Assembly: GCF_000166055.1 (NCBI RefSeq)
Contig: NC_014664.1
Span: 3,379,501 to 3,443,500, forward strand
Length of the DNA stretch: 64,000 nt
Source: Rhodomicrobium vannielii ATCC 17100
GTDB lineage: Bacteria > Pseudomonadota > Alphaproteobacteria > Rhizobiales > Rhodomicrobiaceae
Direction: 5' to 3'
The position numbers and the translations under genes were made by a program. How positions within the stretch are numbered: position 1 is the first letter of the stretch; each line of letters opens with the position of its first letter. Under the pieces are notes generated by a model that saw only the letters and a program-made list of their open reading frames with translations, did no database searches and was not told the origin of the DNA. Shown here in pieces: positions 1 through 64,000 of this stretch.

Positions 1-1329
1 CTCACGGAGTTTACGCCGGCGCTCCTCGAAGCGTTCGGCAAGACCGGCGACCCGGATCTCGCGCTCTCCACCTTCGACAAGTTCCTCGGCGAGGTGCCGA
101 CCGCGCTTCAGCTGTTCTCGATGCTGCGCGCGAACCCAACCTTCCTTCAGCTTCTCGCGCAGATCATGGGTTCCGCCCCGCGCCTTGCCCGCATCCTGTC
201 GCGCCGCCGCCGCATCATGGAGGCGCTGCTCGACCCCGACGGCTTCGGCGAAGCTCCGACGCCGGAGGAAGTGCGCGACCACATCCGCCGGGACATTCTC
301 GCGGCCGAAACCTACGACGACCGCCTCGACCGCGCGCGCGTCGTCGGGCAGGAGCGCATGTTCCTCGCGGGCGTCGAGCTGCTTTCGGGGCGTATCGACC
401 CGCGCGAGGCGGGCGAAACCTATTCGCTGATCGCGGAATCGGTGATCGAGGCGCTGCTCGACGTGGTGCAGGAGCGCTACGGCAACGGCATGCCCGCGCC
501 CGTGGTTCTCGCGATGGGCAAGCTCGGCGGCCGTGAGACGACGGCTTCATCCGATGTCGATCTCATCGTGGTTTACGATGTACCGCAGGAGAAGATGCAA
601 GCCGCGCCGCAGCATTACGCGCGGCTGACGCAGCGCCTCATTTCCGCGCTGTCCGCACCGACGCCCGAGGGCGAGCTTTACGCAGTGGATATGCGGCTGC
701 GCCCCTCCGGCAAGGCGGGGCCGGTTGCGGTGCGGCTCGACGGCTTCCTGTCCTACCAGAAAAACGAGGCTTGGACGTGGGAGCATCTCGCGCTCACCCG
801 CGCGCGGCCCATCGCAGGCCCGGACGAGCTTCGCGACCGGCTTTCCGGCATGATCCGCGATGTGCTGACGCTGCCGCGCGACCGGGCGAAGACGGCGGCC
901 GATGTCCTCGAAATGCGCGCGCTCATCGAGAAGGAGAAGGGCACGCGCGACATCTGGCAGATCAAGACGTTCAACGGCGGCCTGATCGACGTGGAATTCA
1001 TCGCGCAGTTTCTTCAGGTGGCGCACGCGGACCGGCTGCCGGACATCCTCGACCAGAACACCGAGGCCGCGCTGCGGAAGCTCGTCGCGGCGGGCGTGCT
1101 CGACCCGGAAGACGGCGGCAGGCTGATCCACGCGGCGGAGCTTTACAACGAAGTCTCCCAGATCCTCCGGCTGTGCACGGAAGGCGCGTTCAACCCGGCT
1201 GCCGCGCCGTGCGACCTCATCGAGGTTCTGCTGCACGTCACGGGTGAGCCGGACATCGCGCGTCTCGAAGGGCGGCTGCGCGATACCTATGCCGAAGTCG
1301 CAGCGCTGTTTCCGAAGCTCGTCTGTTAG
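1..1329 (+). CDS. glnE: Glutamine synthetase adenylyltransferase/adenylyl-removing enzyme, C-terminal part
   Basis: The frame is open from base 1, so the gene starts outside the window; 442 residues are visible, against over 900 for the full protein. GlnE adds AMP to, and removes it from, glutamine synthetase in response to PII and glutamine. The visible part carries the second nucleotidyltransferase domain: the stretch MGKLGGRE followed by SSDVDLIVVYD (about nt 514-576) is the G-K-L-G and S-D-x-D metal-binding signature. The C-terminal helical region after it is intact and ends at a TAG. An internal GTG at 94 is in frame but is not the true start. Confidence 0.93.
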   Translation, partial: LTEFTPALLEAFGKTGDPDLALSTFDKFLGEVPTALQLFSMLRANPTFLQLLAQIMGSAPRLARILSRRRRIMEALLDPDGFGEAPTPEEVRDHIRRDILAAETYDDRLDRARVVGQERMFLAGVELLSGRIDPREAGETYSLIAESVIEALLDVVQERYGNGMPAPVVLAMGKLGGRETTASSDVDLIVVYDVPQEKMQAAPQHYARLTQRLISALSAPTPEGELYAVDMRLRPSGKAGPVAVRLDGFLSYQKNEAWTWEHLALTRARPIAGPDELRDRLSGMIRDVLTLPRDRAKTAADVLEMRALIEKEKGTRDIWQIKTFNGGLIDVEFIAQFLQVAHADRLPDILDQNTEAALRKLVAAGVLDPEDGGRLIHAAELYNEVSQILRLCTEGAFNPAAAPCDLIEVLLHVTGEPDIARLEGRLRDTYAEVAALFPKLVC

Positions 1330-1560
1330 CAGGCGATCCGCAATAGTGGCGGGCGCGCTTCCCTTTTGCGATGCAACAGAAGCGCGGCCGAGGTGTTTTG
1401 CAGCGTCGGACGGTCGCCTTCCATCGTGGCGGTGGATCAGCGAAAAGCTTGCGAATAAGTCGATCGTTCACAAAAGCTTAGAGTGCTTTCGAAACCGAAC
1501 GCCCGCACAGTAAGCCGCGACTGATACGCAATTCCCGGCGCTGCGCTACGAGGACGGAAG

Positions 1561-3042
1561 ATGGCCCGCATCATTGTTGTCGACCCCTTCGATTATGTCG
1601 TCTTCGGCGGCACGGGCGATCTGGCCCGCCGCAAGCTGTTCCCCGCGCTCTATCACCGCGACTTCGACAATCAACTCCCCGAGACCGCGCGCATCATCGG
1701 CGTGGCGCGGCGCGACGAGACGACGGAGAGCTATCGCGCCGATGTGGAAGACGCGATCCGCGCCTCTCTGCCGGAGGGCGATATCGACGGCGAGGCGCTC
1801 GGCCGCTTCCTGTCGCGCGTCGTCTATGTGCGCGCCGATGGCACGAGCGATGACGGCTGGGACGAGTTGTCCCGCGTGCTCGACGAGCGCCGCGAGTGCA
1901 TTCGCGTGTTCTACCTTGCCACCGCGTCGAACCTGTTCGGCCCGATCTGTCATCGCATCAAGAGCCACGGCCTCATCACCGACAAGACGCGGCTCGTGCT
2001 CGAAAAGCCCATCGGCCACGACCTCGAATCCTCCCGCGCCATCAACGAAGCGGTGGGGCAGGACTTCCCGGAAGACCGCATCTACCGCATCGACCATTAT
2101 CTCGGGAAAGAGACGGTGCAGAACCTGATGGCGTTGCGTTTCGCGAACGTGCTGTTCGAGCCGTTGTGGAACGCCGCGCATATCGATCACGTGCAGATCA
2201 CCGTCGCCGAAACGCTGGGGCTTGCCGAGCGCGCGAGATATTACGATCAGGCGGGCGCACTGCGTGACATGGTGCAGAACCACATGTTGCAGATGCTGTG
2301 TCTCGTGGCGATGGAGCCGCCGACCTGCATCTGGGCCGACGCCGTTCGCGATGAGAAGCTGAAGGTGCTGCGCGCGCTGAAGCCCATTGCGGGGCGTGCC
2401 GCATCGAACGTCACCGTACGCGGCCAGTATCGCGCGGGCGCGGCGGACGGGCACGCGGTGCCCGGCTATCAGCAGGAACTCGGGCCGGGCACGCCGACGA
2501 GCCAGACCGAAACCTTCGTTGCGCTGAAACTCGAAATCGACAACTGGCGCTGGGCGGGCACGCCGTTTTATTTGCGCACCGGCAAGCGCCTTCCCTCGCG
2601 CGTGTCCGAGATCGTCGTAACATTCCGCCCGATACCGCATTCCATCTTCAGCCGCGACGCCGGGCCTGTGGTCCCGAACCGGCTCGTCATCCGCCTTCAG
2701 CCGGACGAAGGCATCAAGCTCTGGCTCATGATCAAGGATCGCGGGCCGGGCGGCATGCGGCTTCGCAACGTGCCGCTCGACATGACGTTCCGCGAGGCGT
2801 TCGGCCAGCGGAACCCCGACGCCTATGAGCGTCTTTTGCTCGACGTGGTGCGTGGCAACCAGACGCTGTTCATGCGCCGCGACGAGGTGGAAGCCGCGTG
2901 GCGATGGATCGATCCGATCCTCGAAGCTTGGGACGCGAACAAGGAAGGCGTGAAACCCTACACGGCGGGATCTTGGGGGCCATCGGCGTCGATTGCGCTG
3001 ATCGAGCGCGACGGCCGCACCTGGTATGAGGAGGATTCGTGA
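1561..3042 (+). CDS. zwf: Glucose-6-phosphate 1-dehydrogenase
   Basis: This 493-residue cytoplasmic enzyme oxidises glucose-6-phosphate to 6-phosphogluconolactone with NAD(P)+, the entry step to the Entner-Doudoroff pathway. The N-terminal Rossmann motif GGTGDLARRKLFPALY lies at residues 16-31. The active-site signature RIDHYLGKE is near residues 176-184. Length is normal for the family. It begins with ATG after a 231-base gap from glnE and is first in an operon: its TGA overlaps the GTG of pgl in a GTGA junction. The long gap upstream is the likely site of the operon promoter, although I see no convincing -35/-10 pair. Confidence 0.96.
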   Translation: MARIIVVDPFDYVVFGGTGDLARRKLFPALYHRDFDNQLPETARIIGVARRDETTESYRADVEDAIRASLPEGDIDGEALGRFLSRVVYVRADGTSDDGWDELSRVLDERRECIRVFYLATASNLFGPICHRIKSHGLITDKTRLVLEKPIGHDLESSRAINEAVGQDFPEDRIYRIDHYLGKETVQNLMALRFANVLFEPLWNAAHIDHVQITVAETLGLAERARYYDQAGALRDMVQNHMLQMLCLVAMEPPTCIWADAVRDEKLKVLRALKPIAGRAASNVTVRGQYRAGAADGHAVPGYQQELGPGTPTSQTETFVALKLEIDNWRWAGTPFYLRTGKRLPSRVSEIVVTFRPIPHSIFSRDAGPVVPNRLVIRLQPDEGIKLWLMIKDRGPGGMRLRNVPLDMTFREAFGQRNPDAYERLLLDVVRGNQTLFMRRDEVEAAWRWIDPILEAWDANKEGVKPYTAGSWGPSASIALIERDGRTWYEEDS

Positions 3043-3743
3043 GCGCCACCATCGAGCGGCGTGATTTCGTGGACAGCGCCGCGCTCGCGGAAGCGCTTGC
3101 GAGCCGTGTGGCGGATGCGCTTCAAGCGCGCATCGGCGAATTCGACCGCGCGTCGCTCGCCGTCTCGGGCGGGCGAACCCCGGCGGCCTTTCTCGATGCC
3201 CTGTCGCGCAAACTTCTGCCGTGGGATCGCGTGTGGGTGACGCTCGTCGATGAGCGCTGGGTACCGGAAATCTCGGAGCGCTCGAACGCGAGGCTCGTGC
3301 GCGCGCATCTCCTGCAAAACGAGGCCACCGCCGCGCATTTCGTGCCGCTCGTAAACGATGCGCCGACGCCGGAAGCAGGGCTCGCGGAAGCGGAAGCGTT
3401 GCTGGAACCGCTGCCGTGGCCGCTCGCCGCCTGCGTGCTCGGCATGGGTGGTGACGGACACACCGCATCTTTCTTCCCGCACGCCGAGGGCCTCGACGCC
3501 GCACTCGCGCCGCCGCCCGGCGCGCGCCTCGCCGCCACCGCAGCGCAAGCCGCCGGAGAGCCGCGCGTCACGCTGACATTGCCGGTTATTCTGGAAGCTT
3601 CGCTGATCGCGCTCCACATAGAGAGCGAGCCCAAGTTGCGGGTTCTGGACACCGCGCGGGCCGCTGGCCCGGTCGAAGACATGCCCGTGCGCGCCGTGCT
3701 TCGTGCTTCGCCCCGGCCGGTCGAAGTGTTCTGGTGTCCATAA
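3039..3743 (+). CDS. pgl: 6-phosphogluconolactonase
   Basis: This 234-residue protein of the DevB/Pgl family hydrolyses 6-phosphogluconolactone to 6-phosphogluconate in the cytoplasm. Family hallmarks are visible: an SGG(R)TP segment near residues 42-47, VDERWVP near 69-75, and GMGGDGHTASFFP near 135-147, which forms the phosphate and catalytic site. It starts at a GTG that overlaps the zwf stop by 4 bases, which implies translational coupling. Its place between zwf and edd fits the step it catalyses. Confidence 0.94.
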   Translation: MSATIERRDFVDSAALAEALASRVADALQARIGEFDRASLAVSGGRTPAAFLDALSRKLLPWDRVWVTLVDERWVPEISERSNARLVRAHLLQNEATAAHFVPLVNDAPTPEAGLAEAEALLEPLPWPLAACVLGMGGDGHTASFFPHAEGLDAALAPPPGARLAATAAQAAGEPRVTLTLPVILEASLIALHIESEPKLRVLDTARAAGPVEDMPVRAVLRASPRPVEVFWCP

Positions 3744-3788
3744 GCCGAAACAGATCCATGAGGCTCTGAAGCCGAAAGGGAATTTGCC

Positions 3789-5618
3789 GTGTCCATCCAT
3801 TCCACCGTCGGCGAAGTCACCGAACGCATCGTCAAGCGCAGCCACGACAACCGCGCGCGCTATCTCGACCGCATCGCTCAAGCCGCCGAGCGCAGGCCCG
3901 AGCGCACGCATCTCGGTTGCGCGAATCAGGCGCACGGCTTCGCGGCATGCGGCCCGATCGACAAGGAGCGGCTGCGCGAAGGCCGCACGCCGAACCTCGG
4001 CATCGTGACGGCCTATAACGACATGCTGTCGGCGCATCAGCCCTATGAGCGCTTTCCGCCGCTGATCCGCGAGGCGGCGCGCGAGGCGGGAGCTACGGCG
4101 CAGGTCGCTGGCGGCACGCCCGCCATGTGCGACGGCATCACGCAAGGCTTCGAGGGCATGGACCTCAGCCTGTTCTCGCGCGATGTCATCGCGCTTTCAA
4201 CGGCGGTCGCGCTCTCGCACCAGACCTTCGACGCGACCGTGATGCTCGGCATCTGCGACAAGATCGTGCCGGGGCTGTTCATCGGCGCGGCGTCGTTCGG
4301 GCATCTGCCGACCGTGTTCATACCGTCCGGGCCGATGACGTCAGGCCTGCCGAACCCGGAGAAGTCGCGCATCCGCCAGCTTTACGCGGAGGGCAAAGTC
4401 GGCCGCGACGAGCTTCTTGCGGCCGAAGCCGAATGCTATCACGCGCCCGGCACCTGCACCTTCTACGGCACGGCCAACACGAACCAGATGGTCATGGAAA
4501 TGATGGGCGTGCACATTCCCGGCGCGTCCTTCGTAAATGCCAACACGCCGCTTCGGGATGCGCTCACCCGCGAAGGCGTGCGCCGCGCGCTCGCCATGAC
4601 GGCGCTCGGCAATGAATACACACCCTTCGGCGCGATGGTGGACGAGCGCTCCTTCGTGAACGCCATCGCAGGCGTGCTCGCCACAGGCGGCTCGACGAAC
4701 CACACGCTGCACCTTCTCGCCATGTCGTCGGCGATGGGCATCACGCTGACCTGGGACGATTTCGACGCGCTGTCGCCGGTAGTGCCGCTGGTCGCGCATG
4801 TCTATCCGAGCGGAGCCGCGGACGTGAACCAGTTCGCGGCGGCAGGCGGCCTGCCGTTCGTCATCCGCGAGCTTCTGGCGGCTGGCCTGCTCCACGGCGA
4901 CATCAAGACCGTGTGGGGCACAACGCTCGACGCCTACGCCATCGAGCCGGGTCTCGACGCCGAGGGCCAGCTTGTCTGGCGCGACGCGGCGGAGAAGAGC
5001 GGCGACGAAAAGATCCTGCGCAGCGTGGACCAGCCGTTCAGCGTGGAAGGCGGCATCCGCGTGCTCGACGGCAATCTTGGCCGCGCGGTAATGAAAACCT
5101 CGGCGCTGGCACCCGAACGCCTCGCGATCGAAGGTCCGGCGCGCATCTTCCACTCGCAGGAGGCATTGCAGGACGCTTTCAAGGCGGGCGCGCTGACGGG
5201 CGATTTCGTCGCGGTGGTGCGCTTCCAGGGGCCGAAGGCGAACGGCATGCCGGAGTTGCACAAGCTCCTGCCGCCGCTCGGCGTGCTTCAGGATCGCGGC
5301 CAGCGCGTGGCGCTTCTCACCGACGGGCGCATGTCGGGCGCATCCGGCAAGGTGCCGTCGGCGATTCATGTCACACCGGAGGCTGTGGCGGGTGGCCCCA
5401 TCGCGCGAATCCGCGACGGTGATATAATACGGATCGATGCCGTGTCTGGCACGCTGGCGGCGCTGGTCGGCGAGAAGGAATGGGCGGCGCGCGAACCAGC
5501 AACCGCCGATCTTTCCGCGTCGCATGAAGGCGTCGGCCGCGAACTGTTCGCGCCGTTCCGTGCGGCTGTGGGCGAGGCTGACACGGGAGCAACAGTCTTT
5601 TTCAGGAGCGCCGCATGA
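3789..5618 (+). CDS. edd: Phosphogluconate dehydratase
   Basis: Edd converts 6-phosphogluconate to 2-keto-3-deoxy-6-phosphogluconate (KDPG). It belongs to the IlvD/Edd iron-sulfur dehydratases, and 609 residues is the usual length. Recognisable segments are [30 protein letters not shown], the cysteine-bearing [11 protein letters not shown], the stretch [18 protein letters not shown], and the C-terminal [12 protein letters not shown]. The start is a GTG at 3789 preceded by a purine-rich AAAGGGAA. The gene overlaps eda by 4 bases. The Cys in [14 protein letters not shown] and the Lys-Asn-Ala-Asn-rich context favour Edd over IlvD (dihydroxy-acid dehydratase). Confidence 0.96.
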
Positions 5619-6262
5619 CTGCATCCGCGCAAGCAGGTCTCGAACCCGTTCTGAGCCGCGCCGCCGTAATCCCCGTCGTCGTCATCGACAAGGCGGAGGA
5701 CGGGGTTCCGTTGGCGCGCGCGCTGCTCGCGGGCGGCCTACCCGTGATCGAGATTACACTTCGCACGGGCGCGGCGCTCGAAGCGATCCGCGCCATCGCA
5801 AACGAGGTGCCGGAAGCGGTCGTCGGCGCGGGCACCGTGCTCGACGGCGCGTTGTTGAAGGCGGCGAAAGAAGCCGGCGCGCGCTTCGCCGTTTCACCGG
5901 GCGCCACGCCGCGCCTGCTCGACGCCGCCGCGTCTGAAGGCGTGCCGCTGCTGCCCGGCGTCGGTACGGCGTCGGAGGCGATGGCGCTGATCGAACGCGG
6001 CTACCGCTTCGCGAAGTTCTTTCCGGCGGAAGCATCGGGCGGACCCGCGCTTCTCGCAAGCCTCGCATCGCCCCTGCCGCAGCTCAGGTTTTGCCCTACC
6101 GGCGGCATCACGCACGACAACGCCGCGCGCTATCTCAAGCTGCCGAACGTGATTTGCGTCGGCGGGTCGTGGATGGTGAACCGCGCGCGCATCGCCGAAG
6201 GGGACTGGGCGTCGATTGCCGCGCTCGCAAAGGCGGCGGCGGCGCTTCGCGTGGCCGGTTGA
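5615..6262 (+). CDS. eda: KDPG aldolase (2-dehydro-3-deoxyphosphogluconate aldolase)
   Basis: Eda cleaves KDPG to pyruvate and glyceraldehyde-3-phosphate, closing the Entner-Doudoroff pathway. At 215 residues it is a normal class I KDPG/KHG aldolase. The segments [17 protein letters not shown], the glutamate loop VGAGTVLD, the Schiff-base lysine in FAKFFPAE (about residue 133) and FCPTGGI are all present. The ATG overlaps the edd stop as ATGA. It is the last gene of zwf-pgl-edd-eda. Confidence 0.96.
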
Positions 6263-6527
6263 GGCCACGCGCGCCCGCTTTTGGCGCTTCCAATCCCCAA
6301 AAGATTTAATCCAATTTGGATAAACTGCTTGCGGACGGCGCAACCAGCAGCGTAGACGAGTAGTCGTCTGAAACGGCGCTTGCATGAACGCGGGAACTGT
6401 TTTGGCTTCCGCGTCAAGCAACGGAGCCCTGTTGCCTGCGTTCGGCTGATAGTTTTCAGCTTCCGAGCGAATTTCAGAGGGCGTTCGTCGCCTTTATTGT
6501 CAGTTTTCCGAGGGGACGAACCTCTCC

Positions 6528-8336
6528 ATGTGCGGCATAAACGGCGCTTATTCTTATCGTCCGGCAGCGCTTGAGGTCGATCGAGGGGAACTCCTCGCTA
6601 CGAGAGACCAAATGACAGCGCGGGGCCCCGACGGTGCCGGGGTCTGGCTCTCGGATTGCGGCCGCCTCGGTCTTGGGCATCGGCGCCTTGCGATCATCGA
6701 TCTGTCGGAGGCGGGCGCGCAGCCGATGCACAGCGCGGATGGCCGCTTCACCGTTACCTTCAACGGCGAAATTTACAACTACCTCGATTTGCGGCGCTCC
6801 CTCGAAGCGCGCGGACAGGTCTTCCGAAGCCATTCCGATACGGAAATCCTGCTGCACCTCTACGCAGAGAAGGGCGCGGAGATGGTACATGATCTGCGCG
6901 GCATGTTCGCTTTCGCGATCTGGGACGCGCACGCCCGCACGCTTTTCCTCGCGCGCGACACCTACGGCATCAAGCCCCTATATTATGCCGACGACGGCGG
7001 AGCGTTTCGCTTCGCGAGCCAGGTCAAGGCGCTGCTCGCAGGCGGTGCCGTGGCGCGTGAGCCGGACCCGGCGGGCATCGTCGGCTTTCATCTCTGGGGC
7101 GCGGTGCCGGAACCATTCACGCTCTACCGCGACGTGAAGGCCGTGCCCGCCGGGCATTCGATCCTCGTGCGCGAGGGAAGCGGCGCGGAGGCTCCCGTCG
7201 CCTATGCGAACATCGCCGCCGTTCTCTGCGAGGCCGCGCGCGCGGCTACCGGGCGGCAGGAGATCGGCCGCGTCGTGCGCAATGCGGTTCGCGACAGCGT
7301 GCGCGCGCATCTCCTCGCCGATGTCGATGTCGGGATCTTCCTATCGGCCGGGATCGACTCCGGCGCGATGCTCGGCTTGATGCGCGATGTCGGGCACGAA
7401 AGACGCATCGCCGTAACCGTCGCGTTCCGCGAATTTCGCGCGACCGCCGAAGACGAGGCGCCGCTTGCCGCCGAGATCGCAAGGCTTTACGGCGCGCGCC
7501 ACATCGTGCGCATCTTCGAGAAAAGCGAGTTCGAGGCCGATCTTCCGCTCATCCTCGACGCGATGGATCAACCCTCCATCGACGGCGTCAACACTTGGTT
7601 TGCCGCCAAGGCGGCGCGCGAAGCCGGGCTCAAGGTCGCGCTCTCCGGCCTCGGCGGCGATGAGCTGTTCGGCGGTTATCCGAGCTTCCGGCAGATCCCG
7701 CGCTGGGTGAGTTTTCTCAAGGCGGCGAACGTCGTGCCGGGGGCGGGACGCGCAGCTCGCGTACTCGCCTCCCGCCTTGCGCCCGCCGCGTTATCGCCGA
7801 AAGCGCTCGCGCTCCTCGAATATGCGGGCACATTTCCGGGCGCTTACCTCGTCCGTCGCAGCGTCTTCCTTCCGTTCCAGCTCGATACGGTCCTCGATCC
7901 GGGGCTGCTACGCGATGGCCTGGCGCGGCTGCAAACGCTGAAAAGCCTGCGCGCGACGATGACACCGGACCCGAAAACCGCTGTGTCGCGGGTCGCCGCT
8001 TTGGAGAGCGCCAACTACATGCGCAACCAGTTGCTGCGCGACGCCGATTGGGCGGGCATGGCGCATGGTCTCGAAATTCGCACGCCACTCGCGGACTTCG
8101 AGCTTCTCAAGGCGCTCGCGCCCTACCAGCACCGCTTCCGGGGCGCGGCGGGAAAACAGGCGCTCGCGGAGGCGCCGTCCGTGCCCCTGCCCGATGCGGT
8201 GGTGAACCGGAGCAAGTCCGGCTTCGGCGTGCCGATCGGCGCATGGCTCGCGCGCGCGGCCCAGATGAAAGCGCCCGCTCGAAAGGGCGACGTCTCGCGG
8301 GCCTGGGCGCTGCATGTCTATCAGGCGTCGGGTTAG
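6528..8336 (+). CDS. asnB: Asparagine synthetase-type glutamine amidotransferase (AsnB family)
   Basis: This 602-residue cytoplasmic protein has a class II glutaminase domain starting MCGINGAY, where Cys2 becomes the N-terminal nucleophile. A C-terminal ATP-pyrophosphatase domain follows. The P-loop reads FLSAGIDSGAM near residue 270, a variant of the common SGG(L/I)DS. SGLGGDELFGGYP follows near 375. Genuine asparagine synthesis is possible, but the gene heads a polysaccharide cluster. In such clusters AsnB homologues amidate sugar carboxyl groups or make an activated amide, so that role is inferred from context. It sits 265 bases after eda and 4 bases before the flippase gene. Confidence 0.87.
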   Translation: MCGINGAYSYRPAALEVDRGELLATRDQMTARGPDGAGVWLSDCGRLGLGHRRLAIIDLSEAGAQPMHSADGRFTVTFNGEIYNYLDLRRSLEARGQVFRSHSDTEILLHLYAEKGAEMVHDLRGMFAFAIWDAHARTLFLARDTYGIKPLYYADDGGAFRFASQVKALLAGGAVAREPDPAGIVGFHLWGAVPEPFTLYRDVKAVPAGHSILVREGSGAEAPVAYANIAAVLCEAARAATGRQEIGRVVRNAVRDSVRAHLLADVDVGIFLSAGIDSGAMLGLMRDVGHERRIAVTVAFREFRATAEDEAPLAAEIARLYGARHIVRIFEKSEFEADLPLILDAMDQPSIDGVNTWFAAKAAREAGLKVALSGLGGDELFGGYPSFRQIPRWVSFLKAANVVPGAGRAARVLASRLAPAALSPKALALLEYAGTFPGAYLVRRSVFLPFQLDTVLDPGLLRDGLARLQTLKSLRATMTPDPKTAVSRVAALESANYMRNQLLRDADWAGMAHGLEIRTPLADFELLKALAPYQHRFRGAAGKQALAEAPSVPLPDAVVNRSKSGFGVPIGAWLARAAQMKAPARKGDVSRAWALHVYQASG

Positions 8337-8340
8337 CCGC

Positions 8341-9699
8341 ATGACCAGCGCCATCGCCGCTTTCAGCAGGCGCCTTCCCCTCGGCCTCAACCGCATCGAA
8401 GGGCGCGGATTTCTGGCCAGCATGGCCACGCTCGTCAGCGGGCAGACTGTGGCGGCCGCGATCCCGATCGTGTTCGCGCCCATCCTCGGCCGCATCTACA
8501 CGCCGCACGACTACGGCCTCCTCGCAGCATTCATCGGAATCGCCGTCGTTCTCGGCGCGGTCGGCAACTGGCAATATTCGCAGGCGCTGCTGGTCGAGAC
8601 GGATGAAGACCGCGCGGCCCGACTCGTCAAGATCTGTTTCTGCACGTCGCTCATCACCGCCGCCGCTTCGCTTGCCATCGCGAGTGGCCTCGCGCTGATC
8701 CCTTCCATCGCGAGCGCGCTGGGGCTTTGGCTCTTCGCCCTGCCGCTCATGGCCTTCGTGTCCGGCGTGACAAGCTGCCTCGTCGCCGTGGCAACCCGGC
8801 GCAGCGATTATCGGTTCGTCGCCACGATGTCGGCTGTCGCCGCGCTGGTGAGTTCGGTCGTGTCGCTCTACCTCGGTTGGATGGGCTACGGCTTCAGCGG
8901 CCTCGCGGCGGGTTATCTGGTGATGAACCTGACGCAGGTTCTGGCCTTTGCGTATCGCCATTCGTCCGCGCTCGCAGCGATCTGGCGCGTCCCGCTCAGC
9001 GGCGCGACCTCGCTCGCGTTGTCAGAGCGGAAATACCCGCTTTTCACCGCGCCCGGCTACATCATGCGCGAACTGGCGCAGGGTATTCCCGCGCTATCGC
9101 TGAATTTCGTCGGCGCCTCGGCGCTGGCCGGACAGTTCTCGCGCGCATGGACGCTGCTCACCCTGCCGATCAACCTCGTCGGCATATCCCTCTCGCTCGT
9201 GTTCCAGCGAGCCGCCGCGCGCGAACTTCAGGAAACCGGCACGTGCTGGCCGATCTACCGGAAAACGACGCTCTCGCTCATTGTCGGCGCGCTGCCATGT
9301 GTGATCCTCGCGTCCTGGGCCGCACCCGCGCTGTTCACGTTCTATCTCGGGCCACAGTGGGAAGAGGCGGGCTATATGGCGCGGTTGCTCGCGCCGATGA
9401 TGTATCTGCGCATGATCGCCGGACCGATCTGGCCCGTCTTCTTCCTGTTCCGCGCGAACACGCTCGAATTCGCCATCGCGGCCCTTCAACTGGCGCTGAT
9501 CGCAGGCGGCACGGCGCTCGTCATCGCCTTCCACCGCCCGCCAATCTGGCAGATCGCGACCTTCGTGGTGGTCAGTTCGGCGATCAGTGCCCTGCAAATT
9601 TACATGACGTGGCGGCTGGCGCGGCCCGCTTCGCCCAACGCCCACCAAGCCGCAACGGATCGACAGACGGAGGATCATCCCTCATGCAAAACTACTTGA
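8341..9699 (+). CDS. Polysaccharide flippase, Wzx/MATE-like membrane protein
   Basis: The product has about 452 residues and roughly 12 hydrophobic helices spread over its full length. The opening pattern (a soluble lead, then LASMATLVSGQTVAAAIPIV and APILGRIYTPHDYG) is typical of Wzx-like O-antigen or polysaccharide translocases, which flip lipid-linked repeat units across the inner membrane. I chose the ATG at 8341, just after the asnB stop; an ATG at 8314 would overlap asnB by 23 bases. The 3' end overlaps the FkbM gene by 16 bases. Substrate is unknown. Confidence 0.86.
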   Translation: MTSAIAAFSRRLPLGLNRIEGRGFLASMATLVSGQTVAAAIPIVFAPILGRIYTPHDYGLLAAFIGIAVVLGAVGNWQYSQALLVETDEDRAARLVKICFCTSLITAAASLAIASGLALIPSIASALGLWLFALPLMAFVSGVTSCLVAVATRRSDYRFVATMSAVAALVSSVVSLYLGWMGYGFSGLAAGYLVMNLTQVLAFAYRHSSALAAIWRVPLSGATSLALSERKYPLFTAPGYIMRELAQGIPALSLNFVGASALAGQFSRAWTLLTLPINLVGISLSLVFQRAAARELQETGTCWPIYRKTTLSLIVGALPCVILASWAAPALFTFYLGPQWEEAGYMARLLAPMMYLRMIAGPIWPVFFLFRANTLEFAIAALQLALIAGGTALVIAFHRPPIWQIATFVVVSSAISALQIYMTWRLARPASPNAHQAATDRQTEDHPSCKTT

Positions 9700-10439
9700 A
9701 ACGAGCGGTTCGGAAAGCTGGCAGGCTCGCAGTCGTCGACACAGCCTATCTCTATTCCCGACACGAGCAGGTGCACCTCAAACGCATCTTCAGAGAATTC
9801 GACGTCGATCTCGTGATCGATGTGGGAGCCAATCGCGGTCAATACGCGACCATGCTGCGCCAGCGCGTGGGCTACAAAGGCGCCATCGTCTCGGTGGAGC
9901 CGATCCCGGATCTGGTCGAGCATCTCCGACACATTTCGCGCGACGATCCGCTCTGGTACGTGGAGCCCGTGGTGCTCGGAGACAGGCACGGCCCGCACAG
10001 GTTTCACATCATGGCGGACAGTCAGTGCAGTTCGCTGAACGAGCCGTCCTTCGCGGAAACGGACGCTTTTCGCGAGCAACTGGCGGTCAGCGACAGCATC
10101 ACGGTTCAGGGCGAAACGCTGGACAGCCTTTTCGACCGCTGGTCCCAGAAGATCGGCGCGCGCAACCCCTTCCTGAAACTCGACACGCAGGGCTCCGACC
10201 TCGCGATCCTGAGCGCCGCGCCCGACACGCTCCCGAAGCTGATCGGTTTCCAGAGCGAGCTTTCGATCAAGCGCCTGTACGAGAACACGCTGCCGATGGA
10301 GGAAGCCCTGCTGAAATACAAGGCGCTCGGTTTCGACATCAGCGCGCTCGTGCCGAACAACGCGGGGCACTTCCCTTATCTCGTTGAAATCGACTGCATC
10401 ATGTTGCGTCGCGGGCTTCGCGACATCACCCACGGTTAG
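9684..10439 (+). CDS. FkbM family SAM-dependent methyltransferase
   Basis: A 251-residue protein. The SAM-binding glycine motif VIDVGANRGQYA lies near residues 43-54, followed by VSVEPIPDL (acidic motif II) and the FLKLDTQGSDL segment that is characteristic of FkbM-type methyltransferases. Members O-methylate sugars or polyketides; here a sugar of the surface glycan is the natural inference. The ATG at 9684 lies inside the end of the flippase gene. The frame stays open far upstream to 8727, but that part is only a shadow of the flippase gene and should not be annotated. Confidence 0.86.
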   Translation: MQNYLKRAVRKAGRLAVVDTAYLYSRHEQVHLKRIFREFDVDLVIDVGANRGQYATMLRQRVGYKGAIVSVEPIPDLVEHLRHISRDDPLWYVEPVVLGDRHGPHRFHIMADSQCSSLNEPSFAETDAFREQLAVSDSITVQGETLDSLFDRWSQKIGARNPFLKLDTQGSDLAILSAAPDTLPKLIGFQSELSIKRLYENTLPMEEALLKYKALGFDISALVPNNAGHFPYLVEIDCIMLRRGLRDITHG

Positions 10440-10443
10440 CGCG

Positions 10444-11679
10444 ATGGAATCGCTCGATCAAACGAAGCCCTTCAGTCGTCGCGATGCAGTCGAGACGCAC
10501 GCCGCCGGTACTGACGCTGTTTCTTCCTGCGCGCCGGAATCCATTTCGCGCGAGAACACGGCGGGCAAGACAATCCTCTTTGTTCAATATACCGACCCGG
10601 CGCTCTATCCGCCGCTCGAACGCGCGGCGTGGATGCTCGCGGCGGCGGGCTGGCGCGTCCGCTTCATCGGCATCGCGGCCGAGAACAGCGCGCTCACGCT
10701 GGCCCCTCGTCCCGGCATCAGTTGCAGGCTTCTCCGCCATCGCTCCGATCCGGTTTCGAGGCTTCTATCCTATGTGCGCTTCGCGGCTGCATGTATCGGC
10801 GAGGCGCGCCGCTTGCGGCCGGACGTCGTCTATTGTTCAGATTTCCGAAGCTTCCCCATCGGCTTGGCCCTTGCATCGACCACGCGCGTAAAAACGGTTT
10901 TGCATGAGCATGACAGCCCGATCGTTGGCGGAGGGCTCGCCGCCTCAGCGCTGCTGAAGGCGCGGTCAGCGTTCGCGCGGCGGGCGACATTATGCGTGAT
11001 CCCGCAGGACGAACGCGCCGCGCGCTTCCGCTCGGCAACCGGAGCCGCCCGCGTCGTCGTGGCGAACAACTGCCCCTCGCTCGCCGAACTGGTGGAGCCC
11101 GCCCCGAAGCCGGAGGACGCGCTCGCGCTCTGGTATCATGGCTCGATCAGCCCCGATCAGTTCCCCGAAACGCTGATCGAAGCGATGCGACTGCTTCCGT
11201 CCGATGTGCGGCTCGATTTCGCCGGATATGAAACCATCGGCAATTGCGGCTATGTCGACCGTTTTCTCGGCCTCGCCGACGCGGCCGGCCTTGCTGCGCG
11301 CGTTCGCTATCTCGGCGCGTTTCCAGAGCGCGCGAAACTGCTCGAAAGGGCGAGCGAAGCGCATATCGGTCTCGCCCTTCTCGCAAGGGCCTTCCGCGAA
11401 CCGATTGCGGGCGCGTCGAACAAGCCGTTCGACTATCTCGCGTGTGGTCTGCCGCTCCTCACCAACGACACCGCCGAATGGGACGCCTTTTTTGGCAACG
11501 CAGGCGTTTCCTTGGGCTGCGATCCATCCCGTCCCGAAGATATCGCGCGCGCGGTGACATGGTATCGCAACAATCCCGGCGAGCGGCGCGCCATGGCCGA
11601 ACGCGGGCGACAGAAAATCCGTGATGTCTGGAACTATGAAACCCAGTTCGCGAAAGTGATCGAGGCTCTGAATGCTTGA
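10444..11679 (+). CDS. Glycosyltransferase, GT-B fold (family 4-like)
   Basis: The product has about 411 residues. A Rossmann-like N-terminal half (LFVQYTDPALYPPLERAAWM, then VVYCSDFRSFPIGLALA) precedes a GT-B C-terminal half with LALWYHGSISPDQFPETLIEAM, EAHIGLALL and SNKPFDYLACGLPLL near residues 325-340. The last segment corresponds to the nucleotide-sugar site of GT4-like enzymes. I prefer the ATG at 10444, 4 bases after the FkbM stop, over an in-frame ATG at 10384 inside that gene. The gene overlaps the next by 8 bases. Donor and acceptor are unknown. Confidence 0.82.
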   Translation: MESLDQTKPFSRRDAVETHAAGTDAVSSCAPESISRENTAGKTILFVQYTDPALYPPLERAAWMLAAAGWRVRFIGIAAENSALTLAPRPGISCRLLRHRSDPVSRLLSYVRFAAACIGEARRLRPDVVYCSDFRSFPIGLALASTTRVKTVLHEHDSPIVGGGLAASALLKARSAFARRATLCVIPQDERAARFRSATGAARVVVANNCPSLAELVEPAPKPEDALALWYHGSISPDQFPETLIEAMRLLPSDVRLDFAGYETIGNCGYVDRFLGLADAAGLAARVRYLGAFPERAKLLERASEAHIGLALLARAFREPIAGASNKPFDYLACGLPLLTNDTAEWDAFFGNAGVSLGCDPSRPEDIARAVTWYRNNPGERRAMAERGRQKIRDVWNYETQFAKVIEALNA

Positions 11680-12787
11680 GACAAACCTGGTCGCGGAAAG
11701 GCTGCCCGCGCAATCGGCTGTCAGCGCAAGCAAGGTTGGCATCAAAATCCTGATGTCGGGGCACCCGGACCCTTCCGCTCTTCCGTCATCTTACCTGTGC
11801 GCGCTGGCGGGGCTTGGATGTCAGGTTTTTCCATATCAGCACGAGTCGATTGCTCGCGGCGGCATTCGCGGACTGCCCTTGCGCGCAACGCGTCGGATCG
11901 CTCCAGCGCTCGCCTTCGCGGGCGTAAACCGCGGCCTTCTCGACAAGGCCGATGAGGTGAAACCTGACGCTATCCTGATCTTCAAGGGCATGGAGCTTTT
12001 TCCAGAGACGCTGAAAGCCCTGCGCAGGCGGGGCATCAAGCTCGTCAGCTACAATCCGGACCACCCCTTCGCCTTCTACGCGCGGGGGGCGGGAAACGAC
12101 TATATCAGGCAGGGCGTTCCGCTCTACGATTTGCACGTAACCTACAGTCGCAAGATCGTGCGCGATATGGCGGAGGCATACCCAACCGCGCGCGTCGCTG
12201 TGGTCCCATTCGGACATGACGTTTCGGACGCGGTTTTCCGGTCGATCGCCAGCGAGGAAGACATCCTGCGCGCGTGTTTCATCGGCAATGCGGATGAGCA
12301 ACGCCGCGCTGGTGTACAGGCGCTTCTCGATGCGGGCATTCCGGTCGATGTTTTCGGCCCCCGCTGGCTCAAGCATATGAAGCCCTCGTCTCAGCTCGGG
12401 ATTTATGGCCCCGTCTTCGGCGAGGACATGCATCGCGTCATGCGGCGCTATCGCGTGCAGTTGAACTTCTTCCGGCCGCACAATCTCGATTCGCACAACA
12501 TGCGCACGTTCGAGGTTCCCGCATCCGGTGGCATCATGTTGGCCGAGGACAGCCCCGAGCATCGCGATTTCTTCGAGGCCGACACGGAGGCGTTTTTCTT
12601 CCGCGATGTCGATGAGATGGCCGCCAAGGCGCGTCGTATTTTGCAGTTGCCGAGGCTCGACGCGGAGCTAATACGCGAGGCGGCTCGCCGACGATGCGAC
12701 ACCAGCGGGTATAGCTACGCGGACCGCGCGGGCGCGCTGCTCGCCGAGATCGAAAAAATCTGTCGCCCCCAGTCCGCTGACGCCTGA
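11672..12787 (+). CDS. Glycosyltransferase, CgeB-like
   Basis: This 371-residue protein resembles the CgeB / Glyco_trans_1_2 group. Key stretches are PDAILIFKGMELFPETLKAL, SYNPDHPFAF, and a C-terminal LNFFRPHNLDSHNMRTFEVPA followed by ASGGIMLAEDSPEHRDFF, the usual signature around the nucleotide-sugar site. It starts with an ATG inside the end of the preceding glycosyltransferase gene, so the two are probably translationally coupled. It likely adds one sugar of the repeat unit. Confidence 0.82.
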   Translation: MLETNLVAERLPAQSAVSASKVGIKILMSGHPDPSALPSSYLCALAGLGCQVFPYQHESIARGGIRGLPLRATRRIAPALAFAGVNRGLLDKADEVKPDAILIFKGMELFPETLKALRRRGIKLVSYNPDHPFAFYARGAGNDYIRQGVPLYDLHVTYSRKIVRDMAEAYPTARVAVVPFGHDVSDAVFRSIASEEDILRACFIGNADEQRRAGVQALLDAGIPVDVFGPRWLKHMKPSSQLGIYGPVFGEDMHRVMRRYRVQLNFFRPHNLDSHNMRTFEVPASGGIMLAEDSPEHRDFFEADTEAFFFRDVDEMAAKARRILQLPRLDAELIREAARRRCDTSGYSYADRAGALLAEIEKICRPQSADA

Positions 12788-12813
12788 GACACAGCCCAAC
12801 CCGGAAGCGCGTG

Positions 12814-14271
12814 ATGCTCGACCTTGATGCCACAACAAAGATTGCGCTCTACGCCTCCCTTTGGGGCGTGATCCTGCTGCTGGAACTGACACGCTTGTCG
12901 CGTCCGCGTTTTGGAACTGTCGGGCTGCCGTTCGTTCTTCTGATGGGCTTCACGATGATGCACTGCGCCGCGCTGGTTCATCTCGTACCCGGCTACGATC
13001 ACACGCATGATGTGTATCTTGCCAGCATGAATTACTCCCGCGAGACTGTCGCCGATGGGCTGGAAGCATCCTTCCTTGCAATGCTGGCCGCATTCCTGGG
13101 ATTTCTTCTCGCCGACAGGAATGCGGTGCCCGCCGAGCCCCAGCAGGAAGTGGCAGACGCGCAGGCGCTTGCGGTTGTGAGGCGACGATCCCTCCAGTTT
13201 CTCGTCGTAGGCGCGTCAGGGCTTCTGATTCAGACCGGCACAACCATGATGGGATTAACCCTTCCCGGCTTCCAGGCCGCCCTTTTCGGCGCGCGCAGCC
13301 TCGTCGCGGTCGGCGCGATCGGCCTGATCTTCTACGCATACAGGAGCGTAGGCAGCCGACGGGCACTCATCCTCACACTGATATTCGCCGCTTCGGTGCC
13401 TACGCTCTTTCTCATAACGACTGCGATCCTGGAGGATAGCCTCGTTCTCGCTATAGCGATCTTCGTCTACTACCTCACGCTTTCGAGGGGCACGGGAGCG
13501 TTTTCGCCAATACTTCGCAACATTACGCTTATGGCGGCCGCCATCACTTTCGCGGTCGTTTTCGCCGCCGGCTATATGCAAACGCGCGATGTTCTCAGAG
13601 AAACGCTCCGGTATGGCGGCGACGTTGAAACCGCTCTCAAAACCACGCAAGACCTCGCCGGGAGCTTCGATTCTTCGACGGTCTTCGACAATTCCACCCT
13701 TGCGCTCCTCGATGGGCGGCTCAACCAGAACGTCTTTGTGGGGCTTGCCATAGAATATCTTCGGATTTTCCCCAATCTCCAGGCCGATGGCGAGACCCTC
13801 CTGCTTGCGCTTGCGGGCGGGGTGCCGCGCTTCCTGTGGCCAGACAAGCCTGAGCGTGGCGGCAGCGCGTTCATGGCGAAATATACCGGGCTCACCTTCC
13901 ACGAGGAAGCCACATTCGGCGTCGGGCTAATATTGGAATTCTATGTAAACTTTTTGTATTTTGGCGTTTTCTTTGGATTTCTTCTTCTCGGCTATGTGAT
14001 ACGCATGATAGATATAGCTGCTGCGAAGGCCATGGCCATGAACAATATCGTGGCGTTAACGCCGTTCTATCTGATCGGGATCGCCATTATTCAGCCTCTC
14101 TCAGATCTATTCTTCATCGTAACGGGCATTTTCGCAGCCTTACTCGTCGGGTGGGCCGTGACCGTAGCGGCGCGCGTGTTCCCGGTCAGAGTGGCACTTC
14201 CCAGGCGTTACGATCCTCCGACGCACGCTTTCGCTGCCGCCTCGGCGCCGGGACACCAGCCACAACTGTGA
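12814..14271 (+). CDS. O-antigen/polysaccharide polymerase, Wzy-like
   Basis: This integral membrane protein of about 485 residues has around ten hydrophobic helices and one large soluble loop in the middle (roughly residues 250-360). The loop contains LLLALAGGVPRFLWPDKPERGG, a pattern seen in oligosaccharide repeat-unit polymerases. Wzy polymerases vary greatly in sequence, so the call rests on topology, the loop motif and the presence of a Wzx-like flippase in the same cluster. An adjacent GTG at 12811 is an alternative start. Its TGA overlaps the GTG of the next gene. Confidence 0.74.
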   Translation: MLDLDATTKIALYASLWGVILLLELTRLSRPRFGTVGLPFVLLMGFTMMHCAALVHLVPGYDHTHDVYLASMNYSRETVADGLEASFLAMLAAFLGFLLADRNAVPAEPQQEVADAQALAVVRRRSLQFLVVGASGLLIQTGTTMMGLTLPGFQAALFGARSLVAVGAIGLIFYAYRSVGSRRALILTLIFAASVPTLFLITTAILEDSLVLAIAIFVYYLTLSRGTGAFSPILRNITLMAAAITFAVVFAAGYMQTRDVLRETLRYGGDVETALKTTQDLAGSFDSSTVFDNSTLALLDGRLNQNVFVGLAIEYLRIFPNLQADGETLLLALAGGVPRFLWPDKPERGGSAFMAKYTGLTFHEEATFGVGLILEFYVNFLYFGVFFGFLLLGYVIRMIDIAAAKAMAMNNIVALTPFYLIGIAIIQPLSDLFFIVTGIFAALLVGWAVTVAARVFPVRVALPRRYDPPTHAFAAASAPGHQPQL

Positions 14272-15527
14272 GTTTCACCGTGCGAATTCTCCACGTCATT
14301 CCCCATTATTATCCGGCCGTGAGATATGGCGGCCCGATCCGCTCGGTACACGGTTTGGCGGCGGCGAGCGCTGCGCTCGGCCACGACGTCCACGTCTATA
14401 CGACCAACATCGATGGGCCATCGGTCTCGAATGTCGCTGTCGGCGTGCCGGTCGACCGGGACGGGGTGAAGGTCTGGTATTTCCCGATCGGATTGGGGCG
14501 AAAAGTCTTTCGCTCAGCCGGGCTCGCGCGAGCCTTGCGGGCGACGGTGGCGTCATTCGACATCGTGCACATTCACTATGTCTGGACGTGGCCGACCGTG
14601 ATCGCCGCGGCGGCTGCACGGCAGGCGGGCGTCCCCTATGTTCTCTGTCCGCGCGGCATGCTGGTGGCCGATCTCATCCGGCGGCGGAACGGCCTCGCGA
14701 AAAGGATCTGGCTGCGCCTGTTCGACCGCCGGACGGTTGCTGGCGCGGCTGCGATTCACGTCACCGCCGAGTCTGAGGCGGCCGATGTCGCGGCGCTCGG
14801 ACTTAACCCGCGCCGCGTCGCCGTGATCCCCAACGGTATCGATCTCCCGCGCGACGCTCTCTCGCCGGATGGCGGCGCGATGCCTGCGGCTGTACCCGCG
14901 GGTGATCGCACCGTGCTTTTTCTCGGGCGTATAAATTGGAAAAAGGGCCTCGACCGGCTCATTCCAGCCATGGCGAAGGTTCCCGGCGCCCGCCTTGTGA
15001 TCGCGGGCTACGACGAAAACGGATATCAGTCCCACGTGGCCGAACTCGCCGCAGAAGCGGGCATTGCAGAGCGCACCGAGTTTCCCGGCCCGGTAGAGGG
15101 TGCTGACAAATGGTCACTTATTCGGAACGCGGCCTGCCTCGTCCTGCCGTCCTATCACGAAAATTTCGGGATGGTCGTGATCGAGGCAATGGCCGTCGGG
15201 TGCCCGGTTGTCGTGACCGAAGAAGTGGGCCTCGCCGCCACCGTCCGGCAGGCGGGCTGCGGTCTTGTTGTTTCCGGTGATGCGGATGCACTGGCTTCGG
15301 CCATAGCGCACATCCTGCGGGATGAGGCGGCGCGCAGCGCCATGAGCGCGGCCGGTCCTCTTGTCGTGCGCGAGCGGTTCTCGTGGGAACGGATCGCGCA
15401 TCAGGCGGACGATCTGTATCGCGAATGTCTTGGGCAAAATGCCGTTGGCCGAGAGCACCCTCTCGGCACGCCTGTATCGACGGCGGTGCGCTTTGCGCCT
15501 GAGACCGGGACGCCGGTCTTGCGATAA
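14268..15527 (+). CDS. Glycosyltransferase family 4
   Basis: The product is about 419 residues of GT4 type. The N-terminal MSFTVRILHVIPHYYPAVRY and GGPIRSVHGLA with HxH-like HVYTTN is typical, as are VVHIHYVWTW-like donor-domain residues, the C-terminal GRINWKKGLDRLIPAM, and LPSYHENFGMVVIEAMAVGCPVV with the E-x7-E nucleotide-sugar motif. The GTG at 14268 overlaps the polymerase stop (GTGA); a GTG at 14280 giving MRILHVI is an equally good start. It is the last gene of the cluster, before a strong hairpin. Confidence 0.87.
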   Translation: MSFTVRILHVIPHYYPAVRYGGPIRSVHGLAAASAALGHDVHVYTTNIDGPSVSNVAVGVPVDRDGVKVWYFPIGLGRKVFRSAGLARALRATVASFDIVHIHYVWTWPTVIAAAAARQAGVPYVLCPRGMLVADLIRRRNGLAKRIWLRLFDRRTVAGAAAIHVTAESEAADVAALGLNPRRVAVIPNGIDLPRDALSPDGGAMPAAVPAGDRTVLFLGRINWKKGLDRLIPAMAKVPGARLVIAGYDENGYQSHVAELAAEAGIAERTEFPGPVEGADKWSLIRNAACLVLPSYHENFGMVVIEAMAVGCPVVVTEEVGLAATVRQAGCGLVVSGDADALASAIAHILRDEAARSAMSAAGPLVVRERFSWERIAHQADDLYRECLGQNAVGREHPLGTPVSTAVRFAPETGTPVLR

Positions 15528-15618
15528 GATCACGCTCGAAGTTTCGATCAGCTCCAAACAACCCGATCGGTGAAGCAAAGCGAAAACGCCTAGCGTCGTG
15601 CCGTAAAGCACGTAGAAA

Positions 15619-15656
15619 AGCGGGGCGGGCGCCCTGATCGGCACGCCCGCCCCGCT
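15619..15656 (-). terminator. Hairpin terminator between convergent genes
   Basis: A 13-bp perfect GC-rich stem (15619-15631 pairing with 15644-15656) with a 12-base loop sits directly after the stop of the minus-strand Tyr/Gly-rich gene. On that strand it is followed by CTTTTC. It probably also stops transcription arriving from the glycosyltransferase cluster, although the plus-strand side lacks a T run. Confidence 0.7.
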
Positions 15657-15662
15657 TGCTAC

Positions 15663-16091
15663 TTAGAAGCCGAAGCCGATGCTCAAGCCGGGGCGTCCCC
15701 AGCCGTAGCCGCCGCCGTAACCGTAGTACGGCGAACCCCAGCCACCATAATACCCGCTGCGGTAGTAGCGGGGATAGCGCGTATAGCCGTAGCGATAGTA
15801 CCGGTGGCGCGGGTAGTAGCCGTAGCGGTACGGGCGATAGCGATAGCGCGGAGAATAGCCATACGCGAACGGCGCGAAGAACGGGCCGCGATGGCCCCAG
15901 TGCCTGTAGCCTCGGCGGTGGCCGTAGTAGCGGCGATGGCCGCGCCAGTGCGCCTTTTCGACGCTCGACTGGGCGACGGACTGCGTCAGGATGGCGGCCG
16001 ACGAATTGATGGGCGCTGCCGATGCCGATTGCACAGGCAACGCAAATGCTGCGGCGATCAGAGCCGCACCCGCGATGGTTTTGATTGTCAT
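15663..16091 (-). CDS. Secreted Tyr/Gly/Arg-rich small protein
   Basis: A 142-residue protein. A clear signal peptide (MTIKTIAGAALIAAAFALPV then ASA, cleavage near residue 25) precedes a short linker. The remainder, from about residue 45, is nearly all Tyr, Gly, Arg, His and Pro in repeats of YRxYR, RYYG and YGG type, ending SIGFGF. Similar low-complexity exported proteins are common in Hyphomicrobiales; their function is not known to me. An envelope or extracellular location is likely. The gene stands alone with its own terminator. Confidence 0.8.
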   Translation of the reverse strand: MTIKTIAGAALIAAAFALPVQSASAAPINSSAAILTQSVAQSSVEKAHWRGHRRYYGHRRGYRHWGHRGPFFAPFAYGYSPRYRYRPYRYGYYPRHRYYRYGYTRYPRYYRSGYYGGWGSPYYGYGGGYGWGRPGLSIGFGF

Positions 16092-16218
16092 GTCGTGAAC
16101 ACCTCACTTGTCCGGCGCGGTATACGCCGCGCTCTTGTGGGGTGGACACGCCGGGCGTCGCGCAGTTCCCGGCGAAATTGTCTTAAAGTTTATCTGGCGC
16201 GTTGGAACCGCGGCAAGC

Positions 16219-16743
16219 CTACTGGCCAGCGTCCGACGCCGCCTTGTCGAGAAGCGCCGCCATATATTTCGATGGCGTCTGGCCGAGCGAAGCGGCCTTG
16301 TCGCGCAGCGCCTCGTACACCTTCGGCGAGATATCCACCTGCGCCAGGATCGACGAATCGCCGCCCGAGGAGATCTGGGACGCGAGCCGTTCGCGCAGCA
16401 CCGCCTCGAACTTCCAGATGCGGGACGATTTTTCCTGCGTGCTGAGGTTCTTCGCGTCCGCGATGACGGGGCAATAAGCCGCCATCGCCGCGTTCAGGAT
16501 GCTGGAATAGTCGATGCCGGGCCGCTGGGACTTGAGGCTCACGATCAGGCTCGTGATTTCGTTCGCCAGATCGGCGGAGTTGCCCTCGGTGAACACCTTC
16601 GCCTGCACCGGCGAAATCCGCACCTCGCCCTTGCCGATCTCGGGACACTCAAACCCGGCGGCAATCGATGCGCCGCTCGATGCGAAAAACAGCAGTGCAC
16701 AGCAAATTTGCGTCGCGCGCTTCGAAGACGGGAAAACTGGCAT
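16219..16743 (-). CDS. Hypothetical exported protein
   Basis: About 174 residues. An N-terminal hydrophobic stretch ([17 protein letters not shown]) looks like a signal peptide. The mature part has two Cys (one in FECPEIG, one in AAYCPVI) that could form a disulfide, and a helical, charged C-terminus. I do not recognise the family. I chose the ATG at 16743, giving MPVFPSSKR; an ATG at 16755 adds only MRGR. It lies between the Tyr/Gly-rich gene and dapD, divergent from dapD. Confidence 0.65.
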
Positions 16744-16941
16744 TCGGCCCCTCACTCGCGTTTCCTTTCGGCTTCAGGCCAAGATAACGGATGCGAGGCC
16801 CCGTGCGGTGCGCTTTCAGGTTGCGTGCTGAAGACCGCGTTAAGCCGTAGGATGCGATCCTCCAGGCGGGCCAAGCGGCTTGACAGAGGGCGTCGACGGA
16901 GGGCACGCACTTGCAGGAAAGAAAGCGGGAGGTTTCGACCC

Positions 16942-17781
16942 ATGACAAATGATTTGAAGGCGGTCATCGACGCCGCGTTCGAGGATCGCCAGGCCATCAG
17001 GTTCGGGCAGAAGGGCGAAGTTGCCGACGCGGTCGAAGCGGCGCTTTCGCTGCTGGACGAGGGCAAGGCGCGCGTGGCCGAGAAAGTCGGCGGCGAATGG
17101 GTCGTGAACGAGTGGCTGAAGAAGGCCGTGCTGCTCTCCTTCCGCCTGAACGACAACACGCTGCTGGGCGACGGCGAAGCGCCGGGGCCGTGGTGGGACA
17201 AGGTGCCGTCGAAGTTCTCTGGCTGGGACGAGGCGCGGTTCCGCGCCGCCGGTTTCCGCGCGCTGCCGGGCTCCATCGTACGCCGCTCAGCCTTCATCGA
17301 GCGAAACGTGGTTCTCATGCCATCCTTCGTGAATGTCGGCGCCTATGTCGGCGAGGGCACAATGGTTGACACATGGGCGACGGTCGGCTCCTGCGCGCAG
17401 ATCGGCCGCCACGTGCATCTCTCTGGCGGCGCGGGTATTGGCGGCGTGCTGGAGCCGCTTCAGGCTGGCCCCGTCATCATCGAGGACAATTGCTTCATCG
17501 GCGCGCGCGCCGAGGTGGCCGAGGGCGTCGTCGTGGGCGAAGGCTCGGTGCTTTCGATGGGCGTCTATCTCGGCCAATCCACGAAAATCGTGGATCGCGC
17601 GACGGGCGAGGTTTTCTACGGCCGCGTGCCACCCTATTCGGTGGTGGTGTCGGGCGCGATGCCGGGCAAGCCGCTGCCGAACGGCGAGCCGGGTCCGTCG
17701 CTCTATTGCGCGGTGATCGTGAAGCGCGTCGATGAAAAGACGCGTTCGAAGACGTCGATCAACGATCTCCTGCGCGAATAG
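16942..17781 (+). CDS. dapD: 2,3,4,5-tetrahydropyridine-2,6-dicarboxylate N-succinyltransferase
   Basis: DapD succinylates tetrahydrodipicolinate in the diaminopimelate/lysine pathway. The 279-residue protein has an N-terminal helical domain and then a left-handed beta-helix of hexapeptide repeats ([54 protein letters not shown]). A C-terminal region with [20 protein letters not shown] follows. A GGGAGG ribosome site lies about 9 bases before the ATG at 16942. The frame is open upstream to 16108, but that part overlaps a minus-strand gene and is not coding. Confidence 0.96.
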
Positions 17782-17861
17782 GGTGACGCTCGCGTCGGAA
17801 CAAGAAACCGGGCTTTCCGCTCAACGATCAAGCGCGGAAGGCAAAAGGCGCCAGAAGCGCG

Positions 17862-18893
17862 ATGGAGAATCCAATGGGCTGGGGCGAGGTGTTGTTCGGC
17901 TTTCATGGCCGCATCAACCGGCTGACTTATTGGGGCGGAAGCCTCGCGGCAACGGCGGCCGGTCTCGCCTTCGCGGCGCTCTTGTCATGGCTCGCCACGG
18001 GCGACCCGCTTTCGCCCGCGGTCTGGCAGCGCCCCGCCGACCAATCGGGCCTGTGGGAGCCGGTGTGGCTCAGCTATTTCGCCTTCATCGCCTGGCCGAT
18101 GAGCGCGCTGTCCGTGAAGCGCCTGCATGACCGCGACCTGCCGCGCTGGCTCTGGTATTCCTATTTCGCGTTCTCGATGGCCATGGCGCTTGTGCCGATG
18201 AAGGAGTCGCTCGACGCGGACACGCCCGCCTCATCGGGCCTCCTCGCCGCGATACTTACGGGCTTTTCGATCTTCATGTTCGTGCAACTGAGCGTACTGC
18301 GCGGCACGCCCGGCCCGAACGCGCATGGCCCGGATACGCTGCCGGCCGGATATTACGGCGGCGATCATGACATCTGGAGCATATTGTTCGGACTGGAAGG
18401 CCGCTTGAGTCGCGCTCATTGGTGGCGGGCAACGATGCTTGTCAGCACGATCGCGCTGACGGTTATGACGGCCTCGGTCCTCTTCCTCGGAGACTACCTC
18501 GACCGGCACCCGGAAATCGTCCAGAACATGAACAACCGGGATTGGCTCAATAGCGCCGAGGCAAAGCCGGTGGCCGCCGAGATCGCGCGATGGATGTTCA
18601 TACCGGGGATCGTCTTCTGCGTCGCGTTGTGGAACCTGCTCGCACTCGGCGTGAAGCGCCTGCACGACAGGGGACTCTCCGGCTGGCTCATCCTGCTCGT
18701 CATCGCGCCGTTCTTTGCCCTTGGCCTTGCGCCGGGCCTCGCCGCGCAAGCCGCCATCGGCGAAGGCGGGGTGAATTTCCTCGGGCTGCTGTTTCTCGCG
18801 TCCCTGATTTGGGGATTCCTTCAGTTCGGCATCTTGCAAGGCGAAACGGGGCCCAACCGATACGGACCCGATCCGCTCGCCGGAAAGCCGTGA
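17862..18893 (+). CDS. Membrane protein with two DUF805 domains
   Basis: A 343-residue integral membrane protein made of two copies of a DUF805-like unit. Each copy opens with FGxxGRxxRxxxW (LFGFHGRINRLTYW near residue 10; LFGLEGRLSRAHWW near 175). Each contains the hallmark VKRLHDR (near 86 and 264) and ends with a GPNxxGPD motif. DUF805 proteins are small polytopic membrane proteins of unknown function, usually with one unit, so the fusion is a mild oddity. It lies 80 bases after dapD and may be cotranscribed. Confidence 0.85.
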   Translation: MENPMGWGEVLFGFHGRINRLTYWGGSLAATAAGLAFAALLSWLATGDPLSPAVWQRPADQSGLWEPVWLSYFAFIAWPMSALSVKRLHDRDLPRWLWYSYFAFSMAMALVPMKESLDADTPASSGLLAAILTGFSIFMFVQLSVLRGTPGPNAHGPDTLPAGYYGGDHDIWSILFGLEGRLSRAHWWRATMLVSTIALTVMTASVLFLGDYLDRHPEIVQNMNNRDWLNSAEAKPVAAEIARWMFIPGIVFCVALWNLLALGVKRLHDRGLSGWLILLVIAPFFALGLAPGLAAQAAIGEGGVNFLGLLFLASLIWGFLQFGILQGETGPNRYGPDPLAGKP

Positions 18894-18914
18894 AAGCGCC
18901 AGCCGCCGCCGCAT

Positions 18915-18945
18915 AGCCGCCCACGAAAAGCCTGAAAAGGCGGCT
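18915..18945 (+). terminator. Possible terminator after the DUF805 gene
   Basis: AGCCGCC at 18915-18921 pairs with GGCGGCT at 18939-18945, enclosing an A-rich loop with further AAAAGCC/GGCTTTT-like pairing. It lies 22 bases after the DUF805 stop. The T run that follows is short, so the call is tentative. Confidence 0.4.
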
Positions 18946-19037
18946 TTCGTTGCAGGAGAAGGCTCGACCCGGAAGGTCGGCCCACAGATCATTTCCTGCA
19001 AAACGAATAGTCAGTTTCAGCGGCGGGAAGGCACCAC

Positions 19038-19859
19038 ATGCCCCGTTTCGTAACCCTTGATGAAACCGAAGTCATCAAGTCTGCCTATCAGCTAAAGAAC
19101 CGCGTGGCTGAGCGCTTTCCCGATCGCGGGCTTACCCGCGAGGCCACGCGTCTCGCCGAGTACGCGCACGCCATCGCTCAGGAAGCGCATTTGCTCGCGA
19201 AGCGCAACGTCGCGGCGGATTTCGTCATCGGCGCGCTGACGATGGTCGGCTTCGCGGTCACGGTCTTCATCCTCGCTCGCATTCCATGGATCGAAATCCA
19301 GTTCGCGAAGCAGCAGGAATTCTTTCAAGCGATGCAAGGCGTCAGCGCGGCAATCCATGTCGCCGTCTCCGTCGCCCTCGTGATCTTCTTTGTGACGACC
19401 CGCGCCACCCGAATGAAACGGAAGAAGGCGCTTCGGGGCCTCCATAGTCTTCGCGCTTTCGCCCACGTCGTCGACAGTCACCAGATGAACAAAGACCCGG
19501 CGGCCATGGCGGCGAACCTGCCGCCCACGCGGTCCTCGCCCGACCGCGACCTCAGCCCGCGCGAGTTGCTCCGCTATCTCGAATATTGCTCGGAAATGCT
19601 GTCACTCATCAGCAAGTTCGCCGCGCTGTACGCGCAGAGCATCCGCGATCCCGTCATCTTCGACGCGGTGAACGACATCGAACAATTGACGGCGTCCCTC
19701 AGCAACAAGATCTGGCAGAAGATCATGATCCTGCACGGGTCGCTGGCGAGAGAGCCGCATTCGCAACAGATCCGCCTGCCGGAAACGGGATTCGCGCCTC
19801 AATCGCCCATCGCCATGAGCCAACCGCAGAACGGTCCGCCGGTTGAGGTGATCCCCTGA
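19038..19859 (+). CDS. Hypothetical membrane protein
   Basis: A 273-residue protein with two transmembrane helices (about residues 61-82 and 109-128) set between a charged N-terminal cytoplasmic part and a long helical C-terminal part. The second helix is followed by basic residues (RATRMKRKK), placing both ends in the cytoplasm. The last 30 residues are Pro/Gln-rich. I do not recognise the family. A GGGAAGG ribosome site precedes the ATG. It lies between the DUF805 gene and dapE on the same strand. Confidence 0.68.
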   Translation: MPRFVTLDETEVIKSAYQLKNRVAERFPDRGLTREATRLAEYAHAIAQEAHLLAKRNVAADFVIGALTMVGFAVTVFILARIPWIEIQFAKQQEFFQAMQGVSAAIHVAVSVALVIFFVTTRATRMKRKKALRGLHSLRAFAHVVDSHQMNKDPAAMAANLPPTRSSPDRDLSPRELLRYLEYCSEMLSLISKFAALYAQSIRDPVIFDAVNDIEQLTASLSNKIWQKIMILHGSLAREPHSQQIRLPETGFAPQSPIAMSQPQNGPPVEVIP

Positions 19860-19915
19860 CCGGTTCCGCGTTGTTGAACACAATAAAAAGCCTATCGCCC
19901 AAGGAAAGCCGACGC

Positions 19916-21067
19916 ATGACAAGCGCTACAGAGTATGCACAGACCCTCATTCGCTGCGAAAGCGTCACGCCCGACGATGCCGGCGCGCTCGCCTATCTCG
20001 AACGCGAGCTTGGCGCAGCGGGCTTCGCCTGCGAGCGGCTGCGCTTCAGCGAACCCGGAACGGCCGATGTGGAAAATCTTTACGCCCGCCTTGGCGACGG
20101 CACGCCGCATATCTGCTTCGCGGGCCATATCGATGTCGTGCCGCCCGGCGACGAAGCGGCGTGGCGGCTTCCGCCTTTCGCGGGCGAGATCGAAAACGGC
20201 GTGCTGTACGGGCGCGGCGCGGTCGACATGAAAGGCGCGGTCGCGGCCTCGCTGGCGGCGGCGCTGGAATATTTGCGCGAAAAGCCGGACCTCGTCGGCT
20301 CCATCAGCTTCCTCATCACCGCCGACGAGGAAGGGCCGTCCATCAACGGGACGCGCAAGGTGGTCGAGCGCCTCATCGCGCGCGGCGAACGCCCCGATGC
20401 TTGCGTGCTCGGCGAATGCACGTCCGAGGACGCCGTTGCCGATACGATCAAGATCGGGCGTCGCGGCTCGCTCGGCGCGGAACTGATCGTGCGCGGCGTG
20501 CAGGGCCACGTCGCTTATCCGCACAAGGCGCGCAACCCTCTGCCCGCCCTCATCGACGCGCTGACGCGCCTCAAGGCGCGCCGCCTCGACGACGGCAGCG
20601 AGCATTTCCAACCGTCGAACCTGGAAATCACCACCATCGACACCGGAAACAAGGCGACGAACATCATTCCGGCGCAGGCGAGCGCGCGCTTCAACATCCG
20701 CTTCAACGATCTCCACACCGCGCCCCAGCTCAAGGCTTGGATCGAGGAGGAGGTGGCCGCTGCGCTGCTCGATACCGGCGTGGAGCACACGCTGAACTTC
20801 GATCAGCCATCCGACAGTTTTCTTACGAGCCCCGGCGGGTTCGTGAAAATGCTGGGCGCAGCGGTTCAGGCCGAAACCGGGCGGGAGCCGGTGCTGTCCA
20901 CGGGCGGCGGTACATCGGACGCGCGCTTCATCAAGGATATGTGCCCGGTCGCCGAACTCGGCCTCCTGAACGCCACGGCGCACAAGGTGGACGAGCATAC
21001 GGCAACTGCGGACATCGAGACGCTCGCGCGCATCTACAAGCGCTTCCTGCACCTCGCCATCGGATGA
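19916..21067 (+). CDS. dapE: Succinyl-diaminopimelate desuccinylase
   Basis: DapE removes succinate from N-succinyl-LL-diaminopimelate, late in lysine and peptidoglycan precursor synthesis. It is a 383-residue M20 family zinc enzyme. The motifs are in order: the metal His in ICFAGHIDVVPPGD, the bridging Asp in GRGAVDMKG, the catalytic Glu pair in ITADEEGP, and the late STGGGTSDARFIKD. I chose the ATG at 19916 behind AAGGAAAG; an upstream in-frame start at 19871 lacks support. dapD is 2 kb upstream on the same strand. Confidence 0.95.
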   Translation: MTSATEYAQTLIRCESVTPDDAGALAYLERELGAAGFACERLRFSEPGTADVENLYARLGDGTPHICFAGHIDVVPPGDEAAWRLPPFAGEIENGVLYGRGAVDMKGAVAASLAAALEYLREKPDLVGSISFLITADEEGPSINGTRKVVERLIARGERPDACVLGECTSEDAVADTIKIGRRGSLGAELIVRGVQGHVAYPHKARNPLPALIDALTRLKARRLDDGSEHFQPSNLEITTIDTGNKATNIIPAQASARFNIRFNDLHTAPQLKAWIEEEVAAALLDTGVEHTLNFDQPSDSFLTSPGGFVKMLGAAVQAETGREPVLSTGGGTSDARFIKDMCPVAELGLLNATAHKVDEHTATADIETLARIYKRFLHLAIG

Positions 21068-21080
21068 CGCGCGCGGCGTG

Positions 21081-21416
21081 TCACCGTCGGGCGAACATCC
21101 CGCGCACGAGATAGAAAACGACGGCGGCGATCCAGATGGCCGCCGCAATCGCCCCCGCGATCATGGCGAGGAGCGCGATGAGGAAGAAGCCCATGCCCAC
21201 GGTATAGAGCACCGGCCCCGCGTCGAAACCGCCGATGAGGCAGGGTTGCGCGCCGCTTTCGTCGAGGCGGCAGCCCGCGAAATGCGCGACGCTCGCGGCG
21301 AAGATCACCGGGATCATCGGCAGCACGGACAGCGCGAGGATCGCGATGGCCGCGCGGCGGAAGCGCCTGCTTCGCGCCGATAGAGGCTTTGCTTGTTTGC
21401 CGATTTCGCCTTGCAT
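21081..21416 (-). CDS. Small membrane protein, intact member of a tandem pair
   Basis: A 111-residue protein with two transmembrane helices (about residues 20-42 and 64-100) that ends in RGMFARR. Between the helices is the stretch FAGCRLDESGAQPCLIGGFD, with two Cys that probably face the periplasm. It is clearly paralogous to the split gene next to it, where the matching stretch is GCALDEGSIHPCVIAGEDWG. Start chosen at the ATG 21416 behind GGCAGGGGCGG; an ATG at 21443 would add 9 residues. Function unknown. Confidence 0.7.
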   Translation of the reverse strand: MQGEIGKQAKPLSARSRRFRRAAIAILALSVLPMIPVIFAASVAHFAGCRLDESGAQPCLIGGFDAGPVLYTVGMGFFLIALLAMIAGAIAAAIWIAAVVFYLVRGMFARR

Positions 21417-21468
21417 CCGCCCCTGCCCGTTTGAGACGCCCATCATATAGGCCGAAACGGGGCGGCCG

Positions 21469-21735
21469 TCAGTCGGTACCCGACCTCCGCCGCCGAAACG
21501 CAAGCACCGCGCCATGGATGACAAGCGCAGCAAACCACGCTGCGAGCGCTATGGCCCCGATCTGGGTGGTCGCGATGGCGAGCCAGCCCATCATTGCCAT
21601 GGTGTAGAGCGTCGGGCCCCAGTCCTCCCCCGCGATGACGCACGGGTGAATGCTGCCCTCGTCGAGCGCGCAGCCCGCGCTTCCCGCGATGGCGGAGGCG
21701 ATGGCCGCCATCGTCCTGTTTGCACGGTTCCGCAC
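21469..21735 (-). pseudogene. 3' part of a small membrane-protein gene split by the integrated element
   Basis: From 21690 downward this frame encodes the C-terminal 73 residues of a small membrane protein parallel to the 21081-21416 paralogue (GCALDEGSIHPC, GPTLYTM, then a hydrophobic helix and AFRRRRSGTD). The original N-terminus lies 6.2 kb away at 27917-28051. The element end now supplies upstream codons and an ATG at 21735, so an 88-residue hybrid could still be translated. Rejoining the halves at the 18-bp repeat restores a continuous 117-residue frame. Confidence 0.78.
21688..21710. repeat. attL core repeat
   Basis: The 18 bases GATGGCGGAGGCGATGGC at 21688-21705 are repeated exactly at 27917-27934. 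A mismatch and four more matching bases (GCCA) follow. The repeat lies within the reading frame of the split membrane-protein gene, as expected for a tyrosine-recombinase attachment core. Confidence 0.8.
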
Positions 21736-21825
21736 GCATCCATATTACACTTTGCAAATCAGTGCGCTATCGGCCTTTTTCGTCCGCACGCCTCTTGATT
21801 TTTCCGCATGCTTCCACGAAATATT

Positions 21826-21836
21826 GTTAGTAGAAA
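21826..21836 (+). promoter_or_regulatory. Putative integrase arm-type site (left)
   Basis: GTTAGTAGAAA lies 20 bases before the integrase start. The same 11-mer occurs at 27869-27879 near the right end, where a near copy GTTGTAGAAA precedes it. Matching short repeats just inside both ends are typical of arm-binding sites of tyrosine integrases. The assignment is inferred from position only. Confidence 0.45.
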
Positions 21837-21856
21837 AGCAGTAGGGAGCGGCGGAC

Positions 21857-23125
21857 ATGGCGAAGGGCATTCACAGACTGAGCGCGGCCGAAGTGCGAGC
21901 CGCGAGCGAACCGGGCCTCTATGCGGACGGCGGCGGGCTTTTCCTTCAGGTGAGCAAGTGGCAAACCAAGGCGTGGCTGTTCAAGTTCACGCTGAACGGC
22001 CGAACGCGCGGCATGGGGTTAGGCGCGTTCCATATGTTGACGCTTGCTCAAGCGCGTGCTGAGGCCGTGCGGTTGCGCGATAAGGTGCGAAGCGGCATCG
22101 ATCCGATTGAAGAACGCAACGCGGCCAAGAACACTGCGGGCGAGCATGTTATAACGTTTGAGGAAGCCGCGAAGAAATACCTTGTCAAGAAAGAAGCTGA
22201 GTTTCGCAACGAAAAGCACGCGAAGCAATGGGCAAGCACGCTCGAAACCTACGCCATGCCGATAATTGGAAACATGGATGTTGCCCACATTGAACTACAA
22301 GACGTTGTTCGCGTGCTGACACAAGAGATTGACGAACACGGCGCAACACTCTGGCATGACCGGACGGAAACGGCTTCGCGATTGCGCATGCGAATTGAAG
22401 GCGTCCTTGCATGGGCGACGGTATCCGGGCACCGCACGGGCGATAACCCCGCGCGCTGGAGCGGCAACCTGAAGGAGCTGCTGCCGCGACCGGGCAGCAT
22501 CGCGGTCAAGGGCCATCATCCAGCTGTCGCCACTGCCGAGCTGCCCACATGGTTCGCCGCGCTCAAGAGCCGCGACGGCTTGGCAGCGCTCGCGCTTCAA
22601 TTCCTCGCGCTCACGGCTGCGCGGTCTGGCGAAGTGCGCGGCGCGACGTGGCAGGAGATCGATTTGCAGGCCCGTACATGGCGCATCCCCGCGTCGCGCA
22701 CAAAGACCGCGCGCGAACATGTCGTGCCTCTCTCGAATGCCGCTGTGGCGCTGCTCGCGGCGCTTCCGCGCACGAGCGAGGCCTTTGTGTTCCCAAGCAC
22801 CAAGGCTGGGGCGCCGCTTAGCGACATGTCGCTTTCAGCCGTCATGCGGCGAATGCCCGGCTTCGTTGATCCTCAATCCGGCCGTCCGGCCGTGCCTCAT
22901 GGCTTGCGGTCAAGCTTCCGCAGCTGGTGCGCAGAACGTGGCGTGGATCACGATCTTGCCGAACTTGCGTTAGCTCATGCTGTTGGCAATAAAGTTAAGC
23001 GTGCATATCAACGTAGCGACATGTTTAAAAGGCGTGTTGAACTTATGGAAGCTTGGAGCGCTGTTCTGTGCGATGTTGAACAAGCGAACAATGTAATTCA
23101 TCACGTGTTTAGAAACGAACATTGA
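21857..23125 (+). CDS. int: Tyrosine integrase, P4 type
   Basis: A 422-residue site-specific recombinase. The N-terminal arm-binding domain (DUF4102-like, residues about 1-90) includes LYADGGGLFLQVS and ARAEAVRLRDKVRSGIDPIEER. The catalytic domain carries the Arg in TAARSGEVRG, the HxxR in HGLRSSFRSW, the His in LALAHAVG and the nucleophilic Tyr in KRAYQRSD. It should integrate and excise the surrounding element using the repeats at 21688 and 27917. It starts at an ATG behind GGGAGCGG and reads inward from the left end. Confidence 0.94.
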   Translation: MAKGIHRLSAAEVRAASEPGLYADGGGLFLQVSKWQTKAWLFKFTLNGRTRGMGLGAFHMLTLAQARAEAVRLRDKVRSGIDPIEERNAAKNTAGEHVITFEEAAKKYLVKKEAEFRNEKHAKQWASTLETYAMPIIGNMDVAHIELQDVVRVLTQEIDEHGATLWHDRTETASRLRMRIEGVLAWATVSGHRTGDNPARWSGNLKELLPRPGSIAVKGHHPAVATAELPTWFAALKSRDGLAALALQFLALTAARSGEVRGATWQEIDLQARTWRIPASRTKTAREHVVPLSNAAVALLAALPRTSEAFVFPSTKAGAPLSDMSLSAVMRRMPGFVDPQSGRPAVPHGLRSSFRSWCAERGVDHDLAELALAHAVGNKVKRAYQRSDMFKRRVELMEAWSAVLCDVEQANNVIHHVFRNEH

Positions 23126-23247
23126 ATGAGTACTTGCGTTGTTTATAACGTACAGATTTTCCTTGACTTTTTATTCGGCCGTTAACCTTTTTTTCTTGAC
23201 GAGTGTCACGGGCGCGAATAAACCTAGGGTAGTTCTTCACGCTACCT

Positions 23248-23505
23248 ATGGGGGCTTCTCAAATGCTTGTGCTTCTTCGTCGCGATGACGTTCGCGCCCG
23301 CCTCGGGTGCAGCGTCTCAAATCTCTACAGCCAGATGGCCGCAGGTATGTTCCCGCGTCCGATAAAACTTGGCCCGAAATACTCAGCATGGCCTGAGTAT
23401 GAAGTCGAAGCGATCATCAAATCTCGCGTGGCGCTGTACACCGATGAACAGGTTAAGAAACTTGTTCGCGATCTTACTGCAAACCGAACTGTCATTATGA
23501 AGTAG
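23248..23505 (+). CDS. AlpA-like excisionase/regulator
   Basis: An 85-residue protein with a MerR-like winged helix: LLRRDDVRARLGCSVSNLYSQM, then AAGMFPRPIKLGPKYSAW, PEYEVEAIIKSR. That order is typical of AlpA family proteins, which act as excisionases or activate the integrase in P4-like elements. It follows the integrase by 122 bases on the same strand. An ATG 15 bases downstream is an alternative start. Confidence 0.82.
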   Translation: MGASQMLVLLRRDDVRARLGCSVSNLYSQMAAGMFPRPIKLGPKYSAWPEYEVEAIIKSRVALYTDEQVKKLVRDLTANRTVIMK

Positions 23506-23608
23506 GCGGATGGATCATCCGCCATTTTCACGTGCAAGTCGTTGTTTTTGATAATGTTTTTAATGCGTTGCTCTGGCTACTTATACTGTACTCACAAATG
23601 AGCACGTC

Positions 23609-25027
23609 ATGACCGGCAATCCCTACACAAAACCTTTCGGCCTGCTTGGCGATATTGCCGATTTTGTTTACTGGCATTCGGCGCGTCCTGTTCCTGAAAT
23701 TGCCTTGGCAAGCTCCATCGGGCTTATGGCCGGAATATGTGGCCGCGCCTATAACATCTCGCATGACGGCCTCAACCAATACGTGCTGTTGCTTGCCCCG
23801 ACTGGTACGGGCAAGTCGTTTATGGCGTCGGGCGTCGCCGCGCTCATGCGGCCTGTGGTCCAGATCGTGCCCGCTGCCGCTCAACTCATCGGCCCCGCGA
23901 ATTTCGCGAGCAAGCAAGCGCTCGTGAAGCATATCGCCCAAGCGCCGTGCTTCCTCTCGATCTTCGGCGAGTTCGGATTGCAAATGCAGCAGATGACGCG
24001 GCCGAATGCGCCGACGCATCTCGCGGGCCTTCAGGAAATCCTTCTCGACCTTTATGCCAAGAGCGGGCGTCACGGCGAATTGCGCCCAAGCGTCCACAGC
24101 GACCGCGAGAAGAACACCGCGAACGTGGTCGCGCCATCTTTCAGCCTGCTAGCCGAAGGCACGCCAGAGACGTTCTATGCAGGCCTGAGCGAGACTTTGA
24201 TAGCGACAGGGCTTCTGCCGCGCTTCCTGCTGATCGAATACACCGGCAAGCGCCCGCCGCTGAATGAAAGCCCTACGCACGAGCCTTCGCCTGAACTGGT
24301 TCAACAGCTCGCTCAACTTTGCGAACACTCGTTCAAGCAAGCTGCGGAACCTGTCACGGTTGAACTTGATACAGAAGCGAAGCGTCTCGCTAAACAGTTC
24401 AACGAATTTTGCGACGGCGAAATCAACAAGGATGGTGCAAGCGAAGTCACGCGGCATTTGTGGAACCGTGCCCACATGAAGGCTCTCAAGCTCGCTTCCC
24501 TTGCTGCTATCGGTGTTCATCCGTGGTGCCCGGTCATATCAGCCGAGCAATTCAAATGGTCGGTAGATATTGAAGTTTACAACGTGCGCAATCTCCTGTC
24601 GCGCTTTGAAAAAGGCGAAGTTGGCGAACAGGACGACGACGCCGCGCGCATTAACAAGTTGCGTGAGATAATAAACAAATATCTTGAAAGCCCATCAGAA
24701 AAGTTCAGGTCGGCGGGCTTTGAAGAAATGCATAAGAACATGATTATTCCCGAACGCTTTTTGCAGCAACGCACGGCGAACATTGCAGCGTTCAAGAACG
24801 CACGTAACGGCGCAACGAAGTCGCTCAGAGAAGCCATTCAACAGCTAATAAATAATGGAGAAATTATTAAGGTGCGTAACCACGAATTGCCCAAATATAC
24901 GAACAGTCATTCGGTTCTTTATTGGCCCGGGGAAGAAAGCAGTGCTCACAACGGACTGATCAAGAACGCCATGGCGGCGAGGCGGCGCCTCAAGGGGATT
25001 TTCGACGGCGCTCCGCCCGGTGACGTG

Positions 25028-25033
<6 letters not shown>
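23609..25033 (+). CDS. DUF3987-type ATPase/helicase-like replication protein
   Basis: A 474-residue protein with a Walker A motif LLAPTGTGKS near residue 65 and an acidic strand FLSIFGEFGLQMQQM near residue 115 as a likely Walker B. The opening (FVYWHSARPVPEIALASSIGLMAGICGRAY) and overall layout match DUF3987 proteins of phages and plasmids, often linked to primase or replication modules. A C-terminal winged-helix-like part may bind DNA. An AT-rich, repeat-bearing region lies immediately downstream, consistent with a replication role. That role is inferred. Confidence 0.72.
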
Positions 25034-25258
<225 letters not shown>

Positions 25259-25378
25259 CGCAAACAGGGTTAAACAGCTTAAACCAGCGCCGCCCGCCCC
25301 CTTGTGGGCATGAGGCCGAACAAAGGAGCGAACACGTGACGACTACAGCCGCAAGTCTCAAAGGAAGGATGAACTAAC

Positions 25379-26074
25379 GTGAGCAAGAAACTCTTTCACC
25401 GTGTCACGGGCAAGCGCCCGAACGAGCCGAAGATTGAAACGCGTCACCGTAACTACGGTAACAAGATTGAAGGCTTCATGCATTATGTCGCGCGCAGCCA
25501 TGATTGCAAAGATGATCGAGGCAAGCGAGAAGTTTTTTATCAAATTCTCTGTATCGGACTGCTTGGCGTGTCATTGAACTGCCGACTGCGCGAAAATGGC
25601 AATCGCATTGTTGAGACTGCGTTGCGTTCGTTGCTCAATGAGAACAAAGAGTATTTCGAGAACGTAGCATGGGGCAAGAATGACTTTGACGAGTTTGTCA
25701 AAGAGTTCATCGAACACGTTCTTGCATCGCCGGACTTTTGCCGCGTTGTCGAAGACAATCTGTTTGATTATTCAAAACGAACTGTCGCATACGAGCTGAC
25801 AGAGTTCCCGAGCGTTCCGGCCGAACTGCGCGAGCATCCGATGCGGAGCTTGGCGCGATACCTTGATGAGCTTGAGATTGCCAAATTTGCCGATACAGCG
25901 CGCCTGAAGGCCGAAAGCGAGAGCGGGCGGCTGCGGCGCGCCGTGGCACTCTTTCGCGTCGGTGAGGCCGTATTGCCCCGCGAGAGCTGGCAAGCGCGGG
26001 TGAAGCTCGTTTGCAGTGGCGAAGAAGCCTCGGGCGATCCCTACGAGAAGTTCATCGAGCCGCTCACGTTCTGA
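25379..26074 (+). CDS. Hypothetical protein of the integrated element
   Basis: A 231-residue soluble protein, rich in charged helices, with no motif I recognise. It starts at a GTG at 25379 behind AAGGAAGG. A 13-codon open frame (25335-25376) ends 2 bases before the start and could be a leader. Codon use and GC are lower than in the chromosomal genes. Its C-terminal third (LRRAVALFRVGEAVLPRESW) is amphipathic. It is separated by 127 bases from the downstream four-gene operon. Confidence 0.62.
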   Translation: MSKKLFHRVTGKRPNEPKIETRHRNYGNKIEGFMHYVARSHDCKDDRGKREVFYQILCIGLLGVSLNCRLRENGNRIVETALRSLLNENKEYFENVAWGKNDFDEFVKEFIEHVLASPDFCRVVEDNLFDYSKRTVAYELTEFPSVPAELREHPMRSLARYLDELEIAKFADTARLKAESESGRLRRAVALFRVGEAVLPRESWQARVKLVCSGEEASGDPYEKFIEPLTF

Positions 26075-26201
26075 GCGAGGGCGGGCACTGTGGGCATAGG
26101 CCCGCCTTAATCGTTAATAAGATATTGTCTTTGGTCAAAAAAGTCAGTATAAGCTTAGCTTATGGCTAGTTTCGCGTATGCGCAAAATTACATAGCATGC
26201 G

Positions 26202-26438
26202 ATGGATAAAGTGGAAATCGACACACGCCCCCCTCCACAGAAGAAACAACGCGTAAGAATACGCCTCGACAACGCGTGCGATGTTAGACGCGAACTTGCA
26301 CGGCTGTACAGGCAAGCACGCATGAACGAAGTTGACGTTGTTGATGCTTCACGACTGGCCAATATTCTTAGTTTGTTGCTTAGAGCTATCGAAACAAGCG
26401 CGCTTGAGCAGCGTGTCGAGGCACTGGAAACGAGATGA
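26202..26438 (+). CDS. Small phage-type helical protein
   Basis: A 78-residue protein. The segment DVRRELARLYRQARMNEVDV, then DASRLANILSLLLRAIETSALEQRVEALE, resembles short helical proteins often found near terminase genes in alphaproteobacterial prophages. The function is unknown. It is the first of four tightly packed genes and its stop overlaps the next start by 4 bases. Confidence 0.6.
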   Translation: MDKVEIDTRPPPQKKQRVRIRLDNACDVRRELARLYRQARMNEVDVVDASRLANILSLLLRAIETSALEQRVEALETR

Positions 26439-26668
26439 CATCGCGCGTTCTCCGCAATCGCGTGTTGAAAGTTGAAGCGACGCGAAACAAGCAGCGCAAC
26501 AAGCTTCGACCGACAACAGTTGTCGAAGTTTGTTATCGAACAGGCGAATGGATAACGAAGCCGCCTTACGCTCGCAGAGTAATGCTCGTGAACGAGTTTG
26601 GAACAGCAGCCGAACAATGGGAAGCTGCACTTGCTGAACAGCAAGCGAAGTTGATAGGAACAAACTAA
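26435..26668 (+). CDS. Hypothetical small basic protein
   Basis: A 77-residue basic protein (many Arg and Lys in the first 45 residues) with a C-terminal helix AAEQWEAALAEQQAKL. No family recognised. ATGA overlap with the gene before it, and a 1-base TAATG overlap with the gene after it, show that it belongs to a single translated unit. Confidence 0.58.
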   Translation: MTSRVLRNRVLKVEATRNKQRNKLRPTTVVEVCYRTGEWITKPPYARRVMLVNEFGTAAEQWEAALAEQQAKLIGTN

Positions 26669-27363
26669 TGTCTATTGGAAAAAGCAACCGTCTCATTAAC
26701 ACGCCAAACGCCATTGCTATCGTTGATGGGCTGCAACTCAACTCTATTCTGAGCGCAAAGCTTGGTGTGCCGAGCGCATTCGGCAATGTCGGCCTGAAGG
26801 TAGCAAGCCTGCATGCGACCGTGAAGCAGGCCGCCGAGCGTGTTGCCGCGCTCGCTAACGATCAAACGCGAACCGAAGTCTCGAAGCATGCAGCGGCGAA
26901 GAAACTGGCGACCGAAGCCGTGCGCGCAATTCGCAACGTACAGGCTGAACTTAAGGCGCACGCGGAGCGGTTAAACCGCGAGGCCGCGAACAAGGCACAT
27001 GAGATTTTCGCACCACGTCCGGGCTATGCCCACATTGAAAGCGAAATTCGCGTGTGGGTGAAAGAACAGGCGAAGACCGACGCCGGTATGAGCAAGATCA
27101 AGCATCTGATTGCGAACGATAAGGATGTTGCGAGCGTTGTTTTCCACTCGCCAAACTTCCTTCTCGGACTTGCCGATGAAACGCACGCATCGTTCATGCA
27201 CAGCATTGTGCAGAAATTCGCGCCGGAAGCGACGCGAATGTTTGCCGAAGCGGCGAACATTGAACACGTGTTGCCGAGCTATGACAGGACGGCATACGAC
27301 ATCGAAGCTAGCTTTTACAATTCGGCGCTTGCCGATAAGGCGAACAGCCGAGTGGAGGTTTAA
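26668..27363 (+). CDS. Hypothetical protein of the integrated element
   Basis: A 231-residue protein. Residues about 45-110 form a long predicted helix rich in Ala, Lys and Glu (HATVKQAAERVAALANDQTR and onward), and the remainder looks globular. I recognise no family. The length, long helix and position after small genes could suit a structural or scaffold-like phage role, but nothing in the sequence proves this. It is directly followed by the last gene (TAA then ATG with no gap). Confidence 0.58.
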   Translation: MSIGKSNRLINTPNAIAIVDGLQLNSILSAKLGVPSAFGNVGLKVASLHATVKQAAERVAALANDQTRTEVSKHAAAKKLATEAVRAIRNVQAELKAHAERLNREAANKAHEIFAPRPGYAHIESEIRVWVKEQAKTDAGMSKIKHLIANDKDVASVVFHSPNFLLGLADETHASFMHSIVQKFAPEATRMFAEAANIEHVLPSYDRTAYDIEASFYNSALADKANSRVEV

Positions 27364-27834
27364 ATGAACGCGAACGAACAGCTAACCGAACTTATAAATT
27401 GGATCAAGGCCAGCTCAAAAAACTGGCGCGCACCTATGGGCGCTTTTGTCCCTAAGGGGCCGTATGCAACCGTGGTGCCGACAGGCGAGCATGATGCGCC
27501 GCATCCCGATCTTGCGGAAGCCGTCGCGCGCGGGCACGTGCCCCTTCTCACTGTGGGCACGGCAACGAGCTTTGGCGATCTGAACGCAACGGTGGCGGAC
27601 CAAGACACGCCTGAGATGCGCGCCATGCATATCGCGTGGAAAGTGCAGGGGGGCGCTTTGCCGCCTGTCGTGCTGTTGGGCCTCACGAGCGCAAACCAGA
27701 GCATCATGGCGGCGCTTGAAGCGGCCGGGCTTGTGGGCATCGATCCGGCCGCGCGCGGCATTCTGGCGTTCCCGCTCTACGCGTTTCCGAGCGACGTTGG
27801 CGCGCGCATCACCGCACGCTTGCCGGTGCTTTAG
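27364..27834 (+). CDS. Hypothetical protein, last gene of the element
   Basis: A 156-residue soluble protein with alternating hydrophobic strands (PPVVLLGLTSANQSIMAALE, then GILAFPLYAFPSDV). It has no signal peptide and no motif I recognise. Its higher GC resembles the chromosome more than its neighbours do. It ends about 80 bases before the right attachment repeat, and the putative arm sites lie in between. Confidence 0.58.
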   Translation: MNANEQLTELINWIKASSKNWRAPMGAFVPKGPYATVVPTGEHDAPHPDLAEAVARGHVPLLTVGTATSFGDLNATVADQDTPEMRAMHIAWKVQGGALPPVVLLGLTSANQSIMAALEAAGLVGIDPAARGILAFPLYAFPSDVGARITARLPVL

Positions 27835-27858
27835 GCCGCGCTATCGCTATGACTTTCT

Positions 27859-27879
27859 GTTGTAGAAAGTTAGTAGAAA
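27859..27879 (+). promoter_or_regulatory. Putative integrase arm-type sites (right)
   Basis: GTTGTAGAAA at 27859-27868 is followed immediately by GTTAGTAGAAA at 27869-27879. The second is identical to the site at 21826-21836 near the left end. Tandem arm sites on one side and a single site on the other are plausible for a P4-type integrase. Confidence 0.45.
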
Positions 27880-27916
27880 CGCCGAAATCGCAAAAAACTC
27901 AATGAAATCAAGGGTA

Positions 27917-27939
27917 GATGGCGGAGGCGATGGCAGCCA
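27917..27939. repeat. attR core repeat
   Basis: An exact copy of the 18-bp repeat found at 21688-21705, with one mismatch then GCCA after it. Reading leftward on the minus strand it encodes LAAIASAI, where the N-terminal half of the split membrane protein ends. Confidence 0.8.
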
Positions 27940-28051
27940 GTATCATCGGCGAAACCGCGAACAGCACGATAGAAGCAAAGGCGAGCGCGTATCCCAAAGC
28001 AAGCCACCGCACACCGCCGCGCCGGGGACTCGCTCCGTCAGCGCCGCTCAC
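27917..28051 (-). pseudogene. 5' part of the small membrane-protein gene split by the element
   Basis: A GTG at 28051, six bases after GGAG, opens a 45-codon frame starting MSGADGASPRRGG and running into a hydrophobic helix (LALGYALAFASIVLFAV, then SPMILAAIASAI). This ends exactly at the attachment repeat. The pattern aligns with the N-terminus of the intact paralogue at 21416 (IAILALSVLPMIPVIFAASV). Joined to the 21469-21690 fragment it gives a 117-residue protein. Confidence 0.75.
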
Positions 28052-28053
28052 GG

Positions 28054-28272
28054 TCAGCTCCGGCCGGCGTTGTCCGCACGGGGTTGGCCATTATCATATC
28101 GTGGTCCGAAGAGCTTCCGCTTCACCGCGAAATAGCGATGATTGCAATTTTCCCCTTCGTACTCGACGAAAATAAGGTCGCGCCGCGAGGCAATGAAATC
28201 CTCCGACGCTTGCGAGTGCAATTCAATATGCAAGGGGACAATGCGGGCGACGATCCGTTGCCAAACTGGCAT
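28054..28272 (-). CDS. Hypothetical small protein
   Basis: A 72-residue, basic, soluble frame (MPVWQRIVARIVPLHIELHS, then DLIFVEYEGENCNHRYFAVK) with no recognised family. The ATG at 28272 has GAGG seven bases upstream, and its stop is 2 bases before the GTG of the split membrane gene, so the two look cotranscribed. The start overlaps the arm of a strong hairpin. Expression is uncertain. Confidence 0.42.
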   Translation of the reverse strand: MPVWQRIVARIVPLHIELHSQASEDFIASRRDLIFVEYEGENCNHRYFAVKRKLFGPRYDNGQPRADNAGRS

Positions 28273-28273
28273 C

Positions 28274-28303
28274 AAAAACCTCGTTCAGGATTTCGAGGTT
28301 TTT
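28274..28303 (-). terminator. Perfect 10-bp hairpin with T run
   Basis: AAAAACCTCG at 28274-28283 pairs perfectly with CGAGGTTTTT at 28294-28303 around a 10-base loop. It works as a bidirectional rho-independent terminator on paper. It lies 166 bases after the methyltransferase gene (minus strand) and directly before a small ORF, so an attenuator role is also possible. Confidence 0.6.
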
Positions 28304-28468
28304 ATCGCTATCAATCTAGGGTTGCAATGACGCGCCTTATTCTCTCCATAGCTAAATCGGAAGCCTGTGGAAAGTCCGCGCCCGAAAACAGCGGCGCACG
28401 AAGCTCCGAGGCGGGGAGATCGGCTGGGCGCCCGAGCGTCCGCGCAGGCCCGCTGGCGTCGCTGGAGC

Positions 28469-29035
28469 TTAAAGAAAGAGGAAGCGCGGCGTGCGCTGCT
28501 TGTAGTCAGCGTAGACGTCGCCGTAAGCGCGCTCCAGCCACGGCTCTTCCGTATAGGGCAGGACCACGTAAACGAGGATCGCCAGACCGCAGAGCACGGC
28601 GGATTGCGCCGAGCCATTTGCGAGGCCGGTGCCGAAAAAGCCGAGGATCGACGCGACGTATTGCGGATTGCGGCTGAAGCGATAGAGGCCACCCGTAACC
28701 AGCCCCTCGTCCGCGCCATAAGTGTTTTCGATGCCAAGATCGAAATAGCCGTAGATCGTGAAGCCGAAGCCGATCACCACGCAGATCATGCCCGCGAGGA
28801 AGCGCCACGTGTCGGGGCCACCCTCGGGCCACCCAACCGTGAGGATCGAAAACAGCAGCGTCAGCCCGAGGCCGCCCCGGAACAGCGGCCAGAAGGTGTA
28901 ATGCTGCCAGCTTCGCTCAGCCGGCGTCGGCCACAGCTTGAACCTTCTGGAGAAGATGGTCAGCAGGAGAAGGGCGTTGAGCGTGACAAGCGAGGCCACG
29001 GCCACGTCGAAGATGTACATGAGATAGCTTGGCAT
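28469..29035 (-). CDS. Isoprenylcysteine carboxyl methyltransferase-like membrane protein
   Basis: A 188-residue integral membrane protein with about five hydrophobic helices. The C-terminal part has GGLYRFSRNPQYVASI and then EEPWLERAYGDVYADYKQRTPRFL. This is the SAM-binding and E-x2-L-x-x-x-(F/Y)-G-x-x-Y-x-x-Y signature of the ICMT/PEMT-like methyltransferase superfamily. Bacterial members methylate lipids or unknown substrates. The substrate cannot be told from the sequence. It stands alone. Confidence 0.83.
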   Translation of the reverse strand: MPSYLMYIFDVAVASLVTLNALLLLTIFSRRFKLWPTPAERSWQHYTFWPLFRGGLGLTLLFSILTVGWPEGGPDTWRFLAGMICVVIGFGFTIYGYFDLGIENTYGADEGLVTGGLYRFSRNPQYVASILGFFGTGLANGSAQSAVLCGLAILVYVVLPYTEEPWLERAYGDVYADYKQRTPRFLFL

Positions 29036-29155
29036 GTCGAAAGCCGCTACAGCAGGAATGTATCAACCGCGTGACAGGCGCGTCACCAAAGATTTGCACC
29101 AAGCTGCGAGACCGGGTCAAGCCCTCACTGCGTCGCTGTCGCGCACCGGTTCAAC

Positions 29156-30157
29156 TCACGCGCTCGCCGCATAAGCGTTCGTCGCGCTCACGATCTCATG
29201 CACGATGCCGGGTTCACTCGCCGCGTGTCCCGAATCCGGCACGATGCGCAACTCGGCCTTCGGCCATGCTCGCGCCAGATCCCACGCATTCTTCAAGGGT
29301 GTTACCACATCGTAACGACCGTGAATGATGGTGCCCGGCAGATGCGCGATGCGGCCAGCGTCTTCGAGCAGTTGGTTGTCGCTGCGGAAGAACCCTCGGT
29401 TCATGAAATAGTGGCACTCGATGCGCGCGAAGGCGAGCGCGTAGAATTCGCTGCCGAACTGGTTCACGCGCGCCGGATCGGCGAACAGCGAAAGCGTCGT
29501 CCCCTCCCATATGCTCCAGGCGCGCGCTGCCGCGAGACGCTCCGCCGCGTCGCTGGAGGTCAGGCGCCGATGATAGGCCGCGATCATGTCGCCGCGCTCG
29601 GCGGGCGGGATCGGCGCTTGATACGCCTCGAACGCGTCGGGAAACAGCCAGCTCGTTCCCTCCTGATAGAACCAGTCGAGCTCGGCGCGGCGCAGGAGGA
29701 AGATGCCGCGCAGCACAAGCTCGCTCACGCGTTCGGGGTGCGTCTCGGCATAGGCGAGCGAGAGCGTCGAACCCCATGAGCCGCCGCAGAGCTGCCAGCG
29801 GTCGATGCCGAGATGCACGCGCAGCCGCTCCATGTCGGCGACGAGATCCCATGTGGTGTTTTCGTCGAGGCATGCATGCGGCGTCGAGCGTCCGCAACCG
29901 CGCTGATCGAACAGCACGATGCGATATTTCGACGGATCGTGATAGCGGCGCATGGTGGCGTTGCAGCCGCCGCCCGGCCCGCCATGGACCCAGACGGCGG
30001 GTTTTCCGCGCGGGTTGCCGCACTCCTCGAAATAGATGTCGTGCCGGTCCGAGACCTTGAGCCAGCCCGTACGATAGGGTGGAATGTCGGGAAACAGAGG
30101 CAGCCGCCCGACGGTCGAGCCGGGCGTGGGCGGCTTGGGGGACTCGGCTTGGCGCAT
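29156..30157 (-). CDS. pip: Prolyl iminopeptidase
   Basis: A cytosolic alpha/beta-hydrolase (family S33) that removes N-terminal proline from peptides. The ORF shows VHGGPGGGCNATMRRYHDP (oxyanion HGGPG motif), DQRGCGRSTPHA, and the nucleophile Ser in CGGSWGSTLSLAYAETHPE. The Asp in GRYDVVTP and the His in DSGHAASEP complete the triad. I chose the ATG at 30157 (333 residues) because a GGAGG lies five bases before it; an upstream ATG at 30202 adds 15 residues and lacks such a site. Confidence 0.92.
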   Translation of the reverse strand: MRQAESPKPPTPGSTVGRLPLFPDIPPYRTGWLKVSDRHDIYFEECGNPRGKPAVWVHGGPGGGCNATMRRYHDPSKYRIVLFDQRGCGRSTPHACLDENTTWDLVADMERLRVHLGIDRWQLCGGSWGSTLSLAYAETHPERVSELVLRGIFLLRRAELDWFYQEGTSWLFPDAFEAYQAPIPPAERGDMIAAYHRRLTSSDAAERLAAARAWSIWEGTTLSLFADPARVNQFGSEFYALAFARIECHYFMNRGFFRSDNQLLEDAGRIAHLPGTIIHGRYDVVTPLKNAWDLARAWPKAELRIVPDSGHAASEPGIVHEIVSATNAYAASA

Positions 30158-30162
30158 GCAGG

Positions 30163-30181
30163 CCTCCGGGTGAACCGGAGG
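30163..30181 (-). promoter_or_regulatory. Hairpin covering the pip ribosome-binding site
   Basis: CCTCCGG at 30163-30169 pairs perfectly with CCGGAGG at 30175-30181 around a 5-base loop. On the minus strand the second arm met is the GGAGG that serves the ATG at 30157. Pairing would mask the ribosome site, so translational control is conceivable. Alternatively it belongs to the neighbouring palindromic repeats. Confidence 0.35.
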
Positions 30182-30204
30182 AAGCGCCTCCGATTCGGGC
30201 ATCC

Positions 30205-30308
30205 TAGAGCGTTATCGCTTCCGATGAAATCAAAAGCGCGCTCCAAGTTCTTGTTAGAGCGTGATCTTATCGCGAAACCGGCGTTCCCTTTTGCGGATTA
30301 CGCGCTGG
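30205..30308. repeat. Rhizobial-type palindromic intergenic repeats
   Basis: Two adjacent units begin TAGAGCG. The second (30255-30308) runs TAGAGCGTGATCTTATCGCG, through an AAACCGG core, to GATTACGCGCT, which is an imperfect inverted copy of its start. Such AGAGC(G/A)TGATC palindromes with an AAACCGG core are widespread between genes in Hyphomicrobiales genomes. They fill the gap upstream of pip. Confidence 0.55.
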
Positions 30309-30353
30309 AGCCTTTCACGTTTCCTTGACGCGAAAACGCCGCCTCATCCCACC

Positions 30354-32216
30354 TCACAGCGTCGGCTTGGTGCGCGATGCCAACCGCACCATGCGCGATT
30401 GCAGCGTCTCGCCCGCCGGAACGCGAAGATCTTCCACGGCTTCCAGCGCATGCGCGTCGGGAGTGCCGAAGAGCAGGCTCACAATCGCCGCCGAGACGAA
30501 ACTCACGGGCACGCCGATGGCCGCGGCGTTCAGCGAGTCGATACCGAACAGCGGCGCGCCTGACGCGTTCAGATACAGCGCCGTGACCGCGAAACCCGTC
30601 ACCATACCGGCCAGCGCGCCTTTCGCGGAGAGCCTGCGCCACCACACCGACAGCACGAGCACCGCGAAGAATGTGCCCGCCGCGAGCGAGAGGGAGACCA
30701 TCGCCCAGCGCAACGGATCGACGTGGCCTTGCGCCAGAAAGTAAACGAAGATCCCGAAGACGATCATCGAAAGCCGCGCCACGAGCAGGCGGCGAGCGGG
30801 CGACGCGTTGCGTCTCAGGGTTCCGTGATAGATGTCGTCGCTGACGGTGTTGGCGAGCGCCACGAGATGCCCCGCCGCGCAGGCCGCGATCGCCGCAAGA
30901 AGCGCGGCCGCCGCGAGCCCGAAGAACACGCGCGGCAGTTGGCCCGCCATCGGCAGGATGAGGGCGAGGCTGTCCGGCTGGAAGGTGACGCGTTGCGCGC
31001 CGCCCAGCTGTTCGAACTGATTGCCGGGCAGTGAGATGAAGCCAAGTTGCTGCAAGGCTCTCGCCCACGCGGGCAGGTCGGAAACCGGCACGCCGATGAG
31101 CGCCTCGACCGCCATCGCTTTCGTGAAGAAGGCATAGGCCGGGATCGTAAGCACCACGAACGCGCCGATCATCGTCACCCAGCCGAACATGCGGCGGCTG
31201 GCGAGGATCGTGGGCGTTGTTGAAAGCCTCGGCAGGAAGGTGGGGTGCGACGCGACACCAACGGCGAGACAGAAGATCAGAAGAACGAAATCGAATGGCG
31301 AAAGGGCGCTGAACATGCGCTCGGCGGGCCGTGTCACCGGCTGGGCGCCCTGACCGGGCAGGACTTCGCTCAGCGTCTTCGGCCGCGTCGTGGTGATGAA
31401 GCCCTTCGACGCCTCGCGCTCCTTGATCTCCTCAAGCTGGCCGCCATAGGTGAGCTGCGGAAGAGGCAGGTTCGTCCGTATCACCGACACGACGATGAGC
31501 GGGGCGACCAGGCCGAGCACCACCACGAACTGCGCGCATTGCGTCCAGGTCGCGGCGCGCATGCCGCCCAGCACGACGGCGATGACGATGCTCGCCACGA
31601 CAAGCAGCGTGAAAAGTGACGCGGGGGAAAGATCGATGCCGAGCGCCTGAGGTGTCGGCAAGAGGTAGCCGACGATATTCCCGCCGAGCGCAACTTCAGC
31701 CACGATGGCGATGAGGCACGGCGCAATCATCAGCACCGACGCCGTCAGCCGGATGGTTTTTCGCCCGAAGCGCAGATGTAGGAACCCCGGCACCGTGTAT
31801 GCGCCCGCCTTCCTCAGATGCGGTACGAACAGCACCGCCATGAGCACAAGCCCCGCGAAAAGCCCGACCGGAATGGCGATGGCGTCGATGCCGATGAAGA
31901 AGAACGCGGCGATGCTGCCCGCGAGCAGGCTGCCGCCGAACACCATGGCGTTCAGCGCGAGTGCGTTGTAGAGCGGCGGAACGCGTTCGCCTGCGACGAA
32001 AAAGTCATCGACGGCGATCGTGCGGGTCATGAAGCCGATAGCGATGTAGAATAGCGCTGGCGCAACCACGATGACGTGATCGATGGTCAGCGTCGAAAGG
32101 CCGAGCTGTTCGAGCACCACGAGCATCAGGACGAGGCAGGTGTAAGCGCTCGCGAAGATCGCGAAACTGGAGCCGAGCTTCGGGTTTACGGCGGGCGTGC
32201 TGTAATTGAGCGTCAT
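30354..32216 (-). CDS. Sodium:solute symporter (acetate permease-like, VC_2705 type)
   Basis: A 620-residue inner-membrane transporter with about 13 hydrophobic helices. Segments typical of the SSS family include DDFFVAGERVPPLYNALAL near residue 70, AYTVPGFLHLRFGRKTIRL near 140, and GGMRAATWTQCAQFVVVL near 218. It is paired with a DUF4212 gene one base upstream, an arrangement typical of the VC_2705-type symporter subfamily. Members carry acetate or other small carboxylates; the substrate here is not proved. A response-regulator gene diverges just upstream of the pair. Confidence 0.88.
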   Translation of the reverse strand: MTLNYSTPAVNPKLGSSFAIFASAYTCLVLMLVVLEQLGLSTLTIDHVIVVAPALFYIAIGFMTRTIAVDDFFVAGERVPPLYNALALNAMVFGGSLLAGSIAAFFFIGIDAIAIPVGLFAGLVLMAVLFVPHLRKAGAYTVPGFLHLRFGRKTIRLTASVLMIAPCLIAIVAEVALGGNIVGYLLPTPQALGIDLSPASLFTLLVVASIVIAVVLGGMRAATWTQCAQFVVVLGLVAPLIVVSVIRTNLPLPQLTYGGQLEEIKEREASKGFITTTRPKTLSEVLPGQGAQPVTRPAERMFSALSPFDFVLLIFCLAVGVASHPTFLPRLSTTPTILASRRMFGWVTMIGAFVVLTIPAYAFFTKAMAVEALIGVPVSDLPAWARALQQLGFISLPGNQFEQLGGAQRVTFQPDSLALILPMAGQLPRVFFGLAAAALLAAIAACAAGHLVALANTVSDDIYHGTLRRNASPARRLLVARLSMIVFGIFVYFLAQGHVDPLRWAMVSLSLAAGTFFAVLVLSVWWRRLSAKGALAGMVTGFAVTALYLNASGAPLFGIDSLNAAAIGVPVSFVSAAIVSLLFGTPDAHALEAVEDLRVPAGETLQSRMVRLASRTKPTL

Positions 32217-32217
32217 G

Positions 32218-32478
32218 TCAGAACTGGATGGTCATGTTATGGACGCGGTCCGCGCGCTGCTGCCCGCCAAAGAAGCCGTATATCAGGATCGCGAGCAAAA
32301 TCACCGCCCCATGTGCGAGCAGGAAATAGCCCAGCGGAAACCGCAGGAAGCGGTACGCGTTGAGCTCGGGGATGAAAAAAGGAAAGACAATCATGATCAC
32401 GGCGAGTGTCACCGTCATACCGAGGCTGATCCGCGAGATACTTCGCCAATAAGCTTGCTTAACGTCGTCATCGGACAT
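32218..32478 (-). CDS. DUF4212 protein, symporter small subunit
   Basis: An 86-residue protein with two transmembrane helices (about residues 18-36 and 48-68). It contains YWRSISRISLGMTVTLAVIM and FRFPLGYFLLAHGAVILLAI-like stretches typical of DUF4212 proteins, which are encoded immediately before VC_2705-type symporters. Its TGA is one base from the symporter ATG. It probably forms a complex with the symporter. Confidence 0.88.
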   Translation of the reverse strand: MSDDDVKQAYWRSISRISLGMTVTLAVIMIVFPFFIPELNAYRFLRFPLGYFLLAHGAVILLAILIYGFFGGQQRADRVHNMTIQF

Positions 32479-32636
32479 AGTTTTGCAGTCTCATTACATC
32501 TTTAGTTCAACCCCGGGAATCGGTCCTTGCCATCCTATCTGAAACCGAGAGCCAAGCAAGGCATGCACGCCAAGCGCGACTTGCGTCCCAGGAAGAAGGC
32601 GGGCGGCGCGAGTGGCCCGATTGTGGCGACCAAGCG

Positions 32637-33317
32637 ATGAGCGCTTATCATGTCATCATTGCGGACGATCATCCGCTTTTCCGCGATGCCCTCAAGCAGA
32701 CGTTAGGCTCGTCTCTGGATGGCGTCAGCATCACCGAAGTGGATTCGGTCGAGAAGCTGCTCGATACGCTTTCGGCCAGTCCGGGCGCGGATCTCGTGCT
32801 GCTCGACCTGAAAATGCCGGGCGAGAAGGGCGCGGCTTCGCTGTCCGGGCTCACCGGCCTCATGTATCTTCGGAGCCAGCATCCGCAGATCCCCGTTGTG
32901 ATCGTCTCGGCGACCGATAATACGAGCATGATTCGCCGCTGCGCCAATCTCGGCGCGTCGGGCTTCATATCGAAGTCGCTGCCCGTCGACCGTATCCGGC
33001 AGGCGGTGAAGACCATTCTCGACGGCGGCATCTGGTTCACCGATGAGATGCAGGGCGAGGGCGGCCCCGACGAACTCGGCGAGATGGCCGCGCGGCTCGC
33101 GACGCTCACGCCGCAGCAGGTTCGCGTGCTTTCGATGCTGGGCAAGGGGCTTCTCAACAAGCAGATCGCCTACGAGCTTTCCGTCTCTGAAGCGACCGTG
33201 AAGGCGCACGTTTCGGCGATCCTGCAAAAGCTCGGCGTCGACAGCCGTACGCAAGCCGTGATCGCGGTCAACCGGATCGCGGCGGTCGATGAAGCGGACG
33301 GGACCGAAGGAGCCTAG
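32637..33317 (+). CDS. NarL/LuxR-type response regulator
   Basis: A 226-residue protein. The receiver domain (residues about 4-125) has the acidic pair in IIADDHPLFRDAL, the phospho-acceptor Asp in LVLLDLKMPGEKG, and the Lys in FISKSLPVDRI. The C-terminal LuxR-type helix-turn-helix contains LTPQQVRVLSMLGKGLLNKQ and SEATVKAHVSAILQKLGV. It diverges from the symporter pair, and regulators of this type often sit beside such transporters, so it probably controls them. No cognate kinase lies within the window. Confidence 0.9.
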   Translation: MSAYHVIIADDHPLFRDALKQTLGSSLDGVSITEVDSVEKLLDTLSASPGADLVLLDLKMPGEKGAASLSGLTGLMYLRSQHPQIPVVIVSATDNTSMIRRCANLGASGFISKSLPVDRIRQAVKTILDGGIWFTDEMQGEGGPDELGEMAARLATLTPQQVRVLSMLGKGLLNKQIAYELSVSEATVKAHVSAILQKLGVDSRTQAVIAVNRIAAVDEADGTEGA

Positions 33318-33468
33318 AAGCTCCCGTTCGCCGGGAAGCGATCAGGCTTCACCCTTCCCACTTCTAAGTCTCTGTCGGCAAACGCTTTCGCGGTTCGTGA
33401 AATCGCGTGAGCGGTTCGCGCGCGTCGATCGCGGCAAGGTGAACAGCCGCTCCCCGATCGCGAGGCTT

Positions 33469-34065
33469 TCAGACTTTCGCGATGTCCGAAGCGGCGTGGG
33501 CGCTCGGGCGCTCGGTCACTTCCAGCCTTTCCGGCCGCCCCGCAGCGAACGGGTTTTCGTGGTGCTTCAATTCCGCCTCGATCTCGTCGAGGCTCCACGG
33601 CGTGAAATCATGCGCGTCCGCCGCCACGTCGAGGCTAAGCCCTAGCGGCGCGTGGTTTAGCCGACCATGCACATGGCCAAACAGGTGCCAGCTTCCCGTC
33701 CACGACCCATTCCACTCGCGCATCGGATAATGGCACAGCACGATGTTGTGCCCGCCCGCGTCAATCTCGCGGATGAGGCTCACGCTTGCGAAAAGCCTGG
33801 CGTGGTGCTTCAGCGTCTCCGTGTCGTGATTGCCCTGAACGAGGTGGATCGTGCCGTTGAGCCGCTTCAGATACGCATCCGCGCCGATAAAATTGCGAAA
33901 GCAGAAGTCGCCGAGGTGGTAGACGGTGTCGCCTGGGCCCACGCGCTCGTTCCATCGCGCGATCATCGCCTCGTCCATTTCGGTGACGCTCGCGAAGGGG
34001 CGATTGCAGGCCTGGATAATGTTCTGGTGACCGAAATGCGTGTCGGAAGTGAAGAATAATGTCAT
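33469..34065 (-). CDS. Calcineurin-like metallophosphoesterase
   Basis: A 198-residue phosphoesterase. Metal-binding motifs are in order: FFTSDTHFGHQNII (D-x-H), VYHLGDFCF (GD), LVQGNHDTE (GNHD), LCHYPMREW (H) and HLFGHVHGRLN (GH-x-H). It belongs to the compact single-domain group common in phages and bacteria. The substrate is unknown. It is the last core-like gene before the IS630 element and the accessory island. Confidence 0.88.
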   Translation of the reverse strand: MTLFFTSDTHFGHQNIIQACNRPFASVTEMDEAMIARWNERVGPGDTVYHLGDFCFRNFIGADAYLKRLNGTIHLVQGNHDTETLKHHARLFASVSLIREIDAGGHNIVLCHYPMREWNGSWTGSWHLFGHVHGRLNHAPLGLSLDVAADAHDFTPWSLDEIEAELKHHENPFAAGRPERLEVTERPSAHAASDIAKV

Positions 34066-34422
34066 CGCTGCACCTCGTCCGGGAGCGCCTCACGGCGCTT
34101 GAGCCCGTTTCGATCCGAAGCATCGCAATCCGACCGGTATCAGAGCGTGAAAAGACGGATCGGATCGGTTGCACCAACCGGAAGCGGCTCGGAACTCAGG
34201 AGCCAAGCTGTCGCTGCTCCGGCTCGGTCTGACATTTAGGAGCGGCTTAACGAATTGCAAATGACGACGTTGTTTCGAGCGCGAGACGGCCGCTCAGCGC
34301 GGATCAGCCGGTGACGATACCCAAGGCGGGCATGCTTTCAGAGCGCGCCGAGGCTTCAGACGTCTTTTCACGAAGCGGACACTCGCCCACGCGGAAAAAA
34401 TGCGCCCGAACAAAATGCCCTA
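34066..34422. other. Gap with no recognisable gene
   Basis: This 357-base stretch holds no convincing reading frame or RNA. It is the junction between the metallophosphoesterase gene and the IS630 insertion. Because the integrase fragment on the far side of the IS does not resume here, some DNA was probably lost at this boundary. Confidence 0.5.
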
Positions 34423-35562
34423 GTGCACTGACGCAAACATAGGATTCACAAAGCAGACGAAGCAAGGCATGCTTCAGGCATGGCTCAAACCGTCTGCATC
34501 CTTCTCTCGTCCGAAGACCGCTCACGTTTGGCGGCGGTCATCGGGGACCGCAACAGCCCGCAGAAGCACGCGCAGCGGGCAAAGATCGTGCTTCATTCTG
34601 CTGAGCGCCGTTCCGTTTTCGACGTCGCCCGCTTAAGCGGCGTCAGCCGGCCAGCCGTATGGCGTTGGCAGCGGCGCTACGCCGAAAAAGGGGTGGACGG
34701 GCTGTTGCGCGACCAGACCCGCAAGCCAGGCAAGCCGCCTTTGTCAGCGAAGAGCGTCGCGAAAGTGCTGGCGCTGCCGTGTTCCGAGCCCCCCGGAAAC
34801 GCCACGCATTGGACCGGACGCGCTGTCGCCAAGGCGGCGGGCGTCAGCTTGCGCACGGTGCAGCGCATCTGGGGAGCCCACCGCCTTCAGCCGCACCGCT
34901 TGCGCACGTTCAAGAAGTCGAACGATCCCGCCTTCGCCGAAAAGGTCGAGGATGTGGTGGGCCTCTACATGAGCCCGCCCTGCCATGCCGTGGTCCTGTC
35001 CATCGACGAGAAGAGCCAGATCCAGGCGCTCGACCGCACTCAACCGGGCCTGCCGTTGAAGCCCGGCAAATGCGCGACCATGACCCACGATTACAAGCGC
35101 AACGGAACCACCACGCTGTTCGCCGCACTCAACGTGCTGGATGGAACCGTGCTCGGCCGCTGCATGAAGCGCCACCGCCATCAGGAGTTCATCAAATTCC
35201 TCAACGCCGTGGAGCGCAAGGTCCCAGCCGGCAAGATCATCCACGTCATTCTGGACAACTACGGAACCCACAAGCATCCCAAGGTGGACGCCTGGCTGGC
35301 GGATCATCCGAGGTGGGTTTTTCACTTCACGCCGACCTCGGCGTCCTGGCTGAACGCGGTCGAAAACTTCTTCTCCGCCATTACCCGGCGGCGCATCCGT
35401 CGTGGCGTCTTCAAATCCGTCGCCGACCTCGAAGACGCCATCAAGCGCTACATCGCCGATCACAACCGGAACGCAAAACCCTTCGTCTGGACCAAAACCG
35501 CCGATGAAATCTTCGACAAGCTCAACCGCCTCAATCTGCACCTTCTGAATGAGTCAGTGCAC
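34423..35562 (+). mobile_element. IS630-family insertion sequence, copy 1 (intact)
   Basis: The 1140-bp unit starts GTGCACTGACGCA and ends with the inverse, TGAGTCAGTGCAC. It is flanked by TA on both sides (34421-34422 and 35563-35564), the target duplication used by IS630/Tc1-mariner elements. It carries one full transposase gene. A second copy of the same element occurs at 49220-50367 in the opposite orientation. Confidence 0.9.
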
Positions 35563-35565
35563 TAG
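34480..35565 (+). CDS. IS630-family transposase
   Basis: A 361-residue DDE transposase. Two N-terminal helix-turn-helix units (FDVARLSGVSRPAVWRWQRR; VAKAAGVSLRTVQRIWGAH) precede the catalytic domain. The catalytic residues are the Asp in VVLSIDEKSQIQALD, the Asp in VILDNYGTHKHPKV and the Glu in TSASWLNAVENFFS. The stop codon TAG uses the flanking TA of the target site. The frame is uninterrupted, so this copy may supply transposase for both copies. Confidence 0.93.
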   Translation: MAQTVCILLSSEDRSRLAAVIGDRNSPQKHAQRAKIVLHSAERRSVFDVARLSGVSRPAVWRWQRRYAEKGVDGLLRDQTRKPGKPPLSAKSVAKVLALPCSEPPGNATHWTGRAVAKAAGVSLRTVQRIWGAHRLQPHRLRTFKKSNDPAFAEKVEDVVGLYMSPPCHAVVLSIDEKSQIQALDRTQPGLPLKPGKCATMTHDYKRNGTTTLFAALNVLDGTVLGRCMKRHRHQEFIKFLNAVERKVPAGKIIHVILDNYGTHKHPKVDAWLADHPRWVFHFTPTSASWLNAVENFFSAITRRRIRRGVFKSVADLEDAIKRYIADHNRNAKPFVWTKTADEIFDKLNRLNLHLLNESVH

Positions 35566-35938
35566 ACAGGGACTTTGCGTAAATCGGTGACGCGCGCCCC
35601 CTCCCGAGCAAGCGCGCTGTGTAGAGCAGCCCCGCTATGGCTTCTCGCATTTTCTTGGTGAGCGGCTTCGGTCCCTCGCGAAGAGCGGCGAATTGCTTCT
35701 CAATCTGCACCATGGCCGCCGCGTGGCGCTGCTTCACGAGAGCGGGGTCGCGTGTTCTGAGTGAGAAAGTTACCTCGCCACCGAGCTTCGCCGACACCAG
35801 CAGATCGGCCGCGTCGGGGGTTTCAGCCGGAAGCTTGATGGTGACGCGCTTACCCAAAGCCGCCTTCCGAATGTCAGCAGGAACGCGCTTGCGGAAGTGC
35901 GGAAAAGTGGTGCTGGAGCGTGTGGAAGGACGAGCCAT
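35563..35938 (-). pseudogene. N-terminal fragment of a DUF6538-type tyrosine recombinase
   Basis: From the ATG at 35938 the frame reads MARPSTRSSTTFPHFRKRVP, ADIRKAALGKRVTIKLPAET, and further through KQFAALREGPKPLTKKMREA. This is the N-terminal arm/DUF6538 region of integrases often found next to tRNA genes. The IS630 insertion at 35562 cuts it after about 125 residues, and no catalytic part appears beyond the IS. It reads away from the tRNA-Thr 3' end 98 bases upstream, as an element integrated there would. Confidence 0.72.
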
Positions 35939-36035
35939 TGCTAAGACCATGTGGAGCACCCCTGTGTAGCAGTGGGATGCCGAAACATGCAATGGCGTCA
36001 AATCTCTAAGCCGTTACAGATGCTTAGAGGCATGG

Positions 36036-36111
36036 TGGTGCCGCTTGCGTGACTCGAACACGCGACCCCCTCATTACGAATGAGGTGCTCTACCGGCTGA
36101 GCTAAAGCGGC
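36036..36111 (-). tRNA. tRNA-Thr (anticodon CGT)
   Basis: On the minus strand the sequence folds as a full cloverleaf: acceptor GCCGCTT/AAGCGGC, D arm GCTC/GAGC, anticodon stem CCTCA/TGAGG with loop TTCGTAA (anticodon CGT, threonine), and T arm GCGTG-TTCGAGT-CACGC. The terminal CCA is encoded. Total length is 76 bases. Its 3' end faces the truncated integrase, so it is a likely attachment site for the island. Confidence 0.95.
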
Positions 36112-36128
36112 GATGCGGGGAAACCCGC

Positions 36129-37481
36129 GTGACATGCATAGCAACGGACTTCTCGCGGTGCAAGCCCGCTTTGAACAAATTTTGGCGGACCATCGGATGG
36201 AATTATCAATCGTCAACGGCTGGCCGCTCAGCGCGTACTCGTTGGCCTCCTGCATGCCGCGCCAGAGTTCGGGATCACCAGGATCGTCCTCAAGATGCTC
36301 GGCGAACTGGCGAGGGACGTCTGCTTCTTCTCGATAGGCGTTTTGGCGGTTTCGTTGATCTGATCCTCCAGCGCGAGGGTATCGTCACCGACGAGCGAAG
36401 CCGAATGCTACTCCTCGCAGACGCCGGACGAGCACTCGTCGAGGCTGCACGTAAGCTTGAGCGGAACGCGCGTGGTGACTACGCTCCCGACCCTACGGCG
36501 CAGCGTTTTCCTGAATGGAAAGGCGCGGCTGATGGGGAGGTGAAACCTCTCGCAAGTGTCAGCTTCGATGAAGTCTTCGAGCGCTGGAAGCGGGAGCGCA
36601 CTCCCGCCGCGAGCACCGTCTCCACCTGGAAAGGCTACGTAAAATCTGTCGTGGCTCACCTCGGCCACAACGACATGGCGCGTGTTAGAAAGGACGACGT
36701 GTTGGCCTGGAAGGACTCTCTCATCGAGCAAGGCTACTCGGCCAGCAGCCTTCAGGTTGGCCGAATTGCAGCCATCAAGGCGCTTTTCGGGTTTGCCGTG
36801 GACAACAGGCTCGTGCCCGCAAACCCTTTCGATGGCATGAAACTGCGTCAGAAGCGGCGGGCGGGCACCCGGATGCAGCCTTACACAGACGATGAAGTTG
36901 CCCGCATTCTATCGCTGTCTTCCCGAGAGACCGTGCCTTCGCGCCGCTGGTTGCCTTGGCTCATGGCTTTAAGCGGCGCGCGCGTGGCGGAGCTTGCGCA
37001 GCTATGGGGAGGACGTGTTCTCAAAGTGGACGGCGTTCACGTTCTCCGCCTCACCCCAGCCGAAGACGGTGGATCGCTGAAAAACGAAGGATCGGAGCGC
37101 GACGTGCCGATTCATCCCGCGCTGATTGAGCAAGGTTTCCTCGATTTCGTGATCGAAAAAGGCGATGGCCCGCTGTTTTATGGAAAAGCGACGAGAGCGG
37201 CGAAAGGCGGCCGCCACGCGAGCAAAGGCGTTTCTAACCATCTCGCCACGTGGATCAGGAAGCAGGGCTTCACAGACAGACGAAAGGCTCCTAACCACGC
37301 CTTCCGCCACTGGTTCAAAAGCGCCTGCCTTCGGGTCGGTGTGCAGGACAGCGTCGCCGACGCGATCCAAGGTCACAAGGGAAGCCGTGGCGAGGCCGAC
37401 CGCTACCGCCATGCGGACATCAAGACCATGGCCAAGGCTATCGCCATCATCGGGGTGCCGAAAGAACAGCTCCGAAACTAA
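36129..37481 (+). CDS. Tyrosine recombinase/integrase with a scrambled N-terminus
   Basis: The catalytic half is good: the SAM-like core-binding domain SFDEVFERWKRERTPAASTV, then the Arg in LSGARVAELAQLWGG, the HxxR in HAFRHWFKSA, a His in IQGHKGSRGEADRYRHAD and its Tyr. From about nt 36342 (FGGFVDLILQREGIVTDERS) the sequence reads like the middle of a DUF6538-type integrase. The first 70 codons do not. No good start lies at the domain boundary, so the gene is probably 5'-truncated and may be inactive. It reads away from the tRNA on the other side. Confidence 0.72.
   Translation: MTCIATDFSRCKPALNKFWRTIGWNYQSSTAGRSARTRWPPACRARVRDHQDRPQDARRTGEGRLLLLDRRFGGFVDLILQREGIVTDERSRMLLLADAGRALVEAARKLERNARGDYAPDPTAQRFPEWKGAADGEVKPLASVSFDEVFERWKRERTPAASTVSTWKGYVKSVVAHLGHNDMARVRKDDVLAWKDSLIEQGYSASSLQVGRIAAIKALFGFAVDNRLVPANPFDGMKLRQKRRAGTRMQPYTDDEVARILSLSSRETVPSRRWLPWLMALSGARVAELAQLWGGRVLKVDGVHVLRLTPAEDGGSLKNEGSERDVPIHPALIEQGFLDFVIEKGDGPLFYGKATRAAKGGRHASKGVSNHLATWIRKQGFTDRRKAPNHAFRHWFKSACLRVGVQDSVADAIQGHKGSRGEADRYRHADIKTMAKAIAIIGVPKEQLRN
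36180..36338 (-). pseudogene. Possible internal integrase fragment
   Basis: Read on the minus strand, this piece gives an uninterrupted stretch YREEADVPRQFAEHLEDD, then PGDPELWRGMQEANEYALS. It looks like the linker region found after the N-terminal domain in DUF6538-type integrases. It lies between the tRNA and the plus-strand catalytic half, in opposite orientation to it. Rearrangement of one or two integrase genes around the tRNA would explain this. The family assignment is by eye. Confidence 0.3.
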
Positions 37482-37653
37482 GGCCAGAAGCGGACCAGAA
37501 GCACGATAGGTAACACCAAAAACACAGGGCTCGGAGGACGGAAGCGGCGAACTTTCCCAAGGACAGCGGCACCGAGGCGGTTCAGTAGACGCGGTAGAGT
37601 TTAAGTCTTCAGCGTCTACTGCTGGGGCAAACCTCACAAAGCGCCTGCCTGGT

Positions 37654-38235
37654 CTACTGCGCGTAGCTCGGCGTGGCCTTGATGCCTTTGTCGGTGGCGA
37701 TGCGATACACGCTGCTTCGCCCGATGCCGAGCCGACGCGCTACCTCGGTCGGCGACACACCAGCCTTGAGCAGCGCCTCGACCTCGGCCGCCTTCGCCTG
37801 CGCGGTGGGCTTCCGGCCCTTGTACTTGCCATCCGTCTTGGCCTTCGCGATGCCCTCACGCTGCCGTTCCAGCATCATCGCGCGCTCGAACTCGGCCACC
37901 GCGCCCAGCACCTGGAGCATGAGCTTGCCGGTCGGCGTCGTCGTGTCAAGGTTCATGGCGAGGATGCGAAGGCCAGCGCCACGCGCCTCGATGGCGGCCA
38001 CGATCTCCATCAGATCCCGCAGCGAGCGCGCCAGCCGGTCCAGCTTCGTGACGACGAGCACGTCGCCCGCGCGGATGTAGTCCAGCGCCGCCACAAGCTC
38101 CCCGCGTTCGGCCACGCTGCTCACCTGCTCCACGAAGACCTTGTTGCAGCCAACCGCCGCAAGCTCGCGCTCCTGTGCTTCGAGGCCCGCAACCTGCTCC
38201 GTGGTCGAGGTCCGCGCGTATCCCACACTCACCAT
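37654..38235 (-). CDS. Serine recombinase (resolvase/invertase family)
   Basis: A 193-residue small serine recombinase. The N-terminal catalytic domain has VGYARTSTTEQV (nucleophilic Ser), VTKLDRLARSLRDLMEIV and a helical EFERAMMLERQREGIAKAK. The C-terminal helix-turn-helix reads GVSPTEVARRLGIGRSSVYRIA. Members resolve cointegrates or invert DNA. I chose the ATG at 38235 (MVSVGYART); an upstream start would add eight residues. It reads toward the integrase. The 250 bases upstream could hold its recombination sites, but I see no clear repeats. Confidence 0.9.
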   Translation of the reverse strand: MVSVGYARTSTTEQVAGLEAQERELAAVGCNKVFVEQVSSVAERGELVAALDYIRAGDVLVVTKLDRLARSLRDLMEIVAAIEARGAGLRILAMNLDTTTPTGKLMLQVLGAVAEFERAMMLERQREGIAKAKTDGKYKGRKPTAQAKAAEVEALLKAGVSPTEVARRLGIGRSSVYRIATDKGIKATPSYAQ

Positions 38236-38485
38236 GTCCGCCCCCAATCTGTTCCACACACGTCTTAGACGTGGTCCTGACCGTGTGCCAAAACTCGAAA
38301 AACTACTCGTGTGGGACAGCTATAGCATGGCTTTGGAACATCCCGCAAGGGCATGCCCTATTTGGAACGGCTTATGGAGGTTGTGTTTATCGCCGGACCC
38401 AGTCCGCCCAGCACCCGGATAAAAGGAGGAAGAGGCAATCGATCTAAACGGCGTGCGACGCGAGCGATGGTCAAACCGAAGGTGG

Positions 38486-40813
38486 TCAGCCTCTGTATAG
38501 GTAACGCTGCACGTTGATAAAGGCTTGGCGGATTGAGAGCATGTCCCCCAGCTTCGATTTCGCGTCCTCGAAGGTGCCGTAGCGTGCTTTCAGCAAGTCC
38601 CCGAGTTTGCGCGGAGAGAGTTCGGTCTCTCCAACGGTTTCATAGGCTTTCAGCACGTCAAGAAGAAAGTCTCGCATTGGGGCGGTGTCAGCGCCGTCCA
38701 GACCGCCGTTTCTTGCGGCGTTCGCACGATCAGAGCGGGTTTTCGGTGGCGTCGTGAACCGGATGTAGGCGAGAACGTCAAACAAGTCGCTGTTTGGGGC
38801 ATCGATCAGACGCCGCATATCGGCCAATTGGTCGGCACCATAGCCGCGCTGTTCCAGCAAGGTCACGAAGCGTTCGCGCTCGTCCGGATCGCTCCACTTC
38901 CCACGCAACTCGTCCTCATCGTCGATCATGCCAGACAGATCGCCAAACAGACTCTCCATGAACTGTTGGGCCGTCATCGGCTTGCCGCCCGGTCCCCAAT
39001 AGCTCGTCGCGGCGATGTATTGAATGAGCCGTTCCTTGCCGTCTGCCAGCTTGATAACCAGCTTGGGCTTTGGCTCGTCATCTCCGCCTTCCTCGCCACC
39101 TTCAGGCGGTTCCGGTGGCTCGGGTTTTTCGGGTGGTTCAGGTTTGGGCGGCCGCGGTCGCGGCTCTTCCGGCGGCAGCGGTTCACCGTCCCACTCGGGA
39201 TCGTTGAACTTCTCATGCGCTTTCACGAAGTCGTAAATCGTGAAGAAGTCTTTCCGGTCGTAGGTTCGCGTTCCTCGCCCGATGATCTGCTTGAACTCGA
39301 TCATCGACCGTATCGGCCGCATCAACACGATATTGCGGACGTTGCGCGCATCCACGCCGGTCGAGAGCTTCTGCGAGGTTGTCAGGATCGTCGGGATGGT
39401 CTTGTCGTTGTCCTGAAAGTCGCGGAGATGCTGTTCACCCAGCTTGCCATCATCGGCGGTGACACGGTGGCAGTAGTTGGGATTCGAGCTGGTCTTGATC
39501 TGGTTGATGTAGTTGCGCACCCGAAGCGCGTGTTCCTGTGTGGCACAGAAAACCAGCGTCTTCTGGCGCTGATCGATCTCGGACATGAACTCGGCCACGC
39601 GGCTTCTCTCGCGGCCCTCGATCACGATGCGGGTGTTGAAATCGGCCTCTGTGTATTTGTCTTTCTCGACCTCGCCCGAAATGATTTCGTCGGTGCCGTC
39701 CCACACATATTCGTCAATCGTGCTGGCCATCTGGCGCACCTTGAAGGGTGTCAGGAAGCCATCCTCGATCCCCTCTCGCAGCGAATACACATAAACCGGC
39801 TCGCCGAAGTAGGCGTAGGTGTCGGCATTGTGCTTGCGGCGGGGCGTAGCGGTCAGGCCGAGCTGCACGGCGGGAGAGAAATATTCCATGATCCCGCGCC
39901 AGTTGCCCTCATCGTTCGCGCCACCTCGGTGGCATTCGTCGATGACGATGAAGTCGAAGAAATCGGGCGGATAGCCTTCGTAACTCGGTTGGCCGTCGCC
40001 GGTCATGAAGGTCTGGAAGATCGTGAAGAAGACGCTGGCATTCTTCGGCACTCCGCCTTTTTTGCGGAGCGTGTCCGGATCGATCCGGGTGATCGCATTG
40101 GGGTCGAAGGCCGAAAAGGCGTTGTAAGCCTGATCCGCGAGGATGTTGCGATCCGCCAGAAACAGGATGCGTGGGCGGCGCGTCGGCTCGCCGGAGAGGT
40201 TCCAACGGGCGTGGAACAGCTTCCATGCGATCTGGAAGGCGATGGAGGTCTTGCCAGTGCCGGTAGCCAGCGTCAGCAGCACGCGCTTCTCGCCCCTGCC
40301 TACGGCTTCCAGCACGGCATTGATGGCGTTGTGCTGATAGTAGCGCAGTTCCCACTTGCCACCCGCCACCTCGAACGGCACCGCCCCGAACCGTTCGCGC
40401 CAAAGGCTGGCTTCCGCAAAGCATCGCTCCCAAAGCTGACCCGGCGTCGGAAAAGGCTGGTTCAAATCGCCTTCCGCGCCGCCGATCATGTCGGTCTCGT
40501 ACCAGCCGAGACCGTTGGTGGCGTAGGCGAACCGCGCCTTGAGCCGCCCGGCATAGTCCTTGGCCTGAGCGACGCCGGTGGTGTGATGTAGGCCCGCCCG
40601 CTTGGCCTCGATCACGGCGAGCTTCTGGTCTCGGTAGATCAGCACGTAGTCGGCGGTGAGCTGTTCGCCTCGCTTGCCGCCCGGCATGATGCGACCGGGG
40701 CAGATCACTTCGCGCCGGATACGGGAGCCTTCGACCGAACCCCAGCCCGCAGCGGCAAGAACCGGGTCGATCCGGTTGGCCCGCGTGTCAGATTCGGTTT
40801 CGCTCTCGAACAT
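38486..40813 (-). CDS. hsdR: Type I restriction enzyme, R subunit
   Basis: A 775-residue ATP-dependent translocase and nuclease that cuts unmodified DNA with HsdM and HsdS. The N-terminal PD-(D/E)xK nuclease includes DYVLIYRDQKLAVIEAKRAG. The helicase core has Walker A LATGTGKTSIAFQ, DECHRGG (motif II), LTATPRRKHN (motif III) and IGRGTRTYDRKDFF (motif VI). A Pro/Glu-rich linker at about residues 545-580 precedes the C-terminal domain that binds the methylase. Layout matches EcoEI-type HsdR. It lies 14 bases after hsdS. Confidence 0.94.
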   Translation of the reverse strand: MFESETESDTRANRIDPVLAAAGWGSVEGSRIRREVICPGRIMPGGKRGEQLTADYVLIYRDQKLAVIEAKRAGLHHTTGVAQAKDYAGRLKARFAYATNGLGWYETDMIGGAEGDLNQPFPTPGQLWERCFAEASLWRERFGAVPFEVAGGKWELRYYQHNAINAVLEAVGRGEKRVLLTLATGTGKTSIAFQIAWKLFHARWNLSGEPTRRPRILFLADRNILADQAYNAFSAFDPNAITRIDPDTLRKKGGVPKNASVFFTIFQTFMTGDGQPSYEGYPPDFFDFIVIDECHRGGANDEGNWRGIMEYFSPAVQLGLTATPRRKHNADTYAYFGEPVYVYSLREGIEDGFLTPFKVRQMASTIDEYVWDGTDEIISGEVEKDKYTEADFNTRIVIEGRERSRVAEFMSEIDQRQKTLVFCATQEHALRVRNYINQIKTSSNPNYCHRVTADDGKLGEQHLRDFQDNDKTIPTILTTSQKLSTGVDARNVRNIVLMRPIRSMIEFKQIIGRGTRTYDRKDFFTIYDFVKAHEKFNDPEWDGEPLPPEEPRPRPPKPEPPEKPEPPEPPEGGEEGGDDEPKPKLVIKLADGKERLIQYIAATSYWGPGGKPMTAQQFMESLFGDLSGMIDDEDELRGKWSDPDERERFVTLLEQRGYGADQLADMRRLIDAPNSDLFDVLAYIRFTTPPKTRSDRANAARNGGLDGADTAPMRDFLLDVLKAYETVGETELSPRKLGDLLKARYGTFEDAKSKLGDMLSIRQAFINVQRYLYRG

Positions 40814-40827
40814 GCGACGAGCTTAAG

Positions 40828-41931
40828 CTAGGTCAATTCGCCTGAGAAGGCTTTTTGCAGGAGGGATTGGCGGAGGGAGTTTATAGATCCCGACTGCGCG
40901 ATGTATGCCCTTGCCAAGTCGGCAATGTGGACCTCGATCTCTTCCAAGGTGTCGGCTATCGCACGCTGCGATGCGAGATCAGCAGGGAACCATATTGTCT
41001 CTTTCTTCAGATGGCTGAAATGACGGGCGTAGCCCTTCCCCGCTAACGGAATGCTGCGAAGCGCGTAGTAATAGAACTTCGGCTCAATTTGTGAAATGGG
41101 CGCGAGAAGCTGCGTGCCATCTGCCCCGACCACGAAGTCAAAATCAATGTATTTCAGGTGGCGCGTATGGTCACCGAAAACGACGATTGGTCTTTCTACC
41201 CGCACCAAATCTGCATCGTCCTCCCAGTAGCCACTGATGAAATCCGCCTCTTGAGAAACTATGGGGTATCGTCCTTCGCTGAGATAATCTTTGCACTGAA
41301 CTTTAGAAGGAATTTTCGTTCGTCTATATGAATTTTCAACAAGGCACTGCTGCCAATCGCCGTTCCCCGATTTGAGCCTTTCCGCGATAGTGACTTCAAG
41401 CAATTTCCGTGCGTCGGCGAGGTTGGCTTCGGCGTTGGCGCGGGCGCGGGAGAGGCCCGCGAAGGCTTCATCCAGAATCGCAACAATCCGCGTCTGTTCG
41501 TCCATCGGTGGGAGCGGGATTTGCAGGTTTGTAACGTGTTCGCGGGAGATGCCGGGTATTGCTGCGCCGTTGGCCAGGGAGGCGAAATGCGCTCCGTGAG
41601 CACCTAGCAGAAGGTGCAGGAAGTCCGCATCAATTCCCTTGGCTCTAACGGCCATTATCTGGCGGCTGATCGCAACCCTGCCACGGCGCAGACGGTTGAT
41701 CTTGCCGACACCTGAACCTTTAACCGTTAAGAGTATGTCCCCTGGATCGGCGAACCGTTTGGGCTTTTCGGTCCATTTGGATATTAGTGGCTCATCTCTG
41801 CCGAAATCCGAAGGACCTGTGATGTATCCAACGCCGTGCCCGTCGATATTGTAGTCAACCGCGTCGATATGCTGGCCGGAAATCAGTTCGATGAAGTCGC
41901 CTAGTGGCCTAACCTCCCACCCAACCTTCAC
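40828..41931 (-). CDS. hsdS: Type I restriction enzyme, specificity subunit
   Basis: A 367-residue DNA-recognition subunit with two target recognition domains. The first runs from the start (VRPLGDFIELISGQHIDA) to the conserved linker IPLPPMDEQTRIVAILDEAF; a helical spacer LSRARANAEANLADARKLLE follows. The second domain (about 200-325) ends at another conserved helix SQRAIADTLEEIEVHIADLA, then LRQSLLQKAFSGEL. The ATG overlaps the hsdM stop by 4 bases. The recognition sequence cannot be read from the protein. Confidence 0.92.
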   Translation of the reverse strand: MKVGWEVRPLGDFIELISGQHIDAVDYNIDGHGVGYITGPSDFGRDEPLISKWTEKPKRFADPGDILLTVKGSGVGKINRLRRGRVAISRQIMAVRAKGIDADFLHLLLGAHGAHFASLANGAAIPGISREHVTNLQIPLPPMDEQTRIVAILDEAFAGLSRARANAEANLADARKLLEVTIAERLKSGNGDWQQCLVENSYRRTKIPSKVQCKDYLSEGRYPIVSQEADFISGYWEDDADLVRVERPIVVFGDHTRHLKYIDFDFVVGADGTQLLAPISQIEPKFYYYALRSIPLAGKGYARHFSHLKKETIWFPADLASQRAIADTLEEIEVHIADLARAYIAQSGSINSLRQSLLQKAFSGELT

Positions 41932-43376
41932 AGCAGCCCCCTTATCCGCTCAAGGATTTCCGCCGTCTCGGCATCGCGGGCAAGGATCGCGTCGATGATC
42001 TCCTCGGGGCTGCGCATGGCCTCGGCTTCGGGCGCGTTCGGGTTCTTCACCGACAGATCGAACGTCTTCGCGTCGACTGTGGCGATGTCCACGATCCACG
42101 ATTTCGGGCCGGTCACGAAGCCGCGCTGCAACTCGACAAACTCGGCCATGTCGTCGTCGTTCAGCGGGTTCGTTTTGCCCATGCTGCGGCCCGGAACAAG
42201 CTGGTAATACCAGATGCGCCGCGTGGCCTCGCCCTTCTGGAAGAACAGCACCACCGTCTTGACGCCCGCCCCCTGAAAGGTGCCCTGCGGGCAATCGAGG
42301 ATTGTGTGGAGGTTGCAGCTTTCCAGAAGCTCGCGCCGCAGCGCCACGCTGGCGTTATCGGTGTTGGACAGGAAGGTGTTCTTGATGACCACCGCTGCCC
42401 GCCCACCGGCTCGCAGCTTGCGGATGAAGTGTTGCAGAAAGAGATAGGCCGTCTCGCCCGACTTGATGGGGAAGTTCTGCTGCACCTCGCGCCGCTCGCC
42501 GCCGCCGAAAGGCGGATTGGCCAGAACGATGTCGTGTCGGTCTTTCTCCTGGTAGTCGAGCACGTTCTCGTTGAGCGAGTTCGTGCGAACGATGTTCGGA
42601 GCTTCGATCCCGTGCAGGATCATGTTCATGATGCCGATGATGTAGGCGAGCGACTTCTTCTCCTGCCCGTAGAACGTGCGGCGTTGCAGGGTTTCATAGT
42701 CGCTGGCGCTGATATTCGGGCGGCGTAGGTAGTCATAGGCTTCGCAGAGAAAGCCCGCCGAGCCGACCGCGCCGTCATAGATCGTTTCGCCGATCTTCGG
42801 GGCGACCACCCGGATCATCGCGCGGATGAGCGGGCGGGGCGTGTAATATTCGCCGCCGTTGCGTCCGGCGTTGCCCATGCGGCGGATGCGAGTTTCGTAG
42901 AGAGCGGAAAGCTCGTGCTTGTCGGCCTGGGTCTTGAAGTGCAGGCTGTCCACGATCTCCAGCACGTCGCGTAGGATGTAGCCCGAGCGGAATTTCGAGC
43001 GCAGTTCGGTGAAGACCTCGCCGATCTTGTATTCGATGGTGTCCGGGCCGGTCGCGCGCTCGTGGAACCTGGCGAGGTAGGGGAACAGGCTGCGATCCAC
43101 GAAGTCCACCAGATCGTCGCCGGTCAGCGCGGTGTTGTGGTCGAATTGCCCGTTCTTCTTGGGCGCGGCCCATTGGTCCCAACGGATTTGGCCGTCGATG
43201 ATCGGCTTGTAGTCCTTGCCTTCGAGTTCGGCACGGTCGCGGCGCTCGCTTTCCAGATCGTGGAGGTACTTCAGGAACAGAATCCACGAAGTCTGCTCAA
43301 CGTAATCGAGTTCGTTGCTGATGCCTTCTTCGGCGCGGAGAGCCTTCTCGATGCTGTTGAATGCGTTCTCGTACAT
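41928..43376 (-). CDS. hsdM: Type I restriction enzyme, M subunit (N6-adenine methyltransferase)
   Basis: A 482-residue subunit that methylates adenine in the site set by HsdS. The N-terminal helical bundle (NSIEKALRAEEGISNELDYV) is followed by the methyltransferase fold. SAM motif I reads IYDGAVGSAGFLCEAYDYL and the catalytic motif is LANPPFGGGE. I chose the ATG at 43376 because the family starts about here (MYENAFNSI); an in-frame ATG 31 codons upstream gives a low-complexity lead. hsdM-hsdS-hsdR form an operon. Confidence 0.93.
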   Translation of the reverse strand: MYENAFNSIEKALRAEEGISNELDYVEQTSWILFLKYLHDLESERRDRAELEGKDYKPIIDGQIRWDQWAAPKKNGQFDHNTALTGDDLVDFVDRSLFPYLARFHERATGPDTIEYKIGEVFTELRSKFRSGYILRDVLEIVDSLHFKTQADKHELSALYETRIRRMGNAGRNGGEYYTPRPLIRAMIRVVAPKIGETIYDGAVGSAGFLCEAYDYLRRPNISASDYETLQRRTFYGQEKKSLAYIIGIMNMILHGIEAPNIVRTNSLNENVLDYQEKDRHDIVLANPPFGGGERREVQQNFPIKSGETAYLFLQHFIRKLRAGGRAAVVIKNTFLSNTDNASVALRRELLESCNLHTILDCPQGTFQGAGVKTVVLFFQKGEATRRIWYYQLVPGRSMGKTNPLNDDDMAEFVELQRGFVTGPKSWIVDIATVDAKTFDLSVKNPNAPEAEAMRSPEEIIDAILARDAETAEILERIRGLL

Positions 43377-43666
43377 GCGTTCTGCGATGCTTCTTGGGCC
43401 GGAGGGAACGGCCCATTGCAATCCGCGGCCACCAGGAATTGGCAGTCCACGCGAGTTGCTGCACCACATCCACGCGGTGATCGCTGTCCGTCGAAAGCGA
43501 AGACCGCCGCGCCGTCACGAGAGTCGAGGACGGCCACGGGGGGATTGAGCGCGAAGGCCGCTTGTCCGATTGGACTTTGAATGGCCATAGCAAAATACCC
43601 GCACCGCGTCACGCCCGGGCTTCATCTTATGCAAAATGCACTCCCAGAAGGCTGCATAGGCAGCCG

Positions 43667-44512
43667 TCAGAACTCGTCATGGTCTTCTTCTTCATCGTCT
43701 TCAGGAAGGTGGCCGTCCAGCTTCTGGCAAAGCTCTGGGAGATGCCGACCGAAGTAGGCGGCCAAGGCTCGCGCGGCAACGTCGGGACTCTGAGTGAGTG
43801 AGCGTCCGAAGGTTTTGCTCAGCTTCTCCGCTACCTCGGCCGCCTTGTCGTCCAGCCATGCTTCTCGTTCGTCGTCGCTCATTGTCTCCAAATTCTGTTT
43901 CTTCGTCATCATCACGGCGTGTTGCCAATTGCGCGCATCATAAGCGTCGTTGCCAAGAGCGGTTTTCATGCGTCTCATTTGGGCGACCTGACCGTCGCTC
44001 ACCCCGGCCGACTCTCTGATCTGCTTCTTTGAGTAGTGGCCGAGGAGCACGAGCCGCCACGCAAAGTTCTGGCGCTCGTAGTTCGTCATCGGCAGCTTGG
44101 CCTTGCTGTTGATGCGCCCGGCGACAAGGATGGCTTGCTCGACACTTCCGTTGAAGTAGGAAACCGGCATGTCGTTTCGCTTGGATAGCTTATAGGCTGC
44201 GGCCCGGTGATGCCCGTCGATGATGATCGCCTCATCACCTGCCATGACAACAAGGATCGGGTCGAGGTCTCCATTTTGCCCCTTGGCCTTCAGAGCGCGT
44301 TCGAGATCCCCGATATGACGTTCGTCCATTCGGCCTTCGTTCATACCGTGACGAGGTTGAAACAAGGCCGGGACCATCATCAACCGCGACATCGGCAGCC
44401 GTTCAGGGCGATCTGGTGCGGTCTTCGAGCCGACTTTCTCCTTCACCTTGGCGAGAAGGCAAAGCGGTTGGTAGCTGAGTGCCGCATCGGCCTCGGCTTC
44501 TTCTGTATCCAT
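43667..44512 (-). CDS. ParB-like nuclease-domain protein
   Basis: A 281-residue protein. The ParB/Srx-like N-terminal domain (about residues 50-125) contains MDERHIGDLERALKAKGQNG and the hallmark IIDGHHRAAAYKLSKRND. A helix-turn-helix follows (HYSKKQIRESAGVSDGQVAQ), and the C-terminus is very acidic. No ParA partner is nearby. It sits 291 bases upstream of hsdM on the same strand, so it is either an island partition/regulatory protein or linked to the restriction operon. I chose the ATG at 44512; the frame stays open upstream without protein-like content. Confidence 0.8.
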   Translation of the reverse strand: MDTEEAEADAALSYQPLCLLAKVKEKVGSKTAPDRPERLPMSRLMMVPALFQPRHGMNEGRMDERHIGDLERALKAKGQNGDLDPILVVMAGDEAIIIDGHHRAAAYKLSKRNDMPVSYFNGSVEQAILVAGRINSKAKLPMTNYERQNFAWRLVLLGHYSKKQIRESAGVSDGQVAQMRRMKTALGNDAYDARNWQHAVMMTKKQNLETMSDDEREAWLDDKAAEVAEKLSKTFGRSLTQSPDVAARALAAYFGRHLPELCQKLDGHLPEDDEEEDHDEF

Positions 44513-45416
44513 TTTTCTGTGTTCTCCGTGGTGCTGCCTCGTGTCATTCGTGCTCCCCGCGCCTTTGGACGTGGCCCAGGCCTCTGTTGTGATCAGCAAC
44601 AAGAGCCTGAGCCGTGGCACTGCGGAGGGAAGAGGTCCGCCCAAGTGGCACACGAAAAGCCACACAGAGCGAAGGACACAAAATTGTTGTGTGTCTGTAC
44701 GGAGGCCACAATCACCGGCGAGGCAGGCAGAGACTGCTACACAGACGCAGCCCACGAGGCTTGCTTTTTGTGAGATTTTGAGTAATATTATCAATGGTCT
44801 ATGATCGGGATCGCCCAATCACGCAAGCGGCACCACCCAACTCCCTGAAAATACTGGCCCTTTCGATAGTTCCGCCGCTCAGGTTGAGGGCGAGATGTGG
44901 AACGGAGTGGAACCAAACTCCACGAAAGGGAACGGTTTCCCCACGAAAAACCCACGACTGAATTCCACTCGCGTTCTCGCGAATCGCGGGCACGCCCCCG
45001 CCAGTGACGCTAGTTGCGCGGCATGCGGACACCAACGAGCGATTTTTTTCTCACGTAACGACCTAACTCGACAGGCGAACTGGCAGACGCTTTCCAAGCC
45101 GCTTACGGCCCTCGTGTCACTAGGTGAGCTGGCACCATCGCGGCCTGATGCGTGGGCGTATATCGAGTTGTAAAATTTATACCAAAAAAAGCCCGGCATG
45201 CGGATCAGGCAGCCGGGATTTAATTACAAAATAGTTACACCAACGGCTTCGAACTCGCAAGTGTCGCTGCATGATGTAGCGCGCTCGCCAACACTGTGCA
45301 AGGCAAGAAATGCGCGCGACATCGTCGAATATACGTCGTCATTCCATGCGATTTTCTCAGCGGCGTGACATGAGAAAATCGCAAGAAAACCCTAGGGCCA
45401 CGGGAATTGCACGGGT
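44513..45416. other. Long gap without a recognisable gene
   Basis: About 900 bases. Several short open frames exist on both strands (for example 44895-45173 and 44879-45199) but overlap one another and look like random GC-rich frames. An AT-rich stretch near 44770-44805 could hold the promoter of the ParB-like gene. A hairpin terminator lies at 45190-45217. Otherwise I see nothing. Confidence 0.5.
45183..45217 (-). terminator. Rho-independent terminator (minus strand)
   Basis: CCCGGC at 45192-45197 pairs with GCCGGG at 45212-45217. On the minus strand the stem is followed by C and a run of seven T (45184-45190), a textbook terminator. No coding gene ends just before it on that strand, so its gene may have been lost. 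Confidence 0.55.
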
Positions 45417-46460
45417 TTGCTAGGCACCCTTGTCACGCTCATAAGTAAACAATGTCACGCCATTGAGCAAATCGCGATTGAGCAAAGAAAATCGACTGAA
45501 GCGCTATCCGAGATGGCCCGCGCGCTGCATGCCTTGACAGATCAAGAGCGCGGGAGCGCCTCCACCATCACGCAGGAAGCACCTGCGCGCGCGATAACGC
45601 ACGAGAGGCGCGACGACGCCGAACCAAAGGCCGAAGGCGACTTTGCCACGCTCGTGGAGGACTTGCCCGCTATGGCGCTCCGGGAGCGCTTCCGGGCTGA
45701 AGCCAATAGCCATCGCAACATGCTTGACCGCGCAAAATCTCATGGCCGCGTCATCAATCCCGCCTTCCGTGATTTCCGGTCCTTCCTTCGCCATGTGGGA
45801 CCGATGCCCGCACCCGGATACACCCTCGACAGGATCGACAACGAAGACCCGGAATATGCTCCCGGCAAAGTCAGATGGGCTGACAAGCAAACGCAGAACA
45901 CGAACAAGGGCGACAGCCTCACCTTTGCGGATGAGAAGGGGCGCACCTTCACAACATCGGAGCTTGCGGGCAAACAGGGCATAGACCCTTCCACGATCCG
46001 GCAGCGTGCCGCACGCGGATGGACCGACATGGAAATCATTGCGGGCAAAAAGCAGGATGCCGTCAATGACAACACGAACAGCGATGATGCCTACCGCTCA
46101 GAGCGTAGGGCGAACCAAGCGGTAATTCGGGCAGAAAAGAAGCGTGCCGACGCCATCCAAGTCGCAAAAATAGACGAAAACCGTATCAGGCATGACACGG
46201 ACGATTTGCCCGCTCCACCAACCTATTTTCTGGAAGAGTTTCCAGACATGATCGCGGCCCCCTTCGAAGTCATGTTCAAAGGCTATTGCAAGGCGGCGAA
46301 AGAAGGGTGGTGGCCAAAATACAGAAGATATATGACGCCCGAACGGTTCGCTATCCAACACCCCGACTTCCACAAAATGATTGCTGAGGTTGACCCGGAT
46401 TTTGCTGCCAAGATGCACGATGCTTCCAAGGCAAAGGAAGCACATATAGCCGAGCTATGA
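45417..46460 (+). CDS. Phage-type protein with an HNH-like DNA-binding segment
   Basis: A protein of up to 347 residues. The central stretch FRDFRSFLRHVGPMPAPGYT, then LDRIDNEDPEYAPGKVRWAD and KQTQNTNKG, matches the pattern (G-P-x-P-x5-LDRIDN...W(A)...Q..N) seen in HNH-like phage proteins. A possible helix-turn-helix follows (TFTTSELAGKQGIDPSTIRQ). The C-terminal third is helical. The start is unclear: TTG at 45417 or ATG at 45513. Lower GC and neighbouring phage remnants suggest a prophage origin. Confidence 0.6.
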   Translation: MLGTLVTLISKQCHAIEQIAIEQRKSTEALSEMARALHALTDQERGSASTITQEAPARAITHERRDDAEPKAEGDFATLVEDLPAMALRERFRAEANSHRNMLDRAKSHGRVINPAFRDFRSFLRHVGPMPAPGYTLDRIDNEDPEYAPGKVRWADKQTQNTNKGDSLTFADEKGRTFTTSELAGKQGIDPSTIRQRAARGWTDMEIIAGKKQDAVNDNTNSDDAYRSERRANQAVIRAEKKRADAIQVAKIDENRIRHDTDDLPAPPTYFLEEFPDMIAAPFEVMFKGYCKAAKEGWWPKYRRYMTPERFAIQHPDFHKMIAEVDPDFAAKMHDASKAKEAHIAEL

Positions 46461-46536
46461 TATTCACTCAAGCTACGAATAAGGAACGCCCCGTATCTTA
46501 AGCGCTCGATCTTCCCGCTAGAGGAAAGGCGTCTCA

Positions 46537-46776
46537 ATGAGAAAAAATGTTATCAAGCATGATGATAGATGGGGGGAAGTTGACCTCATAAAAAAAGATA
46601 CATACAGGATCGTTATAATCGAGTGGAAAACCAAGCAAACGCGCGATAATACGCACGGATTTACTTGGGAGGTATATTTTCCAAATGCCGTAAGCCCGTA
46701 TGCTTCAGGAAATGCAACAACTAAATCTGAAGCGGCGCAAGTTTGCTGTAACTTGGATTATTCGAAATTTCGATGA
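46537..46776 (+). CDS. Hypothetical small protein
   Basis: A 79-residue frame starting MRKNVIKHDDRWGEVDLIKK, with no family I recognise. Its AT-rich codons differ from the chromosome. An AGAGGAAAGG ribosome site precedes the ATG. It lies in phage-like DNA between the HNH-like gene and a portal fragment. Probably real, but weakly supported. Confidence 0.45.
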   Translation: MRKNVIKHDDRWGEVDLIKKDTYRIVIIEWKTKQTRDNTHGFTWEVYFPNAVSPYASGNATTKSEAAQVCCNLDYSKFR

Positions 46777-46892
46777 GGAAGATTAGCGCGTCGGACACAA
46801 TTATATGCCACCACATAAACACTACGTGACTATCTACCGGTAGATGTTTATTTGTCGTGCCATCATCCCCTTTCAATTGGTGCGTGGCATAG

Positions 46893-47246
46893 ATGTTTGG
46901 ATACAGCTTTTTCAGGTCTAGCAGAAAGACGGCGGAATCACGTGCAATTGATTGCACTGAAATCCGTACAACGCTTGCCGCCCCCGATCAAGACCTGTTC
47001 GACATCTTCAGCGCATCTCCCTCTCAGGCGGGAATTTCTGTTACAGCGCAAACGGCCATGCGTTCAAGTGCAGTGCGGGCAGCCGTGGAACCCATCTCCG
47101 GCGGCGTGGGCAATCTCCCGCTGATCCTGTATCAGCGCGGCACAGACGGCCCCGCTCACGCGCTATGTCACCCGGCCTACAAGCGCCCTCACGATCAGGC
47201 GAACGATCGGACGCACGCAACCGAGTTTGGACCAGCTCACGAGTGA
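46893..47246 (+). pseudogene. Phage portal protein, N-terminal remnant
   Basis: Residues about 50-85 read ISVTAQTAMRSSAVRAAVEP, ISGGVGNLPLILYQRGTDG, the conserved early part of HK97-type portal proteins (alternating A-M-x-x-(S/T)AV-x-A ... PL-x-LY-x-R). The rest (HPAYKRPHDQANDRTHATEF) matches the next portal segment with missing residues. The frame stops at residue 117, whereas portals have about 400. It is the relic of a prophage head module. Confidence 0.55.
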
Positions 47247-47377
47247 AGGTGCAACGTCGAGGTGGGTCGACAAGAGACATTCGCTCCGGGCGAAGTTCGG
47301 GCGAGTTTACCCTCAGCTGCGGACATTGAAGGTTTGATGGAATGGGCTAGCAAAGAAATCAGACCTGGCGTCGGGGT

Positions 47378-47869
47378 TTAGGCAACTCGTTTTTTCACCG
47401 GCAGCACACCGCCAGCCTTGAAGGTGCGCATGGCGAAGCTCGATCTGACGTCGCGGAGGGCAGGCATGGCCAGCAGGCGACGAAGCACCGTTGCCTCATA
47501 AGCCGCCATGTCGGGTACGACGACTTCAATCAGGAAATCGACATCACCCGATACCAAATGGCATGCGAACACTTCTGGAATCGCAAGGACGGCGCTGACG
47601 AAAGCATCGGCATTCTCAAGTGAATGGCGCTCGACGCGAATGCCAGCAAAAATCGTGAGACCAAGATTGACAGCCTTCCGATTGAGAATGGCTCGATAGC
47701 CCTCAATTACCCCCGCCTCTTCCAAAAGTTTAACTCGCCGGGAACACGGGGACGGTGAGAGGCCGACACGATCAGAAAGAGTAATATTCGGAAGACGAGC
47801 ATCCGCTTGAAGTTCCTCCAAAATTCTACGATCGATTGCGTCTAACGTTGGCGTGACAGGATCACCCAT
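47378..47869 (-). CDS. Lrp/AsnC-family transcriptional regulator
   Basis: A 163-residue regulator. The N-terminal helix-turn-helix (LDAIDRRILEELQADARLPN, then LSDRVGLSPSPCSRRVKLLE) is followed by the RAM ligand domain (VFACHLVSGDVDFLIEVVV). I chose the ATG at 47869 because a GAGGGG precedes it and the family starts here. It diverges from a methionine gamma-lyase gene 120 bases away, the same arrangement as mdeR-mdeA in Pseudomonas. It probably senses an amino acid and controls that gene. Confidence 0.9.
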   Translation of the reverse strand: MGDPVTPTLDAIDRRILEELQADARLPNITLSDRVGLSPSPCSRRVKLLEEAGVIEGYRAILNRKAVNLGLTIFAGIRVERHSLENADAFVSAVLAIPEVFACHLVSGDVDFLIEVVVPDMAAYEATVLRRLLAMPALRDVRSSFAMRTFKAGGVLPVKKRVA

Positions 47870-47886
47870 GAAGCCCCTCAAAAGTT

Positions 47887-47940
47887 GCCATTTATGCCAA
47901 ATTCTGTGCCATTGACTAGCAAGTTTGGCACCATTCAAAG
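47887..47940. promoter_or_regulatory. Putative Lrp-type operator in the divergent region
   Basis: TGCCAAA at 47895-47901 and TTTGGCA at 47934-47940 form a perfect 7-bp inverted repeat. GCCATT-like direct repeats also occur at about 47887, 47896 and 47908. They lie between the regulator and the lyase gene, where an Lrp-family protein would bind. No experiment or database supports it beyond pattern and place. Confidence 0.4.
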
Positions 47941-47989
47941 CCGACTTCAGCGTATTTTGTCACTACTTCACTTCTGCAAGAGGCTGACA

Positions 47990-49192
47990 ATGGCTGACTC
48001 CGAGCGCGTCCCAGGATTTTCCACGCGCGCCATCCATCATGACTACGATCCTCTCGATTATCACGGTGCGTTGAACCCGCCGGTGTTCCTCACTTCGACC
48101 TTCGCTTTTCCCAGCACTGAGATTGGAACAGAGCGATTCCAGGGTGCAGCCGAGGGGTATATCTATAGCCGCGTCGGCAATCCGACTGTCTCTGTACTTG
48201 AGAAGCGCCTCGCTGCCTTGGAGGAGGGCGAAGCGGCGCTCGCTACTTCGTCAGGGATGGGGGCGATTACGGCAGTGATCTGGACGCTGCTTAAGGCTGG
48301 AGACGAGATCGTTGCCGACAAGACGCTTTACGGCTGCACGTTCGCGCTCCTGCATCATCAACTCCAACGGTTCGGCATCGTCACGCGGTTCGCCGATCTC
48401 ACCGATCCAGCAGAATTAAAGGCCGCGATATCGGAAAAAACGCGGCTGGTCTTAACCGAAACCCCGTCCAACCCCAATATGCGCGTGATCGACATCGCAG
48501 CTATTGCGGAAATCTGCCAGAAGGCGGGCATTCTATTCGCCGTCGACAACACGTATTGTACGCCGTATCTGCAAAGACCTATTGCGCTTGGCGCCGACAT
48601 TGTCGTGCACTCGGCCACAAAATATCTCGGCGGCCATGGCGATCTCCTCGCAGGCGCCGTTGTGGCCCGCAAAGAGCACATCGAACAGTTCCGTCTTATC
48701 GGCGTCAAGGAGATGAATGGGGCCTGCATTTCTGCTTTCGATGCATTTCTTATCCTTCGTGGGCTGAAGACGCTGAGCCTTAGAATGGGCCGCCATTGCG
48801 AAACCGCGCTTAAGATCGCTCACGATCTGGAAAGCCATCCCGCAGTCGAACGAGTCTATTTCCCGGGCCTCGACAACCACCCTCAGAAAGCCCTTGCAAG
48901 TCGCCAGATGCGCGGCGCCTTTGGCGGCATGATCGCTATGGAGCTTAAGGGGGGGCTGCCTGCAGGACGAGCCTTCATGAATGCGGTTCAACTCGCCACT
49001 CGTGCCGTAAGCCTTGGCGACGCCGAAACGCTGGTCCAGCATCCCGCCTCCATGACGCATGCCACTTACACCGCAGAGGAGAGGAACAAGCACGGCTTTA
49101 CAGATGGGCTTATCAGGCTCTCGGTGGGACTTGAGGACTATGAAGACATCCGCGTCGACCTAATGAGAGCGCTGGATCAACTCGTACGTTGA
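47990..49192 (+). CDS. mdeA: Methionine gamma-lyase
   Basis: A 400-residue PLP enzyme that splits methionine into methanethiol, 2-oxobutyrate and ammonia. The fold-type I motifs are present: the phosphate loop TSSGMGAI, the Asp in FAVDNTYCTPYLQ, and the PLP Lys in VVHSATKYLGGHGD. The Cys in DKTLYGCTFALLHHQ is the residue that separates methionine gamma-lyases from cystathionine enzymes, which usually have Gly there. The ATG follows AAGAGG by 7 bases. It sits next to its probable Lrp-type regulator and is bounded by a phage relic and an IS630 copy. Confidence 0.88.
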   Translation: MADSERVPGFSTRAIHHDYDPLDYHGALNPPVFLTSTFAFPSTEIGTERFQGAAEGYIYSRVGNPTVSVLEKRLAALEEGEAALATSSGMGAITAVIWTLLKAGDEIVADKTLYGCTFALLHHQLQRFGIVTRFADLTDPAELKAAISEKTRLVLTETPSNPNMRVIDIAAIAEICQKAGILFAVDNTYCTPYLQRPIALGADIVVHSATKYLGGHGDLLAGAVVARKEHIEQFRLIGVKEMNGACISAFDAFLILRGLKTLSLRMGRHCETALKIAHDLESHPAVERVYFPGLDNHPQKALASRQMRGAFGGMIAMELKGGLPAGRAFMNAVQLATRAVSLGDAETLVQHPASMTHATYTAEERNKHGFTDGLIRLSVGLEDYEDIRVDLMRALDQLVR

Positions 49193-49216
49193 AGTTTAAT
49201 AACGCCTCGACCGTTA

Positions 49217-50310
49217 CTAGTGCACTGACTCATTCAGAAGGTGCAGATTGAGGCGGTTGAGCTTGTCGAAGATTTCATCGGCGGTTTTGGTCCAGACGAA
49301 GGGTTTTGCGTTCCGGTTGTGATCGGCGATGTAGCGCTTGATGGCGTCTTCGAGGTCGGCGACGGATTTGAAGACGCCACGACGGATGCGCCGCCGGGTA
49401 ATGGCGGAGAAGAAGTTTTCGACCGCGTTCAGCCAGGACGCCGAGGTCGGCGTGAAGTGAAAAACCCACCTCGGATGATCCGCCAGCCAGGCGTCCACCT
49501 TGGGATGCTTGTGGGTTCCGTAGTTGTCCAGAATGACGTGGATGATCTTGCCGGCTGGGACCTTGCGCTCCACGGCGTTGAGGAATTTGATGAACTCCTG
49601 ATGGCGGTGGCGCTTCATGCAGCGGCCGAGCACGGTTCCATCCAGCACGTTGAGTGCGGCGAACAGCGTGGTGGTTCCGTTGCGCTTGTAATCGTGGGTC
49701 ATGGTCGCGCATTTGCCGGGCTTCAACGGCAGGCCCGGTTGAGTGCGGTCGAGCGCCTGGATCTGGCTCTTCTCGTCGATGGACAGGACCACGGCATGGC
49801 AGGGCGGGCTCATGTAGAGGCCCACCACATCCTCGACCTTTTCGGCGAAGGCGGGATCGTTCGACTTCTTGAACGTGCGCAAGCGGTGCGGCTGAAGGCG
49901 GTGGGCTCCCCAGATGCGCTGCACCGTGCGCAAGCTGACGCCCGCCGCCTTGGCGACAGCGCGTCCGGTCCAATGCGTGGCGTTTCCGGGGGGCTCGGAA
50001 CACGGCAGCGCCAGCACTTTCGCGACGCTCTTCGCTGACAAAGGCGGCTTGCCTGGCTTGCGGGTCTGGTCGCGCAACAGCCCGTCCACCCCTTTTTCGG
50101 CGTAGCGCCGCTGCCAACGCCATACGGCTGGCCGGCTGGCCGGCTGACGCCGCTTAAGCGGGCGACGTCGAAAACGGAACGGCGCTCAGCAGAATGAAGC
50201 ACGATCTTTGCCCGCTGCGCGTGCTTCTGCGGGCTGTTGCGGTCCCCGATGACCGCCGCCAAACGTGAGCGGTCTTCGGACGAGAGAAGGATGCAGACGG
50301 TTTGAGCCAT
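49217..50310 (-). pseudogene. IS630-family transposase, frameshifted copy
   Basis: The protein is nearly identical to the transposase at 34480-35565, but the frame is broken. The 8-bp unit CTGGCCGG is present twice in tandem at 50128-50143 and only once in copy 1. The frame shifts after SGVSRPA (about residue 57), so the N-terminal helix-turn-helix is separated from the DDE domain. The downstream part is open from 50089 and retains the catalytic residues. Confidence 0.9.
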
Positions 50311-50367
50311 GCCTGAAGCATGCCTTGCTTCGTCTGCTTTGTGAATCCTATGTTTGCGTCAGTGCAC
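49220..50367 (-). mobile_element. IS630-family insertion sequence, copy 2 (inactive, interrupted at its end)
   Basis: Ends match copy 1: GTGCACTGACTCATTC at the left and GCGTCAGTGCAC at the right. Length is 1148 bases, the 1140 of copy 1 plus the 8-bp duplication. The left flank is TA (49218-49219). The matching right TA is now at 52946-52947, because an IS66 element has inserted across the right terminus. Confidence 0.88.
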
Positions 50368-50414
50368 TGTAAGCATCCGGTGAGGGCCGCAGCGTGAGCG
50401 CTTGCGGTTGATGA

Positions 50415-52051
50415 CTACGCCGCCAGTTGCAAGCCGGGCTGCTTCCATTCCCAGGGCAGCAGCTCATGGAGTCGGCTTTGCGGCTGGCCTGCGATGCGGG
50501 CGAGCACATCGGCCAGCCAAGCCATCGGATCGATGCCGTTGAGTTTGGCCGTCATGATCATCGTCATCATAAAGGCGGCCCGGTCGGCGCCGCGATCTGA
50601 ACCGGCGAAGAGCCACGACTTTCTTCCGAGCGCAAAACCTCTCAGCGCTCGTTCGGCCGAGTTGTTGCTCAGGCAGATGCGGCCGTCGCCAAGGAAAGCG
50701 GCGAACCGATCCCAGCGCTTGAGCAGATAATCGATGGGCCTGGCGACGGAAGCCGAGCGCGACAATCGCGAGCGCTCCTCGCCAAGCGAGGTTTTCAGAT
50801 CGGCCAGAAGCGGCGCGCTTTGCTTCTGGCGCACGCGCAGGCGCTCGCTGGCGGGAAGGCCGTTGATGGAGCGCTCGATGTCGAACAGCGCGTCGATGCG
50901 CTTGACCGCTTCCAGCGCAATCGGGGAGATGGCCGGCGCCTGTTTGCCGCGCTTCGCGTTGGCGGCGATGTCAGCCAGTTCGAAGAACTGGCGCCTGGCG
51001 TGCGCCCAGCACAGCGCCGAGACGATGGCGCCTTTTTCGCGCGCCGGATCGTAAAGCCCGTTATAGCCGCTATAGGCGTCGGCCTGCAAAATGCCGGCGA
51101 AGTCTCGAAGATGGCTCTCGGGATGCTCCTGCCTTCGGTCTCGCGAAGCGTAGTAAAGCGCGGCCGGCGGCGCGGTCCCGCCAAAAGGGCGATCGTCTCT
51201 GACATAGGTCCAGATGCGGCCGGTGACTGTCTTGCCTTTCGCCAGGATCGGCACCGTCGTGTCGTCGCCAAACAACCGTTCGGCCGAAAGAACATGGGCC
51301 TCGATCAGCGCCTGGAGCGGTTGCAGCGCCGCCATGCAGGACCCAACCTGATCGGCCAGCGTCGAGACGGAAAGTTCGACGCCTTCGCGCGCATACCGCT
51401 CGCTTTGCCGGTTGAGAGGCTGGTGCTGGCCGAACTTCTCGAACAAGATCATGGCCAAAAGGCCCGGCCCGGCAAAACCGCGCGGCGTTGCATGAAAGGG
51501 CGCCGGCGGTTGCGCGATCGCCTCGCAGCACCGGCAGGAGAACTTCTCGCGCACCGTTTGGATGACTTTCCAGCGGCGCGGAACAACCTCGAGCGTCTCG
51601 GTGACGTCCTCGCCGAGCTTCGACAGCTTCGTCGAGCCGCAAGACGGACAACATGTCGGCGCCGGGAGCACCACGCGCTCGCGCGGCAGATGCGCCGGGA
51701 AAGGCTTGCGCGATGGATGCTTGCGCGTACGAGGACTGGCGTGCCTTGCGTCCGGGCTGTGGCTGTCTCGGCGAGAAGCTCGTCCTCGGCCGCGGCTGTC
51801 TCCAGCTCTTCGAGCTGAAGCTCCATCTGCTCCAGGAGCCGCGCCTTGTGCTCCGAGCGGCTACCGTAAAGCACCCGCCGCAGCTTCTCGATCTCGAGCC
51901 TCAGATGAGCGATCAGCGCGTCCGTGCTGGATGTCGCCGCGCGAGCGCGAGCCGCAACGGCCTCGGCGGAAAGGCGGGCGGCGCGCTCGGCGAGGATCAT
52001 CGCATGCGCGGCGGCAAGGTCGGAAGGAAGAGCGTCAAGCGGCGTGGTCAC
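50415..52051 (-). pseudogene. tnpC: IS66 transposase TnpC, frameshifted
   Basis: The N-terminal part (start 52051, MTTPLDALPSDLAAAHAMIL, then a coiled coil ending RRVLYGSRSEHKARLLEQME) and the C-terminal DDE part (GDDTTVPILAKGKTVTGR, LQADAYSGYNGLYD, LSNNSAERALRGFALGRKSW) lie in different frames. The frames meet near 51724-51727. Removing two bases from the CGCG run there restores the family stretch RKHPSRKPFPAHLPRERVVL. A two-base insertion, real or a sequencing error, explains it. Confidence 0.85.
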
Positions 52052-52096
52052 CCGACAAGAGAATCATGGTTCGCCAACGTTTTCAAAGGCAAACCG

Positions 52097-52444
52097 TCAG
52101 CCAACCGAAGTCGGTCTCCAGGTTTTTTGCGGATTGCGCCAATCGATCCCGGAGAGCAGATAGCCAAGCTGCGCGGGCGAAATCGAGATCGCGCCGTCAG
52201 CCGGGCTCGGCCACAAGAACCGGCCTTTCTCCAGACGCTTCGTAAAAAGGCAGGCGCCCTGGCCGTCATGCCAGATCACCTTCAGAAGATCGCCCCGGCG
52301 GCCGCGAAAGCAAAACAGATGGCCGCTCAAAGGATCGCGCTGCAAAACCTCCTGGACCTGCAAGGACAGCGACGGGAAGCCCCTGCGCATATCGGTGTGA
52401 CCCGTCGCCAGCCACACCCGCACGCCGGTCGGAACCGGGATCAT
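52097..52444 (-). CDS. tnpB: IS66 accessory protein TnpB
   Basis: A 115-residue protein of the IS66 Orf2 family. It has VRVWLATGHTDMRRGFPSLS, DPLSGHLFCFRGRRGDLLKV and FLWPSPADGAISISPAQLGY, all standard. It overlaps tnpA by 4 bases and is needed together with TnpA and TnpC for transposition. The C-terminal YLLSGIDWRNPQKTW is complete. Confidence 0.92.
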   Translation of the reverse strand: MIPVPTGVRVWLATGHTDMRRGFPSLSLQVQEVLQRDPLSGHLFCFRGRRGDLLKVIWHDGQGACLFTKRLEKGRFLWPSPADGAISISPAQLGYLLSGIDWRNPQKTWRPTSVG

Positions 52445-52860
52445 GGTCTCCTCCCGTCGGCAATATCGAGAATGCGCTTCAACGCGCCCATGTCGGCGCC
52501 GGGGCCAACCCGCACGCGCCGCCCGTTCAAAAGCTCGATCTCGATGCGATTATCGGCGGCGGGCGCGTCACTGGCGCTGTGATCGTAGATCGTGTCGCGG
52601 CTCTTCCCTGGCGCCGTCAGAGAGACCGGCAGGAATGCCGGTGCGGGCTCTGGCTTCTCGTCGTTCTTGGCCAGCTTCCGCCAACGAAACAGAAGGCTTG
52701 GCTTGATCCCATGCCTGCGGGCGACCGCTGACACATTCACGCCGGGCTGCAAAGCCTCGGCGATGATCGCCTGCTTCTCGTCCTCGCTCCAGCGGCGCCG
52801 GGTATCAGCAACTACGGAATACCGGCGGGCAAAAGTATCTCCAGACATAGGCACGGGCAT
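52441..52860 (-). CDS. tnpA: IS66 accessory protein TnpA
   Basis: A 139-residue protein of the IS66 Orf1 family. The N-terminal helix-turn-helix reads RRWSEDEKQAIIAEALQPGV, then NVSAVARRHGIKPSLLFRWR. A C-terminal IEIELLNGRRVRVGPGADMG follows. I chose the ATG at 52860, behind AGGAG four bases upstream; a TTG at 52890 and an ATG at 52848 are alternatives. Confidence 0.88.
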   Translation of the reverse strand: MPVPMSGDTFARRYSVVADTRRRWSEDEKQAIIAEALQPGVNVSAVARRHGIKPSLLFRWRKLAKNDEKPEPAPAFLPVSLTAPGKSRDTIYDHSASDAPAADNRIEIELLNGRRVRVGPGADMGALKRILDIADGRRP

Positions 52861-52947
52861 AGCTCCTGTCGCGACAAGCGTCACAGACAAGACCTGTCTC
52901 TTACACGCCCCGCAAGGCGGCCCTCAGCGGAGGCTTACAGTGCACTA

Positions 52948-53352
52948 GCGTCTGGATGACAAGAAAAGTTCTGAAGCAAGAGGCGTGACGAGTACGTTTT
53001 TGGCAAGAGGTTACGGACGGCGGCTCAACCTCCAACAGCAGGCGCTTTCCGAAATAGGCCACCTATCTCTTCACGGCCTGTTTCGGTCTTCGCCCGCCGC
53101 AGCTGCGAGAGGTTTCCGCAATTTGCCCCCGTGGATTTTGCTTCGGCGCAATCCATGATCGCCTATTGGGCGCGTCTACCCGGGTAGAATCCCTGCATCG
53201 GTTGCGTGGAGCAACATTGGAGTCCGTTTCCACCCTGTCGCGCCATTTGGCTATCATTCTTCGAGTAGTAGCGAGGATAAAAGCCCAAATAACAAGCCCC
53301 GCCCGGCCGCGCAACCTGTCGAAGGGTGCTCATGAGACACTCAAAGCCCCGT
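52948..53352. other. Gap with no recognisable gene
   Basis: About 400 bases after the IS66/IS630 nest. Short frames exist on both strands, but none shows a family motif. It probably holds worn-down mobile DNA. Confidence 0.45.
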
Positions 53353-53508
53353 TCACGCATCGGCGACAGAACTGTAGCTATCCCTCAGCGACGATCTTTC
53401 TTTCGCGGCACTTGAGAGAAAAGCAGACTGCGTATGCCGCGCCGCCGCCGCATCATCGATTGCCGCAAGAAGTCCGGCATCGAGTGACAGGTTCGCTTTG
53501 ACCGCGCG
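53353..53508 (-). pseudogene. HicB-type antitoxin, C-terminal remnant
   Basis: The last 51 codons of a minus-strand frame read RAVKANLSLDAGLLAAIDDA, AAARHTQSAFLSSAAKE. This is the ribbon-helix-helix end of HicB-like antitoxins (strand N-L-S-L-D, then L-L-x-x-I-D-x-A and R-x(4)S-A-F-L). The frame upstream of it is unrelated, and no HicA toxin is visible. It is a decayed fragment. Confidence 0.45.
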
Positions 53509-53795
53509 CCCTGCTTCATTGAGGAGCGACAATCGCCAAAACCGCTCCTTCTTTCGTTGCCTCCGAAACTTCGACGGCCTAAATTGTGCAATTAATTGCA
53601 TAAGAAAAGGAAAAAGACCATGAGCTCTTGTCGGCGGACAGGGATGGTAGCACGTGTATGGGCGGTAAGTGTTGGAACCGATGCAGTCTATTTCATGAAA
53701 CGCGACACTTGGCGTTTGCGTCTCAGAGGAGAGCGGTGCGCACGATGGTTGGACGCCGTGTCTTCGACGCGCTGTGCGGCACCACGGACGAAATC

Positions 53796-54092
53796 TCACC
53801 CCGCGCGCTTCAAGGGCTCGATCTGCGTGAGGGTATCGCCCAAGGCGTCCTCGGCGGTTTCGATCGCATGGCGGGCTTGCAGATTCATCCAGAAGTCCGC
53901 CGTCGTGCCGAAGAAGCGCGCAAGGCGCAGTGCCGTGTCGGGCGTCAGTTCCGTCTGCTCGGTCGCGAGACGCTCGATACGAGTGCGTGGCACGCCGATG
54001 GCGCGCGCGACAGCGCCTGCGGACAGGCCGAACGGCTTGAGGAACTCCTCGCGCAGAACCTCGCCTGGATGAATGGGGGGAAGCCTGGTCAT
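53796..54092 (-). CDS. higA: HigA-type antitoxin
   Basis: A 98-residue XRE-family antitoxin. The start MTRLPPIHPGEVLREEFLKP is the HigA hallmark, and the helix-turn-helix is GLSAGAVARAIGVPRTRIER. LTPDTALRLARFFGTTADFW follows. It binds and neutralises HigB and usually represses its own promoter. The ATG at 54092 lies 10 bases after higB. The frame continues upstream inside higB without meaning. Confidence 0.92.
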   Translation of the reverse strand: MTRLPPIHPGEVLREEFLKPFGLSAGAVARAIGVPRTRIERLATEQTELTPDTALRLARFFGTTADFWMNLQARHAIETAEDALGDTLTQIEPLKRAG

Positions 54093-54102
54093 GCTCGTCC
54101 TC

Positions 54103-54387
54103 TCAGTGATAATCCGTAAACTCCAAGTTTTCCGGGCCTTCCGCCGTCCATCTGAAGCACAGTCGGAACTGGTCGTTGACCCGGATCGAATGCTGGCCGG
54201 CGCGGTCGCCCTTGAGGGCTTCGAGCCGGTTCGCGGGCGGGATGCGCAGATCGTCCAGAACGCGCGCGGCATCCAGCATGACAAGCTTGCCCCGCGTCGC
54301 AGCGATCAGGTCGGATGGAAAGCCCTTGGGCACGCGGCGGCTCATCAGCGCAGCAAGCCGATCGTCCTTGAAGCTTTTGATCGCCAT
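54103..54387 (-). CDS. higB: HigB-type toxin (RelE superfamily mRNA nuclease)
   Basis: A 94-residue toxin. Typical stretches are IKSFKDDRLAALM near the N-terminus, LDAARVLDDLRIPPANRLEA in the middle, and HSIRVNDQFRLCFRWTAEGP near the C-terminus, with the conserved Arg of the ribosome-dependent nuclease. Toxin first, antitoxin second is the usual order for higBA. It is complete and likely functional. Confidence 0.92.
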   Translation of the reverse strand: MAIKSFKDDRLAALMSRRVPKGFPSDLIAATRGKLVMLDAARVLDDLRIPPANRLEALKGDRAGQHSIRVNDQFRLCFRWTAEGPENLEFTDYH

Positions 54388-54521
54388 CGCCGCACCCGCA
54401 TCTCTCGATGGAATGTATCACGTCATGATACGCGACGCGAGAAGAATGTATCGCGGCGAGATACAAGCGCTCGCTTCTTTCTAGGCGGCCGCTGCTTCTG
54501 ATAAGCTTCACGCCAGAATTT

Positions 54522-55127
54522 TTGCATGGGCAGCCGGGCGGGCGGTGCCATTCGACAATCGATTTTTCGCAGGCGGATTTCTTCATCTCGCGGTCGGGCG
54601 CGGACGCTGCCATCGCGGAGCGCATCGCGCATATCCTCGAAGACGCGGGCTACCAGGTCATTCTCCAGCAATGGGACTTCGGCAACCGCAATTTCATGCA
54701 GGCGATGCACGAGGCACTTGCGAGCGATGCCCGCGTGATCGCGCTCCTGTCGCGTGACTACCTCGAAAGCGACCATTGCCTTGGCGAAGCGCTTAACAAG
54801 ATCGCTCACGACCCGCTCAACAAGAAATCGCGGCTGATCGTGATGCGTGTCGCGAACTGCACGCCGACCGGGCTGTTCGCCGCGCTCGCCTACTGGGATC
54901 TGGTGAAGCTCACTGACCCGGCGCTTCTCCGCGACGTGGTGCTGGCGGCCGTGAAGCCCGGCCGCGCGAAGACGGCGCACGACGCGGCCTCGCCCTTCCT
55001 CAAGCCTCCGGGCACGGTGCTGCACGACCACCGCCGAGGGTTACCCCTTCCGCCTGGGCGCTTATTCCATCGGTCATCGTCTTCTGCACACGCGCGTCGC
55101 GCACAGCCGCGCGCGCGTTATCCTTGA
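54522..55127 (+). CDS. TIR-domain protein, probably truncated
   Basis: Residues about 13-140 form a TIR domain: DFSQADFFISRSGADAAIAE, LQQWDFGNRNFMQAMHEALA, VIALLSRDYLESDHCLGEAL with the conserved Glu of TIR NADases. Bacterial TIR proteins of this kind deplete NAD+ in antiphage defence or act as effectors, usually with a C-terminal sensor. Here the C-terminus after about residue 165 turns into Arg/Ser-rich sequence, and another frame (EGYPFRLGAYSIGHR) reads better, suggesting a frameshift. The only start is a TTG at 54522, so the N-terminus is also doubtful. Confidence 0.68.
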   Translation: MHGQPGGRCHSTIDFSQADFFISRSGADAAIAERIAHILEDAGYQVILQQWDFGNRNFMQAMHEALASDARVIALLSRDYLESDHCLGEALNKIAHDPLNKKSRLIVMRVANCTPTGLFAALAYWDLVKLTDPALLRDVVLAAVKPGRAKTAHDAASPFLKPPGTVLHDHRRGLPLPPGRLFHRSSSSAHARRAQPRARYP

Positions 55128-55145
55128 GAATAGAGGCTTGGCTCC

Positions 55146-56045
55146 TCAGTGCTTGAAACAGTTTTCCCGGTGCCAGTTCAAGAAATGAGGATGGGGGCGA
55201 TCGGCAAGTCGTGTTGGTGGGTTAGCCCGACCGCTTTTGTTTATGAAGGCACGAACGCTGTCGATGTCATTTACCTGGCGAGACACCAGTATTTCGAGGT
55301 CGTCGGAAAAACTGATCAGGCCACGATCGAACATCCAATGCGCAGTCCCGGAAAGCGCAATGCCGTTATTAACAACATCCGGACCGTTGTGTTCGACCGG
55401 CCGAATATGGGCAGCATCAACTTCGGCCCTGCCGCCGCCGTTGATCAGCTTTAGCCCAGTAATCGCGCAGCGCTCGTCATATGCCCGAATGACAATCTTG
55501 CGGAAAACGCGATCGCGCAGGATTCGCGAGGTCAACTGTTGCACCCGTTCTCTTGGCGAGTCGAACACGAATGGCTCCTGTGACTCTGCAAAACCTGATA
55601 AGGCTTCTGCCGAGCCAACCCTTGGGAGGAGCGGTTCTTGATCGGTGAGACCGCGATCAATGATGCGATTGAAGTCCTGAGGAGAAACAGGTCTCACGGC
55701 AGACTGCGCACGCCCAGAAAGCTTGCCGTGTTCATTCAACAGTCCACGCTCGACAGGTCCGTCAGCTTCCTTGAAGGGAACGTGATTTGCGAACTCCAGA
55801 AACGATCCAGGCTCAATGAGAGCTAAAAACATTCCAGGCGCTTTGGGGTCTTCGATAACCTGCTGAACGCGTGCGACTGCAAAATATCCACGAGTGCCAC
55901 TCACCTTGGATGGTTCCAGATAAACGATCCAATCTCCGACACTTTCCTGCACACGGCCAAGATAGTGCTTCGGAAACTGGTATCGTTCAGCGGGGCTGTC
56001 GTCGTAGATCGAATCGGATCGGTGGATGAATACGCTGAAGGTCAT
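55146..56045 (-). CDS. HNH restriction endonuclease
   Basis: A 299-residue protein. The C-terminal HNH domain has YDERCAITGLKLINGGGRAE, VDAAHIRPVEHNGPDVVNNG, IALSGTAHWMFDRGLISF, with the catalytic His in AAHIRP and the Asn and His after it. The N-terminal half (KHYLGRVQESVGDWIVYLEP, then FAVARVQQV) fits the ASCH/PUA-like DNA-binding part of such type II enzymes. It is intact. A stub of a C5-cytosine methylase lies 33 bases upstream on the same strand, and a Vsr gene diverges from it. Confidence 0.83.
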   Translation of the reverse strand: MTFSVFIHRSDSIYDDSPAERYQFPKHYLGRVQESVGDWIVYLEPSKVSGTRGYFAVARVQQVIEDPKAPGMFLALIEPGSFLEFANHVPFKEADGPVERGLLNEHGKLSGRAQSAVRPVSPQDFNRIIDRGLTDQEPLLPRVGSAEALSGFAESQEPFVFDSPRERVQQLTSRILRDRVFRKIVIRAYDERCAITGLKLINGGGRAEVDAAHIRPVEHNGPDVVNNGIALSGTAHWMFDRGLISFSDDLEILVSRQVNDIDSVRAFINKSGRANPPTRLADRPHPHFLNWHRENCFKH

Positions 56046-56077
56046 GATCTGATATTATCGCGCGCTCAAGGCCTTGC

Positions 56078-56287
56078 CTAGCCATTGGTTGCCTGTGTGA
56101 AGCAGCGCGCAATACATTCGAGCCAGACGAGTAGATCGTCGTCTCCTGCAGATCCCTCGCCCAGCCCTCCCGGACCAGCAAAGAGATCTACGATGCCGAA
56201 AGTAGGGGGCAAATCAAGCTCCTGACGAATGTTGTCTTGGTGTATATCAATTGCGGAGGCGAACGCCAGGAGGCATGTGACGGATAT
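56078..56287 (-). pseudogene. C5-cytosine methyltransferase, N-terminal remnant
   Basis: The frame contains DLPPTFGIVDLFAGPGGLGEGS, the opening SAM motif of C5-cytosine DNA methylases, and then runs for only about 23 more residues before a stop. The catalytic PC motif and recognition domain are gone. The start is not clear. It is likely the remains of the methylase that once paired with the HNH nuclease next to it, removed by an internal or 3' deletion. Confidence 0.68.
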
Positions 56288-56732
56288 AGTGGACAAGACG
56301 ACCCGATCGAGGATGATGGCCGGGATCAGGGGCAAGGACACCAAGCCCGAACTGGCCTTGAGACGGGCATTGCACGCCCGTGGCTTGCGTTATCGCTTGC
56401 ATGTGAAGGACATCTCGGGTCGGCCTGACCTCGTGTTCTCAAAGCACCGGGCGGTGGTCTTCGTGCATGGTTGCTTCTGGCACCGCCATACAGCTTGTCG
56501 CTATGCTACCGACCCCTCTACTCGCGTGGAATTCTGGCAGTCCAAGTTCGACGCTAACACCGCTCGGGACTTCGCGGTGCGGAGCGAACTCCTCGCGGGC
56601 GGATGGCGAGTGGCAACGATCTGGGAATGCGCGCTTAGAAAACCTCATCAAGTAGAGGTGGCTGCCACTCTTCTTTCCGTCTGGCTGCGTGATGGCCGTG
56701 CCAAGCTGGAGATCGGAGAAACAGACCTGTGA
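56277..56732 (+). CDS. vsr: Very-short-patch mismatch endonuclease (Vsr)
   Basis: A 151-residue endonuclease that nicks T:G mismatches left by deamination of 5-methylcytosine. The family pattern is intact: RSRMMAGIRGKDTKPELALR, RYRLHVKDISGRPDLVFSKH, VFVHGCFWHRHTACRYATDP, and RVEFWQSKFDANTARD. The catalytic Asp is in GRPDLVF and the zinc ligands are His and Cys. Start is a GTG at 56277 behind AGGAGG with short spacing. Vsr genes sit next to C5 methylases, which fits the stub beside it. Confidence 0.9.
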   Translation: MTDIVDKTTRSRMMAGIRGKDTKPELALRRALHARGLRYRLHVKDISGRPDLVFSKHRAVVFVHGCFWHRHTACRYATDPSTRVEFWQSKFDANTARDFAVRSELLAGGWRVATIWECALRKPHQVEVAATLLSVWLRDGRAKLEIGETDL

Positions 56733-56854
56733 TGTAAAAGCGCGCTTGGCGATAGATGCCGCGATATCTGTCGATTATAGAAAAATGATAATGGCTTCAA
56801 TAAGTTTCACACATCACAAATAGATATCTGTCAATCCAGCAGGAGGATAAGTTG

Positions 56855-57361
56855 ATGAGTGGAAAAAAGTTAAATGCAGAAGACAAGGCCGAGATCATCG
56901 CCAACTACATCGGGATCAACTTCCTGGCGGCTGCAAAGGAGCTTCGCGAGCTTCAGGATCTGAAGCCCGATGTCTTCCTGAAGGTCGCGGAAATGGCGGG
57001 ACTTGGCAAACGCGTCGCCTATGCGCTGGCGAGGATCGCGCGCCAGTTCGATGACCTGGGCGTGCCCGAGGAGCGGCTTCATGCGATCGGCTGGACGAAA
57101 CTCCAGATCGTCGGGCGCTACCTCACCGAGGACAACGCGGACTATCTCCTCGAACTCGCCGAGACGAGCACGGTCTACGAACTCGAGTCCCGCCTTCGCG
57201 GCGAGATCCCGATCGAGGATGCCCGCGTGGTGACGTTGTACCTCTCGCCGGATCAGCACGAGCGTTTCAAGGTGAAGCTCATCGCGCATGGCGCCGTTCC
57301 GAGCGGCAACGGCCTCCTTCGTAAGGAGAAGGCTCTTATGGCGATCATCGACGGCAAGTAG
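56855..57361 (+). CDS. Hypothetical protein
   Basis: A 168-residue soluble, mostly helical protein beginning MSGKKLNAEDKAEIIANYIG. It includes FLKVAEMAGLGKRVAYALAR and AIGWTKLQIVGRYLTEDNAD, which look like helix pairs of a DNA-binding or regulatory fold. I do not recognise the family. AGGAGG lies eight bases before the ATG at 56855, a strong ribosome site. It has lower GC upstream and sits between vsr and an IS481 remnant, so it is probably acquired. Confidence 0.62.
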   Translation: MSGKKLNAEDKAEIIANYIGINFLAAAKELRELQDLKPDVFLKVAEMAGLGKRVAYALARIARQFDDLGVPEERLHAIGWTKLQIVGRYLTEDNADYLLELAETSTVYELESRLRGEIPIEDARVVTLYLSPDQHERFKVKLIAHGAVPSGNGLLRKEKALMAIIDGK

Positions 57362-57482
57362 GCTCAGTGGCGGGCGGCGAAAGTTGCCCGCTTCTATCGT
57401 CGGCCTGGAGTCTGCAAAGGTAGACGGCGTGCCCCCCGCTTACTCATTTAAGGCCGCTACACGCTATAGCAAGGTTGCGCTC

Positions 57483-58685
57483 TCACTTGGCGGCCTGGAA
57501 GACCTGAGCCAAATGCGCCAAGCCGGCGCCGCCAGTGGAGCAAGGCGGGCGAAGCATTTGTGGCAGCCATGTCGCTGCACATCGCGGATGCATGACCATG
57601 GCAATAATACTCAGAAAGAAAAAGCAAAGCATCCCTAGTGACGTTAATTGCACCACCGTGCTCAATCTATTGCCAACGGGGCAAGCCCCGACGAAGCCAA
57701 TGAGCTTTATTGCGCCGCCTAAGATGTTTAGTCCCGGCATTTGATGGATTGGATCGATTTTGAATCTTTCCGGCTCATTCGTCCAGCATTTACAGATGAA
57801 CTCATAAGGCGTGAGGCCTTTGAGGGTCTTTAGTCGGCGAGCAAAGTTATAGGCGTTGATGAAGTCCGATAGATGGGTTTCGAGCTGCTCGTGACGGTCG
57901 TAGTGATAGCGTTTGACCGTCGCCTCCTTGATCGTCCGGTTCATTCGCTCGACCTGGCCGTTTGTCCAGGGATGCTTGACCTTGGTGAGGCGGTGCTCAA
58001 TGCCGTTCTCGCTGCATCGCATGTCAAACATGTGCGTCATGTATCTGGCCGTTGGTCCATCGGCATAACGCGGCGGAAACGTGAACTGGATGCCGTTGTC
58101 GGTGAGCACCGTGTGAATCTTGTAGGGAACTGCCTCTATCAGGGCGACGAGGAAGGCTGAAGCGGACGTCCTGCCGGTCTTTTTGACGAGTTGCACGAAG
58201 GCGAATTTGCTCGTGCGGTCAATGGCGACGTAGAGATAGAGCTTGCCTTCGGCCGTCTGCACTTCGGCTATGTCGACATGAAAATAGCCGATCGGATAGG
58301 ACTTGAACTTCTTCTTGGCGGGCTTGTCGCCTTCGACGTCCGGCAGCCGAGAAATACCGTGGCGTTGAAGACAGCGATGCAGCGACGAGCGAGTCAGATG
58401 CGGTATCGTCGCCTGTAGCGCATAGAGGCAATCGTCGAGCGGCAAGAGCGTATGCTTGCGGAAGGCGACGATTATCGCCTCTTCCTCGACCGACAGAACC
58501 GTGGATTTCGGCTCTTTCGGTCCAGTCGGCACATCGGCGACGGATGAGCGCTTCTTCCATTTCGAGACCGTCTTCGTGTTGATGCCGTAGCGCTTGGCCA
58601 GGGCCCTCAAGCTCTCTTGACTATGCTGTATCGCTCGACGGACCGCCTCAGTCGTTGTGGCGCTCCCATGAAGAATTTGTCCTAT
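57483..58685 (-). pseudogene. IS481-family transposase, degraded at both ends
   Basis: The core is a standard IS481 DDE transposase: ALAKRYGINTKTVSKWKKRS, GYFHVDIAEVQTAEGKLYLY (first Asp), TVLTDNGIQFTFPPRY (second Asp), HRLTKVKHPWTNGQVERMNR (Glu). The family start M-G-Q-(I/V)-L-H-G-S-A is present, but its ATG is ATA at 58685-58683; a usable frame begins only at 58610. At the other end the usual finish after HQMPGLN is lost and the frame reads 80 codons into flanking DNA. Confidence 0.78.
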
Positions 58686-58933
58686 AGCGCATCCTTCCAG
58701 CCGAGGGAGAATAATGCACCATCAAAATCTGGGATTAAACATCTAAGTGAGAGTGCGCGGTAGGAAGATGGTAAGTTTACGTCTAAGCAAATCCGGAGCG
58801 CATGGGGCAGATTCGTCTTGCCGGTGTTGTTCTCTCCGATAACACAGGTCGTATTTTGACTAACGCGGATATCTAAAGTCTGTAATGATCTAAAATTTCT
58901 GATGACGATGCGGCTGATTCGCATGAATTTCAT
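58682..58933 (-). pseudogene. OLD-family ATPase/nuclease, N-terminal remnant
   Basis: The frame starts MKFMRISRIVIRNFRSLQTL and continues to the Walker A motif CVIGENNTGKTNLPHALRIC, typical of the ABC-like ATPase of OLD-family nucleases, some of which are antiphage enzymes (for example GajA of Gabija). It is cut after about 80 residues where the IS481 remnant begins; the nuclease domain is absent. The subfamily cannot be told. Confidence 0.62.
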
Positions 58934-59092
58934 CCTAGTTCAATTAGAACTTACAGTCTATTAAGCTTGGCGACAATTTAAATCCACGGGTTATCGTATA
59001 TCGTACAGCACAGAAGGCGCACAGCAACATCGCGAGTTCCTCGACCTTCCGCTCGTACTTTTCAGGATTCGCGAGGAATTCTTCATCTTCCC

Positions 59093-59810
59093 ATGGGTCC
59101 GCCACGTTCGCGCGGCGTGCCGCGTGTGGACGACTGCCGCGTGCTGAACGGCATCCTCTGGCGGTTCCGCACGGGTTCGCCCTGGGCGGAGATCCCGGAG
59201 CGCTACGGCCCTGCGACGACGTGCTACAACCGCTTCGTCAGGTGGCGGAAGGCCGGCGTCTGGGATAGACTTCTCGAAGCGGTTTCAAAGGCTTACGACG
59301 TGGACTTCGTCATGATCGATTCCACCTGCGTGCGCGTCCATCAACACGGAGCGACTGCAAAAAGGGGGCCTTCGATCACGGCATGGATCGGGGCATGGGA
59401 CGTTCCCGAGGCGGGCTTACGAGCAAGGTCCACGCGCTTGTCGACGCCGGAGGCCGCGCGATCGGCTTGGCGCTGACAGCCGGCCAGGTCCACGACAGCG
59501 TCGAGGCCGAGGCCCTGATCGAGCCGGTGGCGGACGGCGGCATCCTCTCGCCGACAAGGGCTACGACGCAGCCGCCATCCGGGCGAAGGCGGCCGAAAAG
59601 CGGATGTTTGCTAACATTCCGCCGCGCCGCAACCGGAAGGGACGGTTCGTCTTTTCCGGCTGGCTGTACCGGCAACGCAACCTCGTCGAACGGTTCTTCA
59701 ACAAGATCAAACAGTTCCGTGGCATCGCCACCCGCTACGACAAGGATCCCGCCGACTTCCTTGCCGCCGTCAAACTCATCGCGACGCGCCTTTGGTGCTC
59801 TCAATTATGA
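59093..59810 (+). pseudogene. IS5-family (IS427-type) transposase remnant
   Basis: Three frames carry consecutive pieces of one transposase: RRVLNGI-type VDDCRVLNGILWRFRTGSPW and MIDSTCVRVHQHGATAK (59093-59370), then MGRSRGGLTSKVHALVDAGG (59383-59560), then NRKGRFVFSGWLYRQRNLVE and RFFNKIKQFRGIATRYDKDP (59604-59810). At least two frameshifts separate them, and the usual N-terminal 20 residues are missing. It is inactive. Confidence 0.82.
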
Positions 59811-59819
59811 GTCCACGGT

Positions 59820-60017
59820 TTAGTTGCCCCTTCTCTGCCATTCTGAGCGGGTCAGATTGCCCCTTTGTTTTGTCCGGTGGCAAGCTGGGTTATGGTCATT
59901 TAGGAAGGCAAGCGAGTCGCCGTACACCTTGCTCGATCCTAACTCAAAAATTTCTGCAAAAGAAGCGGACTCAGGCGCGGCTTCTGGCTCAAGCCAGTGC
60001 ATATCCAATACGGCCAT
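59820..60017 (-). pseudogene. Truncated gene of unknown function at the island edge
   Basis: The frame MAVLDMHWLEPEAAPESASF, AEIFELGSSKVYGDSLAFLN looks like a real, acidic N-terminus encoded 17 bases after the large secreted-protein gene. From about 59890 it runs into DNA with TTGCCCCTT repeated at 59823 and 59857, which resembles an insertion-sequence end. The gene was probably cut there. No family recognised. Confidence 0.4.
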
Positions 60018-60033
60018 CGCGACGCCGCCATGG

Positions 60034-62499
60034 TCAGGGACGTTTTCTTTGCCGGAGCGCCTGTTCGACGGCCTCGTCGAGTGGCACGCCGCTTTTCGGC
60101 ATTGGCTTGCCGTCCGCGCCGAGCGTCGGGTTGACCCTGTTTCCAGCGATGCAACTCGTCCAGATCTTCGCACCGCTGGGCAGCGGATAGCGGCCGCATC
60201 CGAAGCCGGAGACGATGCACGGATCGCCCGGCTGTGAGCAACTATACTTGGGGTCGTACTCGCCGATCGTATCGGGATGATAATATTGCGCGGCGCTGGA
60301 CGAGCCATAACCGGCCGACCGACACAGGCAGTTATAGAAGTCGACCGGCGGCGCTATCCCCATACCATCAAGCGCCGCTTTCAGCTTGGTGTGATTGAGG
60401 TTCGCGAGCCGATCCATGATGTGGGCGCGGCGCTTTGCGATCTCCTCGGGGCTGACGAGCGGCGCCTCGGGGGCTGCGGTCGAGGCATCGTCGCCCCTGA
60501 GCTTATCGCGCAGGCGCCGAAGCTTTTCGATGCCTTCATCCTTGCCGTCGAACCAGGCATCCACCGCCGTTTCCGCCTCACGCGGATCGGCGCCCATTTC
60601 GGTCAGTCGCCGGATCAGCTTGGTGCGGGTGATCGCATTCTGCTGCTCGATGACTTCGAGATCGGCGTCGGAGATGTTCCTGTGGGCCTTGTAGATGTCG
60701 CTCGTGATGAGAACGAGTTCGCCGAGATCCTTGCCCGTATCCCAGGCAAGTTTGACGGGCGCCACGAGGATGCCCTTGACGATGTCGGCGGCGACACCGC
60801 CCTGTTCCTTTGCGTATTCCGTCCAGCCTCGGTCCGAAAAGGTCGTGCGTTCCACGGGTACCGGTTTTGTATAGGCGACGCCTTGAGCGGCCAGATCCTT
60901 GATCTTGCCGTCGAGGCTCGCTTCAGACCCCTTCTCCATGTCCGCTACGATGCGCTTGACGTCGGCAAGGTCCACGCCACGGTCGTGCAATTCCTTGGCG
61001 ATGCGGAAGATGCGCGCCTGCGTCTCGTTCGTGAAAGCCGACTTGTTGAGGTCGTAGGTTTCCTTCCACCCTGCGAGGTTCTTGCCTGTGTTGTAAAGGC
61101 CTTGGCTCACCATGTCGGCAGCTGTCTCGGCCGCTTCCCAATTCGACTTCTCGCCCTTGACCCAGGCGCGGACTTCGTTAGCAAGCCCGGCGATGGCGGA
61201 AACGACCGCAATCTTCTCGGCGGCGGCCTTGGCGTTTGCTTTGAAAGCCTCGGTTCGCCCTGCCGCGGCCTTCGCGGAGTTGGCGGCGCGGGCGCGTTCG
61301 GTAAGCTCGCGGGCCGCATCGTCGCCGAAGCGTCGACGGACATCGTCGATCACTTCGCCTTGCTGCGAAGGCGGCAGATCAGTCAGTTGGTCGGCCGCGT
61401 TCGCCATCAGCCGGTCGCGATCCGGAATACGCCCCGCCTGGGCCTCGATGTTGCCGCTGGCTTCGACGTTCACGCGAACGCTTTCACCGGTCGCCTTTCC
61501 GGTCTGGTAGTCGGCCAGCGATGAGGATTTCGCGGCCGCCTTCTGGTTCGCGCGCACCTTGTCGGATTCGAGTTGCCCTTCGCCGGGTTTCAGCGAGCGG
61601 TCGGACCCTTCGTGAGCGATGGGTGAGCCTTCAGGTGCCGCGACCCCATAAGTCTCGGCGGTCAGCCGCGTCGCCTCCGTGAAGCGCTCGATATATTTCG
61701 CCTGCTGCTGCTGGCGGATTTGCAATTCGGCCTTGAGATTGCGCGTCTCCGGCTTGAGGCCGGAAGGATCGGCCTTAAGCGCGTCGGAAAGCTTGCCCTG
61801 CAAATCCTTGATCTGGCCGCTCTTCTTTCCGATCAGGTCGCGCATATCCTTCTGGTAGTCGACGATTTCGCTCGCCGTGACCGTCTCGCCCGGCGTGCGC
61901 ACCTTCGCTTCGTAACTCGCTGCGCCCTGCTTCTTGTAGGCATCGTTGTTGAGCTTCGAAACCTTGGCGAAGTCATCCGCGCTCATCTGGTTCGGATTGG
62001 CCATGAAATCCGTATTGAGCCGCTTCGCGTAATCGACATTCTGCGTGCCAAGCCGCCGGTTCATTTCGGCGTTGTAATCGCGGATCGAGCCTTCGATCTG
62101 GCCCACGTCCATCTTGCCGCTGCTGCTCGACGTGATGAAATCGCTGTCGGTGCCGGGGGACGCGGCCTTCGTCGCCTTCTGCGCGTTGAGGTCCAGTCCG
62201 TTGTTGCGGGCGGCATTCGTCGCCACCTCGGCGTTGAAGCGGGCGAAATCGGCCTGCACCTTCTGATAGACGTGGTCTCGCAGATGGCCCGTGCTCGCCA
62301 TGTTATTGATGACATGGTTGTTCGCGCGGACGAGCGCGATCTGCGCCTCGCTCGCGGTGCCGAGATAGACCTGCATGATCGCTCGCGTGAGCTGGGTGTC
62401 CCAGGCCGATGCCGGGGCCGTGGCAAGCAACAGCATGGGCAGCGAGACGATCAGCGCCACCGCGCCGCGAAGAAAGGATGCAAAGGCGAGACGGGACAT
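60034..62499 (-). CDS. Large secreted protein of unknown function
   Basis: An 821-residue protein. A signal peptide (RLAFASFLRGAVALIVSLPM, then LATAPASA) precedes a long, highly charged, helical body rich in Ala, Lys, Asp and Gln, with probable coiled coils at about residues 200-290 and 420-480. A C-terminal part with six Cys follows (FYNCLCRSAG, YSCSQPGDPCIVSGFGCGRY, KIWTSCIAG), likely disulfide-bonded. I chose the ATG at 62499 because it directly gives the signal peptide; the frame is open to 62586. It follows, by 10 bases, another large gene, so the two act together. I do not recognise either family. Confidence 0.75.
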   Translation of the reverse strand: MSRLAFASFLRGAVALIVSLPMLLLATAPASAWDTQLTRAIMQVYLGTASEAQIALVRANNHVINNMASTGHLRDHVYQKVQADFARFNAEVATNAARNNGLDLNAQKATKAASPGTDSDFITSSSSGKMDVGQIEGSIRDYNAEMNRRLGTQNVDYAKRLNTDFMANPNQMSADDFAKVSKLNNDAYKKQGAASYEAKVRTPGETVTASEIVDYQKDMRDLIGKKSGQIKDLQGKLSDALKADPSGLKPETRNLKAELQIRQQQQAKYIERFTEATRLTAETYGVAAPEGSPIAHEGSDRSLKPGEGQLESDKVRANQKAAAKSSSLADYQTGKATGESVRVNVEASGNIEAQAGRIPDRDRLMANAADQLTDLPPSQQGEVIDDVRRRFGDDAARELTERARAANSAKAAAGRTEAFKANAKAAAEKIAVVSAIAGLANEVRAWVKGEKSNWEAAETAADMVSQGLYNTGKNLAGWKETYDLNKSAFTNETQARIFRIAKELHDRGVDLADVKRIVADMEKGSEASLDGKIKDLAAQGVAYTKPVPVERTTFSDRGWTEYAKEQGGVAADIVKGILVAPVKLAWDTGKDLGELVLITSDIYKAHRNISDADLEVIEQQNAITRTKLIRRLTEMGADPREAETAVDAWFDGKDEGIEKLRRLRDKLRGDDASTAAPEAPLVSPEEIAKRRAHIMDRLANLNHTKLKAALDGMGIAPPVDFYNCLCRSAGYGSSSAAQYYHPDTIGEYDPKYSCSQPGDPCIVSGFGCGRYPLPSGAKIWTSCIAGNRVNPTLGADGKPMPKSGVPLDEAVEQALRQRKRP

Positions 62500-62509
62500 C
62501 GTGCGGCCC

Positions 62510-64000
62510 TCAGTTCGGTTGCGACGGTGCATCAAGATCGGCGGCGAGGTCGTCGAGGAAGCGATCCTTGTCGAATGCGGCGTCATCGACGAGCGTCCAG
62601 CGTTCCGCCGCGGTCATGCCAGCGGGCGTGACCCAGCCGCCCTCGATCCTCCGCAGCACGAGCCGGGACGGCTGGTATTCCTTTTCCGGCTCGGAGTAGA
62701 TCGTCATGTATTTCGACGCGCCCGGGCCGAGATTGAACGCGGTGCCGCGCAACGAGACGATGCCCGGAAGCTCGGCCGTCGCCCATGTGTCGCCGATGGT
62801 CAGGACGATGCGCCCATCCCAATTCCTGTCGAGGAAGGCCGAAGAAATGGCTCGGTCCCAGACCGCGTAAGGGCCGCCGTTCGCCCGGATCTGAAGATGC
62901 GTTTTGCCCGCCATCTCGCCTTGCGTCCGGCGGATCAGCCGGAAGGCGCCCGCCATGCCGCCCCACATCTCCTGAACCTTGTCGCCGCTGAAGACTATTC
63001 GCAAGCCGGTCGTCAAGCGCGGATCGAGCGTCAGGATCAAACGGTAGGGCGTTTTGGCTATGCGTTCGTTGAATCGCAGCAAAGGCTTCGCTGTGAGGAG
63101 CCCGGCCATTGCCCAATCGTTTATCTTTTCCGGCACATCGGCGATCATCGCAGCGGAGCGAAAGGCAACGAACTTCGCCTCCTGATCCGCATGAAGGCCG
63201 GCGGCCTGCCAGAGCGCGCCCGGCTTGCCCTCGAACAGAACCTGAGACGGTAGCGGCGCGACGCCCTGCGCGGGCTGTACATCGGCCGCTAACTTCTCGC
63301 CGCCCTTGCGCGAAAGCGTGATACGCTTCAGCGCCATCGATACAGCCTCGCCATTCTTGTCCGGGCGGGAGATGGCGTAGATGCGAAACCCTTGAGCCTC
63401 GGAGAGATCGCCCCATGGCGTGACATCGGCGGGCAGGCCTTCGCCATCCACACGCACGCCTTTTTCTGAAATGACGAGGCGCACCGTCCTTGGTGCCTTC
63501 GCGAGCGCCTCCTTTTCCAGCGTTGCGTTGTAGTCGCGGATGAGCGTTGCCTTGCCCTTACCGTCTGCCGTCCTGCGCCAATGGAGAAGGAAGCGCGGGT
63601 TCGAAGGTTCGTTGCCGTTGAGATTGTGATGCGTGCTGAGGCCGATCAGAAAGCCCGAGGTCTCCGATGGGTCGAAGTCGAAGGTCAGCACGGCTTCGCC
63701 GCCGTTGCGCAAGGAATCGAGCCACAGAAGAGAGTCCTCGCTGTAAAGGCCCACCAGCCCGTTGCCCGATCCTTCCGGCACGCGCACTCGAAGCGCACCG
63801 CTTTCGACGCGAGCGTGATCCTTGAATTTTCCGCCCTGGCCTTGAAACGCGCTCCACGGCGGCAGCACCTCGTCACCCTGATAGAAAACGAGAGTTTGTG
63901 TCTCGCCCGGCTTCAGCGGCCGCGCGGGATCGTCGTCCGCAGTCGGAGCGACGGGCACGTCCGTCTGATCTGGCGAGGTGCCGTTTGTTTGCGGGTCGTC
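62510..64000 (-). CDS. Protein with two tandem beta-rich domains, 5' end outside the window
   Basis: The frame is open to the window edge; 496 residues are visible. Two units of about 210 residues repeat the same pattern. In unit one, LVFYQGDEVLPPWSAFQG, LTFDFDPSETSGFLIGLS and KRITLSRKGGEKL; in unit two, VLFEGKPGALWQAAGLHA, LILTLDPRLTTGLRIVFSG and SRLVLRRIEGG. Alternating strands suggest jelly-roll, carbohydrate-binding-like folds. A periplasmic or exported site is likely given its secreted partner gene 10 bases downstream. The first visible residues are Pro/Thr/Asp-rich, like a linker. No enzyme motif seen. Confidence 0.7.
   Translation of the reverse strand, partial: DDPQTNGTSPDQTDVPVAPTADDDPARPLKPGETQTLVFYQGDEVLPPWSAFQGQGGKFKDHARVESGALRVRVPEGSGNGLVGLYSEDSLLWLDSLRNGGEAVLTFDFDPSETSGFLIGLSTHHNLNGNEPSNPRFLLHWRRTADGKGKATLIRDYNATLEKEALAKAPRTVRLVISEKGVRVDGEGLPADVTPWGDLSEAQGFRIYAISRPDKNGEAVSMALKRITLSRKGGEKLAADVQPAQGVAPLPSQVLFEGKPGALWQAAGLHADQEAKFVAFRSAAMIADVPEKINDWAMAGLLTAKPLLRFNERIAKTPYRLILTLDPRLTTGLRIVFSGDKVQEMWGGMAGAFRLIRRTQGEMAGKTHLQIRANGGPYAVWDRAISSAFLDRNWDGRIVLTIGDTWATAELPGIVSLRGTAFNLGPGASKYMTIYSEPEKEYQPSRLVLRRIEGGWVTPAGMTAAERWTLVDDAAFDKDRFLDDLAADLDAPSQPN

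Follow-up and report, generated by a model that had tools for sequence, protein, structure and literature searches.

A probable stand-alone, modification-dependent EVE-HNH endonuclease beside the remains of a C5 methylase/Vsr module in Rhodomicrobium vannielii

Fusions of an EVE domain to an HNH nuclease are described, in the part of PMC7641849 that treats them, as putative type IV enzymes, and for the EVE-HNH enzyme VcaM4I the relevant section of PMC7897488 gives the HNH site as H224, N241, D250 and D254. For winged-helix fusion nucleases, the expectation set out in the pertinent part of PMC11037411 is that modification-specific enzymes stand alone, and that the others come with a protecting methylase. 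The locus studied here, in the genome of R. vannielii, seems at first sight to break this rule. In the window (the whole 64-kb stretch of DNA that was analysed) the stub of a C5 methylase gene lies between an HNH endonuclease gene and a vsr gene, and a sequence-only reading of the locus had argued that a restriction enzyme deprived of its methylase should be toxic. Our results make it likely that the product of the HNH gene is an EVE-HNH endonuclease that depends on DNA modification and acts on its own, and that the stub and Vsr are the leftovers of another module. In the mechanism that we propose, the N-terminal EVE/PUA domain would bind a modified base that it flips out of the invading DNA of a phage or plasmid, after which the C-terminal HNH domain, which probably dimerises, would cut nearby. 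Host DNA without that modification would be spared, so no partner methylase would be needed. Both the modification dependence and the defence function are properties that we infer for this protein. The stub and Vsr, in turn, would come from a separate defence module whose C5 methylase/Vsr pair resembled those that accompany Mza or DISARM genes, and which would have been deleted beyond the first motif of the methylase.

The predicted EVE-HNH endonuclease gene lies at 55146..56045 on the minus strand, as a full-length open reading frame of 299 aa with a Pfam HNH_2 match (E 8.7e-11), in agreement with the earlier description of the enzyme as complete. The protein is predicted to consist of an EVE/PUA-like part (about aa 1-135), a low-confidence linker (about aa 136-170) and an HNH domain (about aa 174-299). 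Its catalytic positions are H213, N227, H236 and D240, which align with H224, N241, D250 and D254 of VcaM4I. As to whether the catalytic residues are conserved, all four are kept and are invariant in 18 sequences from both identity tiers; the C-terminal HNH domain that defines an EVE-HNH endonuclease is thus present with its catalytic residues intact. Moreover, the window copy deviates at 3 of 143 conserved columns, compared to a median of 2 in 54 sequences, and the terminal branch of the gene has an ordinary length (rank 19 of 57). Since both its conserved-column departures and its branch length are like those of its relatives, the gene, judged by its sequence, is not decaying. One of the earlier proposals was that the nuclease may be inactive; it would then be a remnant like its neighbours. 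The island around it does contain truncated genes and transposase ORFs; however, the full-length ORF, the retained catalytic positions and a level of conservation equal to that of the relatives, with no excess of changes in the gene, make an inactive remnant highly improbable.

The fold of the protein was modelled with AlphaFold2 using 57 aligned sequences (mean pLDDT 76.7); an earlier model from 14 sequences, which reached a pLDDT of 44.7, was set aside. Block means were 75-92 across aa 1-130 and 83-92 across aa 231-299, while the low-confidence stretches were 136-170 and 203-207. The best PDB matches of the model in Foldseek were two modification-dependent endonucleases, the EVE-HNH enzyme VcaM4I (E 8e-10) and the SRA-HNH enzyme TagI (E 1.6e-5). 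A point against our reading is that, over the whole length, the two domains do not fit those of VcaM4I as a single body (rmsd 18.8 in Foldseek; Z 11.7, rmsd 16.0 in VIA-align). With VIA-align, the N-terminal domain superposed on PH1033, which we take to be an EVE-type protein (Z 12.2, rmsd 2.6, 123 residues), on the EVE protein PSPTO5229 (2eve; Z 10.3, rmsd 2.8, 118 residues), on human THYN1 with 5mC DNA (Z 10.0, rmsd 3.0, 122 residues), on the N-terminal domain of McrB (Z 9.7, rmsd 2.8, 118 residues) and on YTH domains (Z 8-9), and no SRA protein was among the 50 matches listed. Residues 176-299 superposed on TagI (Z 12.6, rmsd 3.0, 108 residues). In sequence, the HNH domain matched VcaM4I (E 1.7e-7) and TagI (E 4.4e-6, or 1.8e-8 with a profile), and a BFVD search gave matches mainly to viral HNH proteins.

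The predicted fold places the N-terminal part in the EVE/PUA superfamily, with weak support from sequence. Of the 15 N-terminal domains compared with Pfam, 3 gave a weak EVE match (E 0.0049 at best), and the window protein's own N-terminal domain had no Pfam match. When the N-terminal profile was compared with a profile of 18 canonical EVE proteins, the E-value was 7e-4 and the probability 27%, against E 0.34 and 0.29 for two controls; the canonical profile was built from 18 of 20 EVE loci, as 2 gave no sequence by the motif filter. Other results also count against our reading: the comparison of the N-terminal domain with the EVE domain of VcaM4I reached an hhalign E of 0.13, both profiles being shallow, and a search of PDB sequences with the N-terminal profile returned no match up to E 10.

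The HNH protein has 458 confirmed relatives in a scan of species genomes. The best 80 of these 458 are 68-75% identical to it across nearly their full length and belong nearly all to the Alphaproteobacteria; BLAST detected relatives of Vsr or of the stub at none of those best 80 loci, and no neighbouring ORF family is shared by more than 14 of them. The family is also present on plasmids, and among the matches listed 25 of 40 are annotated just as 'HNH endonuclease'. In profile searches for C5 methylases and Vsr, neither was found near close relatives (at least 60% identity) at any of 96 loci, a set that includes plasmid, viral and class-level loci, with flanks of up to 5-8 kb (several shorter at contig ends), at least 2 records counted twice (L183/L008 and L184/L054) and a few loci with a partial HNH gene. 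Within these flanks, the close relatives are therefore encoded alone, without a partner C5 methylase. A class-wide search found a full-length relative in 24 of 385 genomes (12 close and 12 distant), a patchy spread; these 24 include a relative with an in-frame stop (G145), and a partial relative in G099 was left out. Scans of viral contigs gave few full-length relatives, and two of them none.

Some individual loci deserve mention. The relative in Beijerinckia mobilis (L014:5001-5900) is split into two ORFs, which suggests that the family may include broken genes. A Sinorhizobium medicae plasmid (L228), outside the 96-locus count, carries a vsr about 12 kb from a close-subfamily nuclease gene, which counts against our reading, together with a short VcaM4I-related HNH gene adjoining IS66 genes. 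On a Rhizobium phaseoli plasmid (L227, 8464-14305), a VcaM4I-related HNH gene (48%, HNH part) ends 4 bp before vsr, and a DNA cytosine methyltransferase gene lies about 3 kb beyond vsr; in this plasmid a modification-sensor-type nuclease apparently shares one operon with Vsr.

The stub ORF (88 aa, 56078-56344, minus strand) represents the start of a C5 methylase. Searches with it in Pfam and NCBIfam gave nothing at E <= 1, and PADLOC gave two weak methylase matches across aa 48-64 (E 0.0087 and 0.048). Its aa 1-66 align to the 556-aa methylase ORF of a locus from the same genus, L122 (67% identity, E 1e-22), and the 542-aa methylase of a locus from the same order, L131, begins with 22 aa that match aa 45-66 of the stub (86%, E 7e-9). 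In the alignment with intact relatives the methylase homology stops at 56147, the tail of the ORF (56078..56146, minus strand) not being alignable to a methylase, and on these comparisons we place a deletion or recombination junction at about 56147. Because part of the ORF (56277-56344) is antisense to the first codons of vsr, the surviving methylase is shorter than the ORF suggests; since, in addition, the start of the L131 methylase corresponds to 56212, the certain remainder may be just about 22 codons carrying motif I, LFAGPGG (56147..56212, minus strand; 86% over 22 aa to L131). The claim that the methylase keeps only its first SAM motif is therefore borne out. The DNA upstream of the HNH start had no match longer than 14 bases in the fetched loci, the own genome aside.

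The vsr gene (56277..56732, plus strand, within ORF 56229-56732) is intact. MTDIVD forms the N terminus of the two most similar Vsr proteins, and this supports the GTG at 56277 as the start and a complete protein of 151 aa, as had been proposed. The ORF matches Pfam Vsr (E 5.5e-31) and scores above the cut-off of TIGR00632, and E25, D51 and H69, to which roles in Vsr are assigned, are invariant in 16 sequences. Relatives of the stub and Vsr indicate where the pair may have come from. The Vsr of L122 is 71% identical to that of the window, and the L122 pair adjoins genes matching MzaE, MzaD and MzaC (Pfam AIPR, DUF4420 and Z1); the L131 pair adjoins genes matching DrmA, DrmB and the NERD-helicase family. 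DrmMII is the best PADLOC match for both methylases, and no relative of the window HNH protein was found in either locus. In the 64-kb window, tblastn (E <= 1e-3) with queries from L122 and L131, two of those proteins being partial, found no MzaC, MzaD, MzaE, DrmA, DrmB or NERD-helicase, and no match there was given by the GHKL gene and the HNH gene that belong to a second Vsr module of the genome, described below, or by the helicase of another locus, L117. Classification of the window as a Mza or DISARM system was rejected, as the core genes MzaC/D/E or DrmA/DrmB were not found. Among 18 Vsr loci (17 from relatives and one from R. vannielii itself), 4, including a 3.7-kb contig, lacked a C5 methylase within the stretch retrieved; an orphan vsr is therefore not unusual, and the window Vsr is the probable orphaned partner of the lost methylase.

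Had the HNH protein once been the restriction partner of the lost C5 methylase, it would now be the toxic or silenced orphan of a type II system. The adjacency of stub and HNH gene in the window fits this history, and so does L117, where about 300 bp separate a 40% identical HNH relative from intact C5 methylase and Vsr genes. More generally, and counting against our reading, C5 methylase and Vsr are present at 4 of 17 loci of distant relatives (35-48% identity, stretches of 16-19 kb), although these four (L117-L120), one of which has just a fragment of the HNH gene, were chosen because HNH and Vsr share a contig, and the other 13 have neither gene. However, the methylase/Vsr pair of L117 continues, in the same direction, into the gene of a 1072-aa SNF2-type helicase; the relatives of the stub in L122 and L131 have Mza or DISARM neighbours and no HNH relative; none of the 96 close-relative loci has a C5 methylase or Vsr in its flanks; and the protein is predicted to carry an EVE/PUA-like sensor domain. 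We consider a type II relic very unlikely. A restriction-modification pairing was likewise rejected for the locus as it stands, its cognate methylase being truncated and no C5 methylase being found in the flanks of the 96 close-relative loci. The toxicity argument of the sequence-only reading rested on a partnership of HNH enzyme and methylase, and since this partnership is not supported, the paradox falls. Among the options offered then, a nuclease that targets modified DNA is the best supported, by the predicted EVE/PUA plus HNH architecture and by the solitary occurrence of the family.

Alternatively, the nuclease could read the mark of the neighbouring C5 methylase, an incompatibility that would have led to the loss of the methylase. 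In support of this, L119 mirrors the window: there the C5 methylase is full-length and accompanied by Vsr (8751-10575), and it is the EVE-HNH gene, about 1.7 kb away, that is a fragment (aa 45-104, at 6886-7095). Furthermore, in the part of PMC11037411 that covers them, some 4mC or 6mA methylases beside winged-helix modification-dependent nucleases are reported to be frame-shifted and inactivated. Such a conflict is nevertheless unlikely: R. vannielii keeps another intact C5 methylase, L117 holds both genes in intact form, the stub is explained by ordinary decay in an island with many mobile-element genes, and C5 methylases are not depleted in genomes with a close relative (3 of 12; Fisher p 0.55) or any full-length relative (10 of 24; p 0.67) compared to 143 of 385 in the class. 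Exclusion of C5 methylases by HNH relatives at the genome level was accordingly rejected, the two tests giving no signal. A combined reading is similarly unlikely: the alphaproteobacterial subfamily would read a mark other than 5mC/5hmC, and the broken pairs (the stub here, the nuclease fragment in L119) would be traces of a conflict that keeps nuclease and C5 methylase from sharing a locus.

A search of the genome for a matching C5 methylase gave one PF00145 match, at about 1.62 Mb (L121:6125-10485), an intact gene in a separate module. Its neighbours are a GHKL ATPase (Pfam HATPase_c_3, E 3e-19) and Vsr, and an opposite-strand gene has a weak HNH match below the cut-off; the module resembles the MORC/paraMORC restriction operons as presented in the relevant part of PMC2292703. 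By BLAST, the similarity between this methylase and the intact relative of the stub is confined to motif I and 84 residues at the C-terminal end (42%). The earlier proposal that methylation may come from another gene is thus right in that such a gene exists, but the gene belongs to a module of its own and nothing ties the HNH protein to it. That the HNH enzyme cuts unmodified DNA and is held back by methylation from elsewhere, for example from this methylase, is extremely unlikely, given its company of GHKL ATPase and Vsr; moreover, PF00145 has no match in 9 of the 12 genomes of the class that carry a close HNH relative, so such C5 protection is not general. The same methylase also weighs against the preferred reading, a modification-dependent nuclease, as it would be self-harming if its product were cut by the HNH protein. 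Because 5mC in the context of the 1.62-Mb methylase would have this effect, the EVE-HNH protein would read another mark or context, or its expression would be controlled. The IS66-type transposase genes at 51449-52890 of the window look broken, and a copy of IS66 with a 544-aa transposase, near-identical by eye, lies close to the other Vsr module (L121:3136-5609); the same element is therefore found near both Vsr loci.

The remaining genes around the locus complete the picture of the island. Beyond the far end of the HNH gene, as seen from the stub, a TIR-domain ORF (54522..55127, plus strand; TIR_2 match at aa 20-130) is probably truncated at its 3' end, and before it a HigB-like toxin gene (full-length Pfam match) and an overlapping HTH protein gene (53796-54387) are likely a toxin-antitoxin pair. 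Downstream of vsr there is a 169-aa ORF (56852-57361) with no Pfam match above cut-off and no PADLOC family, and then an integrase-core (rve) ORF and an 83-aa AAA-type ATPase fragment, OLD-like by reading (57483-58933), which are more island debris. That nuclease, stub and Vsr lie side by side most likely just reflects the decay of a defence island. Such adjacency can mimic a restriction-modification system, and recognising it removes the apparent paradox of an unprotected restriction enzyme. In addition, a widespread nuclease family can now be named as a probable modification sensor, which makes its substrate directly testable.

Finally, how does the locus compare with the known systems? The stub and Vsr can be recognised as related to the L122 and L131 pairs, which carry the PADLOC names of Mza and DISARM, but differ from them in that the window methylase is truncated and none of the nine other module genes is in the window. 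The SBD-HNH phosphorothioate-dependent enzymes (NCBIfam NF045808) match the C-terminal half of the HNH protein (E 3.9e-29), but the score is 101.7 against a cut-off of 180 and only aa 152-298 are covered. Phosphorothioate dependence was rejected, since just the HNH half matches NF045808 and the sulfur-binding part is unmatched. TagI (PDB 6ghs) shares the HNH domain, but is an SRA-HNH enzyme, whereas the leading N-terminal matches of the window protein are EVE-type proteins. With VcaM4I (PDB 6yex), the EVE domains gave no clear match by sequence, and one metal-ligand position is His (H236) in the HNH protein and Asp in VcaM4I. Mapping the base-pocket residues of VcaM4I onto the HNH protein by sequence gave no reliable correspondence, and for this reason the modification that is read may differ from that of VcaM4I. 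In other respects VcaM4I resembles the window protein: it has the same order of EVE/PUA and then HNH domain, a similar length (309 aa) and equivalent catalytic positions, and it is the top fold match, with an HNH domain also related in sequence (the E 1.7e-7 match).
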